Source of the DNA: Chloroflexota bacterium
GTDB taxonomy: Bacteria; Chloroflexota; Anaerolineae; Promineifilales; Promineifilaceae
Direction: 5' to 3'
Length of the DNA: 40,406 nucleotides
Assembly: GCA_018004935.1 (NCBI GenBank)
Contig: JAGNBF010000071.1
Coordinates: forward strand, 1-40,406
Shown here: piece after piece, positions 1-40,406 of the stretch
Position numbering within the stretch: the first letter of the stretch is position 1
Layout of the letters: every line of letters starts with the position of its first letter
Program-made: the position numbers and the translations under genes
The notes under the pieces: generated by a model
The model's database searches: none
The model's input: the letters and a program-made list of their open reading frames with translations, nothing else
Told to the model about the DNA's origin: nothing

Positions 1-1314
1 GCCACCCCCGAGACGGCCCCTGCCCGCGGCCGCAAACCCCCCATCCCGGCACTCATTGGCGGCGGGGTACTGGGCCTGCTCCTCTGCCTGGCAGGTCTCA
101 TCGGTCTACTCTTTCTGCTGGATGTTTTGCCCCCCGGCGGTGATGTGACCCCCACACCGGCTGACATTGCGGCCGCGACACCCACCCACAACGTCAATGA
201 TGAGGTCGCCGCCCCAACCGCCACGGAAACACCCGCAACCTTAACCATCTGGTACCCTTCTGCCTCTGGCACAGCCGCCGAAGAAGCCCTTTTGCAGGTG
301 ATAGAGAAGGCCAGAGTCGCGTTTCCCAATTTCAATTTTGTGGCAGAAGCCATTCCCTTCAATGAATTAGCACCCCGTTGGCGTCAGGCAGTCCAACAAC
401 CCAATGGGCCTGACATCCTCATCCACCCCGGCGGCTTTCTCCAAAACCCAGAGGATGCCACCCTGGACATGACCGATTGGGTGGGCAACCGGGCCGATAA
501 TCTGGAAATTTCGGCCCGTGAGAGCCTGCAAGTGAATGGGCGACAACTGGGTTTACCCCTCAGTTCGACCGTTGTGGTGTTGTATGTCAACCAGACCTTG
601 ATGAACACCCCACCCCAAACACTCGATGAACTACTGGCCCTGGTGCAAAATGGGCAAACCCTCGCTTTGTGGCAGACGGGTTATCATCTCGCTGGCCTTT
701 TCTCGGCATATGGGGCCGAACTGAGTAACGGGACAGAAGCCTGCCCCAATAGTGAAGTCGCCCTGGTAGCCGCCATGCGTTATCTGGTGAGCCTGCAAGA
801 GGCAGGCGCCATCATGGCCCCGGATGCCTCAGCCCAACAGGAAGCGTTCCGGCAGGGTGAACTCCAGATGTTCCTGGATGATAGTGGGATGTGGGCGGAT
901 TACGCGGCCGCGTTAGGTGACGCTCTGCACATTTACCCCGTACCCCCAGCCACGTCGGCCTTCCAACCGTTCAATAACCCCGACGGCGTTTACCTGAACC
1001 CCAACACCCCCAACCCCAATACGGCCGTAGATGTGGCCCTGTTTATGGTAGGATTGGAAGCTCAAGAAATTTTCATGAATGTGGGTGGAGCCGTGCCCAC
1101 AAATTTAGGGGTCGCATTACCGGATGAATTGAGGCAAAATCTACAAGTCGCGGCCGCGTCTGCCCGCTCCTGGCCTGATAACAACATATTAGCCAATGAC
1201 TGGGTTTTTGTAGAAGGGTTACTCTCTGCCGTCCTAGAAGAACAACGCCCCCCAGCCATCGCCGTCCCCGCCGCCTGTGCCCTCTATCAAAATGTGCTGA
1301 ATAACAGTCAGTGA
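1..1314 (+). CDS. Membrane-anchored protein with extracytoplasmic solute-binding-like domain (5' truncated)
   Basis: The reading frame is open from the first base of the window, so the N-terminus is missing. The visible part starts with an Ala/Pro/Arg-rich linker, then one transmembrane helix (about window residues 17-41, rich in Gly and Leu), then a Pro/Thr/Ala-rich spacer and a domain of about 340 residues starting at TLTIWYPSASG. That start, the DILIHPGG segment and the closing helices resemble family 1 ABC extracellular solute-binding proteins. The architecture (linker, single helix, outside domain) matches the kinase gene 51 bp downstream. The missing N-terminus may therefore be a Ser/Thr kinase domain and this a ligand-sensing kinase, but that is inference. 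Alternative: a plain membrane-tethered binding protein. The stop is TGA at 1312-1314. Confidence 0.7.
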   Translation, partial: ATPETAPARGRKPPIPALIGGGVLGLLLCLAGLIGLLFLLDVLPPGGDVTPTPADIAAATPTHNVNDEVAAPTATETPATLTIWYPSASGTAAEEALLQVIEKARVAFPNFNFVAEAIPFNELAPRWRQAVQQPNGPDILIHPGGFLQNPEDATLDMTDWVGNRADNLEISARESLQVNGRQLGLPLSSTVVVLYVNQTLMNTPPQTLDELLALVQNGQTLALWQTGYHLAGLFSAYGAELSNGTEACPNSEVALVAAMRYLVSLQEAGAIMAPDASAQQEAFRQGELQMFLDDSGMWADYAAALGDALHIYPVPPATSAFQPFNNPDGVYLNPNTPNPNTAVDVALFMVGLEAQEIFMNVGGAVPTNLGVALPDELRQNLQVAAASARSWPDNNILANDWVFVEGLLSAVLEEQRPPAIAVPAACALYQNVLNNSQ

Positions 1315-1365
1315 ACAGTCGTCAGTGAGTAGTCTGGCGTTCAGTGAATTCCTACGAGTCCCTAC

Positions 1366-4300
1366 ATGACAAGCGATAGACCCCCCCAAACCATTGGTCG
1401 TTACGAAATCCGCGCAGAGTTAGGACGGGGCGGTATGGCCACGGTGTATCGGGCCTTCGACCCCCAGGTTCACCGGGAAGTGGCCGTCAAACTCCTCCCG
1501 CGTCAGTTCACCCACGATTCGTCGTTTCGCGGCCGCTTCGCCCGTGAAGCCAAAATCGTCGCCGCCCTCGATCACCCGGCCATTGTGCCCGTGTTGGATT
1601 ACGGCGAAGAAGGGGATCAACCGTATCTGGTCATGCGCCTCATGGCCGGAGGGACATTAACCGACCGTTTAGAAGCTGGCCCCATGCCGCTAACCGATAT
1701 TGGCCGCATCCTCAACCGGGTAGCTCCCGCCCTGGACGCCGCCCATAGCCGGGGAGCCATTCACCGCGACCTCAAACCCAGCAACATCCTCTTTGATCAA
1801 TGGGGCGAACCGTACCTGGCCGATTTTGGCATCGTTAAACTCACAGAAAGCACCATTGCCACCGTCAGCCAATACAGCCTGGGCACACCCGCCTACATGA
1901 GTCCCGAACAGATCGAAGGCAAAACGGAGCTAGATGGGCGCAGTGATGTGTACGCGCTAGGGGTAATTCTCTTTGAGATGCTCAGTGGGAAACGCCCCTA
2001 CGAGGCCACCACCCCCATGGGGCTGATGATGCAACATGTCAACGAACCCATCCCCGACATCCGGGGGCGGCTGGCCGATCTGCCCCCCGACAGCCAGCTC
2101 ATCATCAACAAGGCCATGGCCAAACGGCGCGAGGATCGTTACCCGACGGCCACATCTCTGGCGACGGATGTGGCCTATCTGGCGGGGTTGCCTGCCCCCA
2201 CCCCCCTCCCGATTTCCACCCAAACCCCTCTGGCCGAACCACCCCGCACGCCGATGACCCCGCGGCCGCAACCTACTCCGGCCCCCATCAGCCCCACCCC
2301 CATTGATCCCACCCAGGTAATGGCTCCACAAAAAACAGTCACCGGGCCACCCGTCAGCCAACCCGCGGCCGCGCCGCGCAAACTGCCGCTGTGGGTCTTT
2401 GGCATTGGCGGAATGGGGTTACTCGTCGTGCTGGCTGTCATCATCGCCGGGGTAGCCCTGTTGCTAAACAACCAAAATGGGGGCAATGAGGACAACGCGG
2501 CCGCAAACAACACCGGTAATAACGAAAGCGTCACTACAGAGAATGACGGCAGTAGCAATAACAGCAACGCCACCGATGACAGCGGCAATGATGACAGCGA
2601 CGAATCTGTCAGCGACGAACCCACCCTTGAACCCACCCCAGAAATTCCCCAGGCGGCCTTCCCCGTCTGGACACTTGACGATGTAGAGTCGGCCTTCCCC
2701 TTAACCGCCAGTGGCTTCCCCCTGCCCGCTGAACGTCTCCCCATCCTGCCCGAAAACAGCACCGACCTCATCCCCCTGGCCCAATATGGCCGGGGCACCA
2801 TTCGGGATATAGATTATTCGGCGGATGGGCAATGGATTGCCGCGGCCGCGGAAGAAGGCATCTACCTCTATCAAGCCAGCGACCTCGCCCTGGTCTGGTA
2901 CCAAGAGGCCCAAGATAGCAACGTCGCCTTTCATCCTGAAGGACAAACGCTGGCCGTGGCCGATGAAGGCGACATTCAACTATGGTCGGTGGCTACGGGC
3001 GAACTGCAACTGACCCTGATAGATAACAACCAATACACCGGCTACCTGCTGACCTACAGCCCGGACGGCCAATATGTGGTAGCGACCAACTCCAATAACG
3101 CGATCCAGATATGGTCAGCCGAGGGTATCTTGTTGCAGGAGCTATCCGACAACGAAAATCGCCTGAGTGATCTGACCTTTTCCCCCGACAGTACCCAAAT
3201 CACCGCCACCAGTCAGGACACAATCACCATTTGGGACATTGAAAGCGGCTCCATCAGCCAGACCCTGACCCGTGCGGAGACATCCTTTGAAGAAGTGATT
3301 TATTTGACGGCTACAACCCTCGTCGCGGCCGCGTCCCAGTCTGGCATTTTCTTCTGGGAAGCCACAGACGGGGCCTTCCCCGCCGAGCCGACCCAATTCA
3401 TCGCCGAAACCATTCCCACCACCGGCTTTATCGCCGCCACCCCCGATGGCCTCATGGCAACTGGTATCTGGAACACCGTTTATCTCTGGTGGGCGGGAGA
3501 AACGGAGCCGTTTTATATCTTGCCCAGCATTGGCGGCAGTACCATTCATCTGGCCTTTTCGCCCGATGGAACCACCCTGTTAGTAGGTTCGGAAAATTAT
3601 GTCGCCCGCTGGCGGATAGACGGAGATACGCCCGAACCCATTGATTTTTTGGTCCCGCACATCGGTGACCCCTTTGATGTCGCCTTCGCCCCCGATGGCG
3701 AAACGATAGCCGCTACCAGTAGCAATGGCGTCTGTATCGTCTGGGAAAGTAACACAGGCGCCTTACGCTTTGCCCTCACTAACCCACCCCAGGAACCCTC
3801 GGCGGTGATGTACACCCCAGATGGGGACCTGGCCGTCGGCTCTTTCTCCAGTGCCACCCAGCTATGGCTGGGAGATAGTGGGCAACTCCGTTTTGCCACC
3901 GAAAATGAAGGGGATTTCCATTACATCCTGGATGTGGCCGTCTCCGCGGATAATGGTTGGATCGCGGCCGCGCTCTCTGAAGGCGGTATCACCATCCTTG
4001 ACCGCGAGACCGGGGAAATTCAGCAAACATTGGCCGGTCATACGGGCAATGTCAACGCGCTCACCTTCCTACCCCGCACCGACATCACCTTGCTGGCTTC
4101 CGGGGGAGAAGATGGGCTGGTCAACCTGTGGCAATATGACGGTGAAGAATTCGTTTTGCTCACAACCTACCAGGACGCTCCCATCAGCATCAATGCCCTG
4201 GCCTCTGATGGGGCGTATCTGGCCGCCGGAGATGATGACGGCACAATCTGGTTCTATTACCTGGAAACCACCGACGATGCCGCCAATGCCGCCAGTGGTT

Positions 4301-4521
4301 CCTTCGCCGTCAATGAAGGGGTGGCCTCAATGGCCTATTCCCCGGATGGGCAACTCCTGGCCGCCAGTACCTTCAACGGCGAGGTCGAAATCATCCATCT
4401 GGCCGAAATCCGCACCATTCAAATTTTGCCCTGGGGCGGGACCGTCGCTTTTTCACCCGATGGAACCTTGCTCGCGGCCGCGTCCTCTGCCGGTATGCGC
4501 GTTTGGGCGGTCAGACCTTAG
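1366..4521 (+). CDS. Ser/Thr protein kinase with C-terminal WD40-like beta-propeller
   Basis: A 1051-residue receptor-type eukaryotic-like kinase. The kinase domain (about residues 10-275) has the glycine loop GRGGMATV at 20-27, the ATP-binding Lys42, catalytic HRDLKPSN at 133-140, DFG at 153-155 and the SPE motif at 179-181, so it should be active. A Pro/Thr-rich linker (275-338) leads to one transmembrane helix (about 341-367), then an acidic Asn/Ser/Asp-rich spacer. The outer domain (about 455-1051) carries repeated AFSPDG, YSPDGQ and SGGEDG blades typical of a WD40 propeller. The kinase should face the cytoplasm and the propeller outside, suggesting sensing of a surface ligand; substrates are unknown. 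The preceding gene ends 51 bp upstream and may be co-transcribed. No clear Shine-Dalgarno precedes this ATG; it was chosen because the kinase fold begins just after it. Confidence 0.9.
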   Translation: MTSDRPPQTIGRYEIRAELGRGGMATVYRAFDPQVHREVAVKLLPRQFTHDSSFRGRFAREAKIVAALDHPAIVPVLDYGEEGDQPYLVMRLMAGGTLTDRLEAGPMPLTDIGRILNRVAPALDAAHSRGAIHRDLKPSNILFDQWGEPYLADFGIVKLTESTIATVSQYSLGTPAYMSPEQIEGKTELDGRSDVYALGVILFEMLSGKRPYEATTPMGLMMQHVNEPIPDIRGRLADLPPDSQLIINKAMAKRREDRYPTATSLATDVAYLAGLPAPTPLPISTQTPLAEPPRTPMTPRPQPTPAPISPTPIDPTQVMAPQKTVTGPPVSQPAAAPRKLPLWVFGIGGMGLLVVLAVIIAGVALLLNNQNGGNEDNAAANNTGNNESVTTENDGSSNNSNATDDSGNDDSDESVSDEPTLEPTPEIPQAAFPVWTLDDVESAFPLTASGFPLPAERLPILPENSTDLIPLAQYGRGTIRDIDYSADGQWIAAAAEEGIYLYQASDLALVWYQEAQDSNVAFHPEGQTLAVADEGDIQLWSVATGELQLTLIDNNQYTGYLLTYSPDGQYVVATNSNNAIQIWSAEGILLQELSDNENRLSDLTFSPDSTQITATSQDTITIWDIESGSISQTLTRAETSFEEVIYLTATTLVAAASQSGIFFWEATDGAFPAEPTQFIAETIPTTGFIAATPDGLMATGIWNTVYLWWAGETEPFYILPSIGGSTIHLAFSPDGTTLLVGSENYVARWRIDGDTPEPIDFLVPHIGDPFDVAFAPDGETIAATSSNGVCIVWESNTGALRFALTNPPQEPSAVMYTPDGDLAVGSFSSATQLWLGDSGQLRFATENEGDFHYILDVAVSADNGWIAAALSEGGITILDRETGEIQQTLAGHTGNVNALTFLPRTDITLLASGGEDGLVNLWQYDGEEFVLLTTYQDAPISINALASDGAYLAAGDDDGTIWFYYLETTDDAANAASGSFAVNEGVASMAYSPDGQLLAASTFNGEVEIIHLAEIRTIQILPWGGTVAFSPDGTLLAAASSAGMRVWAVRP

Positions 4522-4549
4522 TGGGTGTCTAAAAATAACTTCCCGATTT

Positions 4550-4583
4550 AGACCTGACAGGTTTCTGAAAACCTATCAGGTCT
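4550..4583. repeat. Family A palindrome, copy 1
   Basis: Imperfect inverted repeat AGACCTGACAGGTTT / AAACCTATCAGGTCT with a 4-base loop and one arm mismatch, preceded by AAAAATAACTTCCCGATTTA as in the other copies. It lies 29 bp after the kinase stop codon and may act as a 3' RNA hairpin. Confidence 0.8.
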
Positions 4584-4667
4584 GGGAGGAACTCATTTTT
4601 GGACGATTACGTAGGGTTCAGACTTACGTTTTTATGACAAGCCGCACGCCTGGTTTGTCGCCGGAAA

Positions 4668-4745
4668 CATCCACCCCTAACCCCGCCCCCAGGGCGGGGA
4701 ACTTTTCTCGGCGCGGTTTGGGGGTGGGCACTCCCAAACCGCGCC
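4668..4745. repeat. Family F GC-rich hairpin module, copy 1
   Basis: ACCCCTAACCCCGCCCCCAG followed by a GGCGGGG arm, then a perfect 13-bp stem GGCGCGGTTTGGG (4710-4722) / CCCAAACCGCGCC (4733-4745). Related modules recur near 12660, 14531, 17180, 30183, 35590 and 40190, always between genes; several are followed by T-runs and could terminate transcription. Confidence 0.7.
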
Positions 4746-4784
4746 GGTGGGTGTCGTCTCCTTTCCTCTAGAAAGGAGGCGACT

Positions 4785-4844
4785 ATGACAGCGTTTAAGT
4801 TCCCCCGAGTCTTCTCTTGTTACCCTTTCCTCTGCCCCAAATAA
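4785..4844 (+). CDS. Possible 19-codon leader ORF overlapping glycerate kinase
   Basis: ATG at 4785 lies 6 bases after a perfect Shine-Dalgarno AAAGGAGG (4772-4779). The frame encodes 19 residues (MTAFKFPRVFSCYPFLCPK) and stops at 4842-4844, overlapping the first 28 bases of the glycerate kinase frame. The kinase frame itself has an in-frame stop at 4796 and only a TTG (4817) as a plausible start, with no ribosome-binding site of its own. The strong site therefore serves either a leader ORF that couples translation into the kinase, or a frameshifted N-terminus of the kinase. I see no homology that decides between them. Confidence 0.35.
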   Translation: MTAFKFPRVFSCYPFLCPK

Positions 4845-6148
4845 TCGCGGCCGCACGCGCGGCCGCGAACCCCGCTACCGCCGTCCGTACCCATTTGCGC
4901 TGGCAAAGGGAGCAGTTATGGGTGGGAGATCGGGCCTACCAGCCCGCCCGGATCTTCCTGGTAGGTGTGGGCAAAGCGGCGGAGCAAATGACTGCGGCCG
5001 CGTGTGCCCTTCTCGGTACTCGCCTGTATCAAGGTATCCTCATTCACAAACGCGGCCGCGTCCTACCTCCCTTACCACCCTCTATCCACCCCTACCCCGC
5101 CGATCACCCCATCCCTACCCAGGACAATCTACACGCCACCCAGGCCGTTTTAGACCTGCTGGCCCACACAACTCCAGATGATCTGGTTCTCTGTCTGATT
5201 TCCGGGGGCACATCGGCACTATTGACACAACCATCACTGCCCCTGGCTGATTGGCAGGCGTTATCCCAGGCATTATTGGCCTGCGGGTGTTCCATTCAGG
5301 AATTCAACCGGGTACGCCAATTTTTGGACCCCATCAAAGGGGGTGGACTGGCAATAGCGGCCGCGCCCGCCCCCTGCGCCAGCCTTATCCTCAGTGATGT
5401 GGTAGGCAACCCCCTGGATATCATCGGGAGTGGGCCAACCGTGCCGGTTGTCAAACAGGCGGCTGTTGTCCGGCACATTCTGGAGCGTTATGGCGTCAAA
5501 GACCGACTCTCACTCACAACACAACAACAGCTAGACCAACAGTTGGCAACCATACCCGATACGCGCCCGGATCATGTCATGCCCGTGGCCCAATTTGGGT
5601 ACAATCATGTGGTGGCAGATGGACAACGATTGGCCACCGCGGCCGCAGAAGCGGCCCGGTTAGCTGGTTTCTCGACGCAGATTTTGACCACCCATTTGCA
5701 AGGGGAGGCACAAACAGTGGGACAGGTCGCGGCCGCGTTGGCTCAAGATGCCGCGCCGGGCAGTTGCTTACTTCTGGCCGGGGAAACCACCGTCACCCTG
5801 TCCACCCAGGCAGGGCGAGGTGGGCGCAACCAGGAAATGGCTCTCGCGGCCGCGCTGGCGCTGGCGGGCGTAGAAGGGGTTGTTGTGGCTTCTTGGGCCA
5901 GTGATGGGGAAGATGGCCCCACACCGGCCGCCGGAGCCTGGATAACCGGCCAAACCGTACTCATGGCCGGGCAGGCCAGTTTAACCGCCGCCGATTATCT
6001 GGCCCGGCACGATAGTTATACCTTTTTTCAGCGGCTGGCAGAGAGCCATTCAGCGGCGGGTTCTCTGATACACACAGGGCCAACCGGCACCAATGTCAAT
6101 GACCTTGTGATCATCCTACGTTATTCTTCAGAGCAGACTTATCTATGA
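4817..6148 (+). CDS. Glycerate 2-kinase (GckA/TtuD type, MOFRL family)
   Basis: A 443-residue protein matching the bacterial glycerate kinase family that phosphorylates D-glycerate, usually giving 2-phosphoglycerate. The N-terminal DUF4147-type domain includes VGVGKAAEQM (start of the Rossmann-like fold), LISGGTSALL, FNRVRQFLDPIKGGGLA, and SDVVGN..IGSGPTVP. The C-terminal MOFRL domain shows GETTV, GRGGRNQEMALA, SDGEDGPTPAAGA and the ending TGPTGTNVNDLVI. Length is normal. The start is a TTG because an in-frame stop at 4796 excludes anything upstream and the family N-terminus (PLPQIIAAARAAANP) begins right after it; see the leader ORF at 4785. The gene carries at least eight GCGGCCGC octamers. 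The next gene overlaps its stop by 4 bp, so the two form a translationally coupled pair. Confidence 0.9.
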   Translation: MLPFPLPQIIAAARAAANPATAVRTHLRWQREQLWVGDRAYQPARIFLVGVGKAAEQMTAAACALLGTRLYQGILIHKRGRVLPPLPPSIHPYPADHPIPTQDNLHATQAVLDLLAHTTPDDLVLCLISGGTSALLTQPSLPLADWQALSQALLACGCSIQEFNRVRQFLDPIKGGGLAIAAAPAPCASLILSDVVGNPLDIIGSGPTVPVVKQAAVVRHILERYGVKDRLSLTTQQQLDQQLATIPDTRPDHVMPVAQFGYNHVVADGQRLATAAAEAARLAGFSTQILTTHLQGEAQTVGQVAAALAQDAAPGSCLLLAGETTVTLSTQAGRGGRNQEMALAAALALAGVEGVVVASWASDGEDGPTPAAGAWITGQTVLMAGQASLTAADYLARHDSYTFFQRLAESHSAAGSLIHTGPTGTNVNDLVIILRYSSEQTYL

Positions 6149-7425
6149 AACTCATTCTCACGACCCAGCACTATGGCAAACGGAGCATGGTTTATATCTA
6201 CAGTTATCCGGCAGAGATGGTATTTTTTCGCGGCCGCGAACCCCATCCTCAGCAGATGATCACCGTAGAATTCGTCGGGTTGAAGGCAATCACCACCCCA
6301 GCAATCCGCGCCTGGTTATTGGCTCGGAGCGGACAGGCCAATACCCGGCAAACCCTGCTAGAAATTCCTGAAGACATCTGGCGGCCCACCGTTCTAGAAG
6401 ATTTTCTTACCGTCAGCCAATATACTCAGGCACTCTGGAGCATCACCCAACATTTCAGTCTGGCCGACATTCAGGCTTTTGTAGACCGCTGGTGGCCCCA
6501 GGCTGAAACTCGTTTGCATCAACTCCTCGCCCTTAGCGAACCAGAAGCAAAATTACAGGGGTTCGACCGGGAGCAAGATTTTCTGGCGCGGGTGTTGGGG
6601 GTGACGGCGCAATTGGGCAATGCCCTCAATAAGACCCATCACCAGTTACTGACCCAATGGGAAGAGCGTCATTTACCCCGTTTGCGACAGGAAAACCCCT
6701 TTATGCCTGAACATTGGTTGGAAGTAGCGGCCACCTTACGTGCGCCCAATGTCTGCCAGACGATACTCCGAGAGATGGCTCAGCGGCTCAGTTCGGCCCG
6801 GCTGGAGCAAGAACGATTACACACCATTCTGGCAACCATCGGCCGTAATCCGCCATTGCGCCAGGCAGTTCATCATGATGTGACTTTCTGGAATTGGTGG
6901 AATACGATTCTGCGCCTGGAGCAAAATTTATCCGATGCCACGGTGGATATTTCGGCGGCGCGGGAGCAAAAGGTAATGCTAAACTGGGAGACGGTGGAAA
7001 GCCGCCGTATTGGGCGGATCATTCCAGGACGCACAGCCCTGGTGGTTCAGTTTAATGGAGCACCACTGTATATTGCCGCCCCGCGTAAGCTCAAATTTCA
7101 GATTCGCCGGGCAGGGGGGCAACTCCGCAAATGGGGAAATACGTTGACACTGGCAGTCACCCGGAAAAATGAATTACAACAGGCCTTGTTGGAAGTGGAA
7201 ACGCTGGACACATTGGCCAACGTGGCTCCAGCCCAGGCGGTGGCCCGGCTGGCCCATCTCAACCTGCCCGCGACGCATCCGGTGTTTGACGCGGCCGCAC
7301 GTGCCGCTCACGACCCCCGTTATGCCCACATCCTGGCCGACCTGCTCATTGAATTGACAGTAGGGTTGGATGCAGACGTGGCGCGGCGATTGCTACGGGA
7401 GCAGTCGCGGTTGAACAAACGGTAG
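6145..7425 (+). CDS. Conserved-looking protein of unknown function coupled to glycerate kinase
   Basis: A 426-residue protein I do not recognise. It starts in an ATGA overlap with the glycerate kinase stop, implying co-translation. There is no signal peptide or clear membrane segment, so it is probably cytoplasmic. It is rich in Leu, Gln, Trp and Arg, with a mostly helical middle (about residues 90-270). A region near 280-350 (GRTALVVQFNGAPLYIAAPRKLKFQIRRAG in part) looks like a short beta-rich module. The C-terminus is helical and basic (SRLNKR). No catalytic motif is visible. The overlap suggests a role tied to the kinase or simply operon membership. Confidence 0.6.
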   Translation: MKLILTTQHYGKRSMVYIYSYPAEMVFFRGREPHPQQMITVEFVGLKAITTPAIRAWLLARSGQANTRQTLLEIPEDIWRPTVLEDFLTVSQYTQALWSITQHFSLADIQAFVDRWWPQAETRLHQLLALSEPEAKLQGFDREQDFLARVLGVTAQLGNALNKTHHQLLTQWEERHLPRLRQENPFMPEHWLEVAATLRAPNVCQTILREMAQRLSSARLEQERLHTILATIGRNPPLRQAVHHDVTFWNWWNTILRLEQNLSDATVDISAAREQKVMLNWETVESRRIGRIIPGRTALVVQFNGAPLYIAAPRKLKFQIRRAGGQLRKWGNTLTLAVTRKNELQQALLEVETLDTLANVAPAQAVARLAHLNLPATHPVFDAAARAAHDPRYAHILADLLIELTVGLDADVARRLLREQSRLNKR

Positions 7426-7611
7426 GGGGTTGCGGGGTAGGGTATAATGGAGAGGAACTCGTAGAAACTGGAGTTTGATCTGCCCACTGGTTATTGGTGT
7501 ATTGGTTATTGCCGCTGGCGAAACCAATTTTCGCCAAAGTCCAGTCAGGAACTCTGGGAACTCGTAGGAACTTGTACCGCCCGGCTTTTTTATTTTCAGG
7601 ACGGGAATGAT
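7426..7611. other. Spacer with repeat fragments
   Basis: Contains GAACTCGTAGAAACTG near 7455, CCACTGGTTATTGGTGTATT near 7489 and GGGAACTCGTAGGAACTTG near 7557. Versions of the first and third occur inside the methyltransferase gene (about 8560-8595), and a version of the second occurs at 26940-26975 and inside the methyltransferase at 9130-9160. No gene seen. Confidence 0.6.
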
Positions 7612-8337
7612 ATGAATACACTCTTGGCACCTACAAAAACACAGGTTGGTTCGCGGCCGCGGATTCCTTCTACCTTGCCCCCCTTACAGACGGGTGATGT
7701 CCTCACCCGAGCCGAGTTCGAACGCCGTTACAAGGCTCAACCCAACATTAAAAACGCCGAACTCATTGAAGGGATTGTCTATATGTCTTCACCTGTACAC
7801 TTTCTGCAACACGGCAAACCCCATGCCCACGTCATGCTTTGGTTAGGTACTTATCTTGCCAGTACGAAGGGTATCTGGTTTGCTGACAATACCACAGTGC
7901 GTCTGGATGCTGAAAACGAAGTTCAACCAGATGCTTGTCTTTGCCTTCCAGAACAGAGCGGGGGACAGACAAAAGTCAGTAAGGACGATTATTTAGAAGG
8001 GGCACCGGAGTTAATCGTAGAAATCGCTGCCAGCAGTACCTCGTATGACATGCACCAGAAGAAGCGGGTTTATGCCCGTAATGGGGTGAAGGAGTATCTG
8101 GTGTTTCAGGTGTATGAGCAAAAGGTGGACTGGTTTGTGTGGCGGGAAGGGGTGTATGAACCGCTAACCTCAGACGAACAGGGTATCTGGCGCAGTGAGT
8201 TGTTTCCAGGGTTGTGGCTGAACGCGGCCGCGTTCTGGGATGATGATCTGGCTACCCTGCTCCAGGTTCTGCAACACGGCCTCGCCACCCCCGAACATCA
8301 AACCCTCGCCGCCAGCTTACTCACCGCCAAAGCCTGA
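7612..8337 (+). CDS. Uma2 family (DUF820) PD-(D/E)XK-fold protein
   Basis: A 241-residue protein with the Uma2 pattern: ELIEGIVYM (about 50-58, the conserved Glu), H followed by hydrophobic helix, VQPDACLCL with the metal-site Asp, then PELIVEIAASSTSYD with the EXK-like Glu, and KKRVYARNGVKEYLVFQVYEQKV. These are restriction-endonuclease-like residues, but biological roles of Uma2 proteins are unproven. They are very abundant in Chloroflexota and cyanobacteria. The gene stands alone between repeat-filled spacers, which fits a mobile or lineage-expanded gene. The start ATG is at 7612 after a weak GGACGGGAA. Confidence 0.85.
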   Translation: MNTLLAPTKTQVGSRPRIPSTLPPLQTGDVLTRAEFERRYKAQPNIKNAELIEGIVYMSSPVHFLQHGKPHAHVMLWLGTYLASTKGIWFADNTTVRLDAENEVQPDACLCLPEQSGGQTKVSKDDYLEGAPELIVEIAASSTSYDMHQKKRVYARNGVKEYLVFQVYEQKVDWFVWREGVYEPLTSDEQGIWRSELFPGLWLNAAAFWDDDLATLLQVLQHGLATPEHQTLAASLLTAKA

Positions 8338-8387
8338 AAAAGCGATAACACGGATGGCGATGAACACGGGTATTTTTCGTTACTTGA

Positions 8388-8464
8388 GCTTAGAGTTCAG
8401 AGCCAGAGCTAGAGGATTTGCCAGAGTAATTTCCTGTTGCTCTCTCCTCTCGCTCTAAACTCCA
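8388..8464. repeat. Family I palindrome, copy 1
   Basis: GAGCTTAGAGTTCAGAGCCA at the left end and CTCTCGCTCTAAACTCCAG at the right end form an inverted repeat around GATTTGCCAGAGTAATTTCC. A second, longer copy is at 29998-30141. It lies between the Uma2 gene and the convergent methyltransferase. Confidence 0.7.
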
Positions 8465-8480
8465 GTCGTTATTATCCGTG

Positions 8481-9695
8481 TCATAAAATATCCCCCAACA
8501 ACGTCTCCAGAAAAGGCGTCACCCGCCAGAACTGTTTTAACGCCTCATACTGCCTGAGTTCCTCTGCGTTCCTACGAGTTCCCACGAGTTCCCCCCGAAT
8601 CATCAAATTGCGCGGCGTGTGTTCCGTCTCGATAAACTCCACAATATCCGTCTGGTAGCCCATCACGCGGAGTAACTGCGCCCGGAAGGTGTCGGTGAGA
8701 ATGTCACCCAGCCGTTCGCGCAAAATGCCCTGCTCCAGTACCGGCCCAAATGGCTCCGGGGCTGTTTGTTGGCTGAGTTGGGCCTGCAAATGGTGATGAC
8801 AACAGGGCGCGGCAAAGATATAACGGCTTTGCCAGCGCACCGCCTGGGCCAGGGCTTCATCGGTGGCGGTGTCGCAGGCGTGGAGAGCTAGCACCATGTC
8901 CGGGGGGGTGTGGGGCTGATAGCCGATGATGCGGGTGTCGTGGAAGATCATGCGCTCCCAGCCTAATTTCTGGCTGGTCTGGCGGTGGCGTTCGATGAGG
9001 TGGGCCTTGATGTCCACACCGGTCAGGGTGGTGGGGATGTTCAGTACGTCGTTGAAGTAATGGTAGGCGGCAAAGGTGAGGTAGGCGTTGCCACAGCCGA
9101 AGTCAATGAGGTGGAGAGAAGGAGGGGAAGTTATTAGTGTATTGGTATATTGGTTATTGGTCTCCAGCAAGGTTCTCACATCCAGCGTGGCGGTGATGAG
9201 TTGTAGAAACTGGTTGATCTGGCGGAATTTGCGCTGGTAGTCGGCTTTGATGCGACCATCGCTGGTCATCATACCCAGGGCGTGCAAAAAATAGGCCGAG
9301 GTTTCGGGGGAGAGGATGGACGTTTTAGCCCGGTCGTGGCTGAGAGTGGGGGCGGGGCGGGGCGTCGCGGCCGCGTGCCGATGTACAATCGCCTTCCCTT
9401 TTTGGCTAAACTGCACCGTAAGGGTTTCGTCGGTGGTCTGAACGGTGATGCTTTTCCAGGGGAGCGGGAAGAGATCGGCGAGCATCGCGGCCGCGTCTTC
9501 CCCCCGCGCCACATTCTTCACCACATCCTGTTGGCCATCCCAGTAAGAAAACTGGCGCATTTGCCCCTGCTTCAGCTCCACCGGGCGAATGGTTACTTTG
9601 ACGTAGGGGTTACGGTCGCGGCCGCTAAACACCGCCTGAATGAACTGCTCATCCTGGGTAATCGGGGCAATGAGTTGTTGTTGGTACTCAGTCAT
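8481..9695 (-). CDS. SAM-dependent methyltransferase (Methyltransf_32/METTL25-like)
   Basis: A 404-residue class I methyltransferase. The N-terminal half (1-110) is a poorly recognised domain. The SAM motif I is IDFGCGNAYLTFAA at about 197-210, followed by GVDIK (acidic residue binding the ribose) near 226-230, LALHACDTATDE at 269-280 and the APCCHHHLQ motif at 296-304. The Cys-Cys-His motif after a HACD block is typical of the Methyltransf_32 group; the substrate (RNA or protein) is not known to me. Two stretches look inserted: TNNQYTNTLITS (about 179-190) and GELVGTRRNAEEL (about 368-380) are encoded by sequence resembling intergenic repeats elsewhere in the window. No gene lies between it and the M19 peptidase upstream on the same strand, only a 78-bp inverted repeat. 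Confidence 0.8.
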   Translation of the reverse strand: MTEYQQQLIAPITQDEQFIQAVFSGRDRNPYVKVTIRPVELKQGQMRQFSYWDGQQDVVKNVARGEDAAAMLADLFPLPWKSITVQTTDETLTVQFSQKGKAIVHRHAAATPRPAPTLSHDRAKTSILSPETSAYFLHALGMMTSDGRIKADYQRKFRQINQFLQLITATLDVRTLLETNNQYTNTLITSPPSLHLIDFGCGNAYLTFAAYHYFNDVLNIPTTLTGVDIKAHLIERHRQTSQKLGWERMIFHDTRIIGYQPHTPPDMVLALHACDTATDEALAQAVRWQSRYIFAAPCCHHHLQAQLSQQTAPEPFGPVLEQGILRERLGDILTDTFRAQLLRVMGYQTDIVEFIETEHTPRNLMIRGELVGTRRNAEELRQYEALKQFWRVTPFLETLLGDIL

Positions 9696-9702
9696 GCCAA
9701 GT

Positions 9703-9778
9703 AAACAGTGAACAGTGAACAGTGAACAGTCAACAGTGGGCAGTGTTACTGTTCACTGCTGACTGTTCACTGTTCACT
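9703..9778. repeat. Family J CAGTGAACAGT inverted repeat
   Basis: Three tandem GTGAACA units then GTCAACAGTGGGCAGT, a short centre and the reverse complement series ACTGTTCACT..GACTGTTCACTGTTCACTT. The right arm abuts the stop of the M19 gene. A fragment of the same sequence lies at 1306-1345 across the stop codon of the first gene. Probably a 3' hairpin for the peptidase mRNA. Confidence 0.65.
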
Positions 9779-10838
9779 TCCACACACGCCGCAGTAAATT
9801 GACCCAATTCCCGCCCATCACCCCAGCCACATCGGTGTCGCTGTAGCCGCGGGCTTTGAGGGCGTCGCCGATGAGATGCAGGTCGGCCGCACTGTCAATC
9901 TCGGCGGGGATGCTCTCGCGGCCAAAACCACCATCGAAGTCACTGCCTATGCCCACATGCTCCGCCGAACCGACTAACTGGCAGATGGTGTCCACATGGG
10001 CGGCCACATCGGCCACAGTGACATCCACTTTTTTGAGGGTGCGGCCGCCGGGTTTCAGGAACCCATTGGCCAGGACGATGCCCATCACCCCACCCCGTTC
10101 GGCGATGCGGCGGATTTGGATGTCGCCCAGGTGGCGTTCTTGCACATCGGGAACCATTTTGCGGGCGTTGCTGTGGGTGGCGACGCTCATCCCCTCGAAC
10201 CGGTCTAACGCTTCCAGGCTGGAGCGTTCGCTGAGGTGGGTGTGGTCTAAAATCATGCCCAATCCGGCCATGACATCCAGCAGGCGTTGCCCTTCTTTGC
10301 TCAAACCGATGCCACTACCGGCCCAGTTCCCCCCGGCGTAGCGGGTGTTGCTCCAGGCTAACCCCACCAGGCGCAGGCCATGCTCGTACCACCCTTCCGC
10401 TTCTTCTGGCTCGCGGATGGGGTCGGCCCCTTCCATGAGCGGCACAATGCCCAGAAGAGGGTTGTCGCTGGTCTGGCTGGTAATGACTTCATCCAGGCTT
10501 TTGCTGTCTGTGACCAGACGCACGTAGGGAACTTCATCGGCCAGGCGGTGGTAGTAGTCTAGCTGGCGCATGGCCTGGTTGTGGGCCTGCCGTTTGTTGC
10601 GGTAGATGACCCGTTCGGTCATGCGGTTTTTGTGGTACGGCCCGACGAATAACGTACCAAAAACAAGCCCGATGCGGCCGCGACGCAACTCCGGTAAGGT
10701 GACAGTGGCTGTGCCATTCCGGTCAGGCACGGTTCCCCCCTCTTCCCGCTGGCGCAAATCGGCCAGGGGCAGGCGCAGGTCCCGGTCAAATTCAAAAAAG
10801 TTATAAGCCAGATCAAGGTGTGAATCTACGATAAACAT
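9774..10838 (-). CDS. Membrane dipeptidase-type hydrolase (peptidase M19)
   Basis: A 354-residue M19 (renal dipeptidase-like) TIM-barrel metallohydrolase, expected to cleave dipeptides including D-containing ones. Visible metal-site blocks are VDSHLDLAYN at the N-terminus (the usual DGHxD pair), MILDHTHLSE near 235 and VATHSNARKMVPD near 258, and GIGSDFDGGFG near 298-308. The bridging Glu probably lies in PLMEGADPI near 132-140. There is no signal peptide, so it is likely cytoplasmic. The ATG at 10838 is preceded by TTGGAG at good spacing. The likely hairpin at 9703-9778 follows the stop. Confidence 0.9.
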   Translation of the reverse strand: MFIVDSHLDLAYNFFEFDRDLRLPLADLRQREEGGTVPDRNGTATVTLPELRRGRIGLVFGTLFVGPYHKNRMTERVIYRNKRQAHNQAMRQLDYYHRLADEVPYVRLVTDSKSLDEVITSQTSDNPLLGIVPLMEGADPIREPEEAEGWYEHGLRLVGLAWSNTRYAGGNWAGSGIGLSKEGQRLLDVMAGLGMILDHTHLSERSSLEALDRFEGMSVATHSNARKMVPDVQERHLGDIQIRRIAERGGVMGIVLANGFLKPGGRTLKKVDVTVADVAAHVDTICQLVGSAEHVGIGSDFDGGFGRESIPAEIDSAADLHLIGDALKARGYSDTDVAGVMGGNWVNLLRRVWK

Positions 10839-10880
10839 GGGTACTCCAACATATTTGTGTCAGGCGGTTTTAAACTATAG

Positions 10881-10912
10881 GGCGTGGTTCAAAAGTCGGC
10901 AAACGGTGCTTA
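10881..10912. repeat. Family H repeat, copy 1
   Basis: GGCGTGGTTCAAAAGTCGGC followed by AAACGGTGCTTA. Near-identical copies are at 14150-14182 and 24631-24662, each adjoining another repeat family. Confidence 0.7.
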
Positions 10913-10919
10913 ACACGTT

Positions 10920-10970
10920 GTAGGGCGATTTGGTAAATCGCCCACGAGACGATTTACCAAATCGTCCTAC
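10920..10970. repeat. Family D long palindrome, copy 1
   Basis: GTAGGGCGATTTGGTAAATC and its complement (ending AAATCGTCCTAC) form a 21-bp stem with a single mismatch and a 9-base loop. Smaller hairpins GCGATTTGGTAAATCGC-type can form within each arm. Related copies at 11042-11082, 18289-18336, 24753-24803 and truncated at 40355-40375. Confidence 0.8.
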
Positions 10971-11153
10971 AAATTTGTAAAGCTGACCTGAACCATGCCA
11001 ACTATAGCAAGCGCAATTTGTCCGGTGCAACACGACTACTATTGGTAAATCGCCCACGAGACGATTTACCAAATCGTCCTACAAATTTGTAAAGCTGACC
11101 TGAACCATGCCAACTATAGCAAGCGCAATTTGTCCGGTGCAACACGACTACTA
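10930..11153. repeat. Tandem direct repeat, 2 x 112 bp
   Basis: Two essentially identical 112-bp units, 10930-11041 and 11042-11153, each starting TTGGTAAATCGCCCACGAGA and ending GCAACACGACTACTA. Each holds most of family D plus the tail AAAGCTGACCTGAACCATGC, which also appears at the right end of the window (40377-40400). The identity between units implies a recent duplication. Confidence 0.9.
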
Positions 11154-11183
11154 AGAGTTCGTAAAAATATAACTTCCCGGTTT

Positions 11184-11217
11184 AGACCTGATAGGTTTCC
11201 GAAAACCTGTCAGGTCT
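11184..11217. repeat. Family A palindrome, copy 2
   Basis: AGACCTGATAGGTTT / AAACCTGTCAGGTCT stem with CCGA loop. It spans the 3' end of the DUF2283 gene: the stop codon of that gene (11210-11212) lies within the palindrome arm. Confidence 0.85.
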
Positions 11218-11392
11218 TGACGGAACTTAATCTTTTACAGACCCTAAGTGCCAGTATCTCAACTCCAACGAGACGCCCCTGTTCATCGAAATCGAAAATA
11301 ACGCCAGGGGACACCTCTTCAGATTCAACAATGGGTGTCTCATCGAAGCGAAAATATAACGCATCGCTCTCGGTATCAATTTTGAGTCTCAT
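11210..11392 (-). CDS. DUF2283 small protein
   Basis: A 60-residue protein of the DUF2283 family, recognisable from MRLKIDTESDALYFRF, GVIFDFDEQGRLVGVEIL. Function of the family is unknown. Its ATG overlaps the TGA of the endonuclease IV gene in an ATGA, so it is translated from the same mRNA. The last nine residues (CKRLSSVKT) and the stop codon are encoded by family A repeat sequence, i.e. the normal C-terminus has apparently been replaced or extended by the repeat. The same repeat edge encodes the end of the cyclase gene at 20513. Confidence 0.75.
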   Translation of the reverse strand: MRLKIDTESDALYFRFDETPIVESEEVSPGVIFDFDEQGRLVGVEILALRVCKRLSSVKT

Positions 11393-12255
11393 TTTATCAG
11401 GCTACGCAAGGTCGCCAGGTTGGCAATGTCCATATCAATTTCCTGACCGTCAGGCCCGGTTTCGGTTTTGTCTGTTTCCAGGTGTGCGCCGTGTTCTGCC
11501 CAGCGGGGGTCGTTGACGAAGCTGGCGAACCCTTCCAGCCCAATTTGCCCCTGACCGATATGGGCGTGCCGGTCTTTGTTTTCGCCCAGGCCGTGAATGC
11601 TATCGTTGAAGTGGAAACATTTGATCCACTCTAACCCCACGATGCGATCAAATTCGGCCATCGTTTGGGCGTAGGTTTCGGGGGTGCGGATGTCGTATCC
11701 GGCGGCAAAAATGTGGCAGGTATCCATACAGACACCGAGGCGGGGCGTGCGGCCGCAACCGTCCAACACCGTCGCCAGTTGTTCAAATTTGTACCCCAGG
11801 TTGGTTCCTTGCCCGGCCATTGTCTCCAGGCAAATGATGACGTTGTACCCCTCTGTCTCCTGCACCAGCCGCATCAACCCCTGGCTGATGGCCTGCAAAC
11901 CGGCGTCAATACCGGAATCCATGTGGGAGCCAGGGTGGAAGGTGAGGAAGGGAATGCCCAGAGCCTCGGCGCGTTGCACTTCATCTTTAAGTGCCTGGTA
12001 AGATTTTTCCCACAGGTCGGGTTTGGGGGAGGCGATGTTGATGAGGTAGCTGGCGTGAACGGCGACGGGAGTGATGTGGCTATGGTTCGCGGCCGCGTTG
12101 CGCCATAGTTCGATATCCTCATCCAGTAACGGCTTGGACGCCCATTGCCGGTTGCTCTTGGTGAAGATGAGCATAGAGTCACAGGTCGCGGCCGCGCCCC
12201 GTGCATACGCCGTATATGGCCCGCCGGAAATACTCATGTGTGCGCCTAATCTCAT
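11389..12255 (-). CDS. nfo: Deoxyribonuclease IV (AP endonuclease)
   Basis: A 288-residue endonuclease IV, a zinc TIM-barrel enzyme that cuts 5' to abasic sites in base excision repair. Family blocks visible: MRLGAHMSISGG at the N-terminus, VHASYLINIASP near 68, FHPGSHMDSGID near 106, ICLETMAGQGTNLGYKFEQL near 141, GVCMDTCHIFAAGYDIRTPE near 173, FHFNDSIHGLGENKDRHAHIGQGQIG near 213, and HLETDKTE near 258, which supply the His, Asp and Glu zinc ligands. The ATG at 12255 is preceded by GAGGAGA six bases away. The DUF2283 gene overlaps its stop. Confidence 0.95.
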   Translation of the reverse strand: MRLGAHMSISGGPYTAYARGAAATCDSMLIFTKSNRQWASKPLLDEDIELWRNAAANHSHITPVAVHASYLINIASPKPDLWEKSYQALKDEVQRAEALGIPFLTFHPGSHMDSGIDAGLQAISQGLMRLVQETEGYNVIICLETMAGQGTNLGYKFEQLATVLDGCGRTPRLGVCMDTCHIFAAGYDIRTPETYAQTMAEFDRIVGLEWIKCFHFNDSIHGLGENKDRHAHIGQGQIGLEGFASFVNDPRWAEHGAHLETDKTETGPDGQEIDMDIANLATLRSLIK

Positions 12256-12295
12256 AAATGTCTCCTCTGGAGGGAATCGGGTGGGTAACTACAAA

Positions 12296-12352
12296 CCCTC
12301 TCGAGGGCTGAGCTTGTCGAAGCCCTCTGTTGCCTTCGACAAGCTCAGACAA
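12296..12352. repeat. Family E palindrome, copy 1
   Basis: CCTCTCGAGGGCTGAGCTTG..TCGAAG paired with CCTTCGACAAGCTCAG. Similar copies at 27050-27107 and 35330-35392, and a fragment at 14350-14378. The CTTCGACAAGCTCAG core recurs in many bacterial genomes as an intergenic hairpin. Confidence 0.7.
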
Positions 12353-12480
12353 CGGCTTAGTAGTTACTGGGATGGTAGATAATACCTTGTGAGCAGTGAG
12401 AATTAACAATTATACTGCCAACGGGCATAATCTGATATTTTTCGCTCTGTCACGAGTATACCCATAAATCGTGGGACACA

Positions 12481-12511
12481 GACCTGACAGGTTTCAGAAA
12501 CCTGTCAGATC
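12481..12511. repeat. Family A palindrome, copy 3
   Basis: GACCTGACAGGTTTC / GAAACCTGTCAGATC with a short loop. It is preceded by CACGAGTATACCCATAAATC, the same flank as (inverted) copy 5 at 36097, showing that copies 3 and 5 belong to a subfamily. Confidence 0.8.
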
Positions 12512-12531
12512 TCCTACAAAACTTGGATGAA

Positions 12532-12571
12532 GTGTCGTTTTTTGCGGGCGTACGCCCGTAAAAAACGACAC
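12532..12571. repeat. Family L hairpin, copy 1 (terminator-like)
   Basis: GTGTCGTTTTTTGCGGGCG / CGCCCGTAAAAAACGACAC with a TA loop, a 19-bp near-perfect stem with T and A runs. Second copy at 35626-35667. The symmetric T-runs make it a candidate bidirectional terminator. Confidence 0.75.
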
Positions 12572-12572
12572 C

Positions 12573-12690
12573 CATAGGTTTCTCCTTCCCGGCAGGAAGG
12601 GAGAAACCACTCGGCGGGCAAAATCGGGGGCTTCGCCTCCGATTTTGCCGCCTTAAAAAACTCCCCGCTCCTGGGGGCGGGGTTGGGGGT
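12573..12690. repeat. Family F module, copy 2
   Basis: Hairpins GGTTTCTCCTTCC / GGAAGGGAGAAACC, CAAAATCGG / CCGATTTTG and CCCGCTCC / GGGGGCGGG with the connecting CCTTAAAAAACTCCCCGC seen also at 35588 and, inverted, at 40210. Confidence 0.7.
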
Positions 12691-12730
12691 GGGGGAAATC
12701 CGAGTAGGCAATCACCCTAGTACAACAGCA

Positions 12731-12938
12731 TAAGTAGAAACCAGGTTTTTACAGCAAATTCGGAATGCTTTACAGGAAAAAAACCTGGTTTCTAAACCTG
12801 CGAGAGAGTTCCGCCCAGGTGTACCAGTACAGTAGGGCGTAAGTAGAAACCAGGTTTTTATATCAAGTTCGGAAGCGATTTTCAGGAGAAAAACCTGGTT
12901 TCTAAACCTGCGAGAGAGTTCCGCCCAGGTGTACTAGT
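12731..12938. repeat. Imperfect tandem repeat, 2 x about 109 bp
   Basis: Units start at 12731 and 12840 with TAAGTAGAAACCAGGTTTTT and share AAAAACCTGGTTTCTAAACC and TGCGAGAGAGTTCCGCCCAG. Each unit is itself an inverted repeat (AGAAACCAGGTTTTT / AAAAACCTGGTTTCT) around a variable centre. Loop sequences differ while stems are conserved, which points to selection on the hairpin or to two insertions of one element. Confidence 0.85.
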
Positions 12939-13034
12939 GCGATTAGCCTTCTTACTGTGTTTCTGCCTGACCCTGGCTAAAATAGGGTCGTCTGATTCCT
13001 AACCAGGACAAGCCAGAACCAAAAAGAAGAAACT

Positions 13035-14135
13035 ATGTACAATCGCATTGTCGTCAAATTTGGTACCAGTGTTTTAACCGGGGGAACTCCCCACCTGCAC
13101 CGGCCGCAAATCGTCGAACTGACCCGGCAGTGTGCCGCTTTGCACCAACGCGGCCGCAAAATAATCCTCGTCAGTTCCGGGGCCATTGCCACCGGACGGG
13201 AACAACTCAACTTTCCCGATTTACCCCGTACCCTGGCCAATAAACAGATGTTGGCCGCCGTAGGGCAAAGCCACCTCATGGCTATATGGGCACAATTCTT
13301 TGCCATTTATGGCCTACATGTAGGGCAAATGCTCCTGACACGGGCGGATGTAGAACGTCGCGGCCGCTACCTCAACGCCCGCGCCACCCTGCATACCCTC
13401 CTGGAACACCGGATCATTCCCATCATTAATGAAAATGATGCCGTCGCCACCGAAGAAATCCGCGTAGGTGACAACGATAATCTGTCCGCCCTCGTGGCCT
13501 TGTTAGCCGAGGCCGACCTGCTCATTTTGCTTACTGACCAGCCCGGCCTTTACACAGCCGATCCTCGCACCAACCCCAGTGCTCAGCTCATCCCAGAGGT
13601 AAACACGATTGATGACAGCCTGCGCCAGGTGGCCGGGGGCAGTGTCAGTGGATTGGGAGTGGGGGGTATGGCTACAAAATTGCAAGCGGCCGCGATTGCT
13701 CGTTTAGCCGGTGCGGATGTGGTTATTGCTTCCGGGCAAACGCCCAACGTCATCACACGTGTAGCCGAAGGGGAACCACTGGGTACACGCTTTCCCGCCA
13801 CACAGAGCTTCCTGGAAAATCGCAAAAAGTGGATTCTGGCCGGGCCACGGCCCACGGGAACCATTGTCGTGGATGAGGGGGCGAAAGAAGCGTTGCTGAG
13901 TCGCGGCCGCTCGCTCCTGCCTGCCGGTATTATCCAGGTGGAAGGCTCCTTCCAACGTGGCGATACCATCACCATCCAAACGGCACAAGGGCTAGAAATC
14001 GCCCGGGGCATTGTCCAATACAGCAGTGATGATTTACAACGACTGGCCGGACAACAATCTGAGGCTATCGAAACGATTTTGGGATACACCTACGGTGCGG
14101 TGGCCGTTCATCGCAATGATTTGATCGTACTCTAA
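13035..14135 (+). CDS. proB: Glutamate 5-kinase
   Basis: A 366-residue enzyme catalysing ATP-dependent phosphorylation of L-glutamate, the first step of proline synthesis. The amino-acid kinase domain (1-260) has [12 protein letters not shown] at 5-16, [14 protein letters not shown] near 45-58, [26 protein letters not shown] near 133-158 and a Gly-rich [19 protein letters not shown] block near 205-223. The C-terminal PUA domain (about 280-360) starts at [17 protein letters not shown]. Length is typical for the long, PUA-containing form. No proA follows; proline pathway genes must be elsewhere. The ribosome site is weak (AAAGAAGAAACT). Proline feedback inhibition is a family property not visible here. 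Confidence 0.95.
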
Positions 14136-14681
14136 AAAAATCCCCCATCGGGCATGGTTCAAAAGTCGGCAAACGGTGCTTAGTCATCGTTCGCAATCAT
14201 ACTGTCAAAGGGCATAATCTGACATTTTTTCGCCCTGTCGCCAGCAATTCTCAATTTGGCCTGAACGTCTAAAAATGGTGCGGCCGCCCGGTGGTCAACT
14301 GAGCCTAGCACAGCCTTTCCAGGCTGTGCGCTCTCTATGCAGGCAGATCCAGGCTTCGGCAAAGCTCAACCCTCGAGGACGTGTAGGGCGAACAGCCTGA
14401 AAGGCTGTTCTACGGGGTGGGCCATTTTTCGAGCGTGCTTTTGGCGGGCAACGGTTTTAACCGTTGGTTAAATTGAGAATTACTGCCCTGTCGCCGTCTC
14501 ACTTTATCGTCGTGTTGGGTTTATCCAAGGCCACCCCCACCCCTAACCCCGCCCCAGGGGCGGGGAACTATTTTCGGCGCGGGGTGGGAGTTTCTGGCGA
14601 CAAACCGAGGGAACTTTCCCGTCCTGGTTATCGTTTTGACAATAGGTATAACAACCAATCATTATGTCAAAGGAGACAGCC
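14136..14681. other. 546-bp gene-free repeat region
   Basis: Holds family H (14150-14182), family G (from about 14200), the only intergenic GCGGCCGC (14280-14287), the hairpin CACAGCCTTTCCAGGCTGTG (14309-14328), a family E fragment (14350-14378), family M (GGCGAACAGCCTGAAAGGCT at about 14387, with a related sequence near 35860) and family F (14531-14585). No convincing promoter identified for the following gene. Confidence 0.7.
14531..14585. repeat. Family F module, copy 3
   Basis: CCACCCCCACCCCTAACCCC then CGCCCCAGGGGCGGGG hairpin and TATTTTCGGCGCGGGGTGGG. Resembles copy 1 at 4668-4745. Confidence 0.7.
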
Positions 14682-17048
14682 ATGTTGAAGAAAATTTCCC
14701 GCACCCTATTTGTTTTGTTATTTATGGTGATGGGCTTCGCGGCCGCAGTGCCTGCCCACGCTGAACCCATCCCCCCCATTTCCCCCATCCCCCCTATCCC
14801 TGTAGATCAATTTACCATTGAGTATCAGCGGGTCAATGTCACCATCAACAACCAGATCGCCACTACCCACATTGACCAGCTTTTTGTCAATCCCAATAGC
14901 TGGATGGTTGAGGGCATCTACTTGTTTCCCCTGCCCCTGGGCGCATCCGTCAGTCAGTTGACCATGTGGGTAGATGGAACCCCCATCGAGGCCAAAATCC
15001 TGGCCGCCGACGAAGCGCAACAGATTTATGATGACATCGTGCGGCAGATGCGTGACCCCGCCCTGCTCAAATACGTGGGCACGCAGGCCATCCAGGCCAA
15101 CGTCTTCCCCCTGCCCCCCAATGGCGAACGGCGCGTCGAAATCGAGTACCAACAGCTCCTGACCGCCGAAAACGGGTTGTTCAAATACGTTTACCCCCAA
15201 TCCAATGAGCTATACACCAACCTGCCTTTGCAAAGCCAGAGCATCCGCGTCGAAGTGGCCTCACCGGAAGCCATCCGCACCATTTACTCCCCCAGCCACG
15301 CCGTGGCTATCAGCCGCGAAGGGGATTTCTCAGCGGTCGTCGGATTTGAAGGGAGCAACATCGCGGCCGATACCGATTTTGCCCTGTTTTACAGCGTTTC
15401 CCCTGAAGACATCGGCCTGAGCCTGCTGACCTATAAAGAGCCGGGCGAAAATGGGTTCTTTGTTCTGCTGGCCGCGCCCAGCGTGGAAGTAGACCCCAAC
15501 CAGGTCATCGCCAAAGATGTGATTGTGGTGCTGGACACGTCGGGCAGTATGTTTGGCGAGAAGATGGATCAGGCGAAAGCGGCCGCGGGCTACGTCATTG
15601 GTCAGTTAAACCCGCAAGACCGGTTTGGTCTGGTCACGTTTAGCACGGGCGTTGTGCCTTACCAGAGCAGTCTCGTCTCCGCCAGTGACGGCGGGGATGT
15701 GTCGAGCTTCATCAACAGCATTGAGGCCATCGGTGGCACAAATATCAGTCAGGCATTGCTCGAAGCCCTGGCTATGGCCGACGCCGAACGGCCCACGACG
15801 ATTATTTTCCTGACCGATGGGCTGGCGACGGAAGGCATCACCGATACGGGCCTGTTGTTGGATGCTTTTGGGCAGGCCGCCCGCCCCAATGTGCGCCTCT
15901 TCGCCTTTGGTGTGGGTGACGATGTGGACACCTTCCTGCTGGATAGTCTGGCGCAAAATTATCGGGGCACATCCACCTATGTGCGCCCCGGTGAAGCCAT
16001 TGATGAGGCGGTAAGTGGCTTCTACGCCAAAGTCAGCACCCCCGTGTTGGCCGACATTAGCCTGGATTTTGGCGGCATCATCGTGGAGCAGATGTACCCG
16101 GATACCCTGCCCGACCTGTTTGCCGGGAGCCAGTTGGTGTTGGTGGGGCGTTATCGGGACAGCGGCGCGGCCGCGATTACCCTGCGCGGTACGGTCAACG
16201 GTCAACAACAGGTGTTCACCTACAGCGGTAACAGCTTCCGCTCCAGTGGCGGCGATGATTTTATCCCCCGGCTGTGGGCCACACGGGCCATCGGCCATCT
16301 ACTCACAGAGATTCGTCTGAATGGGGAAAACCCGGAACTGGTGCAAAGTGTGATTAACCTGAGCGTGCGTTATGGCATTATCACCCCTTACACCAGCTTC
16401 CTCATCGAAGAAGATGACATCTTCACCCAAACGGGTCGGGATGATGTGGCGAACCAGGCGATGGAAGAGGCGGCGTCTGCCCCGATGGAAGCCAGTGGCT
16501 CGGCGGCTGTAGACGCGGCCGCAGACCAGGGGGAAATGGCGGAAGCGGAAGCGCCTGCGGCCGCGCCTGCCACTTTCACCGATGAGGAAACGGGGCAGGT
16601 GGTAGACATGTCCAGCGTGGTGCAATCGGTGGGGAGCAAAACTTTTGTCTGGCGCGAGGGCATGTGGATTGATACCGCCTTTGATCCGGAGCAGTACACC
16701 CCGGAACCGGTGGGTTTTGCCAGCGATACTTACTTTGACCTGCTCGCGGCCGCGCCCGAACTCGGTCAATATTTCGCCATTGGTCAGCAGGTAGTGGTGG
16801 TGTACAACGGGGTGGCCTACCAGGTAGTCGAAGGTGAAGGCAACACTGCCGTTACTATCCCTGATGTCACCGCTCCTGACAGCACCGATGCCCCCATCAA
16901 TACGGAAACAGGTGAACCTGTGCCAACGGCTTCCGACTCCGACCCAAACAGTAATGCCGGAGTTAGCGTGTGTGGTATTACGGCCATGTTACCCATCGGT
17001 TTGCTGGTGTTGGCGGGTGGTTTTGGGTTGAAGAGAAAAAAGAAGTAA
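14682..17048 (+). CDS. Secreted VIT-VWA domain protein, C-terminally anchored
   Basis: A 788-residue surface protein. The start at 14682 is preferred over the in-frame ATG at 14664 because AAAGGAG sits 6-7 bases upstream and a clean signal peptide follows (MLKK, hydrophobic core, cleavage likely after AHA at 27). A VIT domain (about 40-165) precedes a VWA domain (about 275-450) with an intact MIDAS: DTSGS at 285-289, a Thr in GGTNIS and Asp in FLTDGLAT. This order is that of inter-alpha-trypsin-inhibitor heavy chain-like bacterial proteins, thought to bind other proteins through a metal ion. The tail is Ala/Glu-rich, then Pro/Thr/Ser/Asp, then Cys-Gly, a transmembrane helix and LKRKKK, a sorting-type C-terminus. 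Binding partner unknown. Confidence 0.9.
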   Translation: MLKKISRTLFVLLFMVMGFAAAVPAHAEPIPPISPIPPIPVDQFTIEYQRVNVTINNQIATTHIDQLFVNPNSWMVEGIYLFPLPLGASVSQLTMWVDGTPIEAKILAADEAQQIYDDIVRQMRDPALLKYVGTQAIQANVFPLPPNGERRVEIEYQQLLTAENGLFKYVYPQSNELYTNLPLQSQSIRVEVASPEAIRTIYSPSHAVAISREGDFSAVVGFEGSNIAADTDFALFYSVSPEDIGLSLLTYKEPGENGFFVLLAAPSVEVDPNQVIAKDVIVVLDTSGSMFGEKMDQAKAAAGYVIGQLNPQDRFGLVTFSTGVVPYQSSLVSASDGGDVSSFINSIEAIGGTNISQALLEALAMADAERPTTIIFLTDGLATEGITDTGLLLDAFGQAARPNVRLFAFGVGDDVDTFLLDSLAQNYRGTSTYVRPGEAIDEAVSGFYAKVSTPVLADISLDFGGIIVEQMYPDTLPDLFAGSQLVLVGRYRDSGAAAITLRGTVNGQQQVFTYSGNSFRSSGGDDFIPRLWATRAIGHLLTEIRLNGENPELVQSVINLSVRYGIITPYTSFLIEEDDIFTQTGRDDVANQAMEEAASAPMEASGSAAVDAAADQGEMAEAEAPAAAPATFTDEETGQVVDMSSVVQSVGSKTFVWREGMWIDTAFDPEQYTPEPVGFASDTYFDLLAAAPELGQYFAIGQQVVVVYNGVAYQVVEGEGNTAVTIPDVTAPDSTDAPINTETGEPVPTASDSDPNSNAGVSVCGITAMLPIGLLVLAGGFGLKRKKK

Positions 17049-17082
17049 GGCAGGCAGATAAACTTTAAGGGTACCCGTTGCG

Positions 17083-17212
17083 AATAGAAACCGGGATTCC
17101 CCCTTCCCGCTGGTAAGGGGGAATCCAATCTACGGGCAAAATGGGGTGCAATAAACCCCATTTTGCCCGTATTAGAAAACTCCCCACCCCTGGAGTGGGG
17201 GAAATCCGGGTA
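17083..17212. repeat. Family F module, copy 4
   Basis: Three successive hairpins: GGATTCCCCCTT / AAGGGGGAATCC, CGGGCAAAATGGGGT / ACCCCATTTTGCCCG (17136-17169 region) and CCCCACCCCTGGAGTGGGG, with the linker TTAGAAAACTCCCCACCCCT as in other copies. Located between the VIT-VWA gene and the thiamine operon. Confidence 0.75.
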
Positions 17213-17266
17213 TGCCATTGCTCTGACCCTTAAGGGTGACTGCTTTCGTTTTGCACAAAACAAGTC

Positions 17267-17272
17267 TATAAT
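17267..17272 (+). promoter_or_regulatory. Candidate -10 box of the thiamine operon
   Basis: A perfect TATAAT about 30 bp upstream of the riboswitch aptamer, in an AT-rich stretch after the repeat module. No good -35 lies at 17 bp; the nearest hexamer-like sequence (TTCGTT) is weak. Confidence 0.4.
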
Positions 17273-17296
17273 TAGCCATATCAATTGTATATAAAC

Positions 17297-17390
17297 CACA
17301 GGGAGCCAGGATCACCTGGCTGAGAGGGCAGTTAATGGTACTGCCGACCTGCGAACCTGATACGGATAATACCGGCGTAGGGATGGAACT
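17297..17390 (+). ncRNA. TPP riboswitch aptamer
   Basis: Thi-box aptamer binding thiamine pyrophosphate. Conserved elements visible: GGGAGCC at 17301, the CTGAGAGGGC pyrimidine-binding core (about 17320-17329), a P3a-like GGCAGTTAATGGTACTGCC arm, and the 3' core GCGAACCTGATACGGATAAT leading to ACCGGCGTAGGGATGG. The terminator that follows and the thiamine genes downstream confirm the assignment. GTAGGGATG (17377-17385) at the 3' side of P1 can pair with CACCCCTAC (17406-17414) of the terminator, giving a plausible antiterminator. Confidence 0.95.
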
Positions 17391-17399
17391 CAGAATTAA

Positions 17400-17431
17400 A
17401 AACGTCACCCCTACAATGGGTGGCGTTTTTT
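17400..17431 (+). terminator. Riboswitch-controlled intrinsic terminator
   Basis: AACGTCACCC / GGGTGGCGTT stem (one G-U pair) with loop CTACAAT, followed by TTTT. Placed directly after the TPP aptamer, its formation when TPP is bound should stop transcription before the thiamine genes. Confidence 0.9.
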
Positions 17432-17476
17432 GGTTCTTGGGGAATTCGGGGGTGGCTAAATGGTGGGGAAACAAAT

Positions 17477-18136
17477 ATGACGGTTCTCATTTTTGCGAAT
17501 GGTGAATGTGATTTGGGGGGATGGTTGCGGCCGCATCTGGAAACAGCCACAGTGCTATTAGCCGCGGATGGGGGAACCTACCACCTGTTGAAGTTGGGTC
17601 TGCGGCCGCACCTTGTTATGGGTGATCTAGATTCACTTGATCCGGCAACGCTGGCGGATCTGGCGCAAACGGGCGTAGACATCCGCCCCCATCCTCGTGA
17701 CAAAGATGAAACCGATTTGGAGTTGTTACTGTTATACGCGGCCGCGACCTACCCCCAGTTGCCCATCCGTATCGTGGGGGGATTTGGGGGGCGGTTAGAC
17801 CAGACCCTGGCCAATATTTTGTTACTGGCACACCCTCAGCTACGCGGCCGCGATATTCAGCTAATGGATAACAGCCACCGCGCCTGGCTTATCCATGACC
17901 AGACCACTATCCAGGGAGAAATAGGTGATACGGTCTCCTTCATCCCCCTGGGGGGTCATGTCCACATCCAACAGACAACGGGTCTCAAATGGTCTTTACA
18001 GGCTGAATGGCTTCATTTTGGCCCGGCGCGAGGCATCAGCAATGTCCTGACCCACCCGGTAGCCACCATTCAGATAAGCGCAGGGGTTCTGTTGTGTATT
18101 CATATCCGACAGGAAGCAGATAGGAGTTATCCATGA
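17477..18136 (+). CDS. thiN: Thiamine pyrophosphokinase
   Basis: A 219-residue enzyme that pyrophosphorylates thiamine to TPP. Family motifs: LLAADGGTYHLLKLGLRPHL (about 27-46), GDLDS at 49-53, KDETDLE at 76-82 and GGRLDQTLANI at 104-114 (catalytic Asp cluster), then a C-terminal beta sandwich with GDTVSFIPLGG and LKWSL. The start at 17477 fits the family N-terminus; an upstream in-frame ATG at 17420 would overlap the riboswitch terminator and is unlikely. It is the first gene after the TPP riboswitch, so it should be repressed when TPP is plentiful. Confidence 0.93.
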   Translation: MTVLIFANGECDLGGWLRPHLETATVLLAADGGTYHLLKLGLRPHLVMGDLDSLDPATLADLAQTGVDIRPHPRDKDETDLELLLLYAAATYPQLPIRIVGGFGGRLDQTLANILLLAHPQLRGRDIQLMDNSHRAWLIHDQTTIQGEIGDTVSFIPLGGHVHIQQTTGLKWSLQAEWLHFGPARGISNVLTHPVATIQISAGVLLCIHIRQEADRSYP

Positions 18137-18234
18137 GCGGGCACTCACCAAATGGAATGAAAATAGTGAGTAGGCGAGTAACGAGTGGCGAGTAAACATT
18201 CACTCACCACTCGCAAACTTGCCACTCGCAACTT
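18137..18234. other. Short spacer with inverted repeat
   Basis: Between thiN and thiB: AGTGAGTAGGCGAGTAACGA..GTGGCGAGT and the facing ACTCACCACTCGC..TTGCCACTCGC form an inverted repeat of low complexity. No gene seen. Confidence 0.55.
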
Positions 18235-18388
18235 ATTTTCGCAGGAGTTCCTCATGGGCCTGCGGCACACCAAGAGGGATGAAAATCTGTAGGACGATTT
18301 TGTAAATCGTCCGGGCGATTTACAAAATCGCCCTACATTTTCGTAGGAGTTCCCCATGGGTCTACGACGCACCAAGAGGGATGAAAAT
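18235..18388. repeat. Two 52-bp family N units flanking a family D palindrome
   Basis: Units 18235-18286 and 18337-18388 both begin ATTTTC and end GGGATGAAAAT. In between lies a family D palindrome (18289-18336). A third 52-bp unit, inverted and next to another family D copy, is at 24806-24857. Within a unit, GCAGG/CCTGC in the first becomes CGTAG/CTACG in the second, so the stem is conserved while the sequence changes. Each unit carries an ATG and reads M-x-L-x-x-TKRDEN in one frame. Confidence 0.85.
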
Positions 18389-18469
18389 AACGCCACCATT
18401 TTTCATTCCTATCCGTGTTTTTTCCTATCCGTGTTTTCACCATCAGTGGCTATTTTCTCAGGAGAAATT

Positions 18470-19510
18470 ATGATGAAAAAACTCATTTACCTGATGAGTA
18501 TACTGTTTATAGCGGGGTGCGATAGTCAAGAACCAACCACCTTGCGTCTGATGACCCATGACAGTTTCGCCATCAGCGAGGCAATAATCCAACAGTTTGA
18601 AGAAGAGCATGATGTTAGCGTAGAAATTTTGCCCTCCGGCGACGCCGGAGCTATGCTCAATCAGGCTATCCTCACCCAGGATGATCCCCTGGCTGACCTG
18701 CTTTTTGGGGTAGACAATACCTTTATGAGCCGGGCGTTGGCCGCCGACTTGTTTGAGACTTATACCTCACCCGCTCTGGTCAACGTCCCTGATGACCTGG
18801 AACTGGACTCCAGCCATCGCCTGACACCGGTGGATTATGGAGATGTGTGTTTGAACTATGACAAAACCTGGTTCGTGGACAATGGGCTGACGGTACCGCA
18901 ATCGCTGGGGGAACTTACGGACCCTCTGTACAAGGGGTTACTAATCGTGGAAAACCCGGCGACATCCAGTCCTGGGCTGGCCTTTTTGCTGGTGACGCTT
19001 GACGTATTTGGGGAAACGGGAGCCTATACCTACCTGGATTATTGGGCCGATTTGCGGGCCAACGAGGTGTTGGTGACGAATGGTTGGGAAGAGGCGTATT
19101 ATGGTGATTTTACGGTGGGGGGTGGCGGTACGCGGCCGCTCGTTGTCTCTTACGCCAGTAGTCCACCGGCTGAGGTCTATTACGCCGAAACCCCACCAGC
19201 AGAAGCTCCCACCGCCAGCATCGTAGCTCCAGGAACTTGTTTCCGACAGGTGGAATTTGTGGGCATCCTCAAGGGCACCGCTAACCAGGCATTGGCGGAG
19301 CAATTTATTGACTTTATACTTAGCGAACCCTTCCAGGCAGATATACCACTCAACATGTTTGTCTTTCCGGCCAATGAGCAGGTTCCCTTACCGGATGTGT
19401 TTAGCCGATGGGCACAGATACCAGAGGAACCGGTGCGGGGGGACGCGGCCGCGCTCGAAGCCAATCGTGAGGTGTGGATAGAAGCGTGGACAGACATCGT
19501 ATTACGTTAA
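18470..19510 (+). CDS. thiB: Thiamine ABC transporter substrate-binding lipoprotein
   Basis: A 346-residue periplasmic-type binding lipoprotein. The start at 18470 has AGGAGA just upstream and gives [17 protein letters not shown], a lipoprotein signal with Cys17 as lipid site; the longer in-frame start at 18356 lies inside a repeat and is rejected. Thiamine-binding features include [17 protein letters not shown], the [26 protein letters not shown] segment, [25 protein letters not shown] and [29 protein letters not shown], all typical of ThiB/TbpA. Its placement after the TPP riboswitch and thiN supports uptake of thiamine. The permease and ATPase genes (thiP, thiQ) are not here. A 333-bp repeat-filled gap separates it from thiN, so it may have its own promoter. 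Confidence 0.9.
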
Positions 19511-19526
19511 AATTAGGGAAGGATCC

Positions 19527-20108
19527 ATGTCTCGTTTTCCTGTTTTCACCTTACAGTTACCCTCCTGGGTTGAAACCTTTTTACCTGACCCGGAACAAGT
19601 TTACCCTACCGTTGAGGCGCGGATGCGTCTGGTCATTGCCTTATCCCGCCAGAATGTGATCCAGGGTACAGGTGGGCCATTTGGCGCGGGCATCTTTAAC
19701 CTGGACACCGGTCAATTGTTGGCTCCAGGCATTAACCTGGTCATACCAACACATAGCTCCGTTGCCCATGCCGAAATGGTCGCGTTTATGATCGCTCAAC
19801 AAGTGTTAGGCACGTTTGATTTGGGGGGAACAGGATTACCCCCTTTTGAAATTGTCGCCAGCACCGAACCATGTGCCATGTGTTTTGGAGCAGTTCCCTG
19901 GTCAGGGGTGAAATCTTTGGTTTGTGGAGCACGTGGCGAGGATGCCGAAGCGGTGGGTTTTGATGAAGGGCCTAAAGTGGCAACCTGGTGGCAGGAATTA
20001 GAGAAGCGGCATATTGGTGTGACACGGGATGTTTTGCGTGAGGACGCGGCCGCGATTTTGTCTCTCTACGCCCAAAATGGCCATATTTACAATGCACGCC
20101 AGGGTTAA
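19527..20108 (+). CDS. Nucleoside/base deaminase-fold enzyme in the thiamine cluster
   Basis: A 193-residue zinc-dependent deaminase of the CMP/dCMP and guanine deaminase superfamily. The zinc site is complete: H81-A82-E83 (VAHAEM) and C116/C119 (PCAMC), with GPFGAGIFN near 50-58 as usual upstream strand. Closest in layout to guanine deaminase or tRNA adenosine deaminase-like proteins, but longer at the N-terminus. It begins 16 bp after thiB with GGGAAGGATCC before the ATG, so it is almost surely co-transcribed. A role in pyrimidine or thiamine-breakdown salvage is suggested by context only; ordinary guanine or cytosine deamination is the alternative. Confidence 0.85.
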   Translation: MSRFPVFTLQLPSWVETFLPDPEQVYPTVEARMRLVIALSRQNVIQGTGGPFGAGIFNLDTGQLLAPGINLVIPTHSSVAHAEMVAFMIAQQVLGTFDLGGTGLPPFEIVASTEPCAMCFGAVPWSGVKSLVCGARGEDAEAVGFDEGPKVATWWQELEKRHIGVTRDVLREDAAAILSLYAQNGHIYNARQG

Positions 20109-20151
20109 GACTGTAGGTTGGGAGTTTCCGGTTGACTCTGTAAGGAATGAG

Positions 20152-20226
20152 AACGTAAGCGTTCAGTTATCCCGCCCGGTCGTAAACGACCGGGCGGGTC
20201 TGGCGGATGAATTTACACGACTGAAC
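20152..20226. repeat. Nested hairpin after the deaminase gene
   Basis: A perfect 12-bp stem CCCGCCCGGTCG / CGACCGGGCGGG with a TAAA loop (20171-20198) lies inside a wider pairing CGTTCAGT / ACTGAACG. It begins about 45 bp after the stop codon and could act as a 3' stabiliser; there is no T-run for a standard terminator. Confidence 0.7.
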
Positions 20227-20243
20227 GGTTACATGAGAACTAA

Positions 20244-20304
20244 ATAACTTATTCGCTGGGAGGGGCACGGTCAGGAGACGGGCCACAGAAAAACGGGAAG
20301 TTAT
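20244..20304. repeat. Family C element, copy 1 (uninterrupted site)
   Basis: Terminal ATAACTT (20244-20250) and AAGTTAT (20298-20304) enclose GGGGCACGGTCAGGAGACGG. The left edge GAGAACTAAATAACTTATTCG is the empty counterpart of the site at 37460-37600 where the 111-bp element has inserted. Confidence 0.8.
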
Positions 20305-20338
20305 TCTTGGACAATTACTAAGGGTTTGTAAAAATATA

Positions 20339-20449
20339 GGGTCTTTGGGAATTCAGGGGGTTGACACTAGATGTACGGGCGGGCCTTGTGCCTGCCCAGT
20401 GGGGGGCAACCACAAGGGTTGCCCGTACCCCACGAAACCCCAAAGAACC
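20339..20449. mobile_element. 111-bp MITE (family B), copy 1
   Basis: Ends GGGTCTTTGGG and CCCAAAGAACC are 11-bp terminal inverted repeats with one mismatch. It is bracketed by the perfect 8-bp direct repeat AAAATATA (20331-20338 and 20450-20457). The interior consists of two hairpins, GGGCGGGCCTTGTGCCTGCCC-type and GGGCAACC/GGTTGCCC. It is inserted within the AAAATATAACTTCCCGG leader of a family A element, whose intact version is at 11166-11180. It is non-coding, so must be moved by a transposase in trans. Confidence 0.92.
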
Positions 20450-20469
20450 AAAATATAACTTCCCGGTTT

Positions 20470-20503
20470 AGACCTGACAGGTTTCCGAAAACCTGTCAGG
20501 TCT
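20470..20503. repeat. Family A palindrome, copy 4
   Basis: Perfect AGACCTGACAGGTTT / AAACCTGTCAGGTCT stem with CCGA loop. It is followed within 10 bp by the stop codon of the cyclase gene, as copy 2 is by the end of the DUF2283 gene. Confidence 0.9.
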
Positions 20504-20512
20504 CGACGGAAC

Positions 20513-23500
20513 TTAATCTTTTACAGGCACTAAGTAGGTGTCTAACACCTGTAACCTCTGTTGATAATTGACCGAAGGAGCATGTTGGAGAAGCTGACGG
20601 TAAAGCGCGGCCGCGTTTTCGGCCATTTGTCGCTCTCCCCCTATTTGCCACAAAAGATCATAAAGACGAGCCTGCTGGGCTGGCTCGGTAAATTCCTGAC
20701 ATAATTGGGTAAGTTGGGCCAGGGCGAGAGTGGGTTGGTTTGCGGCCGCGAGCAATCGCGCCGCCAATACTTTCCCCTGGAACAAACTCTCCTGGTCATT
20801 TATTTCCCCGGCAATCGTCATTCCTTCCTCATTCAAAAGCAACGCTTCAGCCAGCTCATCCAGGGCCAACAACGCTTCCGCTTTCTCAATCAGTTGCCAG
20901 GCCAGGTAATATTTCGCCCCCAACTGACGGCACAAAGGAATCGCCTGGTCATAATAAGGCAACGCCCCCTCAATATCTCCCTGCTCCCGGTGCAACTGCC
21001 CCAAATTTCCCAGGCGAATGGCCTGCCCCCGCCGATTCCCCGCTTCCCGGTCCAACCGCAACGCCTGCTGAAAAACATGGAGCGCCTGCTCATATTCTCC
21101 GCGTTGCGAATGTATCAGCCCCATATTACTCAAATTGGCGGCAATACCCGTTTTGCGCCCCAGTTCCCGGTCAATGAATAACGCCTGCCGGTAACAGGCC
21201 AAAGCCTGCTCATAATTACCCAATTTACGGTACGCACTGCCCATATTACCCAACCGAATAGCCATCCCCCGTTTATGCCCAATTTCCTGGTTTACTTGCA
21301 AAGCCTGCCGGTAATAACTCAAGGCCTGTTCATACTGCCCCTGATACCAGTATACGTTGCCCATGTTACCACTATAAACAGCCACCGAAAGCCGATCCCC
21401 CACTTCCTGACTGATATGCCAGGCCTCCCGATAACAGGCAAGGGCACGGTCATAAGCCCCTTGGGCCTCATAGACAATCGCCATACTGCCCAGATTGCGG
21501 GCAATGGATGAAGACTCGTGGGCCAGGCGACTAAAATGCAACGCCTGTTCGTGGTGAAGCAACGCTGGCTCATATTCTCCCCGGTTACGGTAGATAACAC
21601 CGAGCTGGTTCAGCGAATGAGCAATGCCCCGCCCATCCCCCATTTCTTGATAGAGGGTTAGCGCTTGTTGCTGATAAATAAGCGCCTGCTTGTTATCACC
21701 CCGCCGCTGGAGCAGGTTGCTGAGCGCTGTTTGGGCCTCCGCCTGATGCACGCGGGAATGGGCTTGTATGGATAGGTGATGGGCAGTAGTAAAGGCGGAT
21801 TCGGCTTCAGGCCAGCGGCCGGTAAGTAAATGAATTTCCCCCTTGTGGAGCAGAATGGTGAGCAGGTGGAGCAGGTTGTTGTCAGCGCCAGCACCCCCGG
21901 ATTCACTGGATTGGAGAAGCAAGATGAGCCGGTCATAATAATCCAGGGCGGCTTCATTTTGGTATGCTTCACGGGCAAAATCGGCGGCCTGTTCCAGGTA
22001 TTGTGTGGCTTTGTCTATGACACTGGCCTGCTCGTAATGGTAAGCCAGCAGACCCAGGTGGGGGGTCAGATCATGCCTGTAAAGGGTTTCGAGGGCCTGG
22101 GCGGCTAATTGGTGCAGAGCGCGGCGGCGGGTACGGAGTTGCATCTCATAAGCGGCTTCGCGCAAAAGAGTGTGTTTGAAGAGGTAACGAAGTTGGTTGA
22201 GTGAGGACCAGATGGCGGCCTGTTCCGCGGCCGCGATACGTTCCATAACCCCTGGCTCTTGTTCCAACATCGCTACCAGCAATTGCACTTCAAACTCCCG
22301 CCCTAACACCGAGGCCGTCTGCACCACCTGTTTCACTTCTGCCGACAAACGATCCAGGCGGGCAATGAGCAAGGTACGGACATCCGTAGGCAGAGCCGTT
22401 TCCGGCAAAGCAGTCATTACACCTACTCGGCCATCAGCCTGCCGGATCAGGCTTCCCTGCTCCTGTAGGTAAAGCAAAATTTGTTCGGCAAAAAACGGGT
22501 TGCCTTCGGCTCGTTCCACCAATAACTGCACAAGGGAGGGCGCGGCCGCGCTCCCTGTCACCGTATAGGCCAATTCTGCCAACGCCTCCCGGTTCAGTGG
22601 CAATAACTCCAACACCTGATACTCCAACGCCTGGATCGGCTCCTCCTGGCCAGGGCGCATGGTGATAAGAAGGGCAAAGGGGTATGCCTCCACATTGCGG
22701 AGCAGGTGAGGCAAAAAGTGGCTAGATTCAGGGTCTAGCCAGTGACCGTCCTCTAACTGAATGACCAGTGGATGATGCAGGCTTTCGGCTTTAATAAACG
22801 TTTTGAGCGCGTCCAGGGTATTCTCAAACCGGTTTTCGGGAGTGATGGCGGCATAGAGAGAATTGGGCCAGTAAAGGTCAACCAGAGCGGCAATAAAGGC
22901 GCGGCCGCGTTCTAACTCCTGGCGCAGATCGGAGTCGGTTGCGGCCGCGATCAGTTCATCATATTTTTGGTGGAAACGTCGCCCATTCTCTGCCCCATCT
23001 ACACCAGCAACCTGACCCAAATAACCATCCAGAAAATACCGCCACGGATTAAAGGGGTGGTGCAAAATTTGATCCGTCTGGCAACGCGCCCAGGTGATTC
23101 CTAGATTCTTAACCACCGGATGGTGGCGTAAAGCATAAGTAAGACGACTTTTGCCAATACCCGCTTCACCCCGAACCACCATCACTCCGGCATTACGTCC
23201 TTCCCTCAGGGGATGCAAGAAAGAAAGCAGGTGATTTAATTCCGCTTGCCGCCCGGCTAAAGGTGCCTGGTACAACTCTGAAGGGCGGAAGTTATGCAGG
23301 CCCACCAGAGCATAAACCGTTTGCCGCTCACTAAACCCTTTAAATATTAAAGCCTCCTGACGCACCACCGTAAACTGACGTTGGACACGCTGGGCAGTGG
23401 CTTCATCTAGCCAGATACTTCCCCAGGGAGCGGCGGTCATCAGGCGGGCGGCCAGGTTCACCCCTTGCCCGTAACAACTATAATCCTGGCGCAAGGTGGA

Positions 23501-24580
23501 GCCTACCAGCCCGGCATACATGAACCGGTAGGTAATGCCAATACGTAAGATTTCCGCACTGGCTTCATTTAAGGCCAGGCTGAAATTTAGCGCCCGTTCA
23601 ATATCATTTTCATAACTGCTGGGCATGCCCCAATAAAACAAGATAGTGCACCCCTTATCACCAAAATCTACCTGACTCAGATAACCCCCATATTGCCGTT
23701 GCAGATTAAACAACAGGCGGATGAACGTTGTGAGACGTGGGGAATCGGGCCAGGTTTGCAGGTTGATGAAGAGGGTAAGAACGTGTCGGAACTCCCCCTG
23801 GATGGTTTGTTGGTGAATATGATGGGGCAAAAAATCGGTGAGCAGGGCTGGGTCAGAGTACGCTTGGGGCAAGGCATGGCGGGGTGGAAGGGGCGCATGA
23901 ACCTGATCCAGGCGGAAGAAGGAGGCAATGGCGCTGGTTGTAATGACTTGGCCTAACCGATGGACCAGTTCCGGCGTGAGGAGAAGCTCGCCGGGTTGGG
24001 CCTGTTTCTCCGCGGCCGCGCACCCTTCAATGGCGCTCCCCCGAAAGTAATAAACCGTCCGTGTAGCCGAGGCTGGCCCAGCCTCAGCGGCGACAATGCC
24101 CCATTCCACTTCACCATCAGCCAGCCCTAATTTCACGGCAAAGGGAAAATCACCAAATGGGGTGGAGCGCAGGGGATGGGCCTGCATTTGTTGTTGGATA
24201 TGGAGCGCGGCCGCCAACGCTGAGGGCAAAAAGTGGGCTTCCTGAGTCTGCGGCCGCGTATCGGCACTGGTAGGGAAAATGGCGGTAAAGGCATCACCGG
24301 CAAAACCCGTGATAAAGCCATTGTAGGCGTAAACAGCTTCTACAAGGGGGGTAAAGATGGCCTGCATCACATCAGCCAGGGTTTCGGCGGCTTCGGGACC
24401 AAAACGCATAAACGCTTCGCTCACGGTGGTAAAGCCAGAGATGTCTACAAAGAGGGCGTTGGCGGGTATGCGGCCGCTAAACTGCCCAGCGGCATAATGA
24501 CGCAGGATAAAATCAGGCAATAATTGCGGCATATCCTGTATTGTAACAAGGGGAGTGGGGCCTGTTAAGGGGAAAGGCAT
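20513..24580 (-). CDS. Class III cyclase-AAA ATPase-TPR signalling protein
   Basis: A 1355-residue cytoplasmic protein. An N-terminal class III nucleotide cyclase domain (about 40-225) keeps both metal-binding Asp residues, D46 in LFVDISGFT and D96 in FAGDAFTAIF. A second cyclase-like domain (about 262-425) has FINL in place of the first Asp motif and so is probably regulatory. An AAA_16-type ATPase follows, with Walker A GEAGIGKS at 471-478 and Walker B VIQLED at 606-611. From about 900 to 1340 run at least ten TPR repeats (YEQALxxYRQAL type). This is the layout of adenylate/guanylate cyclase-AAA-TPR proteins common in Chloroflexota and Actinobacteria, likely protein-binding signal integrators. 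A second possible start is the ATG at 24532. The C-terminus LVPVKD and stop come from family A repeat sequence. Confidence 0.88.
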   Translation of the reverse strand: MPFPLTGPTPLVTIQDMPQLLPDFILRHYAAGQFSGRIPANALFVDISGFTTVSEAFMRFGPEAAETLADVMQAIFTPLVEAVYAYNGFITGFAGDAFTAIFPTSADTRPQTQEAHFLPSALAAALHIQQQMQAHPLRSTPFGDFPFAVKLGLADGEVEWGIVAAEAGPASATRTVYYFRGSAIEGCAAAEKQAQPGELLLTPELVHRLGQVITTSAIASFFRLDQVHAPLPPRHALPQAYSDPALLTDFLPHHIHQQTIQGEFRHVLTLFINLQTWPDSPRLTTFIRLLFNLQRQYGGYLSQVDFGDKGCTILFYWGMPSSYENDIERALNFSLALNEASAEILRIGITYRFMYAGLVGSTLRQDYSCYGQGVNLAARLMTAAPWGSIWLDEATAQRVQRQFTVVRQEALIFKGFSERQTVYALVGLHNFRPSELYQAPLAGRQAELNHLLSFLHPLREGRNAGVMVVRGEAGIGKSRLTYALRHHPVVKNLGITWARCQTDQILHHPFNPWRYFLDGYLGQVAGVDGAENGRRFHQKYDELIAAATDSDLRQELERGRAFIAALVDLYWPNSLYAAITPENRFENTLDALKTFIKAESLHHPLVIQLEDGHWLDPESSHFLPHLLRNVEAYPFALLITMRPGQEEPIQALEYQVLELLPLNREALAELAYTVTGSAAAPSLVQLLVERAEGNPFFAEQILLYLQEQGSLIRQADGRVGVMTALPETALPTDVRTLLIARLDRLSAEVKQVVQTASVLGREFEVQLLVAMLEQEPGVMERIAAAEQAAIWSSLNQLRYLFKHTLLREAAYEMQLRTRRRALHQLAAQALETLYRHDLTPHLGLLAYHYEQASVIDKATQYLEQAADFAREAYQNEAALDYYDRLILLLQSSESGGAGADNNLLHLLTILLHKGEIHLLTGRWPEAESAFTTAHHLSIQAHSRVHQAEAQTALSNLLQRRGDNKQALIYQQQALTLYQEMGDGRGIAHSLNQLGVIYRNRGEYEPALLHHEQALHFSRLAHESSSIARNLGSMAIVYEAQGAYDRALACYREAWHISQEVGDRLSVAVYSGNMGNVYWYQGQYEQALSYYRQALQVNQEIGHKRGMAIRLGNMGSAYRKLGNYEQALACYRQALFIDRELGRKTGIAANLSNMGLIHSQRGEYEQALHVFQQALRLDREAGNRRGQAIRLGNLGQLHREQGDIEGALPYYDQAIPLCRQLGAKYYLAWQLIEKAEALLALDELAEALLLNEEGMTIAGEINDQESLFQGKVLAARLLAAANQPTLALAQLTQLCQEFTEPAQQARLYDLLWQIGGERQMAENAAALYRQLLQHAPSVNYQQRLQVLDTYLVPVKD

Positions 24581-24676
24581 CAGCGCGATTGTCTACGCAC
24601 CAAAATGAACCCATCTCCCTAACAATTTTCGGCGTGGTTCAAAAGTTGGCAAACTGTGCTTAGTGAGCGTCTAAAA

Positions 24677-24728
24677 ATAACTTGGGTGGCGCAATCAGGA
24701 GACCGGCCACAGCCAATGTTCAAGTTAT
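24677..24728. repeat. Family C element, copy 2
   Basis: ATAACTT..AAGTTAT ends around GGGTGGCGCAATCAGGAGAC and CGGCCACAGCCAATGTT. About 52 bp. Confidence 0.75.
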
Positions 24729-24752
24729 TTAATCGTCAGTGCTTAACATTTT

Positions 24753-24857
24753 GTAGGGCGATTTAAAAAATCGCCCAGTGGACGATTTACAAAATCGTCC
24801 TACAGATTTTCATCCCTCTTGGTGTGCCAAAGGCACATGGGGAACTCTTGAGAAAAC
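24753..24857. repeat. Family D palindrome plus inverted 52-bp family N unit
   Basis: 24753-24803 is GTAGGGCGATTT..AAATCGTCCTAC. It is followed after AG by the family N unit 24806-24857 (ATTTTCATCCCTCTTGG..GAGAAAAC), in the same relative order as the cluster at 18289-18388 read from the other strand. Confidence 0.8.
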
Positions 24858-24923
24858 GGCAAACACCAGGAGCAAACCAAACTGAGAATTGCTGGAGAGA
24901 AGTTCAACTTTTTGACTAAACGA

Positions 24924-25559
24924 TTATCCCTGTTCTTTACCTTGCCCTTCTTCCTGTTCACTGCTCATCTGCGCCTTGTGCATAGCCGTCGCCGCCAACT
25001 GGGCTACCACACCTAAGAGGGATTGGTCGGCCAGGGTGAAAGATTCCCCATTTCGTTTATTGAGTGCCTGAAAAACGCCGAGCACTTTTTGATTATAGAT
25101 AATCGGGACACAGAGAAGCGCCTGAGTACGAAAAGCAAACCGTTTATCTACACCAGCAGAAAAACGGGGATCATCATATACATTGCCCACAATCACTGGT
25201 TCATGATGTTGAGCGACCCAACCGGCGATTCCTGTGCCGATAGGAATATGGTGCCCAACCAGGGAATGGCGTATAGCACCATGAACAACCACAAAAACCA
25301 ATTCCTGGGCCTCTTCATCCACCAACATGAGAGAACCATCCATTGCGCCTAAGGTATTGAGGGCTACTTCCAAAATACCATCAAGCAGGAGCAGGATGTC
25401 CGTTTCGGCATCAATAATGGTGGAAACCTCATGTAATTGCCGGAGCGCATTCAGAATACCTCGCAGGAGTAAAACTTCATCCCGCAGTTCGTGGTTTTCC
25501 TGTTGCAGGCGTTTGGTTTCATTTTGCAAAAAGCGCGTCGTGACAGGGGTATCTAGCAT
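24924..25559 (-). CDS. GAF domain protein with N-terminal coiled coil
   Basis: A 211-residue protein with a leucine-rich coiled coil at about 10-45 (NETKRLQQENHELRDEVLLLRG) followed by one GAF domain (about 50-195): LLLLDGILEVALNTLGAMDGSLML, GHHIPIGTGIAGWVAQHHEPVIVGNVYDDPRF and LLCVPIIYNQKVLGVFQALNK. These are the usual GAF signatures, but no ligand residues or output domain are seen. It is likely a cytoplasmic sensor or dimerising partner. It sits between the coiled-coil protein and the cyclase gene on the same strand. Confidence 0.88.
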   Translation of the reverse strand: MLDTPVTTRFLQNETKRLQQENHELRDEVLLLRGILNALRQLHEVSTIIDAETDILLLLDGILEVALNTLGAMDGSLMLVDEEAQELVFVVVHGAIRHSLVGHHIPIGTGIAGWVAQHHEPVIVGNVYDDPRFSAGVDKRFAFRTQALLCVPIIYNQKVLGVFQALNKRNGESFTLADQSLLGVVAQLAATAMHKAQMSSEQEEGQGKEQG

Positions 25560-25647
25560 GATGGCTTGGGGGCCACCGGTTGCGCTGATAAGCGCAGATT
25601 GTGTAGAACTGCCCGGTTAATCTGCGAAAATCCGCCAAACCAGTGGT

Positions 25648-26124
25648 CTATTTTTCTTGAGCGAGGGGTTCTGGTGCGGCCGCGTCCGCTTCGATTTTCC
25701 GTAAACCATTGCGTACCACTCCCAGCGAGTGGAGCAGGTTTTCTTCCAGTTTACTGAGGACTTCCATCACATATGCATCGGCATCTCGTTTGAGAATATC
25801 GGTTTCCCGGCGTGCCCTTTCCAGAAGGTTGTCGGCGCGTTGCTGTGCGGCCGCGACCACCGTATCCCGCTTCACCAACTCCGTCGCCTCCTGCCGGGCC
25901 AACGTGCGAATCCGATCTGCTTCTTCCTTAGCCTGAGCCATAATCCGATCCTTCTCGGCTTCCACCCGGTTAGCCCGTTTGATCTCCTCTGGGATAGCGG
26001 CTCTCATCTGATCAATGACATTAAAAATCTTATCTTCATTAACCAAAAGATTCGCTGTGAGAGGGAAACGAGGGCTTTCACTTAGAACCTGCTCCAGACG
26101 GTCTAAAAGGTGTTGGATGTCCAT
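25648..26124 (-). CDS. Coiled-coil protein next to coaD
   Basis: A 158-residue protein. The start at 26124 is chosen because GGAAGG lies just upstream and the homologous-looking N-terminus MDIQHLLDRLEQVLSESPRFPLTANLL begins there. Residues 45-130 form a long charged coiled coil (EEIKRANRVEAEKDRIMAQAKEEADRI and so on) like ATP synthase subunit b or DivIVA. Similar short proteins are found beside coaD in Firmicutes and Chloroflexota, sometimes labelled ATPase, but their function is unknown. No membrane segment is visible. Confidence 0.75.
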   Translation of the reverse strand: MDIQHLLDRLEQVLSESPRFPLTANLLVNEDKIFNVIDQMRAAIPEEIKRANRVEAEKDRIMAQAKEEADRIRTLARQEATELVKRDTVVAAAQQRADNLLERARRETDILKRDADAYVMEVLSKLEENLLHSLGVVRNGLRKIEADAAAPEPLAQEK

Positions 26125-26183
26125 AGCTGTACCTTCCGTGATGCTTGATGCGTATTGTATAGACCTTAAGATAATGATTTTGG

Positions 26184-26242
26184 GTACGGGCGGGCCTTGT
26201 GCCTGCCCTGCCACGAGAAGGCAACCACAAGGGTTGCCCTAC
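26184..26242. repeat. Family B core without ends
   Basis: TACGGGCGGGCCTTGTGCCT..GGCAACCACAAGGGTTGCCC resembles the centre of the 111-bp element but lacks the terminal TCTTTGGG / CCCAAAGA and the AATTCAGGGGGTTGACA segment. A decayed or partial copy between coaD and the coiled-coil gene. Confidence 0.7.
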
Positions 26243-26338
26243 AGGCAAAATCTTTTTCTTGAAAACTATAGCGTATGTATGGTGTCGAACAGGCAGATTA
26301 CAACACACACAATTTGTTTGATTATAATGAATTTACAC

Positions 26339-26860
26339 CTAATCCCGCAATGCCGGTGCACTGTAATTATTTTCACCGTTGAAACGAGCGTAAAGGGCAC
26401 GGGCGACATGCGGTGGAACCATGCTCGTGACATCGCCTCGGAATGAGGCAATCTCGCGCACAGTGGAGCTACTGAGGAAGGTGTGTTCCTCACGAGTGAT
26501 AAGGGTAACAACTTCGATTTCTGGGGCCAGCCGTTGATTAGCCAGGGCCATCCGAAATTCAAACTCAAAATCAGAGAAGACGCGCAGTCCCCGCACCATA
26601 ATATTGGCGTTGACTTGCCGGGCAAAATCTACGGTTAAACTGCTAAAGCGGGAAACGGTGATGTTGGCCTGATGCTGTAACGCTTCTTCAATCATTTGCA
26701 CACGTTCATCTACAGAAAAGAGGACCGATTTGGTGGGTCGGCCATGGTCAAAGACTGCGACGACGAGTTCATCAAACATCGCGGCCGCACGGGTCATCAA
26801 ATTTAAATGTCCATAATGTACAGGGTCAAACGTTCCAGGGTAAATCGCTTTGCGGGTCAA
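26339..26860 (-). CDS. coaD: Phosphopantetheine adenylyltransferase
   Basis: A 173-residue enzyme of coenzyme A synthesis that transfers AMP from ATP to 4'-phosphopantetheine. Motifs: YPGTFDPVHYGHLNL (T10 and H15-x-x-H18 nucleotidyltransferase site), the RGLRVFSDFEFEFRMALANQRL block, and the C-terminal FLSSSTVREIASFRGDV matching the ISSTxxR motif. A slightly extended C-terminus (FNGENNYSAPALRD) follows the family end. Same strand as recG upstream, as in many bacteria, but rsmD, which often lies between, is absent and a 342-bp repeat region takes its place. Confidence 0.95.
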   Translation of the reverse strand: MTRKAIYPGTFDPVHYGHLNLMTRAAAMFDELVVAVFDHGRPTKSVLFSVDERVQMIEEALQHQANITVSRFSSLTVDFARQVNANIMVRGLRVFSDFEFEFRMALANQRLAPEIEVVTLITREEHTFLSSSTVREIASFRGDVTSMVPPHVARALYARFNGENNYSAPALRD

Positions 26861-27049
26861 TGGGGAACTCTCCTTATGTGCATTTGAGAGGGGAGAACGA
26901 TTCGTTTCTTCGACTCTGGCGAAAATGGATCACACCAGAGGTAATAACCATTACACCAATAACCAGTGGTCTGATCAAAAAACGCCAAATTCCAGGGTTA
27001 AGGTAAGGGGCTGTATAAACACACCCCGTTTAACGAATGTAACGACTAA

Positions 27050-27107
27050 CCCTCTCGAGGGCTGAGCTTATCGAGGCCTGATTGCCTTCGACAAGCTCTG
27101 GCAATAG
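27050..27107. repeat. Family E palindrome, copy 2
   Basis: CCCTCTCGAGGGCTGAGCTT..ATCGAGG paired with GCCTTCGACAAGCTC. Directly followed by family C copy 3. Confidence 0.65.
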
Positions 27108-27111
27108 ACTT

Positions 27112-27193
27112 AGTAATCGTTCGGAAATAAGATAGGTGGCTCGGTCAGGAGACCGGCCACAGCAAATCGCTAAGTTAAAAACGAACGATTACT
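27112..27193. repeat. Family C element, copy 3 (long form)
   Basis: Perfect 12-bp terminal inverted repeats AGTAATCGTTCG / CGAACGATTACT enclose the core GGTGGCTCGGTCAGGAGACC. A second long-form copy in opposite orientation is at 33311-33414. No target duplication was recognised. Confidence 0.85.
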
Positions 27194-27202
27194 GAGTAGT
27201 TA

Positions 27203-29872
27203 CTAACTAACGCTTGTTGCTTCGGCCCAGAATTTTTGTACCTTTTCACGTAGAGTAGCATGTTCAGGTTGCTGGAGTCCAACATCCGCTTTCAGAACGG
27301 CGTCGGCTTCGGTACGGGCCAGTTGCAACATGGTCATATCCAGGAGTGAGGCCAGTTGCAACTCTGGCAAGCCACTTTGCCTTTGGCCAAAGAATTCACC
27401 GGGGCCACGTAGTTGTAAATCTTTTTCCGCCAGAACAAAACCATCGTTCGTCTGCTCCAGGGCGGCCAACCGTTCTTCGGTTTCTGGGCCAGCACTATCG
27501 GCAATGAGCAGGCAATAGGATTGGTGTTCACCTCGCCCAACGCGGCCGCGGAACTGATGCAGTTGCGCCAGCCCAAACCGGTTGGCCCCTTCGATAAGCA
27601 TCACCGTACTGTTGGGCACATCCACCCCCACTTCAATCACCGAAGTGGAAACCAAAATGTGAATATTCCCGGCATAAAACTCCCGCATCACCGCTTCCTT
27701 CTCTTCCCCCTTCATCCGGCCATGTAACAGTCCCACCCGGAAATCTGGAAATACTTCCCCTTGCAGGCGGGCATGTTCATCTACAGCGGATTTGGCCTCG
27801 ATTTTGTCTGATTCTTCCACCAGGGGGCAGATGACATACGCCTGCCGCCCGGCCAAAATTTGGCCCCGCACAAAGGCATACGCCCGTTCCCGTTCCGCCG
27901 GGGAAAGCCAGCGCGTCTTGATCTCCTGGCGACCCGGGGGCAGTTCATCCAAAATCGCCATCTCCAGATCTCCATAGAGGGAAAGGGCCAAACTGCGGGG
28001 AATGGGGGTAGCACTCATCACCAGCAGGTGGGGGGTAAAAGCAGACATCGGTGTTTCCGGCTGTCCATTGGTCTGCCCTTTGTCACGCAGGGCCTGCCGT
28101 TGTTCTACACCAAAACGGTGTTGTTCATCTACAATAGCCAACCCCAATTTATGAAAGTGGACATTGTTTTGGATGAGGGCATGGGTACCGATAGCGACAT
28201 GGGCCGTGCCTTCGGCCAGTTCGCGGTAGATGTTTTCTTTTTCGCTGGCGGGCACACTGCCGGTAAGGAGGCGGCTCTCGATACCAAAGGGGGTCAACAT
28301 ACGACCAATGCTTTTGGCGTGTTGTTCGGCCAGGATTTCGGTGGGGGCCATGAGGGCGGCCTGTGCCCCCGCTTTGACGGCAAGAAGCATAGCCGCGGCC
28401 GCGACGACCGTCTTTCCCGCACCCACATCTCCTTGCAATAACCGACTCATCGCCACTTCACGGCCCATATCGGCACTTAGTTCACCGATAACCCGTTGTT
28501 GTGCCCCGGTGAGTTGGAAGGGCAAACTATCACTGAAGGCTTGCAATGTTTCCGGATCGGCTACCAGGGGTAGGCTGGGGTTACTCTGCCACTGTTGGCG
28601 ATTGCCCAACATGCCTAACTGCAAGAGAAAGAGTTCGTCAAAAATGAGCCGTTGCCGGGCCTTATGCAGAGTTTCCTGGGAATCTGGAAAATGAATCTGG
28701 TAAAGGGCGTCTGCCAGCGGCATAAATTGGCGTCGCTGTAGCACATCAGCCGGTACGGGATCCGGCACTTTATTCGCCCATTGATCCAGCACCATTTTGA
28801 TGAGCGTGCGGAGTTTCTGGCTGTTTAACCCTTCCGTTTGCGGGTAAACGGGGACAATGCGCCCGGTGCGTAACATATCGCGGGCCACCGGTTCCCATTC
28901 CGGGTTATTGAAGGTGGAATGCCCCAGGTATTGTTCTAATTTGCCACTAAGGGCGATTTGGGTCCCGGCTTTAAGTTGTTCGGCCAACCAGGGCTGATTA
29001 AACCATGTGGCCTGGATTTGCCCGGTGCCATCACTAATAAGGGCTTGCAGATAGATCTGGTTCGTACGAGTACGCCGGGCGCGGATTTCCCACACTGTAC
29101 CGATGATAGTGACCTGCTCGCCGTACACAGCTTTGTTAATGGGTTTCATCAGGCTGAAGTCGTCGTAGCGGCGGGGAAAGGTGTAAAGCAGATCAAGCAG
29201 GGTTGTAACACCCCGATTGTGCAATATTTTGGCTAATTTGAGGCCTACGCCCCGCAAAACGGAGACGGGCTGGTTCAACCCTTCGGGGTCAGCTTTGGCT
29301 TTGGGTAATGGTTTGTAGCCACCAGGAGCGGGTTTTTCTCGAGCGGGCGGGGGAGTAGATTTCGCCGGAGTTTCCGCTTTTTTAGCTTCTTTGACCGGCT
29401 CTGGTCGGTGAGCCGGTTTGGCTTTTTCCAGTGCCGGTGGTTGGGGCGGGCGGTCACCTCTGCCCTTTTCGGGGCGAGGGGGCTGTTTGGGGGGCTGTTT
29501 GGGGGGCTGTTGTTGAGGATGATGACCAGACTGGGATTGCGGCCGCGGCCCCTTTTCGGGGCGAGGTGGCGGGGCTGGTTGAGCCGCCGGTCGCGCCTGT
29601 CCCACACGTTCCGCCCGGACGATCAATTTCTCGCGTAGTTGCCCCACGATATTGGCCCGTGCTTCTTTACCAGGCAAACGAGCATAATTGGTCAGAACAT
29701 CGGCCACCTGCTCTACAAAAGCGCGATCCGCCTCATCAACGGCTTCCTGGCGCGCTTGTGTGACCCAATAAGTGGCAAATTGGGCAATACCCCCCACCAC
29801 GGCTTTATCTTGATACCCCTGATCGGTTTCTAATTTTAGGACGCCTTCTAAACGTTTGAAAGATCGTGACAT
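27203..29872 (-). CDS. recG: ATP-dependent DNA helicase RecG
   Basis: An 889-residue superfamily 2 helicase that reverses stalled forks and migrates branched DNA. After an N-terminal region (1-92) comes a Pro/Lys/Gln-rich linker (about 93-195, with repeated RPEKG and PPKQ), then the wedge/OB domain (about 205-330, GVGLKLAKILHNRGV..LLYTFPRRYDD), Walker A GDVGAGKT at 481-488, a DEQHRFG box near 590 and SATPIPRSLA. The helicase C part shows VSTSVIEVGVDVPNST and QFRGRVGRG. Family proteins are usually near 700 residues; the excess is the N-terminal domain plus linker. The start gives MSRSFKRLEG. Confidence 0.94.
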   Translation of the reverse strand: MSRSFKRLEGVLKLETDQGYQDKAVVGGIAQFATYWVTQARQEAVDEADRAFVEQVADVLTNYARLPGKEARANIVGQLREKLIVRAERVGQARPAAQPAPPPRPEKGPRPQSQSGHHPQQQPPKQPPKQPPRPEKGRGDRPPQPPALEKAKPAHRPEPVKEAKKAETPAKSTPPPAREKPAPGGYKPLPKAKADPEGLNQPVSVLRGVGLKLAKILHNRGVTTLLDLLYTFPRRYDDFSLMKPINKAVYGEQVTIIGTVWEIRARRTRTNQIYLQALISDGTGQIQATWFNQPWLAEQLKAGTQIALSGKLEQYLGHSTFNNPEWEPVARDMLRTGRIVPVYPQTEGLNSQKLRTLIKMVLDQWANKVPDPVPADVLQRRQFMPLADALYQIHFPDSQETLHKARQRLIFDELFLLQLGMLGNRQQWQSNPSLPLVADPETLQAFSDSLPFQLTGAQQRVIGELSADMGREVAMSRLLQGDVGAGKTVVAAAAMLLAVKAGAQAALMAPTEILAEQHAKSIGRMLTPFGIESRLLTGSVPASEKENIYRELAEGTAHVAIGTHALIQNNVHFHKLGLAIVDEQHRFGVEQRQALRDKGQTNGQPETPMSAFTPHLLVMSATPIPRSLALSLYGDLEMAILDELPPGRQEIKTRWLSPAERERAYAFVRGQILAGRQAYVICPLVEESDKIEAKSAVDEHARLQGEVFPDFRVGLLHGRMKGEEKEAVMREFYAGNIHILVSTSVIEVGVDVPNSTVMLIEGANRFGLAQLHQFRGRVGRGEHQSYCLLIADSAGPETEERLAALEQTNDGFVLAEKDLQLRGPGEFFGQRQSGLPELQLASLLDMTMLQLARTEADAVLKADVGLQQPEHATLREKVQKFWAEATSVS

Positions 29873-29997
29873 AGTAGTGTGGATTATACCTTCAATTTAA
29901 CTACACGGTTATTTTATGTGGAGAGTCAACAGCAATTCTCAATTTGGTTCGCTTCTGGCACAAACGTTCAGTTCGGTTACATCAACGGGTTAAGAAT

Positions 29998-30141
29998 TTG
30001 AGTTTAGAGTTCAGAGCTAGAGCTAGAGTTCAGAGCTAGAGTTCAGAGCTAGAGCTAGAGATGGAGATGGAGGGTTTTCCAGAGTAATTCCCTCTCGCTC
30101 TATCCTCTCGCTCTATCCTCTCGCTCTAAACTCCAGTTTCT
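29998..30141. repeat. Family I palindrome with internal microrepeats, copy 2
   Basis: GAGTTTAGAGTTCAGAGC at the left and CGCTCTAAACTCCAG at the right. The left arm contains several AGAGCTAGAGTTC units and the right arm three CCTCTCGCTCTAT-type units, so the arms have expanded in parallel. Copy 1 at 8388-8464 has one unit per arm. Confidence 0.8.
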
Positions 30142-30182
30142 AAATCCGCTGATGTCATCCAAAACGGCCTAAAACCGTCTCT

Positions 30183-30216
30183 GAAAGGTTCCCCGCCCCT
30201 GGAGGTGGGGTTAGGG
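30183..30216. repeat. Family F module, copy 5
   Basis: TGAAAGGTTCCCCGCCCCTG then GAGGTGGGGTTAGGGGGGG. Short copy upstream of the membrane protein gene. Confidence 0.6.
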
Positions 30217-30254
30217 GGGGAAAGCTCGAGTATGCAATCGCCCTATGAGAGACA

Positions 30255-32879
30255 ATGGGCGCTTGCCGCGTTGGGTGGGGAATGTTACGCTTTGTGCTTA
30301 TGGTAGAGATGCCCCCACAGAGAGCGCGGCCGCGTTTTCCCCACTCCCTCACCTTCATCCCCTGGCTGGCGGGGGCCTTCTGTGTCTTCATTTGGGCCTG
30401 GGTGACGGGCTGGCCGGTTTACACCCTCAAAATAGACATCGAACAGGGGCGACTGAACACAGCGTTACCGGCTTTGGATAATACAGTACAGTTTCAACAA
30501 ACATTTTGGGCGGGGCACGATGGTTGGCAAGAGATTGAACTGATTATGGTGCGATATGGAGAAGCGGTGGAGGGGGAACGCGGCCGCGTCTTTTTAGACC
30601 TGCTTAACAGTATGGGCACAGTAGTAGCCCAGACCGAATGGTCCACCGCCGACATCCGGCACAATGACACACGCCATTTCCGTTTCCCCCCACAACCGGG
30701 CGGACAAACGTATACCCTCGTCCTACGGGGCGAGGCTGGCAATACCGTCTCGGTGTGGGGGTATGATCAGGATGTACTTGCGGGTGGAACCTTCACAGCC
30801 ACCGGAGTAGATAGTTCGGTGGACGAACTCCGTTTCATCACCCGCTATGGTCTCACCCTACCCGAAGCCATCTCCTGGTTAGGGCAGACTCTCTGGCGGC
30901 ACGGCCCTTTCTTTCTGCTTACCCTGGTTTTTCTTTGGCTCCCAGGCCTATTTTTGCAACAAATGGCAGAGGTGCTCCTACGAAGCCGAACCATCAGGAA
31001 AGGCCTTTCTCACCGTTACGATATCCCTACCCGGCTGGCCCTCGCCCTGGTGTCAGGCCTTAGCTTTTGGTCACTGTTATGGTTATGGGCTGGCTGGTTA
31101 GGTCTGCGCTGGCAAGGCTGGGTGTTGTGGTTTATCCTGGCAGTGATGGCAGTGATGGGGCTGTGGCGGGTTGTAGGAAAGCGTGAGCAGTTCGCTGGGC
31201 ATAGGGCACAATCATTCACCATACACCACGGGTTATTATTCCTCATTCTGCTCCTGGGTTTTGCCGGACGACTTCTGGCATTACGTGATCTGGCTTTTCC
31301 ACCGTGGGTTGATTCCAGCCGTCATGGGTTAATGACAGCCGTTATGGCGGCCAAGGGGCAATTTTTGTCCGATTATGTCCCTTTTCTGGAGGTGGTGCGT
31401 ACCCCTTACCATTATGGTTTTCATACGCTGGCGGCCAGTTTGCAGATGATGACCGGGCGAGATGTGGTGGAATTGTTGTTATGGCTGGGGCCATTGCTAA
31501 ATGGGCTAATGCCATTGGCCTTGTACGCGGCCGCGATGCTTTTAACCCGCCGCCAGGTAGTAGCCAATGCGGCCGCATTTCTGGTGGCTCTCCCTTTTTT
31601 CTTCCCCGCTTATTACGCCACCTGGGGGCGCTTTACCCAACTGACGGGTATGCTCATCCTGCCCGTACTGGTGGGGCTAACCTGGCACATGGTTCGTATC
31701 CCCGTAGCAATCCCCTTCAACCGGGCGGGGCTGACACGTTATGTCACCCGTTTGTTTTACCCTTCAGCCGTCATCGCGCTTGGGGCCGCTGGACTCTTTC
31801 TGGTTCATTTGCGGGTTTTTCTCCTCTACATTCCGTTTGTTGTGGTTCTACTTTTATGGCAGGGATTGGCTCTTTTAGGGCGATTCAGCCGGGCCAAAAC
31901 TCCCCAGTCAGCCATTCGCCCTCTCATGGCACGTGGGAATGGGCTACTGTGGCCGTTCGCGGCCGCGTCCTTGGGCGCTCTCCTTCTCATCACCCCCCGC
32001 CTGTTCGCCTTATTCCGGGACCCTTATATGGATGTGGTTTTTACGGGCGGGCCAGAAGGGTACAACGATTTTCCTTATGGCTATTTCACCACCGGTTGGG
32101 AGCGTTATTTTGTTTATGGGGCAATGACCGGGTTGGTCGTGGCCGTGGGAGCAGGGGTGTGGCGCCGTCGCTGGGCACGCGAGCCGATTATTCTAGGCCT
32201 GTGGGTGGGCTTTTTGTTTCTCCTGGTAGGGGGTCGCCAACTGGGTTTGCCGCCAACATGGGTTATCAACACCAATGCTCTGGCGATTTCGCTGTTTTTG
32301 CCTATCGCCTTACTTTTAGCCACCACTGGGGAGCGCGTATGGCGCTGGGGCACGCGGCCGCATTGGTTACGACAAGTAATGGGGCTGACGATTATGGGGG
32401 GATGGTTTGCGGCCGCGACCCTCTTTGGCCTGGAGCGGCAAAGCAACATCCTGAACGAACAAACTATCCTGGCCCGCCCCGCCGATATCGCGGGTCTGCA
32501 TTGGGTGGCCCAAAATTTACCGGCGGATGCGTTGATAGCGGTGAATAGTTGGCGTTGGTTGGGTAGCACCTGGGCGGGTAGTGATGGCGGAGCCTGGATT
32601 GTCCCGCTCACCGGTTTGCAAACCACAACCCCCCCTGCGGATTACATCTATAGCGATAGCCTAGATTTGCAAGTAAAAACGTGGAACGAACAGTTAATGG
32701 GACTACCAGATTGGTCAACAGATAACGCGGCCGCATACCTGCGTCTCCAGGGCATCACTCATCTTTTTATTGGACAACGAGGCGGATTCTTGGATCCATC
32801 CACGCTCCTCAAAAACCCTAACCTCACGGTTCTGTACCATCAGGATGGCGTCTTTGTTTTTGCCGTGAATCAGGAGTAG
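30255..32879 (+). CDS. Large polytopic membrane protein, GT-C glycosyltransferase-like
   Basis: An 874-residue integral membrane protein. A first helix (about 33-55) is followed by an extracytoplasmic beta-rich region (about 60-205), then about ten or more helices (from about 220 to 690) and a C-terminal soluble domain (about 700-874). After the second group of helices comes PWVDSSRHGLMTAVMAA, an acidic residue in the first large loop as seen in GT-C enzymes that use lipid-linked sugars, and PYHYGFHTLAASLQ. The fold resembles DUF6541 or RgtA-D-like families; no donor or acceptor can be named. The start is uncertain: ATGs at 30255, 30282, 30300 and 30309 are in frame and none has a clear ribosome site. 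The stop lies 7 bp from the stop of the convergent next gene. Confidence 0.75.
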   Translation: MGACRVGWGMLRFVLMVEMPPQRARPRFPHSLTFIPWLAGAFCVFIWAWVTGWPVYTLKIDIEQGRLNTALPALDNTVQFQQTFWAGHDGWQEIELIMVRYGEAVEGERGRVFLDLLNSMGTVVAQTEWSTADIRHNDTRHFRFPPQPGGQTYTLVLRGEAGNTVSVWGYDQDVLAGGTFTATGVDSSVDELRFITRYGLTLPEAISWLGQTLWRHGPFFLLTLVFLWLPGLFLQQMAEVLLRSRTIRKGLSHRYDIPTRLALALVSGLSFWSLLWLWAGWLGLRWQGWVLWFILAVMAVMGLWRVVGKREQFAGHRAQSFTIHHGLLFLILLLGFAGRLLALRDLAFPPWVDSSRHGLMTAVMAAKGQFLSDYVPFLEVVRTPYHYGFHTLAASLQMMTGRDVVELLLWLGPLLNGLMPLALYAAAMLLTRRQVVANAAAFLVALPFFFPAYYATWGRFTQLTGMLILPVLVGLTWHMVRIPVAIPFNRAGLTRYVTRLFYPSAVIALGAAGLFLVHLRVFLLYIPFVVVLLLWQGLALLGRFSRAKTPQSAIRPLMARGNGLLWPFAAASLGALLLITPRLFALFRDPYMDVVFTGGPEGYNDFPYGYFTTGWERYFVYGAMTGLVVAVGAGVWRRRWAREPIILGLWVGFLFLLVGGRQLGLPPTWVINTNALAISLFLPIALLLATTGERVWRWGTRPHWLRQVMGLTIMGGWFAAATLFGLERQSNILNEQTILARPADIAGLHWVAQNLPADALIAVNSWRWLGSTWAGSDGGAWIVPLTGLQTTTPPADYIYSDSLDLQVKTWNEQLMGLPDWSTDNAAAYLRLQGITHLFIGQRGGFLDPSTLLKNPNLTVLYHQDGVFVFAVNQE

Positions 32880-32886
32880 ATCCCCT

Positions 32887-33243
32887 TCATACATTCTCCG
32901 CCAAAAACGTCAACACCTGCGCCAGCACCCTCTCTGGTGTCAACGTGCTGGTATCCACGTACAGGTCACAATGGAGACGGGCATGGGCCAACCGCTTTTC
33001 CTGTTCAGCCAACCGTTCTGGGCCACCATAAGTTAAAGGGCGACGTGCGGCCGCGGCCGCAACATCCACATCCAAATAAATCAACAAATCGGGTTTGGTA
33101 AGTTTTTGCCACATATCTGGCACATAGGAATGTTCCTGCGCTGGTTGGCGCACTTCATATCCCTGGGCCTGTAAAATTCGGCCCAACGTACTTTTACCCG
33201 AAGAACACGGGCCAACCAGAGCAATGCGTAAAGGACGTGCCAT
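32887..33243 (-). CDS. Small P-loop ATPase/kinase-like protein
   Basis: A 118-residue protein with a Walker A motif GPCSSGKST at about 11-19 and the pattern PDLLIYLDVDVAAAAARRP, reminiscent of small nucleotide or nucleoside kinases (AAA_18/AAA_33-like). It is short for any known kinase and has no visible lid Arg cluster beyond ARRP and LAEQEKRLAHAR. The start at 33243 gives MARPLRIALVGPCSSGK; in-frame ATGs upstream (33252, 33267) are possible. It contains two overlapping GCGGCCGC sites (33047-33060) encoding the alanine run. Confidence 0.7.
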   Translation of the reverse strand: MARPLRIALVGPCSSGKSTLGRILQAQGYEVRQPAQEHSYVPDMWQKLTKPDLLIYLDVDVAAAAARRPLTYGGPERLAEQEKRLAHARLHCDLYVDTSTLTPERVLAQVLTFLAENV

Positions 33244-33310
33244 AAAAGCCATAAAAACAAACATCAAGAACCAAATTTTTCCTGATCTCCATAGCGACTG
33301 CTTACTACTC

Positions 33311-33414
33311 AGTAATCGTCCGTCTTTAACTTAAGGTTCGTTCGTTTTTAACTTAGCGATTTGCTGTGGCCGGTCTCCTGACCGCACCACCTATCTTATA
33401 TCCGAACGATTACT
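33311..33414. repeat. Family C element, copy 4 (long form, inverted)
   Basis: AGTAATCGTCCG / CGAACGATTACT ends, core GGCCGGTCTCCTGACCGCAC. Compared with copy 3 it has about 22 extra bases where CGTCTTTAACTTAAGGTT and CGTTTTTAACTTAGCG look like an internal duplication. Confidence 0.8.
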
Positions 33415-33427
33415 CACGACTTCTCCA

Positions 33428-34144
33428 TCACTGACCCAGCGGCAACCGCACCATCAGGCGACGAACGGGATCATCAGGTCCTTCCAGCGCCGCCACTACT
33501 AGCAAGCTAATATCATCACGGGGACGACCTAGATCTTTCGCCACAGCTTCATTTAACAACGTATCGGCAATAATATGGGGATGAAAAATGTGGCGTTCGA
33601 ACAGATGGGTTGCGGCCGCCACCGGATCATAAGTCTCCTGTCCACTCAACGACCCGGCATGACGTAATCCATCGGTAAACACAATCACCACTGTCCCCAC
33701 AACAATAGGTATCTCCGTAATAACCGGCTTCGTATTCTTGCGTACCCCCACACTTTCTGAAGGTTCATCAAGCACCCGCACCCCTTCTTCCGGTAAATGC
33801 ACAATCACCGGAGCCTCATTATTACGGGAAATCACAAACGTCTTCGAGTCCATATCAATCGAAAGAATATTAAGCGTGGCACTGACCTTCCCCCCTCGGT
33901 ACGTATACAGATAATCCTGAGCCGCCCGTGCGGCCGCGCCATCCCGCACCCCCTCAGCCAGCAATTGAATCGCCTTCCGTGCCACCACACTACTAATATT
34001 CTTCGCCGACTTCCCACTACGTTGCCCATCTACCAGCACAAACGAAAGACCGCCATGCGGCCGCTCCACCATCTCCAGCGTATCCCCACTCTCCAAAACC
34101 GCATACTTATTAATTTTAGCCACCGCCACACGTATTTCCATCAT
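33428..34144 (-). CDS. SpoIIE/PP2C-type protein phosphatase
   Basis: A 238-residue metal-dependent phosphatase-like protein from ATG 34144 (MMEIRVAVAKINKY). PP2C/SpoIIE features: LSFVLVDGQRSGKSA (metal Asp), SATLNILSIDMDSKTFVISRNNEAPVIV, VVIVFTDGLRHAG (metal Asp) and LGRPRDDISLLVVAAL (final Asp). It could reverse the action of Ser/Thr kinases such as those at 1-4521 or act on an anti-sigma antagonist; this is inference. A longer in-frame GTG start at 34177 falls inside the upstream gene's terminator hairpin and is rejected. Confidence 0.85.
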   Translation of the reverse strand: MMEIRVAVAKINKYAVLESGDTLEMVERPHGGLSFVLVDGQRSGKSAKNISSVVARKAIQLLAEGVRDGAAARAAQDYLYTYRGGKVSATLNILSIDMDSKTFVISRNNEAPVIVHLPEEGVRVLDEPSESVGVRKNTKPVITEIPIVVGTVVIVFTDGLRHAGSLSGQETYDPVAAATHLFERHIFHPHIIADTLLNEAVAKDLGRPRDDISLLVVAALEGPDDPVRRLMVRLPLGQ

Positions 34145-34153
34145 TTTCTGGCC

Positions 34154-34197
34154 TAAAACAAAACAGGTGACTGTCACCGAAATGCAACAGTCACCTG
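34154..34197 (-). terminator. Intrinsic terminator after the 343-residue membrane protein gene
   Basis: Read on the minus strand: CAGGTGACTGT / ACAGTCACCTG perfect 11-bp stem with a 12-base loop, then TTTTGTTTT. It lies between the stop at 34240 and the phosphatase start at 34144, so the phosphatase may be expressed by read-through or its own promoter. Confidence 0.8.
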
Positions 34198-34239
34198 CCT
34201 AACCCTATCTTTAATGACTGGTTAACCCAGTCTCACCAC

Positions 34240-35271
34240 TTAATAATCTAACATATCATCGGCCGCGACCGCTTCCACACCTTCTTTCGCCCAGGCAGAA
34301 AGTTCAATCGTTACCCGTTCCAGATAACTATCGGGGGGCAAATCCGGATTCGCGCCATATTCCATATTAACAATACGGGCATTAATGATGAGCGCATTCG
34401 TCTCCAAAGCAACCACTTCCCCAGCACGCATCAGGGCAGGTTCCCCTTTTGTTGCCAGTTTCGCCCGGATGGCATCATCATAATAAGCATGTTGCGTCAT
34501 AATGACCTTCGTCACGGTGCGAATGTCATTCTTATCAAACAACCATACTTCCATCGCCGTCACATTCTTGGGGCTATCCCCCCCCAAAGATTCCGAAATG
34601 CCTACCCCACACTCGCCCAAAAAGTCGCCATTGCTATTCTCAATACTAAATGAATCATCATAAGCATCATGGCCCCGGTTGTAAGTGGTCGTAAACCGGG
34701 CGATAGGGGTCATCGTCGCGGTGGCATCTGTCGCCTCACTGGTGACTGGCCCTTCCGTGGGTTTATCCACATGCATTTCATAAGCGGGACGATTAGGACC
34801 ACCACGTCGGGTAGCAATGCGGAAGAGCAAGAACAAGACGAGGATAAGAACGATAAGTAAGAGGCAAATAGTAAACAGCGTAGTGCCCCCACCACCTTCC
34901 TCGATAGCGGGAATAGGCTGACCATCAAATTGAGCACACCCTACATTATCTGTGATCGCGGCCGCGAGCGCCGTCAGTCGCTGTTGATCCGCCGGATCCA
35001 GCTCCGTTCTCGCCAGAGCACAAATCTCCTGCGGTGCACCAGACCAGATAACAAACGCTTCTTTCGCCCGGTTAACATCCAACCGCGACGAATACGAATC
35101 AGCCACGGCCAAAATATACGCTCGGCGAGTTGTGTCCGTCAGGTCTTGTGGGCCAGCATCAGTCCATTTCACGGGCATCAACCACCACCCGAGAATCGGC
35201 AAACCAATAATCAGCCCCACAATAAAGCCCGACACCACACCGATAATGGGCTGTTTGCGGATAAAATCCAT
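34240..35271 (-). CDS. Membrane protein of unknown function with two helices
   Basis: A 343-residue protein. Helix 1 spans about 8-33 (IGVVSGFIVGLIIGLPILGWWLM), an outside segment of about 95 residues contains two Cys, helix 2 spans about 131-152 (LFTICLLLIVLILVLFLLF), and the remaining about 190 residues are cytoplasmic or outside and include a beta-rich region (ARFTTTYNRGHDAYDDSFSIENSNGDFLGECGVGISE). I do not recognise the family. A strong ribosome site AGGTAGGTGA precedes the ATG. It ends at its own terminator before the phosphatase gene. Confidence 0.7.
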   Translation of the reverse strand: MDFIRKQPIIGVVSGFIVGLIIGLPILGWWLMPVKWTDAGPQDLTDTTRRAYILAVADSYSSRLDVNRAKEAFVIWSGAPQEICALARTELDPADQQRLTALAAAITDNVGCAQFDGQPIPAIEEGGGGTTLFTICLLLIVLILVLFLLFRIATRRGGPNRPAYEMHVDKPTEGPVTSEATDATATMTPIARFTTTYNRGHDAYDDSFSIENSNGDFLGECGVGISESLGGDSPKNVTAMEVWLFDKNDIRTVTKVIMTQHAYYDDAIRAKLATKGEPALMRAGEVVALETNALIINARIVNMEYGANPDLPPDSYLERVTIELSAWAKEGVEAVAADDMLDY

Positions 35272-35329
35272 ATGTCACCTACCTTAAGCAATGCACGCTT
35301 GTCTTGATAAAAGAAAAGTAACTATACAC

Positions 35330-35392
35330 GTCCTCGAGGGCTGAATTTGCCGAAGCCCGGCTCCGCCTTCGACAAGCTCAGGCATCGCTGTG
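35330..35392. repeat. Family E palindrome, copy 3
   Basis: TCCTCGAGGGCTGAATTTGC..CGAAGCC paired with CGCCTTCGACAAGCTCAGG. Located just upstream of the 343-residue membrane protein gene. Confidence 0.65.
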
Positions 35393-35625
35393 CCCCACCT
35401 GTATAGATACAAAGAAAAGATTCTGACAATACACCCTGCGCTGGTGACATCCCCTCTTATGAGCAATGTTATCATAACTCCACAGGGCGTACAAATTTTA
35501 TGTTGACAATAATTACACACGGTTACAGGGCGATTGCCTACTCACCAGAATAAACCCATCCCCCTGACGATTCCCGATTTTGCCCGCCTTAAAAAACTCC
35601 CCACCCAAGGGCGAGGGATTTTTCT

Positions 35626-35667
35626 CGTGTCATTTTTCGCGGGCGTCCGCCCGCAAAAAATGACACG
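35626..35667. repeat. Family L hairpin, copy 2 (terminator-like)
   Basis: CGTGTCATTTTTCGCGGGCG / CGCCCGCAAAAAATGACACG with TC loop, a near-perfect 20-bp stem. Compared with copy 1 (12532-12571) several base pairs differ on both arms together, i.e. compensatory changes. Confidence 0.75.
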
Positions 35668-35948
35668 AAGGGGGTTTCCCCCTTCCCGCTGGGAAGGGGC
35701 GCTACCGCCCCGGTTGCGGATTGAGGCAATAAAAGGGTTCCCCTTCCCGCTGGAATCGCAGACAGATGAGTCTTTCGTGGTAGCCATTCTATCCCTGTAT
35801 TATTGCGGAAAATCTCAAAAACCGTTGGACGCCAAAAGTACACTCGAAAAATGGCCCAAGCCGTAGAACAACCTTTAAGGCTGTTCACCCTCTCGAAAAA
35901 ACGAAAAACGGCAAACGCCAGGAGCAAACCAAATTGAGAATTGCTACA

Positions 35949-36059
35949 GGGTCTTCAGGATTTCGTGGGGTACGGGCAACCCTTGTGGTTGCCCCACACC
36001 GGGCAGGCACAAAGCCAGCCCGTACATCTGGTGTCTACCCCCTGAATTCCCAAAGAACC
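35949..36059. mobile_element. 111-bp MITE (family B), copy 2
   Basis: Inverted orientation relative to 20339-20449. Ends GGGTCTTCAGG and CCCAAAGAACC. It is flanked by the perfect 8-bp direct repeat TTGCTACA (35941-35948 and 36060-36067). Exactly the same length as the copies at 20339 and 37477. Confidence 0.92.
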
Positions 36060-36096
36060 TTGCTACAATCGCCCGAGTATATCCACGTTTTGTGGG

Positions 36097-36129
36097 AGAC
36101 CTGACAAGTTTGAGAAACCTGTCAGGTCT
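36097..36129. repeat. Family A palindrome, copy 5
   Basis: AGACCTGACAAGTTT / AAACCTGTCAGGTCT, set inside a wider imperfect palindrome (GAGTATATCCACG..GTGGGA / TCCCACGA..GGGTATACTC). Shares its flank with copy 3 at 12481. Confidence 0.8.
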
Positions 36130-36249
36130 GTATCCCACGATTTATGGGTATACTCCAATCGCCCTACACGGTTGCCCAATCATCTGTTGTTTCATACAAT
36201 GACAACCCTTGAAGGCATACTTTTCCCCAAACACCATAACGAGGTAACA

Positions 36250-37422
36250 ATGGCAATCAAAAGTGACCGCTGGATTCGCAAAATGGCCCTGGAACACGGC
36301 ATGATTGAGCCATTTGTCGAAAACCAGGTACGTCAAGGAGTAATCTCCTATGGCGTATCATCCTACGGCTACGACATCCGCGTCGCCGACGAATTCAAAA
36401 TCTTCACCAACGTCTTCTCCGCCATCGTAGACCCCAAAAACTTTGATCCCAAGTCCATGGTAGACTTCAAAGGAGACGTATGTATTGTCCCTCCCAACTC
36501 ATTTGCCCTGGCTCGGACCGTAGAATATTTTCGCATTCCCCGAAGTGTATTAACAATCTGTGTCGGAAAGTCAACCTACGCCCGTTGCTTTCGTGGTGAT
36601 ACCCGTGTGGCTCTCGTAGATGGCACCAGTCCCACCCTCGAAGAAATGGCGCACCGGACAGAAGAGGGCGAAATATTTTGGGGGTATAGCATCAGTGAAA
36701 ATGGGCGTGTAATCGTTACCTTACTAGAGGCCCCACGTTATGTTGGACGCGATAACCTGGTAGAACTACTCCTGGACAATGGTCAGACGATTTTTTGTAC
36801 CCCAGATCATTTGTTTATGCTCAGAGACAGGCAGTGGCAGGCCGCCGGTGAACTTCAACCAGGGACATCCTTAATGCCCCTCTACCGTTCAGTTCAACAT
36901 GGTCATGAAATAGTTTATCAACCCCTTACGGGACATTTACACCCCACCCAGCATCTCGCCAATGAATGGAATTTACGGCATGGCATTCATCATAAACAGG
37001 CCCTTGGGTTTGACCCCGAAGTAGTGTATGCAAAACCCCGCGCCCATATCCCTGAAAACAGCCATACCTTTTCGAGGCAAATGACCGCCAACAATCATAA
37101 AATTATATCCGTGCGTTTACTCGCCGGGGATCATGATGTTTATTGTCTGACCGTTCCTGAAACGGGCAATTTTGCTTTAGAAGCAGGGGTTTTTGTCCAT
37201 AATTGTGGCATTATCGTCAACGTGACCCCATTTGAACCGGAGTGGGAAGGATACGTTACCCTGGAAATCTCCAACACGACCCCTCTGCCTGCCAAAATTT
37301 ACGCTAACGAAGGTATTTCCCAGGTCCTTTTCTTTGAGTCAGATGAAGTGTGCGAAACATCTTACGCCGACCGCAAAGGGAAATATCAAAGCCAAAAGGG
37401 AATTGTTTTGCCTAAGTTGTGA
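36250..37422 (+). CDS. dcd: dCTP deaminase precursor containing a mini-intein
   Basis: A 390-residue precursor from ATG 36250 (GAGG upstream). The host protein, 184 residues after splicing, is dCTP deaminase, making dUTP for thymidylate synthesis: [49 protein letters not shown], then GKSTYAR up to residue 112, and after the intein [29 protein letters not shown] with the catalytic Glu (residue 339 of the precursor), ending [12 protein letters not shown]. The intein (residues 113-318) interrupts the most conserved active-site strand, right after the Arg equivalent to R115 of the E. coli enzyme. The protein is thus inactive until spliced. The upstream in-frame ATG at 36190 is not supported. No GCGGCCGC occurs in this gene. 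Confidence 0.93.
36586..37203 (+). mobile_element. 206-residue mini-intein in Dcd
   Basis: Splicing motifs are complete: block A begins with Cys ([13 protein letters not shown]), block B has TPDH ([10 protein letters not shown] and H three apart), block F is [17 protein letters not shown], and block G is GVFVHN followed by extein Cys. Residues 100-165 between B and F are short and contain no LAGLIDADG motif and no complete HNH site; [20 protein letters not shown] may be a remnant of a lost HNH homing endonuclease. It should therefore splice but not home by itself. Confidence 0.93.
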
Positions 37423-37476
37423 TCAGGACACTAATCTGGTACAGCAAACCATAGGGGAATGAGAACTAAATAACTT

Positions 37477-37587
37477 GGTTCTTTGGGGTTTCGTGGGGTA
37501 CGGGCAACCCTTGTCGTTGCCCCACACGGGGCAGGCACAAGGCCAGTTCCTACATCTGGTGTCAACCCCCTGAATTCCCCAAGACCC
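37477..37587. mobile_element. 111-bp MITE (family B), copy 3
   Basis: Ends GGTTCTTTGGG and CCCAAGACCC. Flanked by the perfect 8-bp direct repeat AATAACTT (37469-37476 and 37588-37595). The joined flanks reconstruct GAGAACTAAATAACTTGTTCG, which is the start of a family C element; the uninterrupted relative is at 20231-20260. Confidence 0.93.
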
Positions 37588-37645
37588 AATAACTTGTTCG
37601 CGGGGAGTGGCACGGTCGGCAACCGGCCACAGCAAATGTTCAAGT
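37588..37645. repeat. Family C element, copy 5 (split by the MITE)
   Basis: GTTCGCGGGGAGTGGCACGG..CGGCCACAGCAAATGTTCAAGT completes the family C element whose first bases lie at 37462-37476. Confidence 0.75.
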
Positions 37646-37657
37646 GAGGCAAAGATC

Positions 37658-37686
37658 AAAAAAGGCCCCTCAAATGAGGGGCCTTT
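37658..37686 (-). terminator. Intrinsic terminator of groES-groEL
   Basis: On the minus strand AAAGGCCCCTC / GAGGGGCCTTT with an ATTT loop and a TTTTTT run, 38 bp beyond the groEL stop. It also faces the end of dcd (convergent) and may serve both. Confidence 0.92.
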
Positions 37687-37723
37687 ATCATAACCAGCTT
37701 TTATTACAAGCCGTATCAGGGAA

Positions 37724-39364
37724 TTAGAAATCACCACCCATACCGCCACCGGGCATTGGTGGGGTCTTTTCCTTTTCGGGAATGTCGGTGATGAGGGCTT
37801 CGGTGGTTAGAATCATGGAAGCGATACTGGCGGCATTTTCCAATGCGCCACGGGTCACTTTAGCCGGATCAGTGATACCAGCTTTGATCATGTTCTCGTA
37901 TTTGTCATTCAAAACGTTGTAACCAATATTCTTATCGCCATGTTTCTCTTGTTCGCGGCCTACGTTTTGGATGATAACATCCCCATTTTGGCCTGCGTTG
38001 GAAGAGATTTTACGCATGGGGGCTAACAAAGCCTGGCGCAGAATGTTCAAACCGGTACGGATATCACCTTCGGGTACCGTTACTTCGTCCAGAGCTGGCA
38101 GGGCGTTGATCAGAGCCACACCACCACCGGGAACAATTCCTTCTTCCACAGCGGCGCGGGTTGCACTCAAAGCGTCTTCAACGCGATGTTTCTTCTCTTT
38201 TAGTTCAACTTCGGTCGCCGCACCCACACGGATGATAGCCACACCACCGGCCAATTTAGCCAGGCGTTCGTTGAGTTTTTCTTTGTCGTAGTCAGAGGTG
38301 CTCCGTTCGATTTCGGCCCGGATTTGTTCCACCCGACCTTTAATCTGATCTTCGCTACCAGACCCATCCACAATTGTGGTGTTGTCTTTGCTAGAGACCA
38401 CTTTGGCGGCACGGCCCAGGTCGCTGATCTGGGTGCTTTCCAGTTTGCGGCCCATTTCTTCGGTGATAAGTTGACCACCGGTGAGAACGGCGATGTCCTG
38501 CAACATGGCCTTGCGCCGATCCCCAAAACCAGGGGCTTTGATGGCCAGGGCGTTGAAGGTTCCGCGCAGTTTATTCAAGACCAATGTGGCCAGGGCTTCG
38601 CCATCTACATCTTCGGCGATGATGACCAGATTGCGACGACCAATTTGGATCATTTTTTCCAGAATCGGCACTAAATCTTGAGCAGAGCTGATTTTCTTGT
38701 CATGGATGAGGATGTAGGGGTCTTCGATGACCGCTTCCATAGATTCGGCGTTGGTGATGAAGTAGGCGCTGATATAGCCACGGTCAAACTGCATCCCTTC
38801 GACGAATTCGGTCTCGAATTGTAGACCTTTGGACTCTTCAACAGTGATGACACCATCTTTCCCTACTTTGTCCATTACTTCAGCGATCAGTTGGCCGATG
38901 GCATCGTCTTGGGCAGAGTTGGAAGCGACAGAGGCGATTTCGTCCATGCTATCAATCGGCACGGCCATTTCGCGGATACGTTTGGAGAGTGCGGCCACAC
39001 CAGCTTCGATGCCTCGTTTGAGGAGCATGGGATTAGCACCGGCGGCCAGGTTTTTCAACCCTTCGTTGACGATGCTTTGCGCCAATACGGTGGCGGTAGT
39101 GGTACCATCACCAGCAATGTCATTGGTTTTGGTGGCGGCTTCTTTGAGTAACTGGGCGCCCATATTTTCAAAGGGGTCTTCCAGTTCGATTTCTTTAGCG
39201 ACGGTTACGCCGTCGTGGGTGACGGTGGGCGCACCAAATTTTTTGTCTAAAGCGACGTTGCGGCCTTTGGGGCCGAGGGTAGTAGAGACGGCATTGGCGA
39301 CGACGTCAATACCTACTTTCAGTTTACGACGGGCGTCTTCGGAAAAAGCGAGTTGCTTCGCCAT
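37724..39364 (-). CDS. groL: Chaperonin GroEL (Hsp60)
   Basis: A 546-residue chaperonin subunit that forms the ATP-driven folding cage with GroES. Sequence is full length and canonical: [72 protein letters not shown] (ATP-binding Asp-Gly-Thr-Thr-Thr near 85-90), [15 protein letters not shown], and the glycine-rich tail [17 protein letters not shown] precedes the ATG at good spacing. It lies 87 bp behind groES in one transcript and ends at a strong terminator. It lacks the GCGGCCGC octamer entirely, unlike most genes here. Confidence 0.98.
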
Positions 39365-39451
39365 GGTTTGTTCTCCTGAATTAGTATAGAGATAGACACT
39401 GATGAGACAGGTTCTTTATGCCGTTCATCAGGGTTATCTTTGGGTTTGATT

Positions 39452-39748
39452 TTAGCCTTCAACAATGGCTAGAATGTCGGATTCTTTGAGAATGAGGAGT
39501 TTTTCGTTATTGATTTTGATTTCGGTACCGGCATATTTGGCATACAGTACACTATCGCCAACGGCTACGTCCATGGCAATGCGTTTGCCATCATCATCAC
39601 GGCGGCCAGGGCCAGCGGCAATAATGACACCCTGTTGGGGTTTTTCTTTAGCGGTTTCGGGTAATACCAGACCGGAGGGGGTTGTCTGTTCCTGTTCGAC
39701 AGGACGCACGACAACACGATCGCCTAGTGGCTTCATATTTGTGGACAT
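39452..39748 (-). CDS. groS: Co-chaperonin GroES
   Basis: A 98-residue co-chaperonin that caps Gro[37 protein letters not shown] (core and mobile loop), [30 protein letters not shown] are diagnostic. The start at 39748 is preferred over the GTG at 39754 because AAGGAG (39757-39762) sits 8 bases away. First gene of the CIRCE-controlled operon. Confidence 0.96.
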
Positions 39749-39814
39749 TTTCACATCTCCTTACGTATGAAATTGACAAATTTCAGTGGTAGAAAGCGAG
39801 TAGATTTTTGATTA

Positions 39815-39841
39815 TTAGCACTCGCTTCATCGGAGTGCTAA
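39815..39841 (-). promoter_or_regulatory. CIRCE operator 1 (HrcA site), perfect
   Basis: TTAGCACTC - N9 - GAGTGCTAA matches the CIRCE consensus at all 18 arm positions. It lies 10 bp downstream of the -10 box, over the expected transcription start of groES-groEL. HrcA repressor should bind here and release on heat shock. Confidence 0.97.
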
Positions 39842-39851
39842 CGATGGAGGA

Positions 39852-39880
39852 ATTTTAGCAATGGCAAGGGGAGATGTCAA
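39852..39880 (-). promoter_or_regulatory. Sigma70-type promoter of groES-groEL
   Basis: On the minus strand TTGACA (39875-39880), 17-bp spacer, TAAAAT (39852-39857). Perfect -35, near-perfect -10, and optimal spacing. Confidence 0.9.
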
Positions 39881-39886
39881 GGGATT

Positions 39887-39913
39887 TTAGCAATCAATTC
39901 ACTGAAGTGCTAA
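39887..39913 (-). promoter_or_regulatory. CIRCE operator 2, one mismatch per arm
   Basis: TTAGCAATC - N9 - AAGTGCTAA, the same 9-9-9 geometry as operator 1, placed directly upstream of the -35 box. Each arm differs from consensus at one base, so a weaker HrcA site is likely. Confidence 0.75.
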
Positions 39914-39926
39914 GTGAGTGTCAAAA

Positions 39927-39980
39927 AATAACTTGGGTGGCGCGGTCAGGAGACCGTCCAAAGCAGTTTTGTCGGTTATT
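39927..39980. repeat. Family C element, copy 6
   Basis: AATAACTTGGGTGGCGCGGT..CAGGAGACCGTCC ending GTTATT. It lies two bases from the next MITE copy. Confidence 0.75.
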
Positions 39981-39982
39981 TA

Positions 39983-40093
39983 GAGTCTTTGGGAATTCAG
40001 GGGGTTGACAGCAGATGTACGGGCTGGCCTTGTGCCTGCCCCGTGTGGGGCAACCACAAGGGTTGCCCGTACCTCACGAAACCCCAAAGAATT
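39983..40093. mobile_element. 111-bp MITE (family B), copy 4
   Basis: TCTTTGGG and CCCAAAGA are the same 105 bp apart as in copy 1, and the internal sequence matches copy 1 closely and in the same orientation. The flanks (GTTATTTA and TTTATTTT region) are only loosely similar, so the target duplication has decayed or is absent. Confidence 0.88.
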
Positions 40094-40179
40094 TATTTTC
40101 TTCCTCTCAACTCATTGTTGAACTGTTGAACTGTTCCTGAAGCGGTAGACGCTCTAGGGCGATTGCCTACGTAGAGTTC

Positions 40180-40276
40180 ATCCACCCCCAACCCCGCCCC
40201 CAGGGGCGGGGAGTTTTTTTAAGGCGGGCAAAATCGGGGATGAAACTCCCCGATTTTGCCCGCCGAGTGGGTTCCC
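40180..40276. repeat. Family F module, copy 7
   Basis: CCCCGCCCCCAGGGGCGGGG hairpin with a TTTTTTT run, then GGCGGGCAAAATCGGGG / CCCCGATTTTGCCCGCC inverted repeat. The clearest terminator-like member. The region from 40094 to the window end also has a duplicated TTATTTTCTTCCTCTCAAC (40093 and 40316) and the family D tail at 40355-40400; no gene. Confidence 0.75.
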
Positions 40277-40406
40277 CTGGTTAATTATTCAACCATTCAC
40301 GAATTCACCGATTCATTATTTTCTTCCTCTCAACCGAAATGAAACACACCCTTTGCCAAATCGTCCTACAAATTTGTAAAGCTGACCTGAACCATGCCAT
40401 TGATAT

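Follow-up and report, generated by a model that had tools for sequence, protein, structure and literature searches.

A putative ISL3-type MITE nested in older dispersed repeats of a Chloroflexota genome

The window analysed here, a stretch of 40,406 nucleotides, is one contig (C42) of the 8.0-Mb, 229-contig genome assembly of a Chloroflexota bacterium. It carries four copies of a short MITE, assigned below to the ISL3 type, together with elements of two other repeat families, A and C, two of which are interrupted by the MITE. The features concerned are as follows.

20339-20449 (+): MITE copy 1, putative ISL3-type, 111 bp, with ends GGGTCTTTGGG and CCCAAAGAACC
20331-20338 (+): left target-site duplication of copy 1, 8 bp, AAAATATA
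20450-20457 (+): right target-site duplication of copy 1, 8 bp, AAAATATA
20318-20534 (+): family A element with CTAAG...CTAAG ends, left arm split by MITE copy 1 (CTNAG-end scan and joined-flank alignment)
11151-11248 (+): uninterrupted family A copy, which provides the internal empty site of MITE copy 1 (CTNAG-end scan and joined-flank alignment)
4517-4615 (+): second MITE-free family A copy, of a subtype lacking the TA of the insertion site
35949-36059 (-): MITE copy 2, putative ISL3-type, duplication TTGCTACA, outside A and C
37477-37587 (-): MITE copy 3, putative ISL3-type
37469-37476 (+): left target-site duplication of copy 3, 8 bp, AATAACTT
37588-37595 (+): right target-site duplication of copy 3, 8 bp, AATAACTT
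37457-37650 (+), approximate bounds: family C element split by MITE copy 3
20231-20322 (+): uninterrupted family C copy, which provides the internal empty site of MITE copy 3 (left end divergent, boundaries drawn partly by eye)
39983-40091 (+): MITE copy 4, putative ISL3-type, no clean duplication, right flank formed by a family F arm
40317-40351: family F arm; further family F copies lie at C196:127330-127484 and C74:18472-18650

The window also contains a TPP riboswitch at 17289-17400 (+; 69 bits) and, at 36172-37422 (+), a gene whose product resembles dCTP deaminase and contains an intein splicing domain (PF14890). Repeats were counted in a sample of 1.2 Mb, about 15% of the genome, whose densities are biased upward because its contigs were selected for carrying MITE copies, and within which comparisons should be unaffected.

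MITE copy 1 is bounded by a perfect 8-bp duplication, AAAATATA. With the MITE and one AAAATATA removed, its flanks gave an ungapped match to 11149-11249 (95/101 positions, 94%; E 3.9e-41), where the intact family A copy carries AAAATATAACTTCCCGG unbroken at 11164-11180. The first-pass annotation had claimed that copy 1 splits the leader of a family A repeat, which the joined flanks bear out; the intact leader had been placed at 11166-11180, two bases off. A perfect 112-bp tandem duplication (10930-11153) is located immediately ahead of the intact element. The CTNAG-end scan placed the CTAAG ends of the interrupted host at 20318-20322 and 20530-20534, and the first of these is common to the left end of this family A element and the right end of the adjoining family C element. 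The site appears to be made of three layers: a C element, the A element joined to it through the common CTAAG, and the MITE within that A element. As the CTAAG is shared by both elements, the likely order of events is C, then A, then the MITE, with the order of C and A possibly reversed.

Copy 3 had been described as splitting a family C element of which an uninterrupted version exists in the window, and this too was upheld: when joined, its flanks align with the family C copy at 20233-20292 at 86.7% identity over 60 columns and one gap (E 4.4e-15). A better empty-site match for this copy (94%) is present outside the window, at C190:62317-62388. The stretches first quoted in support of the nesting were only 14-17 bp long, which left room for the view that the flanking similarity consists of chance short matches. 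This view was refuted by the full-length alignments, over 101 and 60 columns (E 4e-41 and 4e-15), and by the 50 family A and 104 family C hits in the 1.2-Mb sample, and its probability is negligible.

These comparisons confirm that, at 20339 as well as at 37477, the MITE entered a host repeat that was already present. Since the A and C hosts are older than these insertions, the uninterrupted elements at 11151 and 20231 serve as true empty-site controls from within the window, and the proposed event order with internal controls is substantiated at two loci. The broader statement that families A and C predate the MITE is correct for each locus, where the empty sites demonstrate it, but is not supported for the families as wholes, as both repeat families and the MITE shell have relatives in several further genera of this taxonomic family. 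The reverse nesting, an A or C element splitting a MITE, was not seen, but this says nothing about the order: the CTNAG site used by A/C occurs in only 3 of 90 MITE copies, so that insertion in that direction is hardly possible. A second genome of the genus was not found among the relatives searched, and a search for orthologous flanks via the deaminase gene at 19527-20108 returned only distant relatives and so yielded no strain-level empty site. The internal chronology of mobile elements is obtainable, nonetheless, without a second genome.

Another explanation of the nested arrangement would be that the MITE is a core swapped into older shells by recombination within their arms, with no transposition involved. 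Such exchange does seem to be present in this genome, as family F has the MITE among its several cores, without an 8-bp duplication, and the right flank of copy 4 is the arm of a family F composite. However, each of copies 1 and 3 lies between perfect 8-bp duplications, with its host element preserved to the left and to the right, an arrangement that recombination is not expected to produce. A core swap is therefore contradicted for these two copies and, as a general explanation, is very unlikely; copy 4 may still fit it. The presence of the MITE as the core of family F would explain why copy 4 lacks a clean duplication. Copy 2, located outside A and C, has a perfect one, TTGCTACA.

The 1.2-Mb sample contains 90 near-complete MITE copies, mainly of 111 and 123 bp; these classes are short and have no transposase ORF. 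Perfect 8-bp duplications surround 46 of the 90 copies and a further 18 have duplications with one mismatch, while the same test at random points gave a perfect 8-mer duplication in 35 of 1800 cases (p 8e-45 against 46/90). The duplicated sequences are rich in A+T (74%, versus about 49% for the genome). One copy (C196:78642-78752) is 100% identical to copy 1 and has different flanks, which speaks for recent movement of the element.

Of 52 genomes from the same taxonomic family, 17 have transposase genes of the ISL3 type. Several of these genes are surrounded by ends such as GGTTCTTTGGGATCTCATGGGGTTGACAGCA and GGTTCTTTGGGAATACAAGGGGTACACCC, each matching one of the two MITE ends; the left MITE end agrees at 20-25 of 28 positions and the right one more weakly, at 17-21 of 28. 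At four loci recovered by a PF01610 match (L222, L224, L225 and L247), the best end shares 24-25 of 28 positions with the MITE. Furthermore, the MITE and the ISL3 insertion sequences have the same asymmetry, one terminus carrying GGGGTTGACA and the opposite one GGGGTAC, and an ORF enclosed by such ends encodes a DDE_Tnp_ISL3 domain (E 2e-47). Among these relatives L222 is the sole ISL3 copy with a clean duplication, a perfect 8-bp ATTCTTTT, which is lacking at L223-L226. The transposases of the relatives (L222-L226, L247 and L237) are encoded by two overlapping ORFs split at a conserved A run, e.g. TCGAAAAAAAA, a candidate programmed frameshift.

An ISL3 transposon described earlier, Tn7546, has the inverted repeat GGGTCTTCGGA and generates an 8-bp duplication, AAAATAAG (PMC9782665). 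Both nearly coincide with an end variant of the MITE, GGGTCTTCGGGA, and with its AT-rich duplications, although Tn7546 itself is 3.8 kb long, carries transposase and mercury-resistance genes, and has been reported from staphylococci and other Gram-positive bacteria (PMC9782665). Based on the copy number, the 8-bp duplications, the ends shared with the ISL3 elements of relatives and the parallel with Tn7546, we conclude that the interrupting element is probably an ISL3-type MITE. Like the known MITEs of ISL3 insertion sequences, it is short, non-coding, present in high copy and mostly intergenic, with ISL3 ends and 8-bp AT-rich duplications; it differs from them in that no autonomous partner was found in the assembly and in that its inner 58-bp hairpin core also occurs outside the shell. 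With the terms used, the literature search returned no report of a nested MITE or of an ISL3 MITE from Chloroflexi. The Nezha MITE of cyanobacteria, cited in PMC10969869, is likewise a high-copy element of an environmental bacterium; the likeness is descriptive and no membership is claimed.

MITEs derived from IS256 and IS1595 also make duplications of about 8 bp. These origins were considered, and PF00872 and PF12762 had no match in the genome of this bacterium. An ISL3 transposase is equally absent, by both profile and protein search of the assembly, and it is therefore the ends that decide between ISL3 and IS256/IS1595. Nor did the 1.2-Mb sample contain any element of 0.2-8 kb with MITE ends flanked by a duplication that had no more than one mismatch. 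Assemblies frequently lose multicopy insertion sequences, and the present one consists of 229 contigs. As no ISL3 transposase was found in the assembly, the mobilising enzyme is inferred from the relatives.

The MITE has landed in A and C elements, but the proposal that these families are its landing sites is not supported in the sense of a preference. Two of the four MITE copies of the window lie in A or C elements, whose arms are AT-rich, and this would be expected if the MITE transposase recognised the A/C arms or a hairpin structure. In the sample, however, the A/C superfamily makes up 5.5% of the non-coding DNA and received 5 of 77 insertions, where non-coding sequence matched for local A+T predicts 4.3. 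The duplications, moreover, have AT-richness in common and not an A/C motif. Repeats of any kind behaved similarly: an empty paralogous site of the repeat type was found elsewhere for 34 of 76 insertions (45%), as compared with 254 of 600 random non-coding points (42%, p 0.71) and only 20 of 600 points in coding DNA. When AT-rich non-coding points were used, the proportion was 207 of 600 (34%, p 0.10), and this slight rise in the insertions leaves room for a weak preference for repeats in general. A preference for A/C is, in our estimation, improbable. The MITE nests in repeats because the intergenic space is full of them and because its target is AT-rich, and the rate of two in four is a local excess, which the first-pass annotation had no means of calibrating. 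A pattern that is striking in a single window can thus be the plain product of repeat-filled intergenic space.

Mobile DNA within palindromic repeats is also known from insertion sequences that target REP palindromes and are specific for such repeats (PMC1525189). By that comparison the ISL3 MITE is not repeat-specific, whereas family F, in the same genome, apparently is.

We favour insertion by available space, and consider the following course of events highly probable as a whole. The 111-bp MITE would derive from an ISL3-family insertion sequence and would have been moved by an ISL3 transposase supplied in trans, the enzyme and its source being deduced from relatives. Insertion would involve cutting AT-rich, mostly intergenic targets with an 8-bp stagger. 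Dispersed repeats make up some 40% of the genome's non-coding DNA and the A and C arms are AT-rich, so that some insertions would fall in A/C in proportion to the space occupied; at 20339 and 37477, the A and C hosts preceded the MITE.

The hairpin core of the MITE is not confined to it. The core, GTACGGGC...GCCCGTAC, is seen in ISL3 shells and equally in elements with CTATAG...CTATAG ends, such as that at 26157-26271 of the window. The CTATAG shells carry either this core or a second, unrelated one, and in genomes of the same family the ISL3 shell surrounds another core. Family F, with ends GGGTGTGTTTCA...TGAAACACACCC, is flanked by 9-bp duplications, and these are centred on palindromes, for example GGGCGATTTGGTAAATCGCCC; one of its insertions is centred on the hairpin core of family A, and some of its copies have the whole ISL3 MITE as their own core. 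It apparently targets the centres of palindromic repeats, giving rise to repeat-in-repeat structures. Taken together, these observations tentatively suggest, at somewhat under even chances, that the intergenic DNA of this lineage is combinatorial, with unrelated shells (ISL3-type, CTNAG A/C, CTATAG and F) and interchangeable hairpin cores that might be gained by nested insertion and then amplified jointly with the shell. That unrelated shells have hairpin cores in common would be relevant to the origin of new MITE families.

Several CTNAG-ended elements with different cores also form a head-to-tail chain at L084:8165-8415, in which the CTAAG ends are shared. A 2.25-kb pair of CTNAG arms (C131:8165-10420), considered as an autonomous A/C partner, resolved into two distinct C elements with cellular genes lying between them, and a PF13586 protein in this role was not found.

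Finally, the palindrome GCGGCCGC is highly iterated, with 79 sites in the window and 1680 in the 1.2-Mb sample, for which the G+C content predicts 23.6 and a third-order Markov model 92. The sites are located predominantly in the coding mask (91%). In five genomes of the same family the palindrome is nearly absent (0-3 per 16-48 kb). It is reminiscent of the cyanobacterial HIP1 (PMC4390886).

Follow-up and report, generated by a model that had tools for sequence, protein, structure and literature searches.

A probable two-operator HrcA sandwich at the groES-groEL promoter of an uncultured Chloroflexota bacterium

Introduction

CIRCE, the operator of the HrcA/CIRCE regulon, is among the most conserved operators of bacteria and is commonly viewed as a single block. 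At the end of the window, as we call the whole 40,406-nt stretch of Chloroflexota DNA analysed here, a groES-groEL operon lies on the minus strand, and its promoter has a CIRCE on either side: a perfect copy downstream and a slightly imperfect one upstream. Is the second copy a working operator and, if so, what would it add to the first? From the comparison of related loci, we find it reasonably probable that the promoter of this main groES-groEL operon is controlled by HrcA through a phased sandwich of two operators, of which the upstream one is the weaker.

Results

Two CIRCE flank a strong predicted promoter

The elements of the locus, from upstream to downstream, are as follows.

39887..39913, minus strand: predicted upstream CIRCE (operator 2), TTAGCACTT-N9-GATTGCTAA on the coding strand, two mismatches, one per arm
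39881..39886, minus strand: gap AATCCC, 6 nt, from the upstream CIRCE to the -35
39875..39880, minus strand: -35 hexamer TTGACA
39852..39860, minus strand: extended -10, TGC then TAAAAT (TAAAAT at 39857..39852)
39815..39841, minus strand: predicted downstream CIRCE (operator 1), perfect, 0 mismatches
39452..39748, minus strand: groES (Cpn10), by Pfam
37724..39364, minus strand: groEL (Cpn60), by Pfam

Read towards groES, they follow one another as TTAGCACTTCAGTGAATTGATTGCTAA, AATCCC, TTGACA, 17 nt ending in TGC, TAAAAT, 10 nt and TTAGCACTCCGATGAAGCGAGTGCTAA. The promoter, TTGACA-N17-TAAAAT and thus of the sigma-A type, scores 11 out of 12, the top value in the scanned stretch, and the two CIRCE are 72 bp apart, start to start. 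Our CIRCE scan of the window returned both operators exactly where the original prediction had placed them, with the same mismatch counts and spacing; the ideal promoter that it had put just after the upstream copy was recovered as well, on the minus strand.

The likely start of groES is the ATG at 39748, preceded by AAGGAG, rather than the GTG at 39754 of the open reading frame list; from the downstream CIRCE to this ATG there are 66 nt. If transcription begins 7 nt past the -10, +1 would be 39845, which places the downstream CIRCE at about +5 to +31 and its upstream partner at about -42 to -68. The perfect copy had been described as covering the start region, which is slightly loose, since it begins just past the predicted start.

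With up to three mismatches allowed, the window holds only these two CIRCE, where shuffled sequences lead one to expect 0.02. The whole genome (7.98 Mb) contains a single further CIRCE, upstream of hrcA. This gene occurs once in the genome (E 8.9e-46), and an HrcA match above the cut-off is found in 51 of the 52 genomes of the window's family. Two sequence marks of an HrcA/CIRCE regulon are therefore present: the TTAGCACTC-N9-GAGTGCTAA operator stands at a chaperone operon, whose groES and groEL are recognised by Pfam, and hrcA is in the genome.

Elsewhere in the window, a dCTP deaminase-like gene with an in-frame intein lies at 36172-37422 on the plus strand, PF22769 matching in two stretches around PF14890. 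Positions 35949-36059 and 37477-37587 form a 111-nt direct repeat of 88% identity; by eye, a similar stretch appears to recur near 39990-40090 and in locus L003, and it is probably an interspersed repeat of the genome.

The upstream CIRCE is conserved in the family

We scanned the regions upstream of groES for CIRCE in a family sample of 52 genomes, 46 of which have groES. Three of the 46 loci were set aside, two at contig ends (G006, G027) and one with a different groES paralogue only (G009). The upstream CIRCE is present at 42 of the 43 assessable loci, 39 times by rule and three times by eye (G031, G074 and G075, with a 10-nt spacer in one site each; the automatic CIRCE pair of G075 was spurious and was discarded). 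Only G012 (L154) is without it, and its downstream CIRCE is perfect. G012 is also the sole genome of the 52 without an HrcA match, for which an assembly gap may account; we therefore give this coincidence no weight.

When each of 19 genera is represented by a single genome, the two arms of the upstream CIRCE carry 1.68 and 1.55 bits per column, against 0.20 in their own spacer and 0.14 in the 30 bp beyond the site. The upstream CIRCE is thus conserved above its flanking DNA, as expected of a functional second operator. The original prediction had tied the site to its presence upstream of groES in close relatives, and there it is indeed kept. Chance as the origin of the second CIRCE is ruled out by the shuffle expectation together with the conservation of the arms.

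At the hrcA promoters of the family the picture is different: exactly one CIRCE was found in 28 of 30, none in two and a pair nowhere; both loci without CIRCE are shorter stretches, maybe cut by contig ends. Since hrcA promoters have a single CIRCE and the upstream site of groES is conserved, the second operator is a feature of groESL that selection maintains. Altogether, the upstream CIRCE is probably a working part of the groESL switch.

Could the upstream site serve another promoter, divergent or a second one in tandem, or could HrcA act there as an activator? In the window, a TTGACA does stand just upstream of the upstream CIRCE. The relatives do not share this hexamer, as the low information of the flanks attests, the promoter scan of the stretch gave no divergent promoter-like site, and we know of no case of HrcA as an activator; we hold such a role to be very improbable. 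The same TTGACA could have marked a duplication of the whole promoter-CIRCE unit, which we excluded because the hexamer is not common to the relatives.

A second groES-like gene (L162, G000:C27:6711-9865, ORF 889-1167) has no CIRCE. By eye, it directly follows thioredoxin-/glutaredoxin-like reading frames, and no groEL adjoins it in the stretch read. Other family genomes also have second groES copies; the four scanned (L158-L161) are without CIRCE.

The upstream copy usually departs from the consensus in one arm

Of the two CIRCE of family loci, the upstream one is more degenerate, and its changes are not scattered. Position 21 is altered (G to C or T) in 27 of 39 copies, and seven have a change at its mirror, position 7 (C to A or G); both are never altered together, and five copies have neither change. 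Exactly one of the two positions is thus altered in 34 of 39 upstream copies versus 2 of 39 downstream ones. Mutual exclusion among the upstream copies gives a Fisher p of 5e-5, uncorrected for relatedness. Such a one-arm defect looks like selection for a half-strength operator.

Degeneracy is also what one would see in a decaying relic that has lost HrcA binding, and a precedent exists in the second CIRCE of Myxococcus xanthus groESL1, reported as unbound in vitro (PMC9040617). We consider decay quite improbable here: positions G4, C5, G23 and C24, the GC cores of the site, are invariant in 39 of 39 copies, the arms stand at about 1.6 bits beside 0.14 in the flanks, the double defect at positions 7 and 21 is never seen, and the site is found at nearly every assessable family locus. 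A maintained but weaker upstream operator, as in the two-operator sandwich, is the reading we retain, and the consistently more defective upstream site in the window's family fits graded repression.

Two observations bear on how far the defect can be taken. In families f63 and f100, the promoter-proximal arm is intact in most upstream copies, so the one-arm defect is not general. In addition, several Dehalococcoidia loci have a lone CIRCE whose two arms are both of the GAC form; the "defect" may therefore lower affinity little.

Within the family, the distance from the upstream CIRCE to the -35 is nearly constant

The distance from the upstream CIRCE to the -35 is 7 nt in 31 of 39 family loci, 6 in five, 5 in two and 8 in one. 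This gap typically begins with AAW and ends with C, its first three bases holding 1.35, 1.40 and 0.93 bits and its last C 1.06 bits; with 6 nt, the window is one short of the family norm. The two promoter hexamers are 16 or 17 nt apart, the -10 lies 10 to 15 from the downstream CIRCE, and the operators are 72-77 bp apart. With one genome per genus, the variance is 0.56 for the gap, 2.32 for the downstream distance and 2.16 for the operator spacing. The tightest distance in the family is hence the one to the -35, not the one between operators, which is evidence against looping as such.

The conserved AAW adjoining the upstream CIRCE resembles a proximal UP element. The upstream site may then act only via RNA polymerase: HrcA would cover, or compete for, a UP-like A-rich element that is fused to the end of the CIRCE and locked to the -35. 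Both the tightness of the gap and the conservation of its bases, AAW first and C last, speak for this possible but doubtful explanation. Other lineages speak against it: in f63, f100 and f104 the gap varies from 6 to 8 while the operators of 25 of the 27 pairs remain 73 bp apart, and lineages with gaps of 15-17 bp leave the proximal element free.

Operator pairs recur in other lineages, probably in helical register

Outside the family, 80 groES loci of the class have a CIRCE and a clear promoter. An upstream partner, defined by at least 13 of 18 matches, accompanies 15 of them, and 12 are credible: three with a gap of 6-7 (f21 twice, f46) and nine with a gap of 15-17 (f2, f16, f21, and three each in f29 and f44). 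The wide layout returns in another f2 genome, G036, at 83 bp; for the presumed groES locus of G040 (f4), the spacing was counted using the better promoter orientation. Three "upstream sites" of f38 at gaps of 33-34 (G174, G233, G241) were set aside by eye as probable terminators, because their sequence is common with terminator-like hairpins followed by T runs. Among 34 named loci, five have a partner at a gap of 5-8. At groES, many families of the class make do with one CIRCE, and a second is therefore dispensable.

A strict pair pattern (spacing about 65-95) was found in 32 of 400 genomes of the phylum, a lower bound, because the pattern caught only two of three sampled genomes of the window's family. 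Apart from these two, three of the 32 are in f68 and 27 in f63, f100 and f104, which belong to other classes; groES was confirmed downstream at 2 of these 27 pairs (G387, G253). In 25 of the 27 the operators are 73 bp apart, with single pairs at 71 and 74; the gap is 8 in 17, 7 in nine and 6 in one, and the downstream distance 9 in 17, 10 in eight, 8 in one and 11 in one. A longer gap goes with a shorter downstream distance (r -0.79): the promoter shifts by 1 bp between the sites. The window's family thus points to a lock on the -35, and f63, f100 and f104 to one between operators.

Across lineages, pairs are spaced by about 73-75 or 81-86 bp, near seven and eight helical turns; the pooled values are 71-77 and 82-84, with 81-86 in f44. 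For 12 family-level values, the Rayleigh test yields R 0.79 and p about 8e-5 at 10.5 bp, for lineages that are phylogenetically non-independent and with R about equally high for periods of 9.5-11 bp. For these two reasons, and in view of the range of 72-77 bp inside the window's family and of the small number of independent lineages, we call a constant helical register of the operators likely and no more. The f31 and f5 loci, the f68 hits that have no clear promoter, and the named loci of Actinomycetota type (46-49 bp) have different layouts and were kept outside the statistics on spacing, except that f5 was included in one version of the Rayleigh test.

Two of these layouts are described here in their own right. 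In f5 (L248, L256, L285, L287, L290), the upstream CIRCE begins with TTGACACTC, the -35 and probably the -10 lying inside the operator; its partner CIRCE is found 41-42 bp further along in five genomes and 31 bp in one more. In f31 (L182, L220), groES has two overlapping CIRCE-like repeats, 24 bp apart, with a common TAA end.

The original prediction proposed that the spacing could let two HrcA dimers loop the DNA or sandwich the polymerase. The spacing is indeed constrained and near whole turns, as either would need; looping as such fares worse, the family gap to the -35 being tighter than the operator spacing (0.56 vs 2.16). In its full form, the dimer on one site would join that on the other, enclosing the promoter in a DNA loop of about seven turns, of the gal or lac type. 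The clustering near seven and eight turns, the Rayleigh value and the spacing fixed at 73 while the promoter shifts inside it all agree with a loop. Against it stand the family spacings of 72-77, a range of nearly half a turn over which the gap to the -35 stays near 7, the flat dependence of R on the period, the shared ancestry of the values and the stiffness of a 73-bp DNA loop; to our knowledge, moreover, HrcA tetramers have never been described. We judge a closed loop unlikely.

Discussion

We now propose a model of the two-operator sandwich. One HrcA dimer would occupy each CIRCE. Bound at the strong downstream site, HrcA would stop initiation or promoter escape; the upstream site would lie on roughly the same helical face, where the alpha subunits of RNA polymerase would touch the DNA, and HrcA there would form a second block. 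Jointly, both sites would keep a very strong promoter tightly repressed. When unfolded protein titrates GroEL, active HrcA would drop and the weaker upstream site would empty first, making induction graded. The helical register suggests that two dimers, or the upstream HrcA and the polymerase, share one face; direct contact, be it from dimer to dimer or from upstream HrcA to polymerase, is the least certain step.

More tentatively, the same design may extend across Chloroflexota as an old two-operator groESL switch, in which HrcA dimers would sit on one helical face at both sides of the polymerase, at spacings that differ by about one helical turn (73-75 or 81-86 bp), and which would be tuned, in the window's family, by a conserved weakening of one upstream arm. 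We hold this wider version to be possible but less likely than not; if it were true, a chaperone repressor would act by cooperative contact across the promoter, beyond simple blocking.

The comparison also shows that a second CIRCE can look "degenerate" and yet be maintained. Phased pairs in several families of the phylum, with single-CIRCE controls in the same genomes, offer a natural series for studying the cooperativity of HrcA, and for asking whether the weak site sets the gradualness of chaperonin induction.

How does this layout compare with known systems? The HrcA/CIRCE groESL system of the Bacillus subtilis type has the same CIRCE consensus, the same groESL target, hrcA in the genome and a CIRCE just past the promoter; the locus of the window adds a conserved second CIRCE upstream of the -35, at a constrained spacing. 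In systems of the GalR/LacI type, paired operators flank the promoter in helical register and looping has been shown. Flanking operators in register are common to both; looping was demonstrated there, and the layout here is known from sequence.

Chaperone promoters with multiple CIRCE have precedents, which we cite from the accessible portions of the sources: two CIRCE overlap the promoter of Lactococcus lactis dnaK (PMC1676014), two are found at Lactobacillus plantarum hrcA (PMC3842655), and M. xanthus groESL1 has CIRCE1 and CIRCE2, the latter not bound by HrcA in vitro (PMC9040617). These cases concern other operons or single species, and in those portions no phylum-wide, phased flanking layout is described for them. 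For Chloroflexota, we found no report of the paired layout in the open-access literature, the scope of our search, which most subscription papers fall outside. As far as these sources go, the double CIRCE is thus already known, and the flanking layout of Chloroflexota is the part for which we found no report.

The closest measured analogue is the groESL promoter of Campylobacter jejuni, where HspR is reported to bind upstream and HrcA over the start, cooperatively (PMC7464140). There too, repressors flank the core promoter; the difference is that C. jejuni uses two different repressors, whereas here one type of operator is used twice.
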